This document shows, piece after piece, positions 1 to 64,000 of a stretch of DNA of 64,000 nucleotides (its first letter is position 1; each line of letters begins with the position of its first letter). This stretch comes from Agarophyton chilense (taxonomy: Eukaryota > Rhodophyta > Florideophyceae > Gracilariales > Gracilariaceae). The stretch covers positions 992,001-1,056,000 of the forward strand of contig JARGXX010000097.1 of assembly GCA_030374765.1 (NCBI GenBank), read 5' to 3'. The translations under genes and the position numbers were made by a program. The notes under the pieces are model-generated. The model saw only the letters and a program-made list of their open reading frames with translations, was not told the DNA's origin and made no database searches.

Positions 1-159
1 CTATGAAACAGTTCATCATCTATCAAAAGACTTCGATCTTGGAATACCACCACGTGGGGTCTTCTCAATCATCGATGCAGACCGAATTGGCGTGCCGGTA
101 CCTTCGGATACTCTGAAGCCATTTTGGATTTAATGCATACCACCTCACATTCATGGAAT

Positions 160-1850
160 TGTCTCTGAAGAATCCCTCCCTACACTTACAAACCCCCTTG
201 AGGCACTTTTGCAGACAAAATACCGCATGCCGAAACCTCGAATTCACATCGAGCATGGTCACCACCCAAAGCTACTCCGCAAGTTTCAGCAGGCTGGAAT
301 TTTGGGTTGGTCTGCGATTGGAAAAGAATGTCCCACATATTCTTTGCTTGCACACAGGTTGACCATGACCTTGTTCGCCATATCCAAAAGCAACTCTTCT
401 TACAGATTAATAAGCTGGTCACGAATGCGAAACGCCCTGATGCCAGATCCTCCTTATACTATCCTTCCCACACATAATTTATTCTTCATTATTCGCGATT
501 CATCTGCACTTCAGAAGTCTGGATTCTTCTTTGACATCAGCAATATGTTCCATAGCATCCGAATCCCCGATGCCCTTTCGGATCCTCTCCAACTACAATC
601 CATCTGCTTTGGAGATCTGGATATGATAACCCAAAACTCGATACGGATCACCTGCGGTTGCGACATCATTCCGAAAGACCTTATTCTCCCACTTCAGGGG
701 ACTATGTCAATGGGGTTCAAAATGGAGCGTGGCCGTGGCCCACAGCCTGGCACACGCTTGTCTCGTTGACGCGTACCAATCGACTTGCTCTCAAACAACC
801 ACTCCTCACAGACCTCCATCGGAATTCAAGACCCTCTCAAGAAAAAAGGGTCCTGTTGTTCTTCATAAAAAGGATCTTCTCATCCTACACATTTTGGACG
901 ATTTCAATGCAGTCGAAATAAACTGGCCACACGTATACCTGATACTTTTCAACCAGTAGTGTAATGCAGCCTTCCTGCTCCATGGGTTACGCCGCAAACC
1001 TCCCAAGTCAAGCCCGGCTAAAAGTAGTTGACGCACGGCTGCCTTTCATTGGGTGGGTCTAGGACCTTCGAACGAACACGATTTATTCTGACCCGACCAA
1101 GCTCGCAGGCTACACTTGAATGGCGTCTGATCCTGTCTCATACACCCAACGAACTCCAGCACGAGTCAGGTCACTTGTTGGGAAACTAATATGGGTGGCC
1201 TTCGCAATGCGCTCAGCTCTTTTCTTTCTGCGTTGGACATTCGTCGTAAGCCATCGTTAACAACCATAGACGTGCACGCTACAGCTGGAAACCCGTCGGG
1301 AGATTTCGGTTTTTGCAGGCGTGTTACCATTGACACATGTGTGCCTCGATAGACAAATCTAGACGATGTTAGTCGCCTTCGACGCTAGTAATGAAGCCGC
1401 CGGTGTTACCTACGCAAAAACTTCATCAGCTCCGATGGATTTCTTGTACGACGTGGCAGCAAGAGGTCTCACAGTTACACCTCTCCAACGTCTCAATATC
1501 CACGCAATAGTCAAGTCTTGTTCATGGCTTACAGCTTTTACTCATCGCTGGCGACGAGGAGAACATATCGATGCATTTGAAGGATTTTTTTTAAGTGCTG
1601 CCACTCGAATGGGTAGTCTCTCATCGCATTTCTGGGCATCGCATCGTGCTACTCCCAAATAGCACTGCCATCATCGGTACATTCTCAAAAGAGCGTTCTT
1701 CCGCTAGAACTCTTGTGCTTTCCGCTCGCCTTTTTGTGGCCCTCACCTTAGCACACGACGTACCACCACGTTTTATATATATCCTTCCAAGCTGAACCCT
1801 GTTGACGAAATTTCCCGGCTGCGATCATCCTAATGAGCATATCTCGCGAG
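160..1850 (+). pseudogene. DIRS-type reverse transcriptase / RNase H remnant
   Basis: The first block (209-769) includes a palm-like segment FFFDISNMFHSI and the segment LPLQGTMSMGF. It continues in another frame as AHSLAHACLVDAY and then reaches HILDDFNAV near 888-910, which takes the place of the YxDD catalytic box. About 450 bp further on, 1366-1662 reads FDASNEAAGV and FTHRWRRGEHIDAFEG. After another shift, 1595-1840 reads VVSHRISGHRIVLL, STAIIGTFSKERSSAR and LTLAHDVPPRFIYI, typical of the RNase H and connection region of DIRS elements. At least three frame changes and internal stops make it non-functional. Identification is from remembered family motifs only. Confidence 0.6.
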
Positions 1851-2379
1851 TTTTGCCACCGCCTTCGCCTTCGTCGAGCTCTTCGCAAGCAACAACCACA
1901 ACATAGTGTTCTCCGTGTTCGCAGTCGTGCACATTATTCTCTCGGGGTTCATCAACCTTCTTATTAAGCCCGTGAATCTGAAATCGAAACACTAGAATTC
2001 AGAGAATGTACTATTTTTCATGACTTTTAACTCTTGGTATCGCGCATAAAACCATCAACGAAACAACGATATTTGAAGGCATACAACCTCTTCCGTCGAT
2101 AGCAACCCTTCCTGCCAAGCACAATCCATCAGAAAGACCAACACCTTCTCCAATATACGGAGTCAGTTTTTCAAAAAGATCCTAATCCAAGGAAACGGAA
2201 AGAAATGTCCAATCTGTTGTGTCACCTCCAGATCGTGATCGCTTTGCTTCGGACCGCACTTTCGCTTTCGAAAAGAGCAATAGGATCCTGGCAAAAGCAG
2301 TATCTTACTCCTTCTCTTTGCCGCTCAGTAGACGTTTTCTTTTAGCTATCGTATCTCATCTCAATGAATAAAACCAGGA

Positions 2380-2840
2380 CGTCACGGCTGTCGCACTGGC
2401 TGTGGCAGTTCCAGGATACCTCAGAGCTAATAAAACTATCAATCTGCAATACGATGATATTGCATTTCCAAGAGATTCTAGGAAACGAGTTTTTAAACCA
2501 GATGTCATCGCCGGCGTAGCAATCAAAGAAAAACACAGGGAAGGACCAGTTTACAATCTTTTGTGACCAGGATGCCATAAAACTCCTGCAGACGTATGTA
2601 TCAAACTACTCTAACCAGCTCCTTTCCCCACTTTCATACACGTCCTTTTTATCTAATATGAAAGACGCCGCAAAGTATCTCTGAATTTCTGGCCGTATCA
2701 TACCGCATTCCGCCAGAATCGATACTCCTATTCACCACTTCTTTCATGGTTTTAACGCCAGAACTATTGCTTTTAATGAACACTGGAGATCTTCAGAGTC
2801 ATTTTCTCACTACTTGCAGAACGGAAGATCCTTTCTTAAC
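2380..2840 (+). pseudogene. Tyrosine recombinase remnant
   Basis: From about 2380 one frame reads AVALAVAVPGYLRANKTINL, followed by IAFPRDSRK and an AGVAI segment. This resembles the first-arginine region of tyrosine recombinases (consensus GxLRxxE). In another frame 2706-2717 encodes H-S-A-R (the HxxR motif), and 2781-2816 encodes HWRSSESFSHYL, matching the final H/W...Y motif with the nucleophilic tyrosine. Order and spacing fit the catalytic domain. Frames differ and stops intervene, so the gene is dead. With the upstream RT/RNase H it completes a DIRS-like set. A crypton-type origin cannot be excluded from this fragment alone. Confidence 0.55.
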
Positions 2841-3132
2841 AGAATCACAATCAGCGAAGCAAACAAACTACGCATTAACGGTAACGCTGCTCGCGAGCAG
2901 CGTCTTTTTAACGATGCAAGAGGCAAGTATGCTACTGGTTAGAAAGAACTCCAACCTGTTGGATGGAATGGAAGGAATACGCTGGTTGCGAACAAAAAGG
3001 ATTTCACTATTTTTCGTCCAGCGAAGATCTCGTCCTTCGATGCCCAGCTCCCCCAGACTTTTTTCAACTCGACGAAGTGATGCATGGGGAAGCAAACATG
3101 TCCAAATCCGTCAATGTAGCCCACTTTATTGA

Positions 3133-3794
3133 GTTCTAAACATTTTGTTCTTGTACCACTTGGAGTTTCGTCACCATAATTGGAGATGTCTTTATATACG
3201 CATTGAACTGTCGTTGTTTGAATCTAAATTCAAGTAACTATATGATCGTAATCTGTACGCCTCCGCTCTAGCACTCGTTATGTTACAGGTGGATGAAGTT
3301 TGATGCCGAGCGGTGGGAAAGATATTGGAAGTATGAAGAAGATGAGATGTTGGGTTTTCCAAGTTTTGAGCGGCACGCTAGGATCTTCGTGGTATCTTTG
3401 ATGGAGAAAAAGGGATTTTTGCGGCGCTAAGCAACGAAAATAGATGTTACCGAATGTGACAATGCGCGCATATGTGCGCAAAAGCACATTTTAAAGATAA
3501 AAAGAGAGTAGTTTTGCTGGTTCTGCTTGGCCCCGATGTCGGGAAAGCAAGTAGAGGCAGGAGCGTTTCTTGTAGGCTATCCGGTAATACGTATTTATGT
3601 TCGTTATGATAGTCGTAGTGTTGTTACAACGTAACGAATCGTACTAGAGCTTCGACGACAAAGTCCTAAACAGTTAACGTTTGTAGTAGTATCGTATGAC
3701 GTTATTGTAGCTTAAACTACATTAGAGACACAGTAAACTAGTGAAAGTTTTATACTAAAGGTTAACAACTATAGTGTTACAATACAACAGGTTT
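3133..3794. other. No recognisable gene
   Basis: AT-rich spacer between the recombinase remnant and the next copia fragment. Its short open frames have no family features I recognise, and no LTR pair or RNA gene was seen. Confidence 0.4.
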
Positions 3795-5330
3795 ATCTTT
3801 TTCAAAAATATCATTATCTGAGCTCCAACTCTTACATTTACCATGAGAATGCTCCAGCAAATCTGTTAAGGCTTCACCGAAGTCGTAATCAGCGTCCTAT
3901 TCAATTAAATCTGAATGACTGTCATCATCTTCTTCATCAGGATCGATGATTATGCCCGAAACAGATGTAGAATTTGGTTGAGTACATTTTTCTTCAATAT
4001 CTGTAGTTATGAGTTGTGAGATTTTTTCCATCATGGCATGATGTAGTGGATGTGTTTCTTTTGAAAAAAAAGATTGAGAGTGTTCAGATATGTAGTACAG
4101 TCAAGCAGAATGTTTTGAAACGACTCCAATAATACGATGATTGTCTTGCAGGTCAATAAGGTAGGCAGCTTCCAGAAGGAACATTACATTTATGTCCTTC
4201 GAAGTCAACATAGGTATGGACAATAAGTTCATTGCAATATCAGATACTGCAAGAGTTTTGGAAAGGTTGAACGCAGTTTCTTGAATTCCATATTTTTAAG
4301 TAAGGGTACGAGTACCCTCTTCAGTGGCATGTACAATCGAGTTTTCTCCTAACGAGATAGGTATATTAAATTCCTCCGTACTACAAACTTTATCTACACA
4401 AGGTGTCATATGCGTGGTAGTTCCCGAGTCAAGCATCAATTAGTCTACGTTTATCGGAAAAGCCATCAGTGCTCTTGAAATGACGTTGCCTTGTTTTTCT
4501 GGTTTTTCATTATTCTTCACAACAAATGAGTCGGATGAATTCTTTGAGTTTGTCTTTCTCTGATGTAAACTTTTCGAAGAACTGTGCGCGTTATGAAGCC
4601 AAGATATCGTTTCTCGAAATTAGGGAAGCTTATATTCAGGATTCATAGGATTAAGAAAACACCTGCAAACTTTATGATTGGTTTCCTCAAAAATGCTTCG
4701 GGGATTTCAAAATTCAGTGTTGTTTTCTCAGTTCTTCTACTAGCTACAGGGCAGTATTCTGCAAGAACCATGAAGCTAGTGAGATCCCGGGTTGCATCAT
4801 CGGAAGATGTTGTTTTGATGGCAGAGCACACGACATGTAATTCATTCGCTTCAATGGACGAAACAAACAAAGCAACTGAAATTTTATCAGTTAACTTTTC
4901 GTCCATGTTTTCGAGTTGCTCAAGAATGTCTGCCATTTTATCAATATGCTGGGAAATGTTTTCTTGAATTTGAGAATATCGAAGATTCACAAGTTCACTC
5001 ATCTTGGCAATTCTCGGCGCTTTTGTCTTCGCAGCGTATGGATCATACAGTTTCTTCAAAATCTTATATGGAGAGCGGATATTTGAATGAGTAATTCTAA
5101 GAGCCTGGTGGGCTAGTACTGCGACAGTGGTAGCACTTCCCTTCTTCTTCATTGTTTCAAATTCATGTTTCTTCTCCACACCTGAGTAGGGATTTCAAGA
5201 TCTTGAAAGAGCCTCTCCAACACCCTTTGCGTCACTGGCAGCTTTGTTGCGGATCCTCCAAAGCCTGTACTCATCTTGTTCTACGAAAAGTTTGCTTTTA
5301 ACCTTTTCCAGGTCCAAGGCTGCCGATTGA
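3795..5330 (-). pseudogene. Ty1/copia gag-protease fragment
   Basis: Read on the minus strand, about 5330-4643 encodes a UBN2/copia-type Gag, with MSELVNLRYSQIQENISQHI closely matching Gag of the nested copias further right (CELINMRYSNINQNMG). About 4460-3795 encodes an aspartic protease, with active site LMLDSGTTTHMTP near 4430 and the downstream SDIAMNLLSIP motif. Gag has an in-frame stop near 5200, the protease frame has several, and no zinc knuckle survives. Integrase, RT and RNase H are absent, so the element is truncated. It belongs to the same copia lineage as the elements at 13.7-23 kb but is more diverged. Confidence 0.7.
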
Positions 5331-5452
5331 AAGAAAGATGTTATGTGTGAAGAGAAAATAAGTCATAGAGTACTGAATGACGGTACAAGCACAATAGATT
5401 TGATTAAAATGAAATCAATTAAAGTGAAAACAAGTTAGAAAGGTAAAGGTTT

Positions 5453-5466
5453 CTACGCCCATAACC
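5453..5466 (-). other. Copia primer-binding site, degenerate
   Basis: On the minus strand this reads GGTTATGGGCGTAG. It differs at two positions from GGTTATGGGCCCAG, the primer-binding site of Drosophila copia, which pairs with an internal part of initiator tRNA-Met. It lies about 120 bp upstream of the Gag reading frame, so the decayed 5' LTR should begin at about 5467 and extend to the right. Confidence 0.55.
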
Positions 5467-7926
5467 TAATAATATCTGCAATGGAAATACTTGCCTTGAC
5501 TGTCAGACAAGTTAGGCAAATGCGTCTTTAGAGATCAAGAGCATCACAAAATGCTCTCGTGAGCGATCGAGGCTTACGAGAGTATTTCCGTTACACGCTT
5601 CAGTTATATACGATGTACAAAAGCTTAGAATACATAGTTTGAATAGCTCTGCGAAGAACTAAGACGAAACGCAACAGTCTTCCATCCAAAAGCGGAATCA
5701 TTTAATCTACATTAAAAGGTATATGGAGCTCTTCCGGATTATTCGAAGATATGCGCTCCAATCATCATCTCCCCTTACAAATTTTGAAACGAGAATCACC
5801 GTGACTATCTCTACTGGCTGCTCGGTCGAAAAAGAAAACGCGTCACCATCACCTTGCTGCTTATAATGACTTTTTTGAACTCGATTCATTCTTTCCAAGC
5901 ATCTTTGTTCGAATTGGACTAGTGCGTTTTGCGCTTCACTGAATAGTCTCATGTTTGGAGCTATGCGCCCTGTAAGCGCCAGAAAAAGTCATACATTCTA
6001 CGTCACTCTCTCTTTGTCGTGCCCAGTTTACAATTTGATCTCAACCTGGCCCGGCGTGATATAGGTGGTTGGGAGCAAAATTACTCTGATGTTTCTTCCC
6101 TTCCCTTGATCCGATACATTCTACTGGAAATCGTTGTATGATAAGTGGAATCCACCATCTTTTAGGCGGATGTATCTTTATTAGTCGCATCTACAGCTCC
6201 AGTACACCTCTCTGAAACCTTCGAGATTCTACGCTACGATGGTGCCTTTTCAGGAGATGCTCGTAGACGAAATAATGGATTCTTCACGTGCACGGGCATC
6301 GGAATAAAGGTAACAAAAGCTGGTAGCAACCAGTGTACGATGATCATAAACCAATAAGTGATTAAATGTTTATCTGCTGACATAACACGGCTGCGTACCG
6401 CAAAGCCCTTCACGATATCCCGCAGCTCTTATCTACAAGCTTTCAAAAGGGCGTATTTGTTTTTGGACATTCCTGGTCTTCTCACTTCTCAATCAGTTCG
6501 TAATAGCGGAGCATGACATTCGTTTCTCAAAGGAATCTCAGCGGAAACCATATGTTTACACATAAAATGGAAAACTATTTCTTCTCGCCGGTACGAGCTC
6601 ACAAACGGCAAGGGCGTCTTGCAAAAGATGGAACTTACGGCTACCCAACAACATCGCCTGAACACCTTCGCTGCAAGAGGGGAAGCCATATTGGAAAAGA
6701 AAATCTACATTGAGACCGTTTCTCAACTCTTGCGTACACGATGCAGAACTGGGCTTGTGAATTGGCCTTTCTGAGTTGTGGTTGCTTGCTCTAAATCAGG
6801 AACGCTCCTACGCATATCTTGGCCAGCTAAGGTGCTCACCCTCTGTACCCTTCGCTTTCCCGGAGTTTCGTTTACAAATAACATATCGCCTAGTTGGGCC
6901 TTTCTTTCAAATTATGCAAAAACATCTGTTTATGTGTTCTGTATACATGGCTCTGACCCCACACTGAGCTTCAGTAAGTGATAAACACAGTTTTCTTGGT
7001 TTGGTCCACATTAAATATACTTTTCAAGATTTGATAGCATCCATATTGCTTTTTGGATTATTGCAATGAAGAAACATGACTTGCTGTGCTTTTGCCGCAG
7101 CGGTTGGCGTCAACGAAAGAGCAAAGTTTTAGTGTAGTGGGTTCGATGCCCCCGTTTACTGAGATGTAACTTAGAGCAGTGTTAAATACTTCTCGTGGGT
7201 GTCTACTGTGTCCCGGATTGGGACGCTACTTACAATGCTTGTGTCTACTTTGGGTGCTATCCTAATTGTGGTGGGTGGCGTGCGCTACACTTGCACATGT
7301 TTCATAATGTTCCTGCAATATGTACCTTCGGTATACCAATCTGTATCGTCCGTCTTTCTCGAAAGTACCGTATCTGACTCTCAAAAACTTTCCTCTAAAG
7401 TTTACTATTGTTTTAAAATCCTTTTATTGTTTGCGGTTTGGCCGAGCAGGCTCAAGATCTTTTATTCTTGGGAAGGTTAGGTGACAGGCCAGAGACTCGG
7501 GCACTGTCGTGTAGATCGCACAGCGTACTGCACACAGCATACTCCAGAAGAGAGTGCTGCTCCCAGGGTGGGTGGTGAGGGAAATAAAAACAACAGAGGT
7601 AGAACAAACAAAGCCAAAGATCGGCTGCCAAAGATCCGATGTGTCGACTTCTCGGCGTGGCCAACTTGCGATCCTGAACAAGCCGACGGCGGATTCTTGG
7701 GCCAGCTAGTATCCAAATCGCGTAAATAAATATACTTCCACCGCGCGCTCGAAAAGCCATTCCTATGCACACTGTATTTTACCGACTTAATATTCGCTGA
7801 AAATAAGATCCAAAGACAAGTCATATTTGAAAAAAGCCAGTCCATATTGACCCCTTAACAACCTTTAGTTTACAAAAATACCGAACTATTGCTACTTTCT
7901 GCGGTGTTTACGGTTGGCGGCCCTAT
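5467..7926. other. Decayed LTR, then no recognisable gene
   Basis: The first about 230 bp should be the old 5' LTR of the copia fragment, but no partner copy was found on the left. The rest (about 5700-7926) holds only short open frames on both strands with no family motifs I can name. One T-arm-like string near 7140 is not part of a foldable tRNA. Confidence 0.35.
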
Positions 7927-8781
7927 TTAATGTGATCTCCGAGGTCGCCCTCCCTGCGCATGGATGGCCTGCCTGAACAGATTCCCTATTGTATTGTAAT
8001 TGGCTCCATCTCTATTCAATAGTTCATGCAAAAGCTCCCGAACTATGGGTGGAATTGGCGTATGAAGTCTGCGGCGCTTGTTAAATGCCTTCTCAACGTT
8101 ATCCCACATCCCTCGTATCTGACTATCGGTCAAAGAGTCCCAGAAAGTCCCACCTAGCTCACAATGTGAAATAATTCCATCTACTTCATTCCTAAACATT
8201 TTTATCATGATGTGACATATATCTCCAAGGTCATAGAGGCTTGCCTGACTGGTGTATACGGATGAGTTTCCAAAATCAATAAGGTACAAGTTATCCCCAT
8301 CACTTCCGCCTCTTCCGAATACTATGTTTCCTTCGCTGATATCTCCATGCAGAACATTTTTCTCGTGCAAGCGACGGACGATATTGAATATCTCGAAGCA
8401 CATTTGAAGAATTCTAATATTAGAAACAGGTCCGTCTCGAGTATCGAACCATTCCTCGAGAGATTTACCGAGTCTCTTCATTACAATATATTCAATGCCA
8501 TTGTGACTTCCATGCTCGTATACAATAGGCACTCGTAGATGAGGACTCGCATTGTTGAGATAGCGCAAAACTCTCCACTCTGTTTGTAAACATCCTATAG
8601 TATCTTCTTCTTCTCCTGGTTCACCTCCGGCAAATTTGACAACTATGGAGGAATGCCTTCCGAAATTATCTCTAGCTGCGTAGACCGAACCAAAGGAACC
8701 GCCACCTATAAAAGCTCCCACCTTCCATCGCCCATTTACAGTTTCACCATTATAGTCGTAGTAGTCAGAACTGTCCGACAT
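7927..8781 (-). CDS. Atypical protein kinase with very short activation segment
   Basis: A predicted 284-residue protein kinase, probably Ser/Thr, starting at the ATG at 8781. An upstream in-frame ATG at 8832 exists, but the paralogue at 42966 aligns at 8781 (MSD...ETVNGRW). The glycine loop is IGGGSFGSVYA, the ATP lysine lies in VVKFAGGE, the hinge region reads YIVMKRLGKSLEEW, the catalytic loop is LHGDISEGN and the metal site is LIDFGNSS. HGD rather than HRD, and the lack of an APE motif, recall Bud32/RIO-type kinases, whereas the N-lobe and hinge look CK1/VRK-like. Only about a dozen residues separate DFG from the next DLGDICHIM helix, against roughly 30-40 in CK1 enzymes. The gene is intronless and intact, so it is probably a functional host gene. 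Confidence 0.8.
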   Translation of the reverse strand: MSDSSDYYDYNGETVNGRWKVGAFIGGGSFGSVYAARDNFGRHSSIVVKFAGGEPGEEEDTIGCLQTEWRVLRYLNNASPHLRVPIVYEHGSHNGIEYIVMKRLGKSLEEWFDTRDGPVSNIRILQMCFEIFNIVRRLHEKNVLHGDISEGNIVFGRGGSDGDNLYLIDFGNSSVYTSQASLYDLGDICHIMIKMFRNEVDGIISHCELGGTFWDSLTDSQIRGMWDNVEKAFNKRRRLHTPIPPIVRELLHELLNRDGANYNTIGNLFRQAIHAQGGRPRRSH

Positions 8782-9199
8782 GCTTTTTTGTTTTGTGAAC
8801 GAACGATTAATTTGGGGTATGTTGATTCTCAATTTAAAGCGTGTAAAAGACTACTGATGCCCATTAACCAATCCTTCCTCTCTTAAAACGAGTATGTATA
8901 TATGTAGGTGTGTGTATCAGAAGTTTTGAATGCAACAGATTTTTTTGCTTAAGATTAATGGAAGACAGGGTATTTATTTTGGTTATTTTACTTCTCATGC
9001 TCATGTTGTTTATCATAAGAAATGTGGAAGTGACAGCAGATAGTTTAGTTCATATGATAGCAGTGAGCTGGAATTCAGAATGTTATCAAACGTGGCAAAG
9101 TGGAATATTTGTTTCAGGACTGAACAGTTTTATCCAATTTTGTTCTTTTCAAAAGCTGGAAAAAGCATTCATTTATTTCGAAGAAAGCATATCATCTTT

Positions 9200-9845
9200 A
9201 TAAATTTCAAGAGATATAGCTGCATTGCTTTTAATGACGATCTATGAAAGCCCCCTTCACTCTCCACTAAAATAGTGGCTGTAAGTCTACCACGTATGTC
9301 TATGTCAAATCTGCGTCCATGGCTTGTTACACGTGGACGTTGTTCGGAGTACACTTCGGCACAGGTGTAGGTGGCCCCATAGACTTGATGAGGGGAAGTA
9401 CAGATTGTCGGGGGGAAGCAAGATCGATGGAAGCGAAGGCAGGGGAAGAATGTTCAAGGCAGTTTTCTCCCAATACGGCGTGCGGGGCTGATTATTACCT
9501 AAGGTGACTCACTCCCTCTCACTTTTGCAATGCTGTCAGTAGCGCATGCCCAATGCATCATAAAAAAAGCAATCCTGAAAAGCATTCCATCGAAACTCGA
9601 GATACCACTCTTGCCCGCATCTTCACCATAAAGCTCAATCTGCTGGGGACGGGAAGATAATTTGCAGAAGGACGGCGTCATGACTGCGAGATTTCCTCCG
9701 CGCGGAGGGTCATGGAACTGATCCGCCCTTTTCTCGCTATGAAAGATTCTTGACCAGATTCCGACAAAAGGCGCTCTCCTTTTCTCATAAGAGCTGCTGC
9801 GTCTGTCATCGCCCCGACTTCAATTGACAACTCCCGTAAACCGTC
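9200..9845. other. Spacer with a 14-bp palindrome
   Basis: No gene is recognisable. A perfect palindrome CCTCCGCGCGGAGG lies at 9695-9708, about 140 bp upstream of the ATG of the PhoX-like frame. It could be a binding site, but nothing else supports that. Confidence 0.3.
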
Positions 9846-10319
9846 ATGGTTTGTCTCATTCTGCTAGCCCTTTCTGTATTAGAGACCTTGACCGCCATTT
9901 GCTCCACCTTCGTTACGCGAGAGGAAACCAATTTCGGACTAATGGTGCGAAACAAGTTTATTTACAAGTCTTTGAGCCTTCTCAGAATCAATGATCTTAA
10001 GCAGCCAGCTTCTGAGGCCGATTCGGTCCCACCGGAGGATGCCACTGTCGCCAACATGCGCCTAAAGCTCGCCCCGGGTCTAAGGGCTGACTACGTCACC
10101 CGTAACACCGGCTCCAAAGGTGACATGATGGTATTCGGGCCAAGTGAGGATTCTTACATTGAGCTTGTCATCTGCAACGAATATGTTCGCTCTGATCTCG
10201 GTGACAACCCGGGTATGCAGAGAATCTTCGTCGAGACGGGCCATGTTGATATCATTGCCTTCGCCATCGATCGTAGTGACGGTGTCCGTACAATCGCTTG
10301 GAGTAATATCTATCATTGA
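9846..10319 (+). CDS. PhoX/DUF839-like protein, N-terminal part
   Basis: A 157-codon frame that starts with a hydrophobic stretch (MVCLILLALSVLETLTA), possibly a secretion signal. Residues about 75-150 match the N-terminal blades of PhoX/DUF839 proteins: LAPGLRADYVTRN, GDMMVFGP, a VICNEY segment, QRIFVETGHVDII and RSDGVRTIAW. These are calcium-dependent secreted alkaline phosphatases built as beta propellers, normally 400-700 residues long, so this frame covers only the start. Continuation in 10320-10740 is weak (for example AIIGTDSSYTIFKYDA) and full of stops. Either introns are present or the gene is broken. This could be a host gene fragment. Confidence 0.45.
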   Translation: MVCLILLALSVLETLTAICSTFVTREETNFGLMVRNKFIYKSLSLLRINDLKQPASEADSVPPEDATVANMRLKLAPGLRADYVTRNTGSKGDMMVFGPSEDSYIELVICNEYVRSDLGDNPGMQRIFVETGHVDIIAFAIDRSDGVRTIAWSNIYH

Positions 10320-10790
10320 TACGAACGAAATTGATGACGCTAAGAGATCCTTCCTTTCAAGTAGTTAGCACCACATTCCACATTGCTTTGAGCACTCCCC
10401 AATTTCGTTCTCTTGCTTGTGTTACGTTCGAAATAGAAGCTCTCGATGAATATTAGACCCTCTTGGGAGGATCGATCAGCGGACCGCAATCCGTGCCACT
10501 GGTGTCGTAGTCACAGCCATCATCGGTACCGATTCGTCCTACACTATCTTTAAGTACGATGCTCTGCCGGTCATAGCCTAGGAAGGTCTCACCATCATAC
10601 TCAGTCTTCTTGATACATCTGCGTGTGGAGGATCTTCAACTTTGGATACTATACACAGTTACGCGCTGGCAAGAGAGCGGTCTCCCCTTCTGGAATGCGA
10701 AGGGTATCGACGGCTCCACTATATAGTAGCTCGAGCCGTAAATGGTTCTAGGGCGACCCGTTGAAGCCTGTGGCTCCAGACAAACGTCTG
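10320..10790 (+). pseudogene. Possible degenerate continuation of the PhoX-like gene
   Basis: GC content stays similar to the preceding frame, and short stretches such as RATGVVVTAIIGTDSSYTIF (around 10490-10560) could be a later propeller blade. Stops occur in all forward frames within about 100 codons. No convincing intron borders were found. Confidence 0.25.
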
Positions 10791-10795
10791 CCAGT

Positions 10796-10851
10796 TCTGT
10801 CACAGTCTCTCGTGAAGCCAGAACACTGGCTTCACGAGAGACTGTGACAGA
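10796..10851. repeat. Perfect 26-bp inverted repeat with 4-nt loop
   Basis: The left arm 10796-10821 and the right arm 10826-10851 are exact reverse complements, separated by AACA. Transcribed from either strand it would form a very stable hairpin. No other gene or element end is visible at this point. Confidence 0.9.
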
Positions 10852-11626
10852 GTCGCCTCTTCCGTATAAACTGTCAGAGAAAATTACAGAATCTCAGAGA
10901 GTGTTCTACGGTCTTACTTGGCCTTATACAAAGTAGAAAGCCAATAGACTGTAGCTGCTACGTTATACATAGATTATGATGTTAGACAAGAGAGGTTTCC
11001 CAATAGGGATACAATTAATTGTAGAAAAGGGATCTGAGACTAAATCTCAAAAAGTTCAGTCCGGTCGCAGCAAGGTTTGCTTGAATCACAGTGCCCACAT
11101 CCCCACCAACAGAAACCGCTGGTTCAATTTTTTTTTTTGTCCTAGTTCGGCGTTTTGGAGTGTGAAGTATCGTAAAACGTTCGTAGATCTTATCATGTAC
11201 TATAAAAAAAAGTCAATCGCTTCATGTATGACTTTTTATGCTGAATAAGCAGTTCCCAAAGCCGTTCTTCTTTTTTATTATATTGAGAGTATTCAAAATC
11301 GTTTCAGACACAGGGTATGCACGTTTCATACACAATATATGCGCTTTATATTTTAAGTCTATATCGACCGAAATATGTGAATGATGTAAAACTTAGGTAT
11401 ATAGGGCCACGAGGCAAGATTGAAGACAGGCTATAATCCACTTCAAGCTCTGTCTAAGATCCCATGGCAGTTGTAGCTCCTCCTAAAGGTGTCGTTCGCA
11501 TTAGTAGGTCTCTATAAAAGAAGAAAGCGTCTGGGGTCCTCCCTAGAGATCCAGTCAGACCTTCCGTCGTATCTTTGGCGATAAGTTGAGATCGATGGCT
11601 GACTTCGATTTTTTTTAAGCCAGCCA
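10852..11626. other. No recognisable gene
   Basis: AT-rich DNA with no open frame that shows family features. The frame at 10976-11248 has no recognisable motif. Confidence 0.35.
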
Positions 11627-11897
11627 TGTTGTAGAAACCTCTAGAAGGTCTTAAGGAATCAACTAGAAACTCTTCTATGAATTAGAACTGTGTAGAAGCA
11701 TCTAAAAGCTTCCATAGAACATTTATTGCAGAAACTCTAAGAACTATCTTAGAAGAAATTCTGTGCTTCTAGAAAAAAGCAGAAGTGCTTTAGATAACTA
11801 TAAAAGAATATGAGAATAAAGACTGAGTCTCGAAAAACGAACTCAAGTCTACACTGCACCAAGTTATCCGCGTTCTAAGTGTACTCTCTACATCAAG
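11627..11897 (+). repeat. LTR-like dispersed repeat, copy 1
   Basis: About 270 bp resembling 28967-29222 over its whole length in the same orientation (roughly 70 percent by eye). Shared blocks include AGAACTATCTTAGAAGAAA and ACGAACTCAAGTC. Both copies have a TATA-like CTATAAAAG or GTATAAAAG about 80 bp before the 3' end, as in an LTR promoter. No retroelement interior adjoins either copy, so they look like solo LTRs. No target duplication could be assigned. Confidence 0.55.
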
Positions 11898-12147
11898 CCA
11901 CTCTTTCTCTTTTTATAATCTCAGTAGAATGCATAGTAGGCAGTAAATCGCAAACGTCTATGATCAAAAATGATAGCTAAAGTACTGTTATCATCCCATC
12001 AGACTGCCGTGAAGTATGTACGTGCTCGGTGTAATACTACTAGGAATCTTTGTGATCAATATGTCAAACAACTAATCACTTGGAAAAGCCAACGTGAAGA
12101 CGTGCTGGAATTACAGTTTCAGTGTTACAAATGTCAATAGGCCCAGA

Positions 12148-12510
12148 ATGAGTCCATTTGGTGTTGATTTTGAGAATGAAATAGTGAGCAGACGACTGTG
12201 TGTAGGGAAAGAAGTGTGTTCCGGGGCTTGTGGTCATGTATATAGCGCTACTGATCAGTTGGAGAACAACAACTCAGTCGTCGTCAAGTTCGTTGCTCCC
12301 CTTGTGAACGATTCGGGGTCCATAACTCCATCACACAAATACCTTTCCACTGGAAGACGGTTTGTTCGCTTTCTAATTGAAAAAGAAAGTGAATTAAGTA
12401 TGCTAATAATGAATCAGTGCGGAGTTCACAAGGAATATCTGTATATAGTGCGGAGTAGGATTGGTCCGAGCATCAAAGAATCTTCATCGGAAGATATAAA
12501 TAACGACTAA
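12148..12510 (+). pseudogene. Kinase-like N-lobe fragment
   Basis: A 120-codon frame from the ATG at 12148; an in-frame ATG at 12094 would add 18 residues. It contains a glycine-loop-like stretch VGKEVCSGACGHVYSATD, then NNNSVVVKFV with the candidate ATP lysine, a helix with EKESELSMLI and a hinge-like LYIVRSRIGPSIKE. This order matches the N-lobe of the two kinases at 7.9 and 43 kb, but identity is low. There is no catalytic loop or DFG, because the frame stops at 12510. It is a truncated and diverged relative. Confidence 0.5.
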
Positions 12511-12539
12511 ACAAATGCGACAGCAATGAAAATCACATG

Positions 12540-12845
12540 TAATGATTTGGTCATCTCAATGTTGGAAAGTTTTAGGGAGGAGGAAGAAGGCTGAGTGTCG
12601 AGTTGAAAACCGCATGGTTGATTGTTCAGTCGATTGATCTGCCTTTTCTTTTAGAATCCTTCACTCAGTACGCTTCCTCGTAGCGCTTGTATATAAACCG
12701 CACTACGGCGAACTACAGGTGCCCAATTTGAATAAAAGGTCCAAATATTCAAACTGTGTTCTAAGTGTTTCTGTTCTGTTCGGAACAGCACGGACACAGA
12801 ACGTTCCGGCACGAGAACAGCGCGTTATCGTCGCTATATTTCCAA
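12540..12845 (+). repeat. Dispersed repeat, copy 1
   Basis: Resembles 28495-28800 in the opposite orientation. Shared blocks run from GGAGGAGGAAGAAGGCTGA (copy 2: GGAGGAAAAAGAAGGCTGA) through TGATTGTTC to TGTTCTGTTCGGAACAGCACGG and the terminal CGTCGCTATATTTC. The core CTGTTCGGAACAG (near 12774) is an odd palindrome. Part of it is open in copy 2 (28588-28833), but the frame is not kept here, so it is treated as a DNA repeat. Confidence 0.6.
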
Positions 12846-13742
12846 CACTCAAAAGGGATGCATGACGCAAGGGTCGCACCATTTAAAACAACTGAGCAAA
12901 TCTGGCGCATCTTTGCGGGTCTTCTGTCGGTAGATCAGTTTTCGTACACTCCCTCTCTTCTGTGAGTACGTTGATTCATCTGGTGAAGAAAGTTTTGCAC
13001 TGCTTCGAGCTTGCAACGATAGCATGCAGGAATCATATTTGAACCAGCCGGGGCTTGAACCCGAGTCGATGTTTCCGAACACATACCTCTTAAAAGCAAC
13101 AGAGCAATTTCGAAAAATCTTTCCTACTCTTTTCTAACTAGGACATTATTTTTATACGAAGATGGTGATGTGAATGGGAACCTGAAATATCAAATTTAGC
13201 TGTAACAAAATCCAGCAGCTTTGATAAAACTCGTATATAGGCGTGACAAGGCGTCACTGAAAATACTGCACCGATTTGAATGCAAGTTTGTACTCCGCAG
13301 TGTGCAATCCTCCACACCCCCTATCGAGACGATCCCTGCGCTCATTCTCAGCAAAAAGATGATGTCAGTGGAAAGCAAGAGAGATGAAATATGACTACTT
13401 TGTTGGTGTCACACATTGCTGCGACGGCGCGGGGTCTTGCACAGAGTTGGCGAATTCCGTTTACTCAATTGTGAATTTTTGGACCTTTCTTTTCTTTATG
13501 GTGCTCAAAATTTGGGTTTTTGTATTTCTGGTTCGATCCAATGCAAAAAATCTTTGTGCTACTTCTGAAAAAGGGCGTAATGGGATATTCCTACTTGACT
13601 TTTGCTTCTCTTCACTTTTAAATTGAAAGTCACAGAAGAAAGATATTTTATACAAGCCCTAGTCTAATGGGCAACGGCTCTCGGCTGGCACTTGGGATAT
13701 TTTGTTGGATCTGACCTCGGTGAGACCGTCAAGTTTAATAAA
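12846..13742. other. No recognisable gene
   Basis: Holds short open frames without family motifs. Two tRNA-like strings (T-arm-like near 13040 on the minus strand, A-box-like near 13660) do not fold into tRNAs. The last five bases (13743-13747, AAAAA) are the left target-site duplication of the outer copia. Confidence 0.35.
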
Positions 13743-13747
13743 AAAAA

Positions 13748-13983
13748 GTTTCGACGGAGAAGTCAGATGAAAACAAGACGATGTCAGTTGAGGACTATTG
13801 ATTGTAGAGAAACAACCAGCAGTCCTCTCTTTATACTCAAAGAGAATAACACGTAAGCATAAGGAAGTAGAAAAGTACGCTCACGTAAACATGTTCAAAT
13901 ACAAAAGCAAGCTTTAGTCACGTAAACAATAAAAAATACGTATTCAAATACAAATACAAATACAAATACAAACGTCACTAAGA
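13748..13983 (-). repeat. 3' LTR of outer copia
   Basis: 236 bp, matching 22749-22978 with about 20 substitutions and one extra CAAATA-type unit in a short tandem run near 13940-13970. The stop codon of the RNase H frame (13978-13980) lies just inside this LTR. Confidence 0.9.
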
Positions 13984-14997
13984 TCCCCCTTCGACCGCTA
14001 CGGGAGCAACATGGAAAAATGTTCGATGTGACATGAAGAACTCACCAATCAGAGACTTTGTAAATATGTTGGCGCGGTTTTGTTCAGAAGAAATGTGATG
14101 AATTAAAACGAAACCTTCACTGACAGCATCCAAAACATGGTGATGTCTATGTTCAATATTCTTCACCTTCCTCATTCTAAAGTCTGATTGTATCCATGAG
14201 ATTGCGCCAAGGTTGTCCTGATACAAATAAATGGAATAGTCTATATTCAGTTTCAGTTCAGTAAAAACGTTCTTCAGCCAAGACAGTTGCTTTATGCATT
14301 CGGAAATGGTGTAGAACTCGGCTTCAGTAGTTGAAAGAACGGTTGATTTCTGAAGCTTTAAGTTCCCGATTACAGGAACACTTCCAATTGTGATTACAAA
14401 TCCGACTCTTGAGCGACGCTTCTCTAAATCACGGCCCCAATCGGCATTTGAACAGGATGAAACAGAGATAGATGCACTAACAGGAATTTCCAGTCGGTAA
14501 TTCTTAGTGCCTCTCAAATATCGGACACTTTTCTTCATGCACTGCCAGTGTTCCGGTAGAGGTTGTGATACGTACTTTCTTAACATGGAGACAGCAGTTA
14601 CCAAATCAGGACGTGTGCGTATACTAAGAAATAAAAGCGAACCAAGGACTTCGTCGTTGGGTACATTTATCATGGAAGCAAATTCATGGACACTGGGTAC
14701 AACCAAAGTATCATAGAGGTAGTGGGTTTGCGGCAACGGAGTGGTGAGAGAAAGGGCTGAGGCCAAATTGCATATGTGGATGACCTTCTCAATGAGTGAT
14801 TGTTGATGCAAGATGAGTCTATCGATTTCTTCTGTTATAGACACGCCAAGAAAAAGGTCCGTTTTCCCAAGATCCGAGATTTTATATTGTACGGCTAGCT
14901 TAGCTTTCTCCCAGGTTGTCAAATGAGAAGGTCTGAAAAGCCTGAGATCATCCACATACGCGAGAACGATTACTGTGAAAATACCATTGCCCATCAT
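13978..14997 (-). pseudogene. Outer copia RT C-terminus and RNase H
   Basis: 339 codons covering the end of RT and all of RNase H. The frame begins just before the catalytic box VLAYVDDLRLF, then has DLGKTDLFLGVSI, GSLLFLSIRTRPDLVTAVSM and RYLRGTKNYRLEIP. RNase H has the acidic motifs CSNADWGRD, TTEAEFYTISE and LYQDNLGAISW, and ends with the usual RANIFTKSLIGE. This part is open, but it is separated from the upstream RT by a frame break near 15000, so it cannot be made as one polyprotein. Confidence 0.85.
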
Positions 14998-16092
14998 GAA
15001 TACGCACGGCGCAGACTGCAGTACGTGGAAACCAAAGGAACAGAGGAATGCAGAAAGGTTCTGAAACTAAAGTCTTGGGGCTTCTCCTGTTCCATACAAC
15101 TATTTAACAAGCTTCACAATACGTCCATCGCCCTCAGTAACGTCCGGAATTTTGGGAAGCTGAATCCAGACTGGATTTGCAGCGAGCATGGAGGTATGCA
15201 AAAACGCTCCTTTGACATCGATTTGTGGACGATCCCACTTCATAGGAGTGGCTAAACCCATCATTATACAAAACATTTCAAAATATAGCACAGACGCGCA
15301 AAGGCTGTCTTTATCGGAGACGGTCTGAAAGATTACTTTGCCAACAAGTCCTGCTTTGAAACGCAATGGTTTGCCAATTCGGTCACGTTCCAGACTGAAA
15401 ATAAAACCGGAAGGGAATGGTTGGCCTCGAGCAGGTGTAGCATCTTCATATGTACCGAGATTACACATAGTGTAAAACTCAGTGCGGATCGCTTCCATCC
15501 AGTGACTGGCTTCGAGTTATGCAAGCGCCTGACGTAATGTCGGCTCGTCTGATGTACCGATTTTCTCAGGGAGAGTACGAAATATATTTGCAACTTCGGA
15601 TTCAAAATCAGAGGTATATCCCCCCAGGTCTGGATCATATGTTGAGGGCTTCTCTGGATAGTGCGTGCGACCATTACTGCTGGTAATGCTAGATAATTTA
15701 TTTCCATCTTTATTCTGTAAGGATGAGGTTGGAACACCAGAAGCTGTAGGAGAAGCGTTATCATAATTGTCCCCAGACTCAAATCCCCCTAGAGATGAAT
15801 TAGTATCATAATTAGTCAAAAATACGTTCGGAGAGGAGCCAGTCCCATGAATTTGAGACAAACCTGGAAATTCCTTTTCGATGAATCGCACGTGTTTCAT
15901 AATAGATATGCCGTTGTTCGTGAAGATTTTTTACATACCAGCTCGAACATGGCCAAGATTGATTCCTTCGACAAGACGAGGTTGCATCTTTCTGCGATCA
16001 CTGGGATTGTCCTCAACTAATGCGCGATAGCCATACGTGCAAAGATGCTTAACAGCGTGTGGAAGGTCTCCGAGTAATTGAAGAAAAGGGAT
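14998..16092 (-). pseudogene. Outer copia integrase end and RT N-terminus
   Basis: Minus-strand reading from 16092 to 14998 continues the outer integrase beyond the inner insertion (RALVEDNPSDRRKMQPRL near 16000). It passes through a linker containing the copia motif HYPEKPSTYDPDLGGY (near 15640) and enters RT, with EAIRTEFYTMCNLGTYED, SGFIFSLERDRIGKPLRFKA and the first catalytic aspartate in WDRPQIDVKGAFLHT (near 15230). Several frame changes and stops interrupt it. The intact D-containing palm segment here is missing from the inner element. Confidence 0.8.
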
Positions 16093-16340
16093 TCTAAGGT
16101 CGAGTGCAAATGAGCGTAGGAGAGGCTAGTTAGGTGAAAACAAGACGATAGGAGTTGAGGACTGCTGATACAAACAGTAAGATCAGCAGTCCTTCCTTTA
16201 TACTCAACAGACGAATACGAGAGCAACAAACTACGAAGTGTATGCTCTCGTAAACAAATACAAATACAAAATCAAACGAAAGTCACGTAAGCAATACAAG
16301 AATAAATTGACCATGATACAAACATTAAAGTTCACTGAGA
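16093..16340 (-). repeat. 3' LTR of inner copia
   Basis: 248 bp, 6 differences from 20364-20611. Contains the short inverted pair CGAGAGCA/TGCTCTCG and a run of CAAATA units. Confidence 0.95.
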
Positions 16341-19300
16341 TCCCCCCTCGACCGGTACGGGTGAATGGAGAGCTGTTCGATGCAGTGCAAACAGTTCTCC
16401 AATCAGAGACTTCGTGAATATATCTGCTCGATTTTTCTCAGACGGAACGTGATGAATCGCTACAAGTCCTTGATTGACAGCATCCAATACGTGATGATGC
16501 CTTAGTTCAATGTGCTTCACTTTTCGCATGCCAAATTCGGTTTTCGTCTATGCAATTGCACCAAGATTGTCCTGAAACAAAGGAATCGGGTAGTCCAGTG
16601 CAAACCCCAGTTCATTTAGAACGTTCCTGATCCTAGTGAGTTGTTTAATGCATTCCGAGATAGCATAGAACTCAGCTTCTGTTGTCGATAGGGCCGTTGA
16701 TTTCTGGAGCTCCTACTCCAAATCACAGGAACGTCACCAATAGTGATTACATGACCCCCCCTCGATCGACTTTTATCCAGATCACGGCCCCAATCGGCAT
16801 CGGACCAAGACGCGACAGAAGAAGAGACGCTGTATGGTATTTCCGAGCCGTAATGCTTCGTCGCAAGCCAGTACTGTGCGACCTTCTTCATGCATTGCCA
16901 TTGTTCAGGTGAAGGATTAGATGCAAACTTTCCAAGCATGGACACCGCTGTAGACAAATCCGGTCGAGTGCGAGTACTTAGAAAAAGTAGCGATCCAAGA
17001 AGCTCCTTGTATGGCACATTCATCATAGCCGAACATTCAGAGTCACTGGGAACTGTCAATGCGTCATACAGACAATGTGTTTGAGGAAGAGGAGCAGCGA
17101 CGGGTGTTGCAGTATCCATATGACACATTTTGATGACCTTCTCAATGAGCGGCCGTTGGTGAAGCAGAATTCCTCTGTGGTTCTCATTAATAGAAACACC
17201 AAGATATAAATCAGTTCGACCGAGATCAGAAATATCATACTTAGTGCAGAGTTTTTCCTTTACCCATGTAGTCATATGAGCCGGTCCGAAAATGCTGAGA
17301 TCATCCACATAGGCCAGACCGATGACCTTATTCGTTCGATCCCATTTCATAGTAGTGGAGAGAATCATCATGACGCGAAATATTTCAAAGTTGAGTACCG
17401 GTGCGTAAAGACTGTCTTTATCAGAGACGGTCTGGAAATTTCCTCGTGCAACCAATCGAGCTTTGAAACGTAAGGGCTTACCGTTGTGATCTCGTTTAAG
17501 ACGGAAAATAAATCCGGAAGGAATTGGCTGGCCATGGTCAGAGGTGGCACCCTCGTAGGTACCGAGATTGCGAATAGTTTCGAATTCATTACGGATAGCG
17601 TCCTTCCAGTGGGTAGCTTCAGGAGATGAGAGAGCGTCACGTAGTGTAGGTTCATCAGATGTGCTGATTTCTTCAGGAAGTGTCCGTACTGCATTTGCAA
17701 CCTCTGTCTCAAAGTCAGATACATACCCGCCAAGGTCTGGATCGTAGGTTGACGGTTTCTCTGGATAATGAGTCAGTCCAGAGCTACTGTCACTGTGGGA
17801 TAAACTGAGGGATTCAGTTTCGTCTGCATGAGACGAGAGTGAGGGGGTGATATGATTGGAACCGGGGGGAGTGTCATCGTCATCATCACTGGAAGCATAG
17901 CCTTTTGAAGGGCAATAGGAAGAACAGTCTGATGCGGTTGGAAGTATAGGTGAAGCAGACCCATTAATGAGGGAAAGACCAGGAAACTCATTTTCAAGAA
18001 ATCTGACATGTTTGGTTATGGTAACACCGATGCTGGTTAATATTTTGTACATGCCACCACGGATGTGTCCAAGATTGAGGCCTTCCACAAGTCGGGGTTG
18101 CATCTTCTCACGATCTTTGGGGTTTTCCTCCACAAGGGCACGGCACCCAAAACTTTGAAGATGCTTTACATCGTGAGGAGGCTCCTGAAATAAGTGGACA
18201 AAGGGTATGCGAGCTGTGCTGCGGTGGATGCCGACATTTTTGCAGAAAACTACATGATGAAGAGCATCTTTCCAGAAAGAGAGCGGCAGATGAGCCTGTT
18301 CCAGACAGGCTCGTATGGGTCCCAGAGGGACAGCAATGTTACGTTCAGAAAGACCACTCGATGATGGTGTGTAGGCAGAAGTTGTAGTAATGACGACGCC
18401 ACTGCGCTTCAAGGTCTTTTGCGCCTTGAAGAACTCTGAACCACCGTCTGAGTAAAGCGAAAGGACACGTTGGTTAGATTGGCGCTCGAACCAATTTACG
18501 TACTCCAACAATATATCAGATGCTTCGGATTTGCGGAGGAGTGCGGCTGCGAATAGATACCGAGTGTATTCATCGACAATGATTATGTAGTAAACATGAC
18601 CACCTTCCGATTCAGTGCCGACAAAGTTAATGTCAGTGTGAAGGTGACCAGGTCTACCGGCGGATGTTAAGTAACCCCGGAAGCTACGCCGAAATTTTCC
18701 ACGAACGCACGGAATGCAATCCATTGTTGATTTGCCAGATTTGGATAGCACATGTCTTTGAAGTAGAGTCCTGACCTCTGCCATCGTTGCAGTATGACCA
18801 AGTCGGTTGTGCCACAGCGAAATACTCTTGGAAGTTAAGTCAATTTCTTCCACAGCTACTGTGGACGCCTTCATCGTCATTTCTTCCACAGCTACTGTAG
18901 AGGCCTTCATTGCATCATCAGTGCTGATAATATCGGAAACACGAGCCATCATAGCCATCGTTTGGGGGTTTGAGCTAAAATTGACTGGATGTGAGGAGAA
19001 GGAGCAGTGTCCAGGAATGTAATATAGTCCATCAGGGTTTTTAGAAGCGCTGCTAATGATCCGCAGGTTGTCATCCAGATCAATGAGGTAGGCTACCGCT
19101 GGAAGAAAGAGTACAGCCAGATTTTTGGCAGTAAGAGCTGGGATAGAGAGCAGACTCATGGCAATATTGCTAGAAACCAGCGTATTGCTGAGAGAAACCG
19201 TTATGTCAGTTCCTCCATAAGACCAGGTAACGTCTCTTACACCTGTTTCTGTGGCTACGATTTCCGAGTTGTCTGCCAATGCAATTGGAACATTGCACTT

Positions 19301-20233
19301 ATAGCTCCGATATAAATACTTTGCGGAGGATGTCAGGTGGGCAGTAGAACCAGAGTCCAACATTAAAAAGTTGTCTTCTGTAGTGCGTGCAGCCATGGCT
19401 CGGGGACGTGTGACTGCTACGCGGTTGGTTGTTTTCCTAGAGCTTGAACCAATGGCAGTCAGTTTATCGGGCTTCTCGGTCGATTCTGTAGACTTCTGAC
19501 CCGATAGCGCTGTGGTTGATTCAGTAGGGATTTTCAGTTTGTTCTTTGGGTTCAAGGGATTTAGATAACAGCGATTGGTAGTATGGTTTTCGTTGTTGCA
19601 TATTCCACATTTTGGTCTGACTGCCGCAGCTTGTTCTGAGAATTGACTTCCGAGTGTTCGCACTTCATCAAGCAGACGAATCGAAACAAAATCCCAGGTG
19701 GTTTTCTCAGTTCAAAGGGTTTTGATGGCAGCACAAACAGGATTAAGTTCCATTGCAGTAACCGAAGACACTAAAAGAGCAACAGTGAGCTCTTCAGGTA
19801 GTTCTGTTTCCATGGCTGTTAGTTGTTCTATGACACTAGCCAACTTGTCGATATGACAACCCATGTTTTGGTTGATATTAGAATACCTCATGTTTATCAA
19901 CTCACACATTTTGACAATGCGGGATGCTGTTGACGTGGATTCAAAACGCTCATCGAATCTTTTCAGGATTTTACATGGGTTTCCAATGTCGCTCTTCACT
20001 ACACGCAGAGCCTCATCAGAAAGAGCAGAAACAATAAGTCCGCTTGCTTTCTTCTTACTGAACTCTCATTCGGCTTTCTTCTCTTCATCAGAGCTGAAGG
20101 GATTTCGAGCCTGACTCAAAACTTCTCCAATGCCTTTGGCATTACATGCGGCATCAATTCGTATTCTCCAGAGCTTGTAGTCATGCTTCTCATCAAAAGG
20201 CATAATTCGAACTTTCAATCCATCAGAATCCAT
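16341..20233 (-). pseudogene. Inner copia gag-pol polyprotein
   Basis: One reading frame from the ATG at 20233 down to about 16616. Gag starts MDSDGLKVRIMPFDEKHDYK, with a zinc knuckle-like CGICNNENHTTNRCYLNP near 19590. The protease has MLDSGSTAHLTSS. Integrase has DINFVGTESEGG, LYSDGGSEFFKAQ and SGLSERNIAV (the D, D, E set). RT and RNase H have VIGLAYVDDLSIFG and WSDADWGRDLDKS. Two in-frame TGA codons split Gag (near 20068 and 19714). About 80 residues of the RT palm are missing between MKWDR and VIGLAYVDD, including the first catalytic Asp. A frameshift near 16616 moves the RNase H tail (16332-16529, ending IFTKSLIGEL) to another frame. Confidence 0.9.
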
Positions 20234-20349
20234 GGTGAGACAGAAACCGAGAGTACAGTGTAGAAGATTCAAATAAGCAAGACAGAAGAGAGACAATTAA
20301 CAACAACAACTCTGTAAACAAAACAACAAATGTTGCAGACTGACGTAAC

Positions 20350-20363
20350 CTGGGCCCATAACC
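20350..20363 (-). other. Primer-binding site of inner copia
   Basis: GGTTATGGGCCCAG on the minus strand, directly abutting the 5' LTR. Identical to the primer-binding site I recall for Drosophila copia, which pairs with an internal fragment of initiator tRNA-Met rather than a tRNA 3' end. Confidence 0.85.
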
Positions 20364-20611
20364 TCTTAGGTCGAGTGCAAATGAGCGTGGGAGAGGCTAG
20401 TTAGGTGAAAACAAGACGATAGGAGTTGAGAACTGCTGATACAAACAGTAAGATCAGCAGTCCTTCCTTTATACTCAACAGACGAATACGAGAGCAATAA
20501 ACTACGAAGTGTATGCTCTCGTAAACAAATACAAATACAAAATCAAACGAAAGTCACGTAAGCAAAACAAGAATAAATTGACCATGATACAAACATTCAA
20601 GTTCACTGAGA
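20364..20611 (-). repeat. 5' LTR of inner copia
   Basis: 248 bp matching 16093-16340. Followed on the + strand by the target duplication GGGAT at 20612-20616. Confidence 0.95.
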
Positions 20612-20616
20612 GGGAT

Positions 20617-21660
20617 GCGTCCTGTATTGAGATGTATATTAACATTCTTACAGAAAGTGACATGATCAAGGGCATGATGCCAAAAGGAAAGCGGCAGATG
20701 AGCCTGGCCGAGACATACAAGTATCGGACCCATTGGAATGGAAATGCTGCGTTCTGCCAGGTCATTGGAAGATGGGGTGTAGGCAGACGTCCTGGTATTT
20801 TCGATACCGTTACGCTTAATGGGTTTCTGTGCTTTAAAGAATTCCGATCCCCTATCAGAATATAAGGATCGAACTTTTCGGATGGATTGATGCTCAAACC
20901 AGTTTACATACTCAAGAACGATATCCGAAACGTCAGACTTTCGGACAATAGGAGCAGAAAACAAATAGCGCGTATACTCGTCTACAATAACTATGTAGTA
21001 GACGAGACCATTCTCTGATTTTGTGCCAATGAAGGTTATGTCTGTGTGATGGTGACCGGCTCTTGTGGCTGAATTGGGAGACCCTCGAGAAGTGCGACGG
21101 TTCTTCCTACGCACACATGGTAGACAGTTCGGAGTTGGTTGAGTTGATACACACAAAATATGCTTCTGAGTTAGTGTTTTGACTTCAGATTTTGATGCAG
21201 TGTGTCCAAAGCGATTATGCCATATCAAAACACTCTTCGGAGTCAAATCAATTTCAAATGGTTCATTTTCTCTTTCGGAATGAGAGACCCCAATAGAGTC
21301 AGATTTGCTCTCTAATTTTTTATCAGAGATGAGCTCAGAAATGCGAGCGATCATGGATTTTGTGTGACTAGACATTCTTTGACTCATCGGCCGAAAAGTG
21401 GAGGTGCAGTCTCCGGGTATGTAGTACAGCCCATCTGAGTTTTTTGAAGTACGGCCACCAATGATTCTCAGATTGTTTTCGATGTCCATGATGTAGGAAA
21501 CCTCGGGTAAGAATAAAACGGCGAGGTTTTTCGCAGTAAGGGCCGGAATGGATACTAGACTCATAGCGATGTCTGGAGATACTAGGATGTCGCTGAGAGT
21601 AACCATGGTTTCTTTTCTCCGTGGGACCACTTGACAGACATCAAACCTTTCTTGGTGGCC
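20617..21660 (-). pseudogene. Outer copia protease end and integrase
   Basis: Minus-strand frame with the protease tail (DIAMSLVSIPALTAKNLAVL), then the pre-integrase zinc region (IWHNRFGHTASKSEV and NCLPCVRRKN) and the integrase core (HTDITFIGTKSENG, LYSDRGSEFFKAQ, SSNDLAERSISIP). The catalytic D-D-E set is visible. It breaks at the inner element insertion (20616) in the segment NVNIHLNTGRIPL and resumes at 16092. Confidence 0.88.
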
Positions 21661-22634
21661 ATAATTTCGGAGTCATCGCCAAGTGCAATTGAACCCTTGC
21701 AATTATTACTTCAAGATAGATGTTTAGAAGACGAAGTGAGGCGAGCGGTAGATCTTGAATCCAACATTAAGAGATTACAACTTGCAGTAATGGCTACCAT
21801 TGATCGAGGTCTGCTGACAGCGGCGCGATTGATATTCTTATTATTTTTCGACTTGACCTAGTTTTCATTCTTTCTTCCTGTATTCTCAGATTCCTTGGAG
21901 TTATTTGCCCTTGATGGGTCGTGACAAAGTTTTAAATTGTTCTTTGGGTTCATTGGGTTGAGGTAACAACGATTGGTTGTATGATTCTCTTTGTTGCATA
22001 TGGCACACTTTGCGCTGGCTGCAGCAGCACGTTCTAGAAGATGAGTTCCCAGTGTCCTAATTTCATTAATTAATCGAGCAGCTACGTTTTTCCAGAACAC
22101 TTCGATTGTTGAAAGTGTTTTGATAACTGCACAAACGGGATTAAGTTCAGTCGCAGTAATATATGGCTCCAAAAAGGCTACCACGAGTTCATTCGGTAGT
22201 TTCGTAACCATCGCTGCTAATTGTTCTATTACACTAACCATTTTGTCAATATGGCGGCCCATAATTTGTTGAACATCTTAATATCTCATGTTGATAAGCT
22301 CATAAATTTTTGCAATGCGAGCTGCATTAGACGTTGACGCATATCGATCATCAAGACGTTTCAACATTTTGTATGGGTTTCCAATATCGCTCTGAATAAC
22401 ACGCAGAGCTTTATCAGAGAGAGCCGACACCATAAGAGCACCACCAGCTTTCTTCTTGCTGAACTCCAATTCGGCTTTCTTCTTTTCATCACTAGCCAAG
22501 AGATTTCGAACCTGATTCAAAACTTCTCCAATGCCTTTGCCTGGCATGCAGCATCGATTCAAATTTTACACAACTTGTAGTCGTACTTCTCATGAAAGGG
22601 TTGATTACGCACTTTCAAGCCATCGTTATCCATG
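21661..22634 (-). pseudogene. Outer copia gag and protease start
   Basis: Minus-strand remains beginning at the ATG at 22632-22634 (MDNDGLKVRNQPFHEK), close to the Gag start of the inner copy. Continues with AELEFSKKKAGGALMVSAL and the zinc knuckle-like CAICNKENHTTNRCYLNP near 21980. The protease active site region near 21770 (SNLLMLDSRST-like) has lost the usual DSG. Stops near 22560, 22265 and 21860 break the frame. Confidence 0.8.
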
Positions 22635-22734
22635 ATACAAGAAAGAAGCAGTGTCCAATTTAATGGAACAAATATGAGAATTCAAGATAGGTGAAACCTA
22701 ACTAAAGAAAACGGATTAGGTAGGCTGACGTATT

Positions 22735-22748
22735 CTGGGCCCATAACC
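22735..22748 (-). other. Primer-binding site of outer copia
   Basis: GGTTATGGGCCCAG on the minus strand, immediately next to the 5' LTR. The same sequence serves the inner element. Confidence 0.85.
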
Positions 22749-22978
22749 TTTTCCACAGAGAACTCAGATGAAAACAAGACGATTTCAGTTGAGGACTATT
22801 GATTGTAGAGAAACAACCAGTAGTCCTCTCTTTATACTCAAAGAAAAGTACACATAAGCATAAGGAAGTAGAATAGTATGCTCATGTAAACATGTTCAAA
22901 TACAAAAGCAAGCTATAGTCAGGTAAATAATAAAAAATATGTATTCAAATACAAATACTAATACAAAGGTCACTGAGA
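22749..22978 (-). repeat. 5' LTR of outer copia
   Basis: 230 bp, homologous to 13748-13983. Followed by the target duplication AAAAA (22979-22983). Confidence 0.9.
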
Positions 22979-23119
22979 AAAAAGAGGCTTACGCAACATT
23001 CAAAAGAAATAGTTGGTATGTAACAATTCTGCTCGCGTCGCCCTCTGGCAGTTAAGACAGAAAATGGGCACCAAGAAACTCCACGATGATGCGGACGCCT
23101 CAAGACCTCCTTTAATAGT

Positions 23120-23418
23120 TGTTGATCAAGACGGGTACGGGAGTCTACGCGCCGCGCTATCGTGCGGGGAAGAGAATAGGCACAAAGACCTTGAAAGTTT
23201 GTCCAAGGATGCCTCCGGACTCGATATCATCAATCGGGTCCGAACTTTTATAATACCACGTTTGGGCAGATGCCCAAAGAGGTTCCTGTCTCTTTGGGCT
23301 GCTGTAACCCAACTGCTTTGGGTTACGAAAGTGCTACTTCTACACTACGACCTAATACGGCTAATTCGTTTTAATTAATGACCAATATAGCCAGCGCTAG
23401 CATGCGTAGCCATCAACA
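23120..23418 (-). repeat. 3' LTR of gypsy element 1
   Basis: 299 bp, terminal TGTTGAT/ATCAACA. Contains a 10-bp perfect stem GCCCAAAGAG (23272-23281) / CTCTTTGGGC (23290-23299) and a second stem built on AACCCA/TGGGTT just downstream. Confidence 0.93.
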
Positions 23419-23449
23419 GTCCCCCATAGCCAAACCTTTTGTTTGGTTA

Positions 23450-25275
23450 TTGTTTGCGACGGCGGAGATCAAATTGCGCTGTCTCCTCATACCAGACTTC
23501 TTCGTTTCATCCAAGTACTCTTGTAAAAGATCGGGTACGTCGTTGATGAGCGATTCAATACTAACCCAGTCTGCCTCGTCCTATGCAAACCCAGTCCACT
23601 TGACCAGTAGCTCTACCTGATTATTGCGGCGTCTAATGTCTTCGAAGTCTTCGATCACCAGTAGCTCGTCTTGTTGATAAGATAAATGTTCTTTGATCTC
23701 TTCTGAAACTTTAAAAGCCTCGTTCTGGAAACGCTTAAGTCTTCTGCCGTGCACCAGTTCCTTCTGAGAATTGAGGAGGTTTTCAACTTCGAAGATGAAT
23801 TGGTCCCTGCAATCTGTTACCCGGAACGGCCCTCGCCACCGGAGACTCGTTTTCGACCTGATATGTTTCTGTAGAACGGCTTTCAATACGTAGTCGCCTT
23901 CTGTGAAGTCCATAGGCCTGACACCAGTCCGACGGCTGAGCACCTCGATAGAAGATTTTCCTTGCTTCTGTGCACGTTCTGAGCAGGTGCGATGAATGCT
24001 GTCGAGGGCCGTCTGCAACTTCTAGATTTACAGGAGTGCCTTCGTTCGTTCGCTGTCGATGTCGCTGATAGTTGATACTTCCTCCTGACTTCGCAGAATT
24101 ACGGAGAGTGGAGAGTCCTGTGGTAATCCGGTGAATACCGTTAGAGGGCATTTTCCATTAAGCTTCTTCGTTGGAGCGCTGTTCAATGCTGCCTGGACTA
24201 GTGGCAAGACAGTCGGCCAGGCGGATTGCGGTAGCTGGAACTCGGAGAGGATTGCTCGGGTGGCTCTCAGCAACTCGCGGCATACAACTTCGACCGAGCC
24301 ATTGCTCCACGGGCAGTAAGGAAGAGTGAAGTGGTGGTCCACCTTCAGCTTCTGAGCCAAAACTTTAACCGACTTGTTCTTGAAATGGCTTCCTTGATCC
24401 GATATCGACGACCTTGCCACTCCGAATATTGCGAACCATTCCACTAATACCTCGGCAACGGTTTCAGCGTCCGCTTCTTCCGTGCTTCTGAACCACACAT
24501 ATCCAGAAAGATCGTCCTTCACAATCAGAATGTATAACTTTCCCTTTTCGCCCTTGTTGATGTAACAAAAGTCGAAATGGAGCAGTTCGTTCGGTTTGCT
24601 CGCGTGAAAAGTATGGCCGAGACGCCTCGGGACGACTTTTCCAGGTTCAGTTGCGAGGCAATGGAAACATGACCGTATGAAATCCTTAGTGTTGCTCCTA
24701 AGCTTCTTCCACCACAAGTGTGCTGTAACAGTTTCTGTCGTTGCCTCAGCTGCTCTGTGTCCCCCTCTCCCGGTTTGCGCTGCGATCAGGATCCGAAGTT
24801 GTAGCCTCGTGTCCTCGTCGGGTATCCATATCTGTCCCGTGGGCACTCGGAAAACTCCACCTGTCCGCTGCGCCTTCTTGGAAAATGAGTTACGGCTTTT
24901 CTGCTGGGATTCGATGATATCTTGCAGCGACGGCCAGTCATACGCTTGGTTGACTCCGGGGTTGATTGGCGCCGTCATTAGTGCTCGTATTCGTCTCACG
25001 TTAGACGGCTGCACTGTGTTCTTCGTTTGGACAGCCCACCTGGTAAGCATGTCGGCCCACACATTTCGCTGTCCCGCCACATGTTCGATGATGAATCGAA
25101 ACCCGTTCAATTTCAAGGCCCAGCAGGTGAGTTTGTTGGCGGTGTGCCGCGCAATTCCAGGGTCACGGCCATATGGGTCGTAGATGTGAACGAGGTTCGC
25201 ATGGTCGGTGTAAATTGACGCGGTCCGTCCGTCAAGTAATCCAGTCTGTACATGGACTCTACGATCGCGAATCAT
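23450..25275 (-). pseudogene. Gypsy 1 RNase H end, integrase and chromodomain
   Basis: Minus strand. 25275-24028 encodes the RNase H tail (TASIYTDHANLVHIYD) and integrase: zinc region HRAAEATTETVTAHLWW ... CFHCLA, then DFCYINKGEKGK, SDQGSHFKN and NGSVEVVCRELL (D, D, E present). 24018-23581 continues with the integrase C-terminal module (TEGDYVLKAVLQKH, LRWRGPFRV). It ends in a chromodomain (about 23670-23480) whose core LLVKWTGFA is cut by a TAG at 23581, after which DEADWVSIESL continues in frame. Known chromodomains on gypsy integrases bind modified histones and steer insertion to heterochromatin. Confidence 0.85.
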
Positions 25276-26684
25276 TCATTTTCTGGCACACTTCACCTTT
25301 CGGAAGAGCCGGTGAAGGCTCCGGAGAGAAAACACAATGGTTCGTGCGTTCGTTCGTCCATTTGCTTCTTCTGCTCCTGTACTGGAGACTGGGTTAGGAT
25401 TGCCGCCCAATGAGTGTCCGAAGCGTCTGTGAACAGACACAGTCTGTAGCCTGGCTTGGGAAGTGCTAATTTAGTAGTAGATGTGAGATGCTGCTTGACA
25501 CGCTCGAAAGCTTCGGAGTGCGAGCGATTCCAGGAAAGCTTCACCCTTCTCAGGGCCTTTTTCGTCCGTTTTCCGGCTTTCTTGCATGCTTCTTCCAGAA
25601 GCTTATGGAGTGGCGTTACTACACGAGTGTAGTCGGGTATAGATGTCCTCATCCAGTTAGATGCGCAGGGTAGTTGTTGCCACTGGTCCCCAGTTTGTGG
25701 GGACTTCATCGCCAACAAGACCTCAAAGTTCCTTGGGTCAAATTGGACTCGTTCGGATGAGATTATCCTGCCGCAGAACTTTACTTTCGTAGTGAAGAAA
25801 AAAGACTTCTTAGGATTCACTTTGAATCCAGTTTCCGTGCAGACTTCGAGGAATACTGCGATTTCGGGTAGAAGCTGTTCTTCATTTTCGGCGTGGATGA
25901 GAAAGTCATCTAGCCATTGCAGCATGCGATTTACCTTTCCCTCGAACTTCTCCCTTGTCACGGATTGGAAGTGGTTTCCGGAGTCTGTGCCTCACTGTAG
26001 AGTTCTGGTTGGCGAGTATATCCCTAACGGGGTCTGGATTGACATTATCTCCTGCGATAGTTTGTCCAAAGGAATTTGCCAATAGCCATGCGTAAAGTCG
26101 ATGTTAGCGAAACACTTTCTTCCTCCACAGTCCTGAAGCATTGACTCGAAGTGCGGCATTGCTGACTGGAGAGGCAATGTCTTCGAGTTTGTGCCGCGTT
26201 AAGTCGACGGTGAAACGGAGCTTGCCAGTCCTTGGCTTCGGAACTGCGAGTGCGGGGCATGCCCATCGTGCCTAGTCATACTTGTAAACCGCGCCGATCT
26301 TCTCGAGTTCACGAATAGTGTGCTTGATGAAAACTCTCTGTGCGGTTGAGAATCGTCGTTGGGGAGAACGATATGGTTTGGCGTTCGGTGCGAGCTTGAT
26401 GGGGAGAGGACGCCCATTAGCAGGAGGATCTGATCCTAATTTGATTCGAAACAACTGCGATGCTTGTCCAAGAGTTTTCGAAGCTTTCCAGTGCCTGCTT
26501 CAGATAGACCGTTCTTCTTGGCATCCTCGATCGCCGACTGTATCGCATTGTCGATGGACTCCGTGGAGTATACTCCAAATCCTGCTTGCAGGCACTCGGG
26601 TGGCTCGATGGGATCTTCGTCTGTGTTTATGTAGATTAAGCCTCGATATGTCGCTGAAGAGAGCCTACAGTATCCTCCTTGCAG
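25276..26684 (-). pseudogene. Gypsy 1 reverse transcriptase / RNase H N-terminus
   Basis: Decayed RT on the minus strand. Fingers and palm lie at 26454-25990 in broken frames (LPIKLAPNAKPYRSPQRRFS, then FANIDFTHGYWQIPLD with the first Asp). 25961-25293 is an open block with the second catalytic box MLQWLDDFLIHAE, the thumb (NPKKSFFFTTKVKFCGRII) and RNase H start (CLFTDASDTHWAAIL). Stops and shifts occur near 26275, 26180 and 25990. The style of the thumb and RNase H junction is what I remember from oomycete gypsy elements. Confidence 0.82.
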
Positions 26685-27401
26685 TTATTTTTCTGATTTA
26701 CCGTCGATAAGAGACGCTACGCGGTGCAAATGCTCGTCGAAGTCGAAAGCCATGGCCTTCAGCAATGGTCTGTCGAAGAGTACCTCAGGCATTTCGGAGT
26801 CTGCAATTAGAAACTGTACACTTTGGATGCGCACAGGGATTCCTGTATGAGGTAAAAGTATTGTTAGGTCTAGGTTGACAGTCCTTGACGCGATGACCGG
26901 AAATCTAGAGTCGTCCGACTTGATTGCGGTGTCCAGCGTCATGGGTTTCTCGAGTTGTTCTGGCAAGAGTTCAGGGTACTTCGCAGCGATAGTTTCGTAA
27001 AAATTAGATGGTAAAGTAGAGTAGTCCGCTCCTGAGTCTCCTAAGGCTACCGTTTCAGTATCGTTTAAACGAATCTTGTACCTCCCTTCCTCTGCGTTCG
27101 GGGCAGGGTCGACCGAAGAGTGCAGTGAGGCAGCCTTGGAGCTTCTTCCGTTCTTCCTCTTCTTTCCGAAATGCTGGTCGAGTAGCTCGCGTCTCTTCTC
27201 CTTCGAGGTGACAGGGAATCTGCTGATCGGATGAATTCCTGAACATTCTCCTCTGTTCAAAAATGGCTTGTCCCAATCATCGAAGTTGTTCTTCTCCATC
27301 GCACCCTTTTTTGCTCGCGTTGCCCACGTTGTGGGGCTTTTGTATGCGAAATCCCTTTCGAAGTTTCTTGTTCTTGGGTTTCTCCGATTTCGAGTTCTCA
27401 C
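26685..27401 (-). pseudogene. Gypsy 1 protease domain
   Basis: 239-codon open block. A basic N-terminal part is followed by an aspartic protease with active site VALGDSGADYSTLPSNF (near 27030) and a C-terminal flap region with VQFLIADSEMPEVLFDRPLL. The domain itself looks intact but is cut off from gag (frame change near 27290) and RT, so it counts as part of a dead polyprotein. Confidence 0.8.
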
Positions 27402-28074
27402 TTGTTACTCTGGTGTCGGGAGCCTTTGAGTGCTTCTCTTTTAGCTTAAGAGTTGCGCACTGTACGACGTGCACTTGAGCTGCAAGGTTAGCTATGACAT
27501 TTGCAGAAAACTTCAAATCTCCCTTCTGCTCCTTTTTCCAAAGTTGCATCTGGTCCATTTCGATTTGTCTCAGCTCAGGTGGTTCCAGTTTTGGCACGAG
27601 TTTCACGACCAGTTCCTTGCATTGGTCCTTGTCGTTGATGATGCTTGAAGCATTGTACTCATCCAGTGCGGCGATGATATCTAAAACAAAATTCTCCGCT
27701 GCTCCAGAAGGGTCTCTTGGCATCACTTTGTAACAAACTCTGGATATGGCTTCCTCCACGCAGTCGCTGAGATTTCGGATAGTTGACGAAAGGCGACTGT
27801 CGAACCAGTTCTAAACGGCTTCGTCCGTGGCGTCTTCTGATGATGGTGCCCCTTCAATGCGTCCCAACATACACAGACTGTGCAGTAGTCCAGGCTTCAT
27901 GCATTGCGTGATAGATACGGCCTTAATCCTTTGATTCGGTGCGCGTCCGGCATTGATGTCGTTTACACGTTGGGTGTACGCAGCAAAGTTTACTTCAAAT
28001 TGAATAAGATCTGCTTGAGTCGCGCCAGCCAAATTCGGGGGGTGAATAGTGTTCACGATTCCGTACGACGACAT
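27277..28074 (-). pseudogene. Gypsy 1 gag
   Basis: Minus strand, starting at the ATG at 28074 (MSSYGIVNTIHPPNLAGATQ), 46 bp inside the 5' LTR. A TAA near 27812 separates 27811-28074 from 27277-27759, but the reading continues as a retrotransposon Gag-like helical domain (FVLDIIAALDEYNASSII, LRQIEMDQMQLWKKEQKGDL). No zinc knuckle is recognisable. The assignment rests on position and on the downstream protease. Confidence 0.7.
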
Positions 28075-28120
28075 AGTGCTCCTGTGTGGTCCTGGTACTC
28101 TTTGACGTCTCAAAGCGCTT

Positions 28121-28419
28121 TGTTGATCAAGGCGGGTACGAAAGTCTACGCGCCGCGCTATCGTGCGGGAAAGAGAATAGGCACAAAGACCTTGGAAGTT
28201 CGTCCAAGGATGCCTCCGGACTCGATATCTTCAATCGGGTCCGGGCTTTTATAATACCACGTTCGGGTAGATGCCCAAAGACGATCCTGCCTCTTTGGGC
28301 TGCTGTAATCCAACTGCTTTGGGTTACGAAAGTGCTACTTCTACACTACGACCGAATACGGCTAGGTCGTTCTAATGAATGACCAATCTAGCCAGCACTA
28401 GCATGCGTAGCTATCAACA
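28121..28419 (-). repeat. 5' LTR of gypsy element 1
   Basis: 299 bp, the partner of 23120-23418. The stem GCCCAAAG/CTTTGGGC is conserved although its loop differs. Followed by the target duplication ATAGT. Confidence 0.93.
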
Positions 28420-28494
28420 ATAGTCTGGCACTCTTTTATAATGATTTCTTTTATGATTGGCACCTACAATTTTTAGTTGGTAGGTAGTGGTTGT

Positions 28495-28800
28495 TAGAAA
28501 TATAGCGACGGGAACGCGCTGTTCTCGTCGCGCAATGGACTCTGCCCGTGCTGTTCCGAACAGAACAGGAACATTACGGACATAGTTCTAATATTTGCAC
28601 CTTATACCCAAATTGGTGACCTTTAGTCCGCCGTATCGCGGTCTTTCTAAGGCCGTCACTAGAGAGCGCACTGTGTAAAAGAGTCTAAGAACATAAATAG
28701 TCCATACAACCGAACAATCAGCATTGCCGTTTGCAACTCGATTTTCAGCCTTCTTTTTCCTCCTCTCTAAAATCTTCCAACCGTTTTGATTTGTTTTTTT
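28495..28800 (-). repeat. Dispersed repeat, copy 2 (inverted)
   Basis: Inverted relative to 12540-12845. Shared GTGCTGTTCCGAACAGAACAGG and GAAATATAGCGACG blocks. An 81-codon frame (28588-28833, minus) covers most of it, but its homology to copy 1 crosses stops there, so coding is not supported. Confidence 0.6.
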
Positions 28801-28966
28801 AATCATTACCGCCCAGGAATAAGTGTTACGCAAATGCGTTTCACTGGGCAGTTTGTGTAAGCCCTGTTGATTGCAGCTGCTGGTCTGACCGCCTTGTTTA
28901 GAGGTGGGTCAACAGATACACGACTTTCATAAACACATAAACACTCCTGTTCCAGGTGAAGTCCGT

Positions 28967-29222
28967 ATTGTATAAACCTCTAGCAGGTTTTGGAAGGCAA
29001 CTGGAAACTACTGTTTGTGATAGAAAAATGTCGAAGCATCTAGAAGCTTCTATAGAACGTTATGTAGAAAGTGCAAGAACTATCTTAGAAGAAAATGATA
29101 TGCGTCTAGAACAAATTACAAGTGCTTAAAACCAGTATAAAAGGAAAGAAGAACAGAGACTGAGTCGAACAAAACGAACTCAAGTCAACACTTCACAGAA
29201 TTATCCGTGTTCGAGTGTACTT
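28967..29222 (+). repeat. LTR-like dispersed repeat, copy 2
   Basis: Homologous to 11627-11897 in the same orientation. Contains CAGTATAAAAGG as a TATA-like box near 29140 and the block AACGAACTCAAGTCAACACTTC near its end. No element interior adjoins it. Confidence 0.55.
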
Positions 29223-30266
29223 TATACTATCAGTCCGAGCCGCCATTTATGAGGTCTTGACTTCAGCTCAGCCGAACTACCATCAACTTGGTATCTTTTT
29301 CGGAAACGGCTCTTCGTGCTGTTGATCCGAATCAAACACACTTCGTTGGGAATGATGTATTTCAACAAGGTTTTTAGTTTTTTATATTGTAACGACATGC
29401 ACTGCGAAAGCTGCAAATTTGGCGGCATATGCGGCTGCGCGGTTTTATCTTTTGAATTGGAAATCAAGTGGTTTAAAGGAAGAATATGCAGCTACTCAGG
29501 CCGTTATTGATGTTGAGGACGTCTCACGAGAGATGTATATTGAATTACAAAGGCAATCTGTTTCGGGCAGCTACGTAGGTTGCACTACAATTCACACTAG
29601 CGTAAGTTAGATTGACACGAAACAGAATCTTTAGTAATTTGAAATTTCGGTCTAATCTAGTAGACGTTGAATTAGACTGATACTGCGAAGTTGGCGCAGT
29701 AGAGACCCACTCCAAGCTCCCAGCCACTCTAAAAGAGCTCGGAACAAGAGAACTACTTCTCTTGCCCGACAACCGTCGAACAACCTTCAACTTTTTCGAC
29801 ACCAACTTCTTCATCAGCATTACCGTCCTTCCCGACCGTCTCGTTCTTCTTCGGCATTCTACACCGTCTACGCCGAATCGCACTTTGCACAACAATTTAT
29901 GATTTGGGGTTTAACTGATTGCTTGTCCACGCGAAATGCAGCACTCGGCTCCCAGTCCATTCAAGCAGGCTGAATTTACCCTTCTGCGCTATTCCTTGCA
30001 CCACGCAATCTACATTGAGGTAAACAAGGGAGTAATCGTTCTCTTGGTCTTTTAGATGCCTTTTCGACTTGAAGAGCTTATGGTTATTTGGGCCATAGCT
30101 ATTTATATATAAACTGCACCGCCGGGGGTTGAGGGAACAGAATCTATTTCTCAACAAACAAACCGCGTGCTGTTCTAGTCAGCTTTTTTGCTATTTTCAC
30201 CAAACTTTCTCCTCCCCTTTTATTTTTTCATTCCCTCTAGCGCATTGACTCATTGTCAACCCCGCG
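29223..30266. other. No recognisable gene
   Basis: Contains a basic 116-codon minus frame (29545-29895) and shorter frames with no motif I can assign. No repeats shared with the rest of the window were noticed. Confidence 0.35.
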
Positions 30267-30286
30267 TGTTATCACAATGTCAAACA

Positions 30287-31993
30287 TTATCTACATTGGT
30301 CACTTGTGATCAACTGTGGGGAAACCTGTAGAAAACAAGAGAATATAACAAACCCCGTCGGCGTAATGCTCAACTTGTTCGTTGTCATGAGCGTCCAAAG
30401 CGGATGTGTATTCGAAATCATTCCCTTGGTCATGCCATCTGCATAATTCTCAGCTCCCGTTACCCAAGCCAAATACCTTAAGTCTCCCTTCGTATGACTT
30501 CCACGCATGGCGTAAATTTCAATCTGTAACCGTTTCTCCAACGTAGCACTATTCTTTGCAATCACATTAAACACGGTCCTAGAGTCTACGTACCCATCGA
30601 TTCCAATTTTCTTCCCTACCATTTCTTCCAGAATGTCTTTAGCAATATATGAATTATCGGAGCTATAAGGTAAAGCGTGAAGTTCTGCCGCTATAACAGA
30701 TCTCGTGACTCTTCTGCATTTTGAACTTCCGTAGTGAATTATGTTAGGATCATTATTCCTATCCACCATAAGCAAAATGAAACCTATTTGTGACTTGTGG
30801 TTCTCAGTATTAGCAAAAGATGCGTCCGTGAATAGTGCCAGTCTGACGGAGTTTATATCGAGCGGAATGTACCTCAATCCGAAATCTGAGGTTTTGACAC
30901 ACTTCTTCACAATCTTCTTGAGCTTCCTGTAGTCTGAGATAGAGGAATTCGGACATGCACTGGCCAAAAGTTGCACAGAAGCACATATGTCCAGTCTTGT
31001 GCAGCAACAGACGTACTGAATTTTGGCCCTAGTACTTGAAAACTCTTCTTGTGTCTCACCAAATTTGACAGATTTTAGCCTCCTTGTTGCTTGGATACTG
31101 ATCCTTCTGTTTGAAAGTCTGCTAGTTGTCATGCCATTGAATTCCAAACTTTGGCCTTCACCTAAAATCTTGCTTGGTTTGCTCTGTAATCGTTCTGCTT
31201 CCTTTTCCTCTGTCATTAGAAACTGTTCGTTACCAAACCCAAAGGAATCATCAACCTGTAGCACAGTTACACACTCAAGCTCATCTTCTCTTCTGTATAA
31301 AACACATGTGTCTGCTTTTGTTGGTTTCATCTTCAGTTTCTGTAGGTGATGTGTGTGGGAAGTTAAAAATCAATGCAAACCACTCTCCGGTATTCCGTAC
31401 AACGGCTTCAGGACGAGCAAAACTTCATCAGACTTGAGTACCATTTCTACTGGTGCTTTCGGATATATATTCCTTTCAATCTTGGATTCTGACTGAATAT
31501 ATGCCTGAGAATTATCCCTTACATGGGCTTCATTACTTGGAAATGATGCTGCCAGAAATAGGGCAAATCGCTGTCCCAGTCTAGAAACAGTTGGTGATTT
31601 TGTGGCAATACTCAATGCACCTTTGTCGGGAAAATTCTGAGCGACCAGTCTTGACTTTTCAACAGTCTCTCCGTTAACCGTCTTCCAAAGATCTATCCAT
31701 CTCGATCCATAGATACGTGTGCCATTCGGAACGTCTTTCATTTTCACGACCTTTACATTCTTTCTCTTCAGGAGGCCTTCTAGTTCCGTGTGTCTTACCT
31801 TAGTAAAATCCCTACCGTTCGATTCCATTGAAATATCGTCTGCTCTAGTAAATGATCCGAATGTTTCCGTCAAAAACGCTTCTGAAAGTAGTTGTTTTTC
31901 TTCAATATCCACTTGCGCCCTTTCTTTTTCAGGGGGTTTTGGAGCAATGATTTTGTCAGAGGTAGAAGTGGTGTCTATTAATGATGGAATCAC
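30287..31993 (-). pseudogene. Copia lineage-2 RT and RNase H
   Basis: 31993-31370 holds the RT N-terminus (MKDVPNGTRIYGSRWIDLWK, then KSRLVAQNFPDKG, SPTVSRLGQRF). 31330-30287 holds the RT end with VLQVDDSFGFGNEQF (VDD in place of YVDD) and RNase H (LALFTDASFANTENHKSQIG, RVTRSVIAAELHALP, DSRTVFNVIAKN, ADGMTKGMI). The palm between them (around 31340-31500) is damaged and a frame change separates the blocks. RNase H catalytic residues look intact. Confidence 0.75.
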
Positions 31994-32065
31994 TGGTTTG
32001 ACGACATGAGAACGGAATATTCGGCGACCATGAAGAAGTTGTGCGACTACAGTTTCGCCATCGAT

Positions 32066-32960
32066 TTATACAAATGGGAACGGCCCTTCCCAGAGCTTGG
32101 ATGATTCACGGAACACATATACAGGAGAACCGGCAGGTAGTTTCGTGAGTGCAGCGCTGTGTTCTTTCCCTTTTTGTCCTCCGCTGTGCTTCAATCCAAA
32201 TGCGATTCTTCTCCTTGCCTGTTCCTTCTGTACCATTTTCATGGCATCTTCCATGGCCTTCGCTCTCTGTAATTGAGTCTATGCAGGTGTGTTTCGAGGC
32301 GGTCGGGGTAACGATCCATAAACGAGGAGAGTTGGACAAAGTCCTTCTGGACCGATGGTATCGTTGACAGCCTTTACTGCCGTCTGAAGGTAGTCTGCAT
32401 TGCTTTCATCCCTGGAGAGTGACTCTCTGATTTTAATGTATGCGGTTCGAAGTGGTCCATGGTATCGCTCGACGTGGGACATAGTGGATGGCGATTCGAC
32501 TGAGGACTGAAGAACTGAAATACCTTCGGCTTCAGCTGGTCCTAGAAATTCTTTCGATACAAAATTGCTGCCTTGGTCTATCCTGAGAAAGTCCGGAGGT
32601 CCCAGATACATTTGTATCCAACATCGAAAGAAAGCCTTCCAAACGTGTGAAAAAGTTACTCGCTTTAGAAATGCTGCGGCACTGTAGTGTGTTGCTTCAT
32701 CCACAGCATGTAATATAGGTTGTCAATTGATGTACATTATACCGATAGAGACAATGTGATTGAACTTCATTTCATCAGTTCCAACAGTGATTTTGAATGT
32801 TCTAGGCCGAGATGCGTTGGTTGCGCATTTTATGCATGATTTTGTAATTTCCTCGATAGCCTTTCTCACTTCCACATTCATCTTTTTCCGGTCGTGCCCG
32901 TTTCAAGAGATCAACCAAGGCTTGAACACTCGGGTTTCCGAAAACTCTATGGATTTTCTT
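32066..32960 (-). pseudogene. Copia lineage-2 integrase
   Basis: 32704-32279 contains the core LHAVDEATHYSAAAFL, the second Asp in FLRIDQGSNFVSKEF and the catalytic Glu region in MSHVERYHGPLRTAYIKIRE, followed by GLCPTLLVYGSLPR. 32254-32066 adds the C-terminal segment AALTKLPAGSPVYVFRESSK. The zinc region upstream (32710-32960) is broken by stops. This MSHVERYHGPLR-style core is typical, from memory, of fungal and protist copia elements rather than plant ones. Confidence 0.72.
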
Positions 32961-32975
32961 CCATTCAGCTTCTGT

Positions 32976-35274
32976 CTACAGTGACAAGGCTAAGTCTTCC
33001 TTTTTCCATTTGTGAATCAGGAAATAGTTCTGGAACGTCAGCGCTTGTTTCAGATGTTTGAACATCACTTCCTTGTTCTGTATGCTGATTTCCAATCCGT
33101 TCTCAATCATATCCTTCATGCTCAGTAGTGTAGGAACTTTGTCTGGTACAATCTGAAAAGTGACGTCGATTACAAGATTAAGGTCTTTGAAGGGTATCGG
33201 AATCATTGCCGTACACATTGGTTGACTACTGCCTCCTATTCCATTTAACTTCCTTACCTGATCACAGTTCAATTGACATGGGACATCAAACTCTTCACAA
33301 TACGCCTTGTACTGTGGATAGAACATTCCCGATGAGCAACTGGCACAAATGTCCATGTATATTCCTTTAAATCGCGTTCGTTCTTCATTTTTGAGCTCAT
33401 TCTGCATGGTTTACATAGCTTCTGACATATCTTTGTGAAAGGAACTTCCGTGGACGAAAGAAGCGTTCGTGAGATGAACTTCGTCTGAAGCGTGTAGTGA
33501 TAGACTGTCTTCAGCTATATACATCGCCATGTCTTGATCATCACTGAAATCACTCTCACTGGAGTATACGCAGTTTGCCTCGTCCTCCGATTCGTCTTTG
33601 TGTTCTGTTGCCAAATCTCCAACTACATAAGCCATATATTCCACGGTGACGTATGCAGATGGGTTTCTTTTCTTCATCTTTTCTATTGTATTCCTAATCT
33701 CGGATGGGCTGTGAAGAGTCCTTGCCAGATGGTTTTCACCACAAACATAGCAATCCTTCCCTTTCAGTCACTTAGATGATATCTTACGAGCTCCATTAGG
33801 TCTCCGTTTCGTGCAACCCTTCAGATTCTTTCGTGCGTTTCCTCCATACATATTACACAGAGCATTATTGGCTGAGCTTGACTCCTTTTTCGATACGGAC
33901 TGTGGTGAAATGAATGCTCCCGCAGTTCTTTGGTCGTTCGAGAGAATCGTAGCGATACGGATTTTGGCCTCCTGAGATGTGCGTGGAACTCTCTCCCGCA
34001 GAGATTGGGTGATTTGGGTTGTGTCGGCTGCAACGATTAGCTGGTCTCTCAGAAAATTATCTTCACGGTAGACTGGGTCGAGCTGTGTCTGCAGCTGCGT
34101 AAATCGAGTACAGAATCTTCGAAAGACCTCTAACTCACTCTTCTCTGGGTCCTCTCTCATGGCCTGTGATAGTCGCAGTGATTGCCAAAGTATCAGAGTT
34201 CGGTTCGCTGTTCTTCATTCATGTAATTATCGATTAGCTTTTGTAAGACTTCTTCATATGTGTCACCGACACGGTATGTACCCAGGAAGAATGATAGTGC
34301 ATCATCGCAAAGCATAATTTGGATTCTTTCACCTTTTTCTTCTTCAGTTACACGGCATATTCTGGCCATGGAGTCATAAAGCTCAACAGTTCCTTGTAAT
34401 TCCTAGTCAAATCCCCCGCCAAATATTCGTCTTCCTTGAAATGTCTTCATTAGACCGTTAACTCCAATAAAGTGCTGAGATTTTGAACCAAACTTATCAT
34501 TCCGTTCGTTAATCAAACTGGGTCCTGTATTACGTTCCTGGTTGGCCACTAAGTTGGGTAGCACATCCTGAATAGTTGTTCTAGGTAATGATTCAATATG
34601 GGATTGGTTCTGGTCTTGTACTCCGATAGCACTCCCGTTTGTCCTGACAGATTCGCCCCTTGGGTATGCTTGACCCTGGCGCATCGAATCATCTACATCC
34701 CAAACACCGGAGAGTTCTAGACTGGGTCTGGAAATTCGGTTATGGTAGTTCGGATCTTCTATTGTATGTCTCGGATGTACTAAGTTCCTTACATTTGAGA
34801 GCGGGATGTTCGGACTCCAAGAATTCACTGGTACAAAGACACTTTTAGTAAGACACTCCATTAAGGCTCTAGTACGGGGTAGAACTTGTTTCCGTCTCAC
34901 AAAAACTCCCCTTTCAAGAAGATATTTGATCCACGTGATGGTAGTATAGTAGATCTCGAAATATGTGTAATAGTGTCTGGACGAAAAGTGGATGTAAATT
35001 CAAACCAAAGTAATTCGTTTCTCTAGTCTGTGTCTTCAAAAATTTGCAACATCTCACGAGTATAATCCTCAACACTGTTCCTGTATGGTGCAATAAGTTC
35101 ATTAGAGGCGTCAGCCGGTGGCCATTTCGGATCTCCAAAGTCATCGCACAATTCGTTCTCGAAAGTCCGCAGTGAGCTCGGGTTAAGACCAATGATAGGC
35201 TCCGTTTGGGGTCCTATAGTTCCAAATCCATTTCCGTCTCCAGATGCCGATCCAACACTCGGCGCTTGTGACAT
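32976..35274 (-). pseudogene. Copia lineage-2 gag and protease
   Basis: Gag remains lie at 35274-35023 (ATG at 35274), 34900-34403 and 34160-33768 (RFCTRFTQLQTQLDP). A degraded zinc knuckle CYVCGENHLARTLHS lies near 33740. 33677-33411 is an acidic linker. 33407-32976 is the protease region, where the active site reads IYMDICASCSSG instead of D-T/S-G, so the enzyme would be inactive. Frames are separated by stops throughout. Confidence 0.62.
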
Positions 35275-35331
35275 TGCAGGTTCTCGGTGTCAAATTGCGG
35301 TCGATCAAAACAGTTATAACTGTCGAGAAAC

Positions 35332-35396
35332 CTGTAGAAAACAAGAGAAGAAAACAATAGAGATAGTTGGTTAAATAATTGGTAGAGGTAACTTAC
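35332..35396 (-). other. Candidate spliceosomal intron (65 nt) in copia leader
   Basis: On the minus strand the donor reads CAAGAG/GTAAGT and the acceptor TTCTCTTGTTTTCTACAG/GTTTC with a long pyrimidine tract, both near-ideal. It would be removed from the leader just upstream of the Gag ATG at 35274. A matching acceptor sequence recurs at 30330-30349. Confidence 0.5.
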
Positions 35397-35399
35397 CTC

Positions 35400-35784
35400 T
35401 TGATGTAGTCCGGCTTCCTTGAAGCTAGCATACAGGTGTGACAGGCTACGGCCTGCTCGAGGCTGTGAAGTCAGATGCGTTGAAGTGATAATCGGTATTC
35501 GTTGTTTTTGTAGATGATGATCATCTTTACTAGAGCGCCTCACAGAAGTAGCGGCTCTTATAGCGCTCTGGATGATCCCCCATAATGCTAGCTCTACTGT
35601 GTACCGCTTTGTAATACCCTCTCCTCGAACTACGTGTAATAATATTCACTCTCCCCTTCGATTCACTAATGCACCCTCTCCCAGCATGAGTGATAAATTA
35701 TTTCATACGTCAACGTAATGCAAAGTTGAATGCAATAAATGCGAATATATACATCAACGATTATTCGCATTCAGAGCTTCTCTT
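35400..35784. other. Possible exon and spacer
   Basis: 35399-35543 (minus) is open from an ATG at 35543 up to the intron donor, but its frame does not join Gag. The rest has no gene seen. Confidence 0.3.
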
Positions 35785-35974
35785 TGTTGTCGGATCACAA
35801 CTTCGATACCTAGATCACTTTGAATTGGAGCTCAGAGTTTGGGTTATGTAGGAAATTCTAACTTCATTATAACCAAACGCTCTGTAATATCAATTCAACC
35901 AGCACGAAATATCTATTGTAAACAAAGATATTTCCAGAAGTGATAGAACGCACGTAATGTGTAATCAGCACGTA
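35785..35974 (-). repeat. 3' LTR of third copia, distal part
   Basis: Matches 41364-41553 and ends at the TA where the mariner element inserted. The remaining 26 bp of the LTR follow at 37277-37302. Confidence 0.85.
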
Positions 35975-37274
35975 CAGTGCGTTTCAAAAACATATCCCTT
36001 TACAAAAACTGCGCCAAAAAGGCATTTCACGTACTGTAGAGCACATTTCACAACAAATAAAAACCACTAAGTCAATAACACTGTTTCAAAAGTATATCCT
36101 TTATACAATCATTCGCTCAATTATGGCTCGTGGCGCACCTCTGACACGCTCTGAACAGCTCGAAATCATGGAATTAGTAGGTCAGGGTATGATTCCAGCA
36201 GATATAGCCCGAAAACTCAAGCGCAGCCCAAAAACAATCAGCAACTTCATCAAAAACCCCGCTACATACGGAACAAAGCGTTCAACCGGCCGTCCTACGG
36301 CACTATCCCCGGCCGATAAGCGCGGAATTAAGCGAGAACTATGTCGAAACACTTCATCTTGCGGGAAAATTGTCAAAAACCTAAATTTTCCTCTATCAAG
36401 ATCTACAATATGGCGTGAAGTCAACCGTCAAAATTTGTTCAAGTACAGAAAAATGAGGAAAACTTTTTTTTTAAAAGATAATCAAAAGAAAAGTCGAGTT
36501 GAATGGTGTGCTCAAAAGGCTTATTGGAAAACTGAATGGAATAATGTTATCTTTTCCGACGAAAAAAAGTTTAACCTTGATGGTCCAGATTGCTATAAAT
36601 TTTATTGGCATGATCTACGAAAAGAAAAGAAGGAATTTGTGACTAGGCATTCAGGAGGCGCATCAGTAATGGTTTGGGCTGGAATCTCTACTAAAAGAGC
36701 AACTGATATGGCTTTTGTTGAAACAACAATGAACTCTGAGAAGTATGCTGAGGTTCTAGAAAACTATCTTTTACCTTTTTCATACTGTATGCATGGAGAA
36801 GAATTCATTTTTCAGCAAGATAATGCACCTGTGCATAAGTCTGATTTTATGAAACAGTGGTTCAATAGTCTAAATATATCGGTTATGGAATGGCCTGCGC
36901 GCTCTCCTGACCTCAACCCTATCGAAAACATTTGGGGAATGTTGGCCCGAATGGTTTATGGGCAAGGAAGGCAATTTGATACAGTTTTTGATCTGAAAAA
37001 TTGTATCAAAGATTGCTGGGAAAAGATTGACTGTAATGCTATCAATCCTTTTATAGAATCAATGCCAAAGCGTTGTATAAGTGTTATACAGGCTAAAGGA
37101 GCAAAAATAAACTACTTAACTCGCGTTAGAATAAAAAGGATGCAATAAAGGTTATGATTTTGAAACAGTTTTTTTATTTGAAAATTTTTTCACACTGATT
37201 TTGTTAGTTTTACTGTAGCCAAAACGTCGATTTTTGGAAAATTTGCGCGAGGGATATGATTTTGAAACAGACTT
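35975..37274 (+). mobile_element. Tc1/mariner-family DNA transposon
   Basis: A 1300-bp element between two TA dinucleotides (35973-35974 and 37275-37276), the standard Tc1/mariner target duplication. The ends CAGTGCGTTTCAAAAACATA and AAGTCTGTTTCAAAATCATA (reverse strand) form imperfect terminal repeats. A second inner pair with core CTGTTTCAAAA lies near 36081 and 37163, giving a double (IR/DR-like) arrangement. It has one intact transposase gene and sits within a copia LTR whose uninterrupted sister copy (41364-41579) shows the empty site. Confidence 0.95.
36123..37148 (+). CDS. Tc1-like transposase (DD34E), intact
   Basis: A 341-residue cut-and-paste transposase, the usual Tc1 length. Residues about 5-50 form the first HTH (LTRSEQLEIMELVGQGMIPA, IARKLKRSPKTISNFI). 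A GRPT linker near residue 60 precedes a second HTH-like region. The catalytic domain has IFSDEKKFNLDG (first Asp), FQQDNAPVHKS (second Asp) and SPDLNPIENIWG (Glu, 34 residues after the second Asp), so DD34E. There are no stops or shifts and the start ATG lies in an AT-rich leader. The protein should bind the terminal repeats and mobilise this element. It appears to be the best preserved transposase in the window. Confidence 0.95.
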   Translation: MARGAPLTRSEQLEIMELVGQGMIPADIARKLKRSPKTISNFIKNPATYGTKRSTGRPTALSPADKRGIKRELCRNTSSCGKIVKNLNFPLSRSTIWREVNRQNLFKYRKMRKTFFLKDNQKKSRVEWCAQKAYWKTEWNNVIFSDEKKFNLDGPDCYKFYWHDLRKEKKEFVTRHSGGASVMVWAGISTKRATDMAFVETTMNSEKYAEVLENYLLPFSYCMHGEEFIFQQDNAPVHKSDFMKQWFNSLNISVMEWPARSPDLNPIENIWGMLARMVYGQGRQFDTVFDLKNCIKDCWEKIDCNAINPFIESMPKRCISVIQAKGAKINYLTRVRIKRMQ

Positions 37275-37302
37275 TACATACGACGAAAGTTATATGTCAA
37301 CA

Positions 37303-38450
37303 CACCCTCTCATTCTATACGGTTTAATCTTTTGTTTCATATTCTTGCAATAGCAGAGATGATAAAAAGTCGGCAGGCCCTTAGTCATAACATCAGCCAC
37401 CACCAAAGAACTGGGCAGGTACCTAAACTCAACATTTTTCTTTTCGACATGATCGCGTACGAGATGATATGGAACATCGATATTCTTCGTCTTTTCACTA
37501 CAAAAGTGATCACGAGAGAGAACTAGTGCTTCGTTATTGTCTCCATAGATGGCCGTATCTGACATCATCGCCGCACCGAGTCCCATCTCTTATCGTAGAT
37601 GCAGAAGTTGTTTCGTCGAAGCTACCGACGTTTTACTGTTGCGGTGTCGCGCTGCTATGGTCTTAAGTACTACTCATTCTAGCTACTTGGCCTCCAGCCT
37701 TCTAGTCACCCAAAATCCAAATGCAGTGCTGCACCGTACCAGTACTCGTAATTGAGCGCAGTGTAGAAGCCAAACGTCCGTATCGGACAACAGTGGCCAA
37801 ACGTCCAGATCGGACAACACCGTCAACAATTCACGCAACCAAAAGGACTCCCGCACGGCGTAAGACATTAACACATACTCAGATTCCACTGTGGACTTAG
37901 TAACAATAGATTGCTTCTTAGAGCGCCAAGAAATAGTAGCCTCTAACAACACAAATCCGAAACCATTAGTAGACGTGCGATCATGTGCATAAGCTAAAGA
38001 ATGAACATCAGAGTAGCCCAAAAGGGCATAATTGTTTTTGCAATATACCAGTCTCATGAACTAAGATCCCTTGAAGTACCGCAATACTCGTTCAGCAGCA
38101 TTCCAGTGCAACCTACCGTACTTATCGAGGTGGGAAAGGTATCCAATGGCAAAAGAGATTTCTGGACGACACGTGTTGGCCAGATGAAGCAAGATTCCAA
38201 TTAATTCGCGGTAGGGAACATCCAACAGATCATCATAATCCTCTGCTGGTTCCAGTTGCATGTTGGGAATCATGGGCGTTCCAATAAGTGAACAGTTTTC
38301 CATTCCAAAACGTATCAGAGCATCATCAATCAAAGATGCGTTGTGGATATTGAGCACAGTTTCCGATTTACTATTCACAATAGTCAGACCCAAAAACTTG
38401 CTCTCATTTTTCTCGATTCGTAGATCAACATAATGACTGAGCTGTTGCAC
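37303..38450 (-). pseudogene. Third copia RNase H and RT C-terminus
   Basis: 38450-38061 is RT after the YVDD box, with KNESKFLGLTIVNSKSE and ELIGILLHLANTCRPEISFA. 38057-37683 is RNase H with GYSDVHSLAYAHDRTSTNGF, SWRSKKQSIVTKSTVESEYV and MSYAVRESFWLRELL. 37586-37303 is the C-terminal RNase H part (DNNEALVLSRDHFCSEKTKN, VADVMTKGLP). Blocks are shifted relative to each other. A purine tract (minus GAGAGGGTG) precedes the LTR. The catalytic residues are still recognisable. Confidence 0.8.
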
Positions 38451-41273
38451 TAATTAGTTCAAGGCCTCGTTAGATGTGCTAGCAATCAGAACGTCATCAA
38501 CGTAGACAAAAACTATTATCCTCCTCTGACTTTCTCACTGTGCACAGTATACAAAGAAAGATCTGCAAAAGAGACAACCTGCACCAAGGCGGACGAGGAT
38601 AGGATGCAAGAACTTTCGAAAAGCTCGTGACGCTTGTTTCAAACAAAAATCGCTTTCTACAATCGATACACAAGATGCTCGCTGTCTTGCACTTCAAATC
38701 CACGAGGCCGTTCCATGTATATTTCTCCATCCAGGGTCTCGTAAAAGAATGCAGCCTTGATATTCAGCCTCATGAACTTCATTCCTTGGTCAACAATTAG
38801 AGCAAGCACTGTGTGGAGTGTTGTGTACCTGACCACAGAAGCAACACTTCCGAATAGTCTATTCCGTACTGCTGCATTAAACCTTTTGCCACAATCCGGG
38901 CTCTGTTTCTTTTCACATGACCAGCAATGTTTCTCTTGCGGTCATAAATCCATCGACAAGGTATAGGACGAGAACCTGCGGGCAGCTCAGCAAGCTGAAT
39001 AACTTCTTTTTGGTGAAGATTTTTCATCTCAGATTTCATTGATTGAAACCAATGCCTACGCTCATTCGTATACATGGCTTTTGTATAGGTGTTAGGTAGG
39101 TTAAGACCACTGGTTCCCATGAGACATCTAAGTTGTATTTCTAACATGGCATCAGTGGTGAATCTTTCTAGAGTTGTACGCAATCTGATGGGTCTTTGTA
39201 GCTTCGGTGGATTACGGGTCACTAGTTCAGGCCCAACGTTCCCCAACTCATCCAAAAACTCCATTTCGTCTTGAACCTGATTGGCGTCATCTCTCTCGGA
39301 ATCTACTTCTCTATGATCATCAAAATCACTGAAAAGGTCTGAGATGCATGCGGTCTCTTCTGAAGCAGTGTTTGTCGGCCATCAAAGGATAGTTTCATCA
39401 AACTGCACATCACGAAAAACTGAGAAAGTACCACTGTCGGGGTAGTAGATTATGTACGAGTTGCCTCTTTCAAATCCAACAAAGTATACTTTTTTTTGTC
39501 CTAAAACCAAACTTTCCGTCTCGCTTTTCCTACGGGATGTGCACATACGCTTATATACCAAACATCCTAATGTGTGATAGATTAGGACGAGCTTTGCCCA
39601 CCGTCTCATATGAATTACACTTCCCATCGGAGGCAGTCGTGTAAAAGATATTCCTATGATAATTTGCAGAGTTAATAGCTTCGGCCCAACGCTTGTTCCT
39701 TCCAGGGAACGACGAGAGAGACAGTACCATAGTCCTTGCCGTATCATTCAGAGTCCGGTTAACCGTTTCGTTTTTCCATTCGACTTATGACTATACGGGG
39801 CCACCGGTTCACTTCTGTTGCCGGGATCTGAGAGCCACTTCTGCATGTTCTTGCAAAGATATTGCTTTGCCTTGTCTAACCTAATACCTTTTACGCGCTT
39901 CTCAAGGAGGATTTCTTGTTCAGTCATCATCTTTCTAACAGCATCTGGGACCTCGGATCGTCTGCGTAGTAACCTGACTAAAGAATAGGCGCCCTTTTCA
40001 TCATAAAAGGTCACATGGTACCGAGTGCCACCCACTGATAAAGTACGCATTGGTCCTACGAAATCAGTGTGAACCACGTCTCCGGGCTCCCGAAACTCAT
40101 GAGTGCTCGGATTGCCGTTCCTATTATCTCGAGCGTACTTCAATATCTTGCACCGATCACAAACACCCTATTGGGCTACTTCTTGAGGAGACAACCCCTC
40201 AACAAGTCGCACTTTTTGCGGATATGCTCCTCTCATGAATGTCTAAGACGACTGTGCCACAGTCAACGCTTCTGCACCTTTGTTTACGACACTGAAGCCT
40301 TTTGACCAAGACCAGAATCACTAAGGTTCAGTAGTGCCGTATACAGTCCACTTCGTTTTGATTCAAGGCCCAAGAGGCAGATCTCGTTCCTATTTGGATC
40401 AATAACAGTGCAAGTACCATTTCTACGTTGTTCATCACTGCTGTGAGTTATGTTCAAACCTTTCTTCCTAATAGATGCTGCAGAAAGCAAGTTAAACTTC
40501 AAGTCAGGAACATACTGTATATCGGTGAGAGTGACCAAGCTCTTCCTCCGGTAGGCCATAGTAGTTGCATATATGTCATTTTTTCCGTAAACCCGATTGT
40601 GGGTACCGTCTCCTACTTCAACAGTATCGCGGCTCGAGGTTTTGAGATTAAGAAATAGAGAACGATCATTACAAATATGCGCTGTTGCGCCGGAGTCAAT
40701 AAACAATTTCTACGTAAAATCAGAGCCATCTTGATCAACAAAAAGCTTCCTTGCAACGTTAGAGACACTACCAGTGTCTAATGCTTGATCTCTGTCTCCT
40801 TGCTTCTTCGAACGATACCTGTTGCTCTCAGGATTATCGTAGCAATTTTATCTTCCAATGTCCACGCTTTCCGCAGTAGTGACACTTAATCTTGGACTTC
40901 GTCTTAAAACTATGACCAGTTTTCAGAGCCCTAATATTGCTTTCTTGGCCCTCAGTGTTAGTGATGAGAGTTTCTTCTTTAAAGATAAGCAACACAAGGG
41001 ATTGAAAAAGCGTTTTCTCCATTCCACGTATCACTTCATCTGTGACATCGAACTTTTCGCGAAGGCCACGTAGCAGTGCACGGATCTGTTCTTCTTCTGA
41101 CTTCATGTATCCAATCCTACCAAGCCATCAACTATCGTCCACAATCCTTTGCAGTGAAGAACCAGCTCTAGTTTGCGAAACCAAAGTAAGTAGTTGGTAG
41201 AGTTCAGTAGCGGCAAACGGACCTTATTAACATCAACTACTGATGTACGATCATTGACCTTGTCATCTATCTT
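38451..41273 (-). pseudogene. Third copia gag, protease, integrase and RT N-terminus
   Basis: Gag start near 41273 (VRLPLLNSTNYLLWFRKLEL). 41106-40834 ends with knuckle CHYCGKRGHWKIKLLR, whose last Cys is lost, and the middle of Gag is deleted. 40706-40284 is the protease with MFIDSGATAHICND. 40143-39382 is integrase with DVVHTDFVGPMRTLSVGG and the second Asp in RLDKAKQYL, with the Glu region decayed (YSHKSNGKTKRL). 39264-38797 is the RT start (WFQSMKSEMKNLHQKEVIQL, RPIPCRWIYDRKRN). The YVDD region is recognisable near 38500. Multiple frameshifts. Confidence 0.78.
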
Positions 41274-41349
41274 CAAGTTGAAAGCTATAAAAGTTGTACG
41301 GAAACAAAAAGACGAAGACAAGGACGATTGATGGAAAAATGGCAGGGTT

Positions 41350-41363
41350 CTGGGCCCATAACT
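41350..41363 (-). other. Primer-binding site of third copia
   Basis: Minus strand AGTTATGGGCCCAG, one mismatch from GGTTATGGGCCCAG of the other copias, adjacent to the 5' LTR. The same internal initiator tRNA-Met fragment is therefore likely used as primer by this different lineage. Confidence 0.75.
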
Positions 41364-41579
41364 TGTTACCGGATCACAAATTGGATACCCAGTTTGCTTC
41401 GTGTTGGAGCCCAGAGTTTGGCTTTTGTAGAAAATTCTAACTTTATGATAGCCAAAGGCTCTGTAATCACAATTCAACCAGCACGAAATATTAATCGTGA
41501 ACAAAGATATTTCCTCAAGTGATAGAACGCACATAATGAATAATCCGCACTTACATAGAACGAACGTTATCTGTAAAAA
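41364..41579 (-). repeat. 5' LTR of third copia (uninterrupted)
   Basis: About 216 bp. Its segment CCGCACTTACATAGAACGAACG corresponds to the mariner target GCACG-TA / TA-CATACGACGAAAG in the other LTR. The far end is set by similarity only. Confidence 0.85.
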
Positions 41580-42640
41580 CTCATCTTGAAGGTTTGTCAT
41601 CTATGGCGCACATATGTGGTGGCGATTGTAATTGCAAAAACCATTTCTTGTACTCCAATTCTTCCTTGAACCTTGAAAGAAGCTAACTCTGTAAATCATC
41701 AAATTGCTTGATCATACGAGCTGCCTTTTCCATGATCAACCTGACCGAACATTTGTTTTTATGTCTTTGATGCGGTTCGGAAATCAAAACGTTTCGAATC
41801 CAGTTCAGCGACCAAGCTCTCTTCATATCACGTACTGCGATGAAGCAATGTAAAACTGAAGCATCGAATACCAATTCTCTGGTCATTCTTTACGCAAACT
41901 ATCCACCCATAATGGTTCCTAAAACCTGTTGGGAGTCTGTGGAAATTGAAATACATCCAAGTTTTATGACCCTGAATTCCCCAAACCTCTAGACAGCATG
42001 CAGCCTCTGTCAACGCTAATGTGTGCGGCGTCGTGGAGTGAGCAAGAAGGCTGATCGGGCGAGATCAAATTATCTCTGACAGCCGCTTAGCCCACCAAGA
42101 AGTTGCAGAACAGTGCCGAAGTTAAGGTGATACAATAGGCATTTTCGCCATGATATTCATTTATCAACGATGTGTAGTATTCGTAAATCATTTTAGAGAT
42201 CGATATCAAGTTCGTATTCAAAAATAGTCTTCATGACTTCGTCAAATATTCCGAAGATATTTTCAAACTTCAAATCTTTTTCTTTTGAACTATTGGGACG
42301 CATAAGAGGGGCGACCCCACCGACAAATATACAGGAAGTTCAATGCCATCTGAAATTGGAATCAATCGTTAGCCCGATGGTCCCTGCACAGCCTTTGATA
42401 TCGATCGTTGTCTGAGGTGCTTATTCTAGTTCTGTGTTCACACTACACTACGGGAATTCAAGACAATAAACCTAATTTTCGGCATGAAACATTTTTTATT
42501 CTTACAGATATTGTTTTGTGATATATAAGCAGCTGTTCATTGAAGAAAATGTAAATTACATGTCCACATTTCTTTTAGAAAAACAGTTCCACTAGCACCG
42601 CTTTATGGTACAAAAAAAAAAATCTTTTGCTACGTCTGAT
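41580..42640. other. No recognisable gene
   Basis: Broken minus frames at 41683-42013 read like a degraded protein (EACCLEVWGIQGHK) that I cannot assign. The remainder is AT-rich with nothing seen. Weak similarity to the region upstream of the other kinase may extend into its right end. Confidence 0.3.
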
Positions 42641-42649
42641 AACTGCGTT

Positions 42650-42965
42650 CAGATTTCCAACTCATTTCTTTCATAGGAGCTAAAGAATTTGGTTTGACCA
42701 TCACATTTCTTATGATAGATATCATGAGCATGAGAAGTGAAACAACCAAAAAATAAACATTCTGGCTTCTATGATTTGTAAACAACATAGATTATTGCTT
42801 TCAATAAGCCTGGTGCACGTATATATGTATACAATCGTTTTGTGTGAGCAATATTGGGTCAAACTGTGTGTATCAGTTGTTTTTCACAAACAGCAAGTAA
42901 AGACTGAAGATATCCAATTTAATTGTTCACAAAACAAAAGAAGCATGCCGTACATCTCAAGCATG
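42650..42965 (+). repeat. Upstream part of the kinase duplication
   Basis: Shares blocks with the reverse strand of 8782-9075, for example CACATTTCTTATGATA followed by CATGAGCATGAGAAGT and ACAAAACAAAAGAAGC before the ATG. The duplication therefore includes at least about 300 bp of 5' DNA, presumably the promoter. Confidence 0.7.
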
Positions 42966-43802
42966 TCGGACTGTTTTCAGACCACAAAATATTTTGGTGA
43001 AACTGTAAATGGACGATGGGAAGTGGAAGGTTTTATAGGTGGCGGTGCCTTTGGTTCGGTCTACGCAGCTAGAGATAAGACCACAGAGCATTTTCCCACA
43101 GCCATCAAATTTGCAGGAGGTGAAGCACTCGAAAAAGAAGATACTATAGGATGTCTACGAGCAGAGTGGAGAGTTTTGCGCTATCTCAACTGTGCGAGTC
43201 CTCATCTACGAGTTCCTATTGTATACGAGCAGGGAAGTCACAATGGAACTGAATATATTGTAATGGAGAAACTCGGTGTATCTCTCCAGGACTGGCTCAA
43301 TGATCGAGACAGACCTGTTTCTAATATGAGAATTCTTAAAACTCTCAACGAGGTATTTAATATCGTCCGTCGTTTGCACGAGAATAATGTTTTGCACGGT
43401 GATCTCAGCGAAAAAAACATAGTATTCGGAAGAGGCAGAAGTGATGTGGATAATTTGTACATCATTGATTTTGGAAATTCATCCGAATACAACCTGCATT
43501 CGAGCCTTTTTGATGACCTTGGGGAAATATGTCACATCATGATAAGAATGTTTCGAAATGGTGGGGATGAGCCTATCCCAGATTGTGAGAAACGTGGCTT
43601 TTTCTGGGAGTCTATGGCGACCGGTCGAATGAAGGAACTCGTTGAGAAGGCATTTGAAATACGTCGCAGACTTCGTACGCCAATTCCAAACATAGTTCGG
43701 GAGCTTGTGCACGAACTATTTAATGGAGATGAGGCCAATTACAATAGAATAGAAAATCTGTTCAACCAGGCTATCCATGCACAGAGAGAGAAGCTCTGGT
43801 AA
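42966..43802 (+). CDS. Atypical protein kinase, paralogue of the gene at 7.9 kb
   Basis: 278 residues from the ATG at 42966 (MSDCFQTTKYFGETVNGRWE). Upstream in-frame ATGs at 42771 and 42945 would add residues not shared with the paralogue. Features: glycine loop IGGGAFGSVYAARD, AIKFAGGE lysine, YIVMEKLGVSLQDW hinge, LHGDLSEKNIVFG catalytic loop, YIIDFGNSSEY metal site, then DDLGEICHIMIRMFRNGGDE after a very short activation segment. No APE motif. The C-lobe ends FNQAIHAQREKLW, as in the other copy. Overall identity looks high, and upstream DNA is shared too. The gene is intact and intronless and is probably expressed. Confidence 0.8.
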   Translation, partial: SDCFQTTKYFGETVNGRWEVEGFIGGGAFGSVYAARDKTTEHFPTAIKFAGGEALEKEDTIGCLRAEWRVLRYLNCASPHLRVPIVYEQGSHNGTEYIVMEKLGVSLQDWLNDRDRPVSNMRILKTLNEVFNIVRRLHENNVLHGDLSEKNIVFGRGRSDVDNLYIIDFGNSSEYNLHSSLFDDLGEICHIMIRMFRNGGDEPIPDCEKRGFFWESMATGRMKELVEKAFEIRRRLRTPIPNIVRELVHELFNGDEANYNRIENLFNQAIHAQREKLW

Positions 43803-44496
43803 TCGCTTACATGTTGTCGTGAACCGTAAAACTTACAGAATGTGGAACACAGTTGTCGCTGACAAAGAAAGTGCCCGCCCCTTCTGAATGGAGAAGATGG
43901 TCCACCGCTTAACTACATCGTAGCTTGAGCTGTAGCAGTGGGCTCTTACCAGAAGTTTGTTTTTTCTGGATCCTGGAGGCTCTCCATACTCGCTTATCGG
44001 ACCTGTAACCCAGGGTTGTTGGCAAAAGAGTGTCCGGACGTCCTGGATGGTGCAGGGTGTATGCCGCTCTACTTTTGGAGTAACTCGAGCCATTAAGGGC
44101 TATAGTGCGACTCAGGCTGGAGCCTGCAGCTCTGGCCGAGCGCCTAGCTGTTCAGAGCTTGATCTTCGTACATCGCACGACGCTGTGAGGCGTCGTGAGT
44201 AATAATGTACTTGTTCATAATAAACGACTACTTATATTGTAAAACGTGTATAATCTAGAGTGTAGAAAGTCTGTCTAGGCAAAAATGTTTAGGCTATAAG
44301 CTAGTTTACGAAGAACCAACGAGTATAATGCAACGCGAGGAGAAGTCTCACTGCGAACAGACACAGAAACCGCGTCGAAATTCAGAATCGGTGAAACCGG
44401 GTTGGACGTTCAGAATCGTTCCCAATATTTGAGCGAAAAGGAATTGTTCCATCACATTTAAGAAAATTTACTGAAGCAGCAAACAACTAAAACTAG
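43803..44496. other. No recognisable gene; short hairpin
   Basis: Kinase 3' flank followed by the leader of the next copia. A perfect 8-bp stem CACGACGC (44176-44183) / GCGTCGTG (44190-44197) with a 6-nt loop is present. The copia 5' LTR should lie in the right part (about 44200-44480), but no second copy exists to define it. Confidence 0.35.
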
Positions 44497-46162
44497 ATGG
44501 GTATGGAGGATAAAAACGTATTTAAAATTGAAAAACTCAATGGAAAATTTTCTACTCCTGGAAATTCAGAATGATGAACTATCTTAAGAAGAAAAACTAC
44601 TGGAACGTTGTGCTTGGAAGTGAAGAAAACTCGAAAGCAAACGAAAAAGCTTTAATAGACATCAGCCTTTCCGTCGATGATAATCAAATTGTCCATGTTG
44701 ATTCTGCTACTAATGGAACAGAAGCTTGGAATGCTTTTTCAGAAGTTTATGAAAACAAAGGAATGGCAAACAAAATGGACTTGAAAGAAAACTTTATTTC
44801 AAAGAGACTAAATAAGGGAGATTCAGCAAAACAACAAATTGAAGATCTGAAGCGTTTAAAAACCAGATGGCACCAACTTTCAGTTTAAAAATCGAAAGAA
44901 GAGTATGTTATGCGTCTACTCCGAAGTTTGCCAAAATCGTATGAAAGTTTGGTGGTAACATTGGAAAAAACTGCAGAAAATTTTAGTATCGAAGAACTAC
45001 AGGCCAGAATTCTATGAGAGTAGTCCAGAAATAATTCTTCTTCAGAGAATGAAACATCTGGAAACCTGTTACAGGGAAAATCGAACCAACGGAAAACACC
45101 ATTTCCGTTTAAATGCCATTATTGTCAGAAGAAAGGACATAAAATAGCAGACTGCAGACTTCAAAAAAGGAACAATCATAGTTTAGACAATAATTCTGCA
45201 TCAAGTAATCAGCAGAATGAAAGGATGGATAATTCGAACAGAAATTCATCACATTTTCTAATGGCCGAACAGAACGTAGAAAAATTATCTGTAACTTTGT
45301 TTATGGACTCTGGGGCATCATTTCACATGACGAACGACGAAAAATGGTTTATGGAAGGAACAGTCAAGAATATCAACTATATAAGCATACGAATCGGAGA
45401 TGGATCAAGCGTATTCTCCATTAAAGAAGGATACATATCGATGGAATTTTTTTTCATGGAAAGAAAAGCACTATTTCAGTTCAGAATGTGCTTTATGTTC
45501 CTGAAATCGCAACGAATATTATTTCTATTAGACAAATTGAAGAACGTGGTCACTCAGTTTAATTCAAAAATGGATGGTGCCGGGTATATTAAAAAGAAAA
45601 AAATGAAACACTGCTTCAAGATAGGAAAGAAAATTCAACATACAGTTTTAGAAGCATGAGGAAGTACAGAGAAAAGCATTTTTCATATGCTGCAATGCCT
45701 AATGACTATGAACTGTGCCACGCTAGCTTGGGACACGCTGGGGAAACAGTTTTAAAACAAATTGTTTCAAAGAAAACAGCAAACGGAATCCCTGAAGCTC
45801 TAAAGGACAAAACTAGTGACACATGCAAGGGTTGTGTTATTGGAAGAATGGTTTCAAAATCCTTCAAATAACTCGAACAATATCAATCCAAAGACAAGCT
45901 AGAGCTGATCCACACGGATCTTAGTGGACCCATGAGCACGAAATCGAAAGCAGAAATTTTTTTTTATAACATTCACAGATAATCACACCAGAAAATCATT
46001 TGTCTATTTTGAGAGAAGCAAAGATGAAGCCACGGCAAAAATTACGGATTTCGTGACGATGATCGAGAAACAAACAGACCTGTCTGTGAAATGGATTTGG
46101 AGAAACAGAGGTGGTGAGTATATTTCTGAAAAACTACAGACCTTTTTGAAGAAGAAAGGATA
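44497..46162 (+). pseudogene. Ty1/copia 5' part: gag, protease, integrase start
   Basis: Starts at the ATG at 44497 (MGMEDKNVFKIEKLNGK), then shifts frame to MNYLKKKNYWNVVLGSEENS (UBN2-type Gag, 44571-44888). After a TAA the frame continues as VMRLLRSLPKSYESLVVTL. The zinc knuckle FKCHYCQKKGHKIADC is near 45110. The protease is FMDSGASFHMTNDEKWF (45300). The pre-integrase region is CHASLGHAGETVLKQIV with CKGCVIGRMVSKSF (45717-45870). The integrase core starts LELIHTDLSGPMSTKSKAEI and loses similarity after LQTFLKKKG near 46160. RT and RNase H are absent because the neighbouring minus-strand copia begins there. A fourth copia type in this window. Confidence 0.78.
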
Positions 46163-46405
46163 AGTATTAAACAGTATTCGGGTACTTTGACAGTCCTAGG
46201 TCGAGCTAGTCGAAGTGTTGCCGTCATTGCGTGGTAGTCAGGTGACTTCCGGCAGCAGAGGATGTGTTTATATAGAGTTCAGTGTTCAGTCTACAGAATA
46301 GTACTTTGTGAGACATCTCAATAGACATAAGCGGTTGCAATGTAATATCTATTCTCACGTGCATATTATTTGTAGTCCATGACATTCATATTCCTCTCTT
46401 TTCGG

Positions 46406-48010
46406 CTATCCGAAATACTTCTCTGAACTCTTCGTCTCAGACACATCGCTAAAATCGATGTTCATTCTTCCAGTAAACAATTTTTGCAGTAGTACATCAG
46501 TTAAACAGCTATCCTTCTTCGTGAGGGGATCAGCTAGATTTACAGAGCCGGGAATCCATGAGATCGAGTCTACAGTTCCAGTTTCAAACTCAAATCTAAT
46601 GCTGCTGACATCACCTCTGATTGACTTGTCGATGGAATTTTTCTGCGTAGACATCGACGTGAACAAGTCTTTGGAATCGACTAGAATTCTCAGCTTAACT
46701 TCCTTGTCCAGTAGTTCTCGATAGGCGTTCCTGAAATTCTTTCCTTCATCTATCCGTTCTCCTGCCGCAAAAATCTCTGCAGCTGGCACACTTTTCACCG
46801 GGCGCTTTGCCTTGTGTGACATCCAGGAGACAACATGGTAGATTGCATTCTTATGCATCTTGCCTATCAATAGGCCAGTTATAATTCCCAGTTGTCCAAC
46901 ATCATCGATACGAGATGCATCAGAGAATACGACAATACTGAGCTCGTAGGCAGCTTTGTCAGTTGGCCTTGGGTATGCGATAACGGTGCCTAGCTTCTTA
47001 AGCTTTCTGACCGTGTTGATTTGTTCAATCAAGTGACTCACGCAGATTTCAGGTGCTTTCTGTTGAAGGTAGCTGCTATATAATGAGCACAGCGGTGAAG
47101 CAGCAGTCCCTATCCTGCTTAGTGAGCTGTTGATTGATGCAGATGCGGACTTCTCAATCTTGTTGAGGCTTGCTGCAGACTCTTTTCGTCACTGACGAGA
47201 GATGGGATATTCCATGACACCTTCAAGCTTGTCTTCGGCGTCTGTCTCGATGGTGAAGTCACTGTTTTGGATGGTGTTAATTCCAAAGAACCATAGTTTT
47301 CCTGGGCCATTGTTGATGACGCCAAACTTAAACTTATCATTGAAGGCTTCTAGGAACCTTTTTGCACGGTCTCCTTCGCCAGCCACCTTGAGATCATCTA
47401 CGATTTTGGCTACTATCAGAACCGTTCTTCCATTCTATTTCTGATAGAAGAGCTGCAGTATGTATGCAGACTGTGAGAGGTTAATTTGTCGCATCACGGT
47501 GTCAGACGCATTCTGCCACTTTGCGTTGGCATTCACCAATCCATAGGCGGCAGCCAAAAGTAGCCAAACATGAGTAGACTTCATTCTACTTTCTTTGGGT
47601 GGCCTTACGTACACATCCCTCTGTGCCTCTCCCGTTTGTAGAAAATAAGCTGTTACATCGGCCTTGTATAGCGTCCAGCCATGAAGCGAAGCTATCGATT
47701 CCAGGATGCGCAGACCGGTAGGAGGACAAGTTGCACAGTCTTTGCTAATCTTATCTTTCATGTCATCCTCATTTCCATGCGGTGCGATACGTGCTTTAAG
47801 TTTCAGGGACCCATCATCATTAAGTTTGATCTTATATAGGGTATGACTACTTATTATGTCGGAGCTGGGCGGAACGAGCCGGCGAAACACTGGCTTAGCA
47901 GTTTTGAGGAAGCTGTCTTCTTCTTTGGTGTACGCATTGTGCAATGGATACTGATCAAACCCTTGCGCCTGATGCTGAAGGAAATGCTTGTTTCCGAAGT
48001 GATCAAGCAT
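46406..48010 (-). pseudogene. Divergent copia RT and RNase H
   Basis: 48010-47435 is RT: KPVFRRLVPPSSDIISSHTL, then LYKADVTAYFLQTGEAQRDV with the first Asp, and LLLAAAYGLVNANAKWQ. A single stop at 47435-47437 is followed in frame by VAKIVDDLKVAGEGDRAKRF, where IVDD replaces YVDD. The thumb extends to about 47190. 47041-46406 is RNase H with VVFSDASRIDDVGQLGIITG, VPAAEIFAAGERIDE and LVDSKDLFTSMS, ending NLADPLTKKDSCLTDVLLQKL. Two or three stops would have to change for a continuous frame. Confidence 0.78.
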
Positions 48011-49489
48011 TTATTTGAGGACCTTTTCTTCTTTGATTTCCACTTCAGGTGGCCCAGCCACTTGGCTTGAGCTGGCAGTCAAGATTTCAGTGTAGTTCCA
48101 AACTTCCTTTGTAATATCCAGCACTTCAGTTGCACCATCGTCGTAGTATAGATTGACATGCCCTTCCGTAGCTTCAGAGTGTACAGTCCCTGCGTAATAG
48201 GTGTTGTCAAGAGGCCAGAAGACCTCGACCCTATCTCCAACGTTGGCATTGTTCCCATAGTCATCACTATCAAAGTTGGCATCGAAGCCATGAGAGTCAG
48301 CATCATCTCGACTGTGCTCGGTCTCATTGATGATTGGTAGTTCTGGCTCAATGTCATTCGCCTTGCTGATGGCATCCAGGCCATCTTGTAAGAGCTTTGA
48401 GAAGCTAGTATCTGGAAGCGACAACCGATTGTCTTCAAAGGCAGCCGTCATCTCTCTGCCAGTTTTACCTGGCACCGTGATGGAGCGTGCCAGTGTGTCG
48501 ACAGATATCACTGTCTTCGGGGTGGACCAATGACCCCGTCTCTCTTTGTCCTTCTTGATGAAGATCTCTACAGTGTCTCCAGTCGATATGGGTACTTCGG
48601 TGATCGACTTTGAACTGTGAATCCGTGCTAACTTTCTTCGAGCAATGAACTGGTCTCTTGCTTCAATTATTTCAGCAGGAATGGAGGTGTCAATTGGCTT
48701 ATTCCCCACAGGTTTCGGGAACCCTTTTGCCAATTCGAATGCCGAGAGTTGGTCGTTACCGTAGAGATCGTTGGAGATGGTCACAGATTTGTAGGCCGAT
48801 AGAATAAGATCAAAATTGTCGCCAGCCTCTGCCTTGAGGCGGAGAAACACGCTCCTTATGATCATATGTTTCGAGTCTATTGCGTTTTTAGCATGGTGGC
48901 GGGGTGCAACCGGGTGCAGGGTTATTCCGAGCGAGTCACAATAATTTCGAAATGCGCCTAACATGAGGGCTTTGTCGCCACGTATGGCATCGGGGTACCA
49001 GAAAGCCGACACCCAACTTGCTTCAAATGCTATGACCGCTTCTTGAAGAGCAGTTGTGGACACAACGTAGGCTGTGGAGTATCTAGACACCAGATCCATA
49101 ATGTGCAAGAGACACAGTTGATCTAAGAAGAAGTGATCGACGCACACTTCGTCATTGAATGACTTCGAGAGAGTGCTTATCGACACTTTCCGAGTTGGTG
49201 GAGGAACTGCAGTTGATCGACAGGCTGTGCAGCTAGCCACGATGTCAGCAACATACCTTGCAACCGTATGGTTCCATAGACCATTGCGTTGCAACAGCAG
49301 CTTGAAGTCACTGAAACATGCATGTCCGCAGACATGTTTGTGGACTTTATCCACAATGGCCTTGACATCAGACCAAGGTGACTTTCCAAAGATCACAGCC
49401 GATACACAGTACAAAGTAGAATCTAGGTACTTTGTCGAAGAGGTGAACTTCTCAACCGGATTGTAACTCAGGAAGCCTACTTCGATCAT
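48011..49489 (-). CDS. Copia integrase with C-terminal Tudor-like domain
   Basis: 492 open codons, part of the element's pol (an upstream stop separates it from the protease). Residues about 45-95 hold a zinc region (HKHVCGHACF ... CTACRS). The core has VDHFFLDQLCLLHIMDLVSR (first Asp), YPDAIRGDKALMLGAFRNYC (second Asp) and NAIDSKHMIIRSVFLRLK, where Asp stands in the position normally held by Glu. About residues 300-360 are an SH3-like module (GDTVEIFIKKDKERRGHWST). Residues about 416-468 (48086-48244) read VGDRVEVFWPLDNTYYAG ... LYYDDGATEVLDITKEVWNY, the aromatic and acidic pattern of Tudor/PTM-type histone-reader domains. It may guide insertion. Whether the protein is active is doubtful because of the Glu change. 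Confidence 0.75.
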   Translation of the reverse strand: MIEVGFLSYNPVEKFTSSTKYLDSTLYCVSAVIFGKSPWSDVKAIVDKVHKHVCGHACFSDFKLLLQRNGLWNHTVARYVADIVASCTACRSTAVPPPTRKVSISTLSKSFNDEVCVDHFFLDQLCLLHIMDLVSRYSTAYVVSTTALQEAVIAFEASWVSAFWYPDAIRGDKALMLGAFRNYCDSLGITLHPVAPRHHAKNAIDSKHMIIRSVFLRLKAEAGDNFDLILSAYKSVTISNDLYGNDQLSAFELAKGFPKPVGNKPIDTSIPAEIIEARDQFIARRKLARIHSSKSITEVPISTGDTVEIFIKKDKERRGHWSTPKTVISVDTLARSITVPGKTGREMTAAFEDNRLSLPDTSFSKLLQDGLDAISKANDIEPELPIINETEHSRDDADSHGFDANFDSDDYGNNANVGDRVEVFWPLDNTYYAGTVHSEATEGHVNLYYDDGATEVLDITKEVWNYTEILTASSSQVAGPPEVEIKEEKVLK

Positions 49490-49504
49490 GGATATCGAAT
49501 CAGG

Positions 49505-49807
49505 CTATCCTGCAATGTTGAAACACGGTGCATTACGTCCGAGATGCACGATGTTGGCCTTACGGGTGACATTTCTACCGATCACCCATTGCGAGGATCC
49601 TTCCAAAACTAGGTGGGTGATCTCGATGACGGCCCCATTGTCTGATGTGGCCGTAAGGATCACTGAGCCAAGGATTCTTCGTTGAGGGCTCGCATGTTGG
49701 CCAGTGCCATACTGCCATCTGGTATGTCCTTCTAAGCAGTAAGGAATCCGGTCCAGCGTGCCATCAGCAGGAACGCAGAGTTCTTGGGAGATTAGTCTAA
49801 ATTCCAC
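49505..49807 (-). pseudogene. Divergent copia protease fragment
   Basis: 101-codon block directly upstream of integrase and in the same frame register after one stop (49505-49507). Contains ITHLVLEGSSQWVIGRNVTR, matching the C-terminal half of the aspartic protease in this copia type (VIGRNVT). The active-site half (D-S/T-G) is absent, so the domain is truncated, consistent with loss of the element's 5' end. Confidence 0.55.
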
Positions 49808-49900
49808 TTGGCCGATTGCCGAGTATGGTGCGTGGTCGTCTACAAGAGGACCAAGCGTTTTGGGTACAGAACCAACATTAACAGTGGCTGTAGAGCAGAC

Positions 49901-51068
49901 GAGGGAGGCTGAATTAAATTGTAGAGCAACGCCCAGTTAGGGGATACTTGAAGATGCAACTCATAGAATGAGGGTTGAACCCTCCGAGGGTTATGACTAT
50001 GATCCCCTCTAAGGTGTGCTGAGGTGGCACGGTTTTCTGGTTAGAGTTCGCCTATGAAGGGAAGATTCGGATGGCCCATGGTTGGATTGGCCCCGAGATA
50101 CACGTGGCTTAATTTCGGCACCGATTTTCGGATATTTGTTAGAACGTTGGACTTTTGGGCCCTGACAGTGGGATCTCCACGTGTATGGCCCTGAGCAGGT
50201 GTGCACTACTGTAATTAGTAGAGTTTAGTTAGTGGGTCCTACTTAGGGAGACCAGATCTGACAGTCCGAAGCTCAGAGTAAATGGGAACCAAGGTTGGTC
50301 TTCGATACCTTTCGAGGTTCTTCGTCGCCATCGTTTCGGCCTTACAACCCGGAACGGGCTCTGGTTAGCAAGGCCTGCGTAGGGACACGACTCCACTTGG
50401 AGAGTGCCCACGTTTGGGTTCCGTGCAACCACCCCCTTGGGACCGCTCAGACGACCTGCGTGCACGATACCCCGTGGGGGTTCTGCTTACTTGTTGCGTG
50501 CTTTTTGTGTTTCCTTTCGACGACAGGTTTTCGCCCCTGTATTGGGTTTCTTTTGTTGTTTCGCCCCTTTTCTGGTTCTCGGGTCCGGTGCCTGTCAGTG
50601 CCCGACCCTCGCCCCGTTTTTCCTCTTCGCCGGATTTTCCCCCATTCTTTGGGACACCCATACCCATCCCCGACCCAACGGTTTCTACCCCTCACCTCCG
50701 TCGGTACTGCCGGAATCCCCCGTGGGAGTTACACCTCACACTACGGGTGGAACGGAGGGCTCTGTCTCTGAGTCTGCCTCCCCCAGGGAGCAAGGCTTCG
50801 AACACCTTGAGAGCACTTCCCGTCGCCGGGTTTTGCTCCACAAGTGGTCCCGGACTTAGAATCCGTTCTCGGACTTTTGGGTTGGTCATCCACGTGTTGG
50901 AATATCTTTTGGAAGAGGAAGCACCGTCGTGAAGATTTGTTGTAGTGGTCCCCTTTGGAAACGGTGGAATTGGTTTTTATTTTTGTTTTGTGTTACGTCA
51001 TCCGTTCTCCGGGAATCTCGTGATCGAATTTCATCGTTACCCCGAATCGTCGGTGTCGTGTCTGCAGC
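49901..51068 (+). other. Presumed LTR and leader of gypsy element 2
   Basis: No gene recognised. Composition turns GC-rich and matches the gypsy that follows. The 5' LTR and primer-binding site should be here, but with no 3' LTR in the window the borders cannot be set. Open frames between 50295 and 50932 overlap in three frames and are probably non-coding. Confidence 0.4.
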
Positions 51069-53057
51069 ATGTCGCCGCCTACCCGTGGTTCCAGGACTGG
51101 ATCGAACCGTCAAGCGGATTCAGTGGCCCCGGCCCCGCCTAGGTCGAGGAGCTCAATTCCCGAAGTCCGGAACGATTCCGGTATCGATCCGGACACTCGG
51201 AGAGAACCCTCAGTGGTTTCAGGTCCTCGAGAGGTCGTGGCTGTGGGCCCAGCTCCAGTGGGGGAGACCCCCTCGGCAGCACCCCGAAGTCGGGCCTACC
51301 CTGAATTACAGCGCCTGGAGACTCGAATCGATATCGCCAACGCGGCTCACGTCGAGCTCCTTCAGGAGGTTACTACGCTCCGCCGCAAGGTGGAGGACGC
51401 CTAAGTGCGGGGAGTCGCCGATGACCTTCGTACCCTGAGGAGGGATGTGAACTCCCTTTTGGAAAGCTTTGGTACCCCTGGGGTCTTTAACCAGGAGTAC
51501 CGGAGCCTCGTGAAGGAACACGGCGTGCAAGTGGAACGCTTCCGAGCTCGGCTGGACACCCTCGAGGCCATTATCCGTATGGACGGAGACACAGAAGCCT
51601 CGAAGGATAAACCCGACGTTTCGGAAGACGAAGAACACCGCTCCGCTAAACGGGACCGCCGCAAGTCCAAGAAGAGGGTTCACCTCCAAGAGGACTTATC
51701 GGATTCCGATCCCCATCGCTCGTCATCGAGTTCGTGCTCCGAATCTTCGGATAGTGAAGATGGACGCCGGTCATCCCAGGCGACTCGGTCGAAGGGTAGG
51801 AAACACCTTGGATTAAGGGAGCTGAAGCCGACGAATCCTCTCTATCGGAAGCTGCTATCGTACCGCTATTACCGGTTGGACAACCCTTCGGGAGATCGAA
51901 CATCTCGCGGAACGGGTAAGGTCAATGACTACATCAAAAGGCTGAGCATCACCCAACAGAAGAGGGAGTTCACAGGAACAGACCCAATTCTGGTGCTCGA
52001 TTTCCTTGCGAGGTTCGTCCAGGAGGCTGACATCCTCGGTATGAGTGAAGCGCAAGCGTATCTTGCATTACCCTATTTCTTAAAGGGGATGGCTGAAGAC
52101 CAGTTCCACTCCGTCCGTGGATCATCCCGAGCCTCGGAAGGGGGAGTCACGTGCTGGCCCGAAGCGGCGCAGTACCTCTTGAGGTCTTACGCTACTGGAA
52201 ATGCGATTCAGGAAGCAATCCTTGCATTAAGGGATACGCGGCAGAAGCCGATGGAAACAGAAACGGTGTATTCAACTCGCTTGAATAAGGCGTTTCACCG
52301 ATGCGGGAATGTATTCCCCGCCTACGAGACATGCACCATGTTTGTGGATGGTTTGGACCCCTCGATAAGGGCATTGGTTGCCCGACATCGGGAAGAGAAG
52401 CGCAAGCTGACCTACTTGGAACTGGTTCAGTACGCCCAGGCTGAGGGGGATACTCTCCGTGCCCGGCAGAACCGAAAGAGTCGGCCGACACGTGCACTCC
52501 TCGCCGATGGAGGTAACTCGTCTTTGTCACTCGCAGGAGGCCCTGTCCCTGTGGGGGTCAATGATAACATTCACTTCATGTGAAGTAACCCCGAATCTAT
52601 GGGTACGTCTGAGTTGCCGTCGACATCCGCTCCGACTACGGATGAAGACCCTGCGCTCTATACCCAAGGACGGAGGGTGCCAGCTGCATCGCTACCTTTT
52701 GCGAATACCGCTGCTCGGTTCTCTCGCCCCGGATGGAGGGATACAGCACCACGTCGCGTGGATTCACGTCCACAACCGAACCCGGCAGAGCTGATTTGCT
52801 ATTTGTGTTACCTCCGTGGTCACAAAGCACCAGACTGCACATTTCCCCTGCGGGAGGGTTCACGAATTATCGCTCAGTACGAGGCTCTGACCCCTGAGGA
52901 GAAAGCTCGAGTCCCGAGTAGGTCCTATGAGGAACAAAGGATACTCCGAGCTCACCTTGCTGACAGGGATACAGAACTTGTACCCGCGAACGGGGAACAA
53001 CCGGTCCCCTTCGAGGCAGCTGCACCGAATTCGGTGGGGTCCGCTTCGAAAAACTAA
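51069..53057 (+). pseudogene. Gypsy 2 gag
   Basis: One frame from the ATG at 51069 (MSPPTRGSRTGSNRQADS) with in-frame stops at 51402 (TAA) and 52581 (TGA), ending at 53055 (TAA). The N-terminus is Ser/Pro-rich. A coiled coil (LQRLETRIDIANAAHVELLQ) spans the first stop. The capsid-like region at about 51900-52480 reads PILVLDFLARFVQEADILGM, AYLALPYFLKGMAEDQF, YSTRLNKAFHRCGN and MFVDGLDPSIRALV. The zinc knuckle LICYLCYLRGHKAPDC is near 52800. The frame is otherwise full length (663 codons), so only two point mutations break it. Confidence 0.78.
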
Positions 53058-53059
53058 AC

Positions 53060-55570
53060 TTGGGAGTCTCCCCTGCGGGAGGGGCGTCTTCTAAGCCGGA
53101 ATTGAAGACGCCCGAGGCGCTCCAGCTTCGATCCCCAGCTGTGACTATCCTTTCAAGGAGAACGGCTGACACCGACGTTAACTCGGGATACTTTAGTGTC
53201 CTCCGTCGCCCGTGGATACGGTCCCGTAATCTCCGTATTCCGGATCGAGTTATGGTAATGGCCAAGCGGAATTATAAAGTATTCGCCGACTTCGCCCTGT
53301 CCAACCAGTTTATGGTTCGTCAAATATCTGTCCTGGATACAGGAGCCGCTCCTATCTTAATTCATGTTGAATTGTTACCCCCGCTGCTCCGGGTTCAAGT
53401 TCGTACCGGTCCACGTTTGGATATCGCCGATGCGAACAACAACCCGCTACGGACACTGAGTACAATTTCCCTCATGGTGAGGTTAGGCTCCTATCTCGTT
53501 CAGCTAGAGTTTATTGTATGCAAGTCACTTGCAGCACCAGTCACACTGGGTTGTGACTTTTGCAACCGCTTCGTGAAAGCCATCCGTCCTCGGAATAGAA
53601 CTGTGGAACTCGAAGACGGGTCTACGATACCAATCGTTCGTAAACCCTTACAGGGAGCAGCGCGAACACGCGTTCCTCTCCCTGTCGCTCAGGAATTCTG
53701 TGAAGAAGGACCCGGTGTCTACACAGGTAAAGGTTGCAAAGTCAGTGGCTATCCCGCCAGAAACCCAGGTTTGGGTCACAGTTGTTACCAAGCAAATTGG
53801 TGTGCATGTGGTACAACCGAACCCGTCTCTGTATACTCGGCGTCAACTCGCCCTTACGAATGGGGTTGTCTCCGTGGAACAGGATAAACCTTTCAAGGTT
53901 TTGGTAGCCAACTTTGGAAAGACAACGCAGCATTTGGTCAAACACCAGATCCTGGGTTATGTTCTTCCACACCCGCATGCGGTCGTACCTACAAATATCT
54001 CTATCGCAGAGGTCCTTGGTGTGGCGGACCCTAAGGAGGGGGAGGACACTGCCGAAATCGCGGAAGACGGTGAGCATACGACTGTAGCTCCACACGCTGA
54101 ACACTTTAAACCTCAGGAGGTTATGGCCCCTATCACAGGAGCAGACCAGACGGATCCTGTTCAGGAATTGGAGAAATGGGATCTCAACCATGTACCTGCA
54201 TCTCATCGAGAGAAGCTGAGGCACATGCTTCGTGAATTTACCGCCATATGGGATTGTTCCCTTGGAACTATTGGGATTACAGAACACCGCATCGACTTGT
54301 TACCGAACACTCGGCCTATTGCCCAACACCCTTACAGGGCTGGACCGAAAGCTCGGGAAGAGGAGAAATCTCAGGTGGAGAAGATGCTTAAAGCGGGCGT
54401 AATTGAACCTGCCCAGTCCGCTTGGGCCTCACCAGTGGTGTTAGTTCTGAAACCGGATGGATCGTGGCGTTTCTGCATCGATTACAGACGCCTGAACGAG
54501 GTAACCATTAAGGATGTGTACCCGATCCCTCGGATGGACGAATACATCGACTTCCTTGGGAGCGCTGCTGTTTTCTCTACCCTCGACGCCAATTCGGGCT
54601 ACTGGCAAGTCCCTATTAGGGAGGAAAATCGAGAAAAAACGGCTTTCGTGTGTCATCAAAGACTTTTCCGATTCCGGAGGATGCCTTTTGGGTTGACAAA
54701 TGCCCCCGCAACGTTTCAACGGGCGATAGACATTCTGTTGGCTCCCTTCAAGTGGAGGACGTGTCTAGTGTATTTAGACGACATTATTGTCTTCTCCAAC
54801 AACCTGGATGACCACCTCGAACACGTCAGGGACGTAATGAAGATACTCCGCGACGCGGGAATCACCTTGAAACTCAAGAAGTGCGAGTTTTCACCGATTT
54901 GGTTAAGTATCTGGGTCATAGCATCCGTCCCGGACAGCTTTCAATCGATGAAGTACGAGTGAAATCCTTGAAGGAAGCAAAACACCCGAAAACTCAAACG
55001 GAGTTGCGATCCTTCTTAGGTCTGTGTAACGTGTATCGCCGATTCGTCCCGAACTTTGCGGATATTGCCACCCCCCTCAACAGGCTCCTGACGAAGGAAC
55101 AACCAGTTGAACTGGAACCTTTTGGCGACGCGGAAGCGTCTGCCTTCACGGCACTGGTGAATGCCGTAACATCACCGCCAATCTTGGCTCTACCCAATCC
55201 TGGGCTCCCTTACGAAGTGGACACCGATGCTAGTGCAAACCAAGTAGGGTGTGCATTGTTCCAATTCTCTGAGGATGTTGAACGTCACCCTATTGGGTAC
55301 TGATCATGTTCCCTGAATGTCCATGAAAGGAACTACTCAGTCTCCGAGAAAGAATGTTTAGCCGTTGTGTGGGCCTTAGCTACACTTCGACCCTATCTGA
55401 TGGGTACTCGTTTCAAAGTCCATACGGACCACTCATGCTTGCGTTGTCTCCTGGAGATCTCCGAACCCTCGGGCCGCCTTATGCGCTGGCGTCTCTGACT
55501 GTCGGAATTCGACTTTGAGATCCTGTACAAGAAAGGGAAGCTGAACACCCAGGCTGATGCACTATCCCGC
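53060..55570 (+). pseudogene. Gypsy 2 protease, RT and RNase H
   Basis: 53060-53887: aspartic protease with ISVLDTGAAPILIHVELLPP (53330) and LGCDFCNRFVKAI. After a frame change near 53700, 53700-54962 carries RT: VVLVLKPDGSWRFCIDYRRL, FSTLDANSGYWQVPIREENR (first Asp), FRFRRMPFGLTNAPATFQRA and TCLVYLDDIIVFSNNLDDH (YLDD). A second shift near 54890 leads to 54881-55303, with TELRSFLGLCNVYRRFVPNF and EVDTDASANQVGCALFQFSE. RNase H continues through TGA codons at 55301 and about 55497 (replacing residues that are usually W/S and R) to KLNTQADALSRLG. RT catalytic residues are intact. Confidence 0.85.
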
Positions 55571-56839
55571 TTGGGAACCACAGCGGAAACGGAACCCTAC
55601 GAGGACGATGACATCCCATGTTTTATGGTATCGGACCTCGAGGGAGGAGCTCAACCGCTGACGGATGATGTTTGTGACGATATACTCGTCAACGAGAGTC
55701 TGGATTCGCCGACCGGCTCTTTTATATCTATCTCTCCAGAGGAGATGATACGCGAGCAACAGCTCGACCCATTCTGTACACGGATTCGGGCTCGACTCAA
55801 CGGAGGATTTCAGTTACCTTTCGAGGACGACGATCAGGGTTACCTAATCAGGACCGTTGGACCTCGCCAGAGGATAGTGGTGCCGCACACCCTACAACAG
55901 AGGGTATTACACCTCACTCACTATGTGAAGGTTGGCGCCCACCCCGGGGGAAGAAAACTGTACCTCACGTTGAGAAGGGACTTTTACTGGCCGGCAATGG
56001 CATTCGATTGTTACGCCGTCAGACGGGCCTGCGCCAACTGCGCCAAGAATGACGTCAAACTTCGGAAGCACTCTAAGAAGTTGACGCTGTTCCCGGCACG
56101 GGCTCCACTCGAATTCGTGGCCATAGACATCCTAGGGGAGTTTATCAGGACGCCCCGAGGTCATCGGTATCTGCTTGTCATTTCTGACAGATTCTCTAAG
56201 CTAACGAGAACTGTGCCGCTGAAGCGGATCACCGCCGCTACCGTCGCGCAAGCGTTAGTGACCCATTGGGTGTTCGTATATGGACCGCCGGTGCAGTTGT
56301 TATCCGACAACGGAGGGCAATTCGCATCAAAGTTCTTTCAGGATGTATGTCGAATCCTTGATGTAAGGAATTTATTTGTTACTACGTATCACCCTAAGGG
56401 GAATGGCCAGGTGTAGAGGTTTAACCGCACGATACTCAAGGCTTTGAGATCGTATGTTGCGGATCACCCCAAAAATTGGGACTTGTACACAGACGCTATC
56501 ACGTATGCATACAACACCCAGGTACATCGGGTTACATCGTCATCCCCATTCGAACTGGTACTGTCGAGGACACCGCCGCCGGTCGCCATCGAGGCTCAAC
56601 CGACGCTGTCGACGTACCCGTCACCGGGATTTTACCGAGAAGCCTGGAAGGAGTGGCTTACGAAGATGCTGCCGATAGCCCGGAAAGCAATGGACAAAGC
56701 TCAACGCGCCTACAAGAAGGACTTTGACAATCGGGTTCGCAAACCTCTACCTCAGGTGGAGCCCGACGACTTCTTCTTCCTTCGAAAGGAATACTACAAT
56801 CCTGAAAAGGAACGTACGTCAGTGTTCCCGGAATGCTAG
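55571..56839 (+). pseudogene. Gypsy 2 integrase
   Basis: In frame with the RNase H end. A linker is followed by the zinc region (HLTHYVKVGAHPGGRKLYLT ... CANCAKND), and the core with FVAIDILGEFIRTPRGHRYL (first Asp) and VQLLSDNGGQFASKFFQD (second Asp). The frame stops at 56414 (TAG) exactly where the catalytic Glu of the GNGQVERFN motif should be, then resumes as RFNRTILKALRSYVADHPKN. The C-terminal part (56444-56839) has DTYAYNTQVHR-like and QVEPDDFFFLRKEYYNP segments. It breaks off near 56815. Confidence 0.82.
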
Positions 56840-56941
56840 TTCAGTGGTCAAAAAATGACGAATTGAAATGACCGAAAAACCTGTGAATTTATCCAAATTT
56901 GGAGGTGTTAATTTCCGAAAATATTTTCATTCGTTCATTAA

Positions 56942-57011
56942 TGCTAGTTTGTATGGGAAGGAAAACTAGCACATATCTGCAGTTTTCTAGTTTTGATGGA
57001 GGTAAAACTAG
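56942..57011. repeat. Two adjacent small hairpins
   Basis: GCTAGTTT ... AAACTAGC at 56942-56969 and CTAGTTTT ... AAAACTAG at about 56988-57010 have the same arms. AATGCTAGTT also occurs at 56829. They sit between the broken gypsy and the transposase leader and could be subterminal sites of the DNA transposon. Confidence 0.5.
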
Positions 57012-57125
57012 CGTGAATCTTTCTGTCGCCGCAGTTTAAAGGTAAAAGTAGAGAAGTGGTGCAGGAGCAGATTCAATCATTGTGCGCTCTAGATTGACAG
57101 ATTAGTACAAACAACCGGTCCCAAA

Positions 57126-57480
57126 ATGGACCTCGAAATAGAAATTGAACATTTAGTACCATCCATATCAATCGCAATAGAATCTCAGCCCGACCTGGCA
57201 GACCTCACGTGCCTTGCATTCTATATTATTCTCCACCGCCCTCCCCTGTCACGTGCCCTGTGTGCGCCATACTCTCTCTCCGTCTGCGCCCCTACCAACT
57301 TCTTTCCCACCACATCTCCTCCACCCACAATGCCTTCCTGCTGCTTCAACGGTTGCTCTTTCTTCGCCCGAGAAAACCCCGCCCTCCAGCGGCACCAGAG
57401 AAGGTGCCCTCATCGCCTCTCCGCCAACAAGCGCTTCCCCTCCCCTGGCGGAAATGAACCCAACTTCCCCCCGCGCACAA
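57126..57480 (+). pseudogene. Zinc-finger N-terminus in a different frame from the transposase
   Basis: From the ATG at 57126 one frame runs into a C2H2-type finger (SCCFNGCSFFARENPALQRH, then RRCPH) at about 57330-57415. Plavaka transposases are known to start with such a finger. This frame is not that of the transposase core, so either an intron near 57450-57600 or a frameshift joins them. No clear donor/acceptor pair was identified. It is treated as the probable true N-terminus. Confidence 0.5.
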
Positions 57481-60400
57481 AACGCCACAAGTCCACCTCA
57501 CAACCCCCCCCTAATCCTCCTCCCTCACTTCGCCCTTCTGACAACGTCCCTCTCGCACACCATGACTCCTACCTCCAAGACCAGCTCTCTCTCCCTCCAC
57601 ACCCAGGACGCCATCCACGTCGCCACTGCCCCTCTCGGTTCCCCCTCCTCTCTCGCTCTCTCCCCCCTCCCTCCTTCCACTCCCCCCCTCGACAACCCCC
57701 ACCTGGAGAAAATGGTCCTCTACATCTCCTGCATCGCCTCCAAGCTTGTACAACGAAAGGCTGACGAACTCATCACTCTCCTTAATGATCCCCACTTCTC
57801 CGAATCAACATTCCAGAACTCAGTCTCCTCCGCAAAGCAATGCCTCGAGCTCCAGGCAGACCTCTTCCACCATAGAAGCAGGTCTATTGGTTTCGCCCCC
57901 TCAACCATCTTCGATCCCCACAAACGATTCTCCGCAACCCTCTTCCAGAAAGACGCAATCCATGTCCTCAAACAACAGCTCGCCCTCGCACACTTCAAGA
58001 ACACCTTTTTCCACCCCATCTCCCAAACATCCGCCTCCGGCTCCCCCGCCTTCGCACACCCCATGGCAGCCACCCTCGGCTCAAAAGTCGTCCCCGCACT
58101 CAAGACCGCCATCATGCAATCCACAAAAGATAACATCGTCTGGCATCTCCCTCACTCCACCGGTATCGACTCCTTCATCGGCCTCGTCCAAATCTACTCC
58201 GACAAGTCCTCTACCTCTCTCAAATCTTCTTCCATCACCTCCTACCCCCTCCACATCACCCTTCTCAATTTCTCCGACTCCTTTCGCCGCAAATGCATCT
58301 CCGACAATCTCACACTCCTCGGCTATCTTCCCACCTCCTTCACCCCAATCACTCCTTCTCCAGATGCAGATATCAACACTCATTCCTCCTCCATCCCTCG
58401 CCAAACAAAAATGGAACTCATACAGCAGACCATCTCCTCCCTCCTTCAACCTCTCTTCTCTTCCGCCCTCCCCGGTTTCCCCTTCCGCGACGCAGACGGC
58501 GTTCTTCGTCAATGCCACCCCATCATCGCCAGCTACTGCGCAGACATTCCCGAGGCAAAGGATATTCTCGCCATCTCCCACGGCACCCGCCCCCAGCATT
58601 CCTGCCACAGGTGCTCTGTCCCTCGCTCACAACTCCATTAACACTCTCACGCCCATCCCCCTCGATCTCTTCCCCTCACCCTTGCAGCCCGCAACAAACA
58701 CTTCTCCGTCCTCAAGGACTCCGAAGCAGCTCTCCTCGCCCGCAGGCCAAGAGTCTCGTGCAACTTCAAGGAACAAGCTCTCCAAGCACTCCACTCCCTC
58801 TCCCACGCAAAATACCCCTCCCTCTTCCAGTCTTACCCCCTTTTCAATATCACCCCCCTCCTCACCCCATACAACATCTTCCCCTTCGAACCCCTCCACA
58901 ACTTCCACCTCGGCGTTTCCAAACTCATCAAGCTCGCCGCCATCGAACGTCTCAGATCAGAACACCTCTTCACCACCATCAGCTCCACAAACTCCCGCCG
59001 TTCCTTCCACTCCGTTCGCACCTCCATCCTCAAGCACTCCAACTTCATCCTCACCGCCATCGAAAATCATTCCCCAGCTACTGGCCTCCACATCGACTTC
59101 TCTACTTCCGAAAGCGGGCAGTCCCTCAACGGCTTCTTCACAACTGACGGCGTCCGCGGCATGCTACAAGCAAAAGACTACCGCGCCCTCGACATGGTCT
59201 TCCCCTTCATCGGCGCCTTCTTCGACCGCTGCTGTGACGAAGCCAATTCCGCTCCCATCACAACCGTCTTCTCCAAGTACACAGACCTCCTCCTCATCTC
59301 CATGTGCTACAACTCCGTCCCCGAATGGACCACTTCTCGTCTTGCCAAACTCGCCTCCCAAATCCATTCCTTCAAGCACAGAGCTGTCGATGTTCTCGGT
59401 CCATACCATACCTCCAACCTTGGCACCCTCAAATTCCACCTCCTCGATCACATCGTAGACGACATTCGACGCTTTGGGGGTCTCCACTTCAACGATGCAG
59501 GCATCTTCGAACAAGCCCATACCCTCTTCAAAGCACATTACTCCCGAACCCCCAAGCGCAGACCCACCGCGCACAACGAAACCATCCGTGCCATCGAACG
59601 CTCCGATGCCGTCAACAACTGGATTTCTCTCTCCGCTGATCCTTCCGTCACCTCATCCTCTCATGCCCCTCCTCCTCTCTTCCAAGCCCGCAAACCAGGT
59701 TTCGTCCGTGATGGCAAGCACACCTCCTTTTCCGATCTCATCACCGCTCACAAATTCCTTCGAGCAAACCCCCACTCAACAATCTCTTCCCTTCAGGACC
59801 TCTTCTCCCCAGACACTATCGCCATCATCTCACAGATTGGAACCCTCGCACTCCCCTCCTTCGTCACACTCACACTCGAAACACTAGCTCTCAACCAGGA
59901 CTCCCCCAATCTCCGCCAAACCCGTCTCACATTCGTCAATTCCGCATACGTCGTCGGCGGCTTCACCCCAACCATAGACGACTACATCGCCGATCGAAAC
60001 GAGCTCGCCGTCAAAGATCCCCCTCTCCCACTCATTCAACGTATCTTCGCTGCTCCCTCCTTCGGTCCCTCTAAAACCCCAAAGTTCTCCCACATCCTCG
60101 TTGCCGGCTCCAGCTTCTCCAACCCCACTCCCACCGCCTGGGTCTGCAAGCTCAACTCTCTTCTTCGCTTCACCACCCCTTCTTCCGCTTCCACTCATAA
60201 CCAGTTCGCCTTCGTTCAGTTCCTCGAACTCGTTCCACCCCAGGATCAAGTCGATGTCTCTCTCAATTGCATCTGCATCCGATGGGCAACAGACGACGAA
60301 CAAAACCACACCGCCCACCCCCTTCCTATCTCAAACACTTCCAACTCCGACAACGTCTCCCCCTGGTTCGGCCTCGTACCATCCTCTTCCATTCTCGGCC

Positions 60401-60591
60401 CCGTTCATGTACTTCGCCAAAACTACCCCGCACCCCCCTTCACCCCTCGATTGCAGTGGCGCTTCCATCGATTTTACCTCAACAGATTCTACCGAGACCC
60501 AACTGCCAAGCCCTACTTCTCCAATACCACCACTGGTGACACAACACCACCACTGAGTGTCACCCATAATAATACCTCCCAAGGCACATAA
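57214..60591 (+). pseudogene. Plavaka/KDZ-like transposase, one in-frame stop
   Basis: 1126 codons in one frame, interrupted only by TAA at 58639. Conserved-looking sequence begins near 57560. Motifs in order: LVQIYSDKSSTSLKSSS (first Asp, as in the Plavaka SDKT motif), YPLHITLLNFSDSFRRKCIS and TLLGYLPTSF (about 58240-58340), a Cys pair in CHRCSVPRSQL (58600), NIFPFEPLHNFHLGVSKLIK (58870), and FEQAHTLFKAHYSRTPKRR (59500, candidate Glu and the basic motif after it). These match, by memory, the RNase H-like core of Plavaka proteins from fungi. The C-terminal about 300 residues are unassigned. The codons are strongly C-rich. Elsewhere the frame is undamaged, so inactivation (if any) is recent. 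Confidence 0.68.
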
Positions 60592-60678
60592 TCCAATAAA
60601 ATAGTCACCGCTGCTTTTCTTCCATAGCCGACCCCCATCTTGCTCCACCTCCTTACCCCCTTATCCCCCCGTACCTTA

Positions 60679-62328
60679 TCACTCTCCCACTCCTTGCCTA
60701 CTCCCCAACGCTAAGCGCTTGAACCGTGGTTCTTCTGGTCCACATGACGCTATATAGCATTCTAACACCGCTCCAAGTCTTCTCGTGAGATTCTCCATGA
60801 AAAACTCCTCCCTTATCGCCAGATAGATTTTCTCTCTCGACGGTATCCATAGCCCAACCGTCGCGATTCTCTCCTTATTCCCACTCACATCTCTACGATT
60901 CCCTCCACAGAATCCATAATTCTCAAACTCCTCAGCATTCTCATCCTTCACCATGTTCCAGGCAACCCTCAATATGTCCTCAGCAGCCAATGGCAGAAAC
61001 CTCCCAAACAGCGTCGAGAACAAAAGTTGCCTTTGGCCTCCCCGCCCAACGTCTCTATCCATCGTGGTCATCACACATCCAATCCATGCATCAAGTCGCG
61101 CAAGATGCATCACCGTCCCATCCACATACTGCCTTTCTCCATTTCTGTGACTCTCTACCGCGTAGCCCATAAACTCCTCCAACACTTTCAACGACACCTG
61201 ATTTCGAAAATACATATCTGCCTCACCAAAGTCCTCCAAGTTCTCAGACACCTTCGATCCAGAATAAGTAATATCTTCAATCGCACTCGTTCTCCACGCA
61301 CACAGCTTACCTCTCCCATCCTCCCCCGACCCCATCAACTTCTCCTGCGCCTCCTCGATCTGCTTCTTCAACTCCGCCCAAAGCTCCGTCCCTTCAGTCA
61401 CCTTAGCTCGTTTCGCAATCAAATCATATCCAAGCATGGAAAACAGCTTATCACGCGCTGCTCGCTTCCGCACCCCAACCACATCGCTCAATGTCTGCTT
61501 CCTCCTCTGTCTCAAGCACCTATCCGCACTTACATTTTCCACGCACTCCTCTCTCCTCCCCGCTTCCCTTATCGACTCCCATTTCTCTCCCATTAACTCA
61601 GTCTCTACCACGTGCTTCAACAACAAATGGCTCACGCCCTCTGTCGACGGCGTATACGGTCTCATCTCATATGCAGCCTCAATTGGACATCTCGGAACCA
61701 TTTCCTTCTCTCCCACCACAAACATACTTTCCTCCCTACTCTCCCTAACCGCCTCACTTCTATTCTTCCAGCTTCGACCCACATTCTCGGTGTCGAAGCA
61801 AAGTTCGGATGCCTCCAGTTTTGCATAATGAAGAATCCTATCATACACACGACGTGCAAATCCATAAAAACATTCCTGCACCCCAATGTCATACTTTCGT
61901 CGCCGCGTCACGCCTCCCTCCCCCCTCCCTTCCCCAGCGATTCTACCTTTCAACGCCTCCCTCAAACTCTCAATCAGCACATTCTGCTGCTTCATTTCCT
62001 CCCTCGCCCGATCCAGCTCCGTTTGGGTCATTTTCAAACTCACCATCACACTGTAGCTGTCTTCCTTCATACGTCCCACTTGTCCCTTCAACACATTCAT
62101 CTTCTCAATTAGCATCGACCGCGGCAACAAACCTATGTCATCATCATTTTCTTCATCTTCCACTATACGGACGGCGTTCTCCACGACATTTAAATTCGCA
62201 TTCTCCCCGTTATCATTATTCCTTGTGAATACAATGTTTCTCCTTACTCGCATACCTTCCGGCGTCCTTCGCCTTGCGTTCACCTCGAACCCTTCAACTC
62301 CCAAACCCCCCCCTCTCCTCGGTGGCAA
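60679..62328 (-). CDS. Unrecognised 549-residue coiled-coil protein
   Basis: Intact 549-codon frame from the ATG at 62328, converging on the transposase gene. I recognise no family. The N-terminus is basic (MPPRRGGGLGVEGFEVNARR), followed by an acidic stretch (IVEDEENDDDIGLL, residues about 52-66). A heptad-like helix at about 70-125 (MLIEKMNVLKGQVGRMKEDS, TELDRAREEMKQQNVLIESL) predicts a coiled coil. The rest is helical and charged, with a few Cys (VENVSADRCLRQRRKQTL) and no catalytic motif I can name. The coding strand is purine-rich, complementary in bias to the transposase. Its position suggests an accessory transposon protein or a captured gene. Confidence 0.6.
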   Translation of the reverse strand: MPPRRGGGLGVEGFEVNARRRTPEGMRVRRNIVFTRNNDNGENANLNVVENAVRIVEDEENDDDIGLLPRSMLIEKMNVLKGQVGRMKEDSYSVMVSLKMTQTELDRAREEMKQQNVLIESLREALKGRIAGEGRGEGGVTRRRKYDIGVQECFYGFARRVYDRILHYAKLEASELCFDTENVGRSWKNRSEAVRESREESMFVVGEKEMVPRCPIEAAYEMRPYTPSTEGVSHLLLKHVVETELMGEKWESIREAGRREECVENVSADRCLRQRRKQTLSDVVGVRKRAARDKLFSMLGYDLIAKRAKVTEGTELWAELKKQIEEAQEKLMGSGEDGRGKLCAWRTSAIEDITYSGSKVSENLEDFGEADMYFRNQVSLKVLEEFMGYAVESHRNGERQYVDGTVMHLARLDAWIGCVMTTMDRDVGRGGQRQLLFSTLFGRFLPLAAEDILRVAWNMVKDENAEEFENYGFCGGNRRDVSGNKERIATVGLWIPSREKIYLAIREEFFMENLTRRLGAVLECYIASCGPEEPRFKRLALGSRQGVGE

Positions 62329-62339
62329 ACGCTCGACAT

Positions 62340-63674
62340 CTTCTCCCTGATGAGAAAGAACTGCTGCTCTTCCATCGCCTTCCTCACCTGATGTGACGCA
62401 ACGCGCCGGGCCCTTATTGAGGACAAGTAGCCACCCTCCTCCGACCTCCTTACACTAAGCAATGACGACGCTGTAATAGCTGGCATACTGCCAGGATGGA
62501 ATACCGTGCATGGCGCTAGGTGTCATACGTGTGGCAATGGCCGGCAGCTAGTTCTTGTGGTTGGCATCATACAGTGCTCTGCACTGCTGCCTTGTAATTT
62601 TTAATTGTATTTATTAGTTGTAATCTACCGTAATGGCTAACTGCTAAGCGGCCGGCGGTACTTGAGCGCCGGGTCGCCGGGGGCTAGACCGAAGTAAAGT
62701 CTAAGGCGGGAGAGACGCCTCCGAACTACTAGTTCGTGTCCTGAGACTATAGGGTTATCAGACCTTCGTTCCCAGTCGACGCCGACAAGACAGGTAGCAG
62801 TCTGATCAACTGCTGCAGAGGTATCTCTCGCGTTTTAGCCTATCGAGTATTCCCCGTCCAGTCCTTGCCCTCACGGCCATCGGTCGCCGCGTGGCGCATT
62901 GCACTTTCGCTCGGTCTATTGGACCGCTGGCAGTTCTACTGCCCGAGCAGATTGTAGACCCGTATCCGTTGGATACCGAGGTGTGGATCGGGAGCCTCGG
63001 ATGAGTGAGTATCACTTCCAGGTGCAGCTGGCAAAGCCAGGCAGGCGCATTCGTCTGGGCGCTGGTTCAATCCCAGGGCTTGCCCTGCTTTGCTATCGTC
63101 ACCCGTAGGGTGTGAGTGATTACCACTTTGTGGCGCCAGTCGGCATAGCCAAGAAGACGCTCTCGTCTGAGCGCTGGTACAATCTCAGGGCTTGTCCTGC
63201 TTTGTTATCGCCACCCGTTGGGTGAAGTGGTTGGTGCGTCGTTGCCGACGTTAGGGTCGTGGCGCTCGTCCGGGCTCTGGTACAATCCCGCGGCTCGCCC
63301 CGGCTACTCGTCATACGCGGCGTATATCTAGGCCGATCACTTCGGTTCGTGTCGGATCGACACCTCTCCGAGCACGTCTTCCGGACGCCAAGAGCTCCTG
63401 TGGAACGATAGGAGTCTGTGTCTAGTCGACACTCCTCGCCTGTGAGACGAAGCATCTCTTGAGTCGTTGCGGACTCTAGGGCCAGATAGCCGACCCCGGC
63501 TTTCCAGGCTCTGCCTGTGCGTAGCTCTCGCCGCCCGCGGCTGGTCTCCCGAGTAGCGCATTGCGTTACATTTCTGGTCTCCCGACTTAGAAACACAAGA
63601 GACTACGCAGTCTCACTTCTTCAAATTCAAGGAAATACTCGTCTTGTTGCCCAGGTCGTCACCCGGACCCAGTC
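62340..63674 (+). other. Presumed LTR/leader of a further gypsy element
   Basis: GC-rich DNA without a recognisable gene, preceding a gag-like start at 63675. Contains the tandem repeat described separately. LTR borders cannot be set because the rest of the element lies outside the window. Confidence 0.35.
63014..63320 (+). repeat. Imperfect tandem repeat, about 112-bp unit, 2.7 copies
   Basis: Units at 63014-63124, 63125-63237 and 63238-about 63320 share CGCTGGT(T/A)CAATC(C/T)CAGGGCTTG and CTGCTTTG(C/T)TATCG(T/C)CACCCGT in the first two. The third is more diverged and shortened. Each carries a GGTTCAATCC-like string resembling a tRNA B box. Confidence 0.7.
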
Positions 63675-64000
63675 ATGAGCACCCGATCAGGTGCTTCCTT
63701 CAGGCGTTCGACTTCGAACGACAATCAGTCGGTTTCGGGCAGTGGTCGAGAGGCTAGTTCTACAAAGAACAACGCCTCAGGACTCAGCGGAAGCAAACCC
63801 CCGAAACTTTTCCGAGTTGCCCAGTTAGCCCATGGCCCGACGCCCGGGGAGGCGCAGTCAGCGACTGCGAGAGATGCTGCCTCCTCACCCTCCCCAGTCG
63901 TGTAAGAACCTTCTTCCTCCGGACCCGCAGGTCCTAGTGTGCCAGTGAACACACCATCGGTAGCTCTTGCTACCTCGCCTAGGGTGGAGTTCACTCCCCT
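63675..64000 (+). pseudogene. N-terminus of a gypsy-like Gag, runs off the window
   Basis: From the ATG at 63675 the frame reads MSTRSGASFRRSTSNDNQSV, Ser/Pro/Ala-rich like the Gag start of gypsy 2 (MSPPTRGSRTGSNRQADS). An in-frame TAA at 63903 is followed by continued open sequence (EPSSSGPAGPSVPVNTPSVA) to the window end. The assignment rests on composition and on the leader-like DNA before it, so it is tentative. Confidence 0.4.

What the first reader, a model, noticed from the sequence alone, without database searches (positions are those of the whole stretch)
57126..62340. Convergent transposase and unknown gene sharing one extreme strand-biased block
The Plavaka-like transposase (+) and a 549-codon unknown gene (-) meet tail to tail. 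The whole 5 kb has a pyrimidine-rich + strand, so one protein is Ser/Pro/Leu-rich and the other Glu/Arg/Gly-rich. Such bias over two opposite genes suggests they move and mutate as one unit, with the second protein as an undescribed partner of the transposase.
Basis: partly seen in the sequence, partly recalled or inferred. Interest (0 to 1): 0.78.

Follow-up and report, generated by a model that had tools for sequence, protein, structure and literature searches.

The report
Large multi-gene Plavaka transposon in fungus

Summary
57126-62340 is pyrimidine-rich on +, with a broken Plavaka transposase gene and a second frame (gene 2) meeting tail to tail. [quoted passage not shown] one complete copy spans 18,774 bp. 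The window copy starts at 56817, is interrupted after 62391 by a retroelement and ends outside the window. The 549-codon frame is the 3' part of an ~880-codon gene of no known family. A ~55% diverged relative keeps the convergent layout and the bias. Downstream lie a prokaryote-type N6/N4 DNA methylase fused to SET (1043 aa), a palindrome array and an unclassified gene of ~1,240 codons. Silent-site GC skew runs from -0.96 (transposase) through zero near the array to +0.83 near the right end. Private mutations of resident copies (left 5.6 kb) are strand-symmetric, so residence does not make the skew. 25 of 75 TIR-bearing Plavaka loci show no listed gene 2 (capped list), so gene 2 seems not obligatory in cis. 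A second methylase-SET family lies near contig ends. New variant of a known kind; gene 2's role is inferred.

The parts
56815..56816 (.). target site duplication TA (left copy; the right copy follows C97:1072401, outside the window)
   Evidence: locus L001 with L053
56817..56839 (+). left terminal inverted repeat CGTCAGTGTTCCCGGAATGCTAG
56840..57329 (+). left non-coding end of the element; in the C117 copy the first 300 bp lack the C-rich skew
57330..60591 (+). Plavaka transposase pseudogene (PF18759 matched in the C117 copy L002); frame break near 57.6 kb, stop at 58639-58641
60592..60678 (.). gap between the convergent genes (38 C, 7 G of 87)
60679..62391 (-). gene 2, 3' part of an ~880-codon gene of unknown family (549-aa frame 60679-62328); its 5' part is split off by the insertion
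62392..64000 (.). start of a nested insertion (TGTGACGC...); Ty3-like pol seen by eye 4.9-5.5 kb further on (C97:1059251-1059850). The transposon resumes outside the window: SET remains C97:1066568-1067044, gene 4 remains C97:1067332-1070814, right end C97:1072401

Best explanation
The block is the left third of a large, recently active, multi-gene DNA transposon of the Plavaka group. In the complete copy read here (C117:1463530-1482303, 18,774 bp) the order is TIR, transposase (+), gene 2 (-), methylase-SET gene (-), palindrome array, gene 4 (+), weaker frames, TIR. SHOWN: boundaries, TSDs, copy number, gene order, joint movement of transposase and gene 2 and their joint divergence at one relative, N6_N4 methylase and SET domain matches, the positional skew in this copy. 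INFERRED: gene 2, which begins MAPKRKSRS (basic, so likely nuclear) and gives a mostly helical but unusable model, is an accessory DNA-binding or regulatory protein of its own transposon, as TnpA is beside TnpD in EnSpm or VANC in Vandal elements (both recalled). INFERRED: the methylase-SET protein is a chromatin or DNA writer that favours the element. INFERRED more weakly: the skew is renewed by a strand-asymmetric process or selection that acts in the active lineage and not in resident copies.
For: 29 scored copies, 27 over the whole query. Left 22-mer with up to 2 mismatches: 154 + 147 hits, reversed control 0; right 22-mer exact: 85. TSD in 17 of 19 copies with both ends read: 15 clean 2-bp, one 3-bp, one 2-bp beside a changed end base; TA also in C117. 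50 of 84 exact left ends pair with an exact right end, 28 pairs being 14.0-19.3 kb. PF18759 1.3e-22; PF01555 3.4e-18 and PF00856 8.2e-05 in one 1043-aa frame; DpnA 9e-10 among solved chains. Methylase-SET: 44 scored rows at 96-100%, 13 without an inner stop. Gene 2: 81 rows, 16 with an open frame of 836-960 aa and no inner stop; 9 rows (8 loci) at 47-55% identity. At C31 the transposase C-end lies beside gene 2 at 54-62% identity, itself with stops, and an exact TIR 22-mer about 3.86 kb from gene 2's end, as in the window. Third codon positions of that 600-base transposase piece differ at 0.495 against 0.249 and 0.163, which fits purifying selection between the families. Copies are star-like and young: 1336 private against 168 shared changes, mean 2.2% apart.
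Against: No domain or fold supports a function for gene 2: best Pfam match CRIM 0.0064, under its cut-off and over 38 profile positions; no PDB or NCBIfam match, PHROGs only 0.079; model pLDDT 35.6. Within the family no codon-position signal for gene 2 or the transposase, so the copies do not show selection on gene 2. Loci without a listed gene 2 exist. Two of 19 paired copies lack a TSD. SET passes its cut-off narrowly (23.4 against 22.4 bits). PlavakaB termini in print are CATCA..TGATG, here CGTCA..CAGACG. No expression data.
Confidence: 0.85

Rival explanations
1. Gene 2 is passive cargo: a host or foreign gene captured by this transposon and carried along without a role in transposition.
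For: No relation to known transposase partners found; short elements that cannot hold it multiplied too (nine TIR pairs of 3.0-4.8 kb); 25 of 75 TIR-bearing loci without a listed gene 2; no codon-position signal among copies.
Against: Alignable over 535 codons at 55% identity in a diverged relative with the same layout and spacing; 38 of 42 scored transposase loci keep it; 16 of 81 rows keep open frames of 836-960 aa without an inner stop.
Confidence: 0.3
2. The skew is only codon and amino-acid bias of single genes, and its left-right mirror pattern is accidental.
For: The transposase and gene 5 have C-ending codons, as fungal genes often do (recalled); the outer 200-300 bp have no such skew; with five genes a left/right split of signs arises by chance in about 1 of 16, and the split point was chosen after looking.
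Against: 4-fold sites on the + strand go -0.96, -0.64, -0.39, +0.50, +0.83 in map order whatever the coding strand; the 87-bp gap and the stretch L034:1208-1740 share the bias (the latter is not proven non-coding); the C31 relative keeps -0.78 at 4-fold columns although half of the third positions differ.
Confidence: 0.4
3. A chance neighbourhood: an old transposase beside an unrelated minus-strand gene at a fixed locus.
For: None found; the window copy itself is broken.
Against: Dispersed copies with the same pair, TIRs and TSDs.
Confidence: 0.01

Closest known systems
PlavakaB transposons, some with a TET/JBP dioxygenase (Kojima 2025, PMC12730594; abstract, sections 18, 23, 34, part 1 of 24 and passages read)
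   Same: Plavaka transposase, 2-3 bp TSD, similar first bases (C-x-TCA), an extra epigenetic-type gene carried by the element
   Different: Termini CGTCA..CAGACG, not CATCA..TGATG; no Tet_JBP (PF12851) match in this genome; a methylase-SET fusion and gene 2, neither of which is named in the parts read (supplements not seen)
EnSpm/CACTA elements with TnpD and TnpA (recalled)
   Same: Plavaka transposases are placed near EnSpm (PMC12730594); a second element-encoded protein
   Different: Gene 2 matched no known family; it lies against the transposase; subterminal motif arrays were not looked for; the array seen is central
Plavaka giant repeats of Amoebidium (PMC11244446, three passages read)
   Same: Large multi-gene repeats flanked by a Plavaka transposase
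   Different: Up to 50 kb with tyrosine recombinase genes, in a relative of animals; no TIR-bounded unit in the passages read
HarbingerS and MuDR elements with a SET gene (named in the introduction of PMC12730594, passage read)
   Same: Transposon carries a SET methyltransferase
   Different: Here SET is fused behind a prokaryote-type N6/N4 DNA methylase
Bdelloid rotifer bacterial-type N4-cytosine methylase (PMC8885841, search listing only)
   Same: Prokaryote-type amino-methylase in a eukaryote
   Different: Here fused to SET and carried by a DNA transposon and by a contig-end family

Membership tests
Plavaka DNA transposons | Plavaka transposase domain PF18759 | tested here: met
   1.3e-22, 80.9 bits against cut-off 26.3, in L002; the window copy also rings, 80.8 bits
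Plavaka DNA transposons | Defined termini with 2-3 bp TSD | tested here: met
   inverted 22-mers with one difference; TSD in 17 of 19 copies with both ends read and in C117
Plavaka DNA transposons | C(2)C and H(3-4)H motifs between second D and last E | tested here: inconclusive
   CHRC seen by eye in the translation; the H pair and the DDE residues were not aligned
PlavakaB subgroup | Termini 5'-CATCA..TGATG-3' | tested here: inconclusive
   Here 5'-CGTCA..CAGACG-3' in most; one copy (L011) begins CATCA; no tree was built
TET+ transposons | TET/JBP dioxygenase domain, HxD or HxE and distal H | tested here: inconclusive
N6/N4 DNA methylase (beta type) | DPPY motif and Pfam N6_N4_Mtase | tested here: met
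   DPPYNI seen; PF01555 3.4e-18 over cut-off; activity untested
SET methyltransferase | SET domain over the Pfam cut-off | tested here: met
   23.4 bits against 22.4, a narrow pass; some other copies fall under the cut-off

The most novel reading that the evidence does not exclude
This transposon has an asymmetric DNA-replication or single-stranded phase of its own, starting or turning at the central palindrome array, which builds a mitochondria-like silent-site skew (-0.96 to +0.83) that residence in the chromosome does not build; and it carries a DNA-methylase/SET writer, shared with a gene family near chromosome ends, to mark its own DNA.
Probability: 0.12. Interest if true: 0.88.

Novelty: new variant of a known kind. 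Interest (0 to 1): 0.7.

Why it matters
In what I read, fungal DNA transposons with epigenetic genes carry TET/JBP dioxygenases (PMC12730594). A methylase-SET gene in a young, high-copy element, with a sister family near contig ends, makes it testable whether transposons spread prokaryote-type DNA methylation in fungi. A strand skew that persists in the lineage but is not made in resident copies offers a sequence-only handle on how such elements copy themselves.

Tried and rejected
Fixed-locus neighbour: rejected. First thought that the window copy is simply truncated at 62391: corrected, since a right end with matching TSD lies at C97:1072401. Intron in gene 2: not needed, L004, L018 and L028 read 877-891 codons in one frame. 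Purifying selection on gene 2 from codon positions among 28 copies: no signal, and none for the transposase either, so uninformative. CpG-methylation scars: private C>T per CpG site 0.209 against 0.135-0.194 at other C; CpG observed/expected 1.01 in the block and 0.83-0.99 in the rest of the window: no strong signature, no other repeat family run as a control. TET/JBP in the element: not shown. Relatives of gene 2 and of the methylase-SET protein in viral contigs: none confirmed (patterns from single proteins, so close relatives only). Model of the 549-aa frame: unusable; no fold search was run. Gene 5 as ketopantoate-reductase-like: weak only (NCBIfam 7e-4 under its cut-off; Pfam 0.038). Paper searches, judged from listings: 'Plavaka' 10 of 11 listed, 'Kyakuja' 12, DNA transposon + GC skew + strand asymmetry 1, on mitochondria, giant transposon/cargo/GC skew 15 of 377 listed, methylase and SET with transposons 3, 20 of 25 and 15 of 51 listed, subtelomere and methylase 10 of 12 listed. 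I saw no report of a methylase-SET transposon or of skew in DNA transposons there; the unlisted papers were not seen.
Full report
WHAT IS THERE. The window is C97:992001-1056000 of an unnamed 79.8-Mb genome with 135 contigs; a mushroom-type fungus by its transposons (inference). The two genes and the pyrimidine bias are as described. A DNA search gave 29 scored copies of 307 candidates at 96-100%, 27 over the whole query. Of the 27 other copies read, 26 begin to match at 56808-56819 (L010 at 57080), and 26 stop at 62385-62391 (L026 at 62238). Past that point the other copies continue in common, so the break is in the window copy.

ENDS. Left ends read CGTCAGTGTTC..; the 22-mer with up to two mismatches gives 154 + 147 hits, reversed control 0 (these include right ends). 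Right ends carry the repeat inverted with one difference, GTCTGTG, 85 exact. Of 19 copies with both ends read, 17 have target duplications: 15 clean 2-bp, one 3-bp (L009), one 2-bp beside a changed end base (L022); L015 and L019 have none. The copy at C117:1463530-1482303 is 18,774 bp with TA on both sides. The window copy has TA on both sides with its right end at C97:1072401, 23.6 kb in all, because something starting TGTGACGC is inserted after 62391; Ty3-like pol is seen by eye 4.9-5.5 kb on. Of 84 exact left ends 50 pair with an exact right end within 26 kb: 28 pairs are 14.0-19.3 kb and 14 are below 8 kb.

GENES (C117 copy unless said). Transposase (+), frame of 1126 aa, L002:1589-4969, PF18759 1.3e-22. 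Gene 2 (-): one frame of 877, 891 and 884 codons from an ATG in L004, L018 and L028, broken in L002; it starts MAPKRKSRS. No credible family match (best is Pfam CRIM 0.0064, under its cut-off). Gene 3 (-), 1043 aa, L029:1373-4504: N6_N4_Mtase at 505-742 and SET at 869-1027; DpnA and CcrM among solved chains; 48 phage records match its methylase part, the ten listed at 26-29% identity. Gene 4 (+), L032:19-3600 with its start in L029, open frame 1247 aa in most full copies: no credible match. By eye it has a ParB-like IDGHHR stretch and an HTD..GDVFH..R pattern like 2-oxoglutarate dioxygenases; a lead only. A weak ketopantoate-reductase-like frame (-), 'gene 5', is at L034:383-1207.

PALINDROME ARRAY. 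Between the divergent genes 3 and 4 (L029:4678-5523) a scan for arms of 30 or more finds six palindromes in the C117 copy, arms 36-44 nt and one composite of 96; the core motif occurs seven times. The C10 copy has six, C16 (L026) two, the C71 copy L031 and L015 none; in these two the stretch is deleted. One unit folds as DNA at -61.1 kcal/mol against -15.7 +/- 2.4 for 200 shuffles. Units differ by paired changes by eye. A 20-base piece has 250 + 250 hits in the genome with up to one mismatch, control 0; I did not place them all. The same scan finds none in L002, L032 and L034 and one in the window, at 10790, outside the element.

SKEW (C117 copy). In 500-bp steps GC skew is -0.38 to -0.58 from 0.5 to 6.5 kb, -0.07 to -0.31 to 10 kb, +0.03 to +0.10 over the array, +0.17 to +0.40 to 17.5 kb and +0.54 to +0.70 to 18.5 kb. 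The first 300 bp have +0.15 to +0.29 and the last 200 bp 0 to -0.14. At 4-fold sites, on the + strand: transposase -0.96 (8 G, 415 C), gene 2 (L004) -0.64, gene 3 -0.39, gene 4 +0.50, gene 5 +0.83. Sign follows place, not coding strand; five genes are few for such a claim. Private mutations of 28 copies over the left 5.6 kb are strand-symmetric (C>T 0.172, G>A 0.157 per site; five of six complementary pairs p > 0.25, C>G against G>C p = 0.025) and would lead to a skew of -0.12. In the C31 relative half of the third positions differ over 600 bases, yet its 4-fold columns have skew -0.78. So the skew is kept up in the active lineage. Mutation in a replicating or single-stranded phase, or selection on the sequence, are both open. 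The right half was not tested for mutation symmetry.

DO THE TWO GENES BELONG TOGETHER. 38 of 42 scored transposase loci have gene 2 convergent within 1.5 kb, 30 at 94 bp. 67 of 81 gene 2 rows have a listed Plavaka domain convergent within 4.5 kb; the 14 others include all nine rows of the diverged family (only 123 of 235 Plavaka candidates were scored). At one diverged locus, C31, 600 bases show the transposase C-end beside gene 2 at 54-62% identity, with stops, and skew -0.42. Exact TIR 22-mers lie near the expected distance at two of the eight diverged loci: C31 (about 3.86 kb) and C135 (about 3.80 kb). Against: of 75 Plavaka-domain loci with the exact left TIR, 25 have no listed gene 2. 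By my subtraction of coordinates, in 20 of these 25 the domain lies 508-588 bp from the TIR instead of about 1,360, a shorter form; six of the 20 have open frames of 725-729 aa. They may be moved in trans. 33 more Plavaka loci have neither exact TIR nor listed gene 2; some are this family with a changed end (C7:260128 is also), others probably different families.

ORIGIN OF THE METHYLASE. PF01555 has 116 matches in the genome. I set apart by eye 30 with another score pattern, 20 of them in 1130- or 1141-aa frames. Of 14 plus-strand members 12 lie within 15 kb of the contig start (the others at 21.7 and 47.8 kb); the 6 minus-strand members with known contig length lie 1.6-15.1 kb from the contig end; 10 have unknown contig length. 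A SET match is listed beside all 30. Whether those ends are telomeres was not tested.

MECHANISM. Shown: TIR and TSD of a cut-and-paste type element, and a young burst (1336 private against 168 shared changes, closest pair 0.05% apart). Inferred: gene 2 as nuclear accessory protein (about 0.5), methylase-SET as a writer that favours the element (about 0.4), array as two-way promoter, protein-binding or origin site.

KNOWN. Kojima 2025 (PMC12730594, parts named above) describes PlavakaB with TET/JBP genes. Amoebidium has Plavaka giant repeats (PMC11244446, passages). PMC9674265, PMC8290104 and PMC13297926 were read as passages; PMC8885841 was seen in a listing. None of what I read names a methylase-SET fusion, gene 2 or skew in Plavaka; supplements were not available.

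Noticed in passing
G000 contig ends, e.g. C10:13447, C103:10464, C16:1849946, C95:2984630: A second N6/N4-methylase-SET family (30 loci set apart by eye, many with identical scores) near contig ends and pointing inward: possibly a homogenised subtelomeric family.
   Followed up: partly
L029:4678-5523 (C117:1473678-1474523): Array of near-perfect palindromes, arms 36-44 nt, between divergent genes of the transposon, of variable number between copies.
   Followed up: partly
window 54881-56816 and 62392-64000: The transposon sits in Ty3-like coding sequence and is itself split by another LTR-type element: nested insertions.
   Followed up: partly
C21:418808, C3:101521, C79:834535 and others: Loci with the same TIR, Plavaka domain about 515 bp from the end and no listed gene 2: a shorter subfamily.
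   Followed up: partly
G000: C31:442087, C104:54414, C13:802949, C27:775839, C2:1061999, C68:2031038, C116:746792, C135:1451228: Eight decayed loci of a sister family with gene 2 at 47-55% identity.
   Followed up: partly
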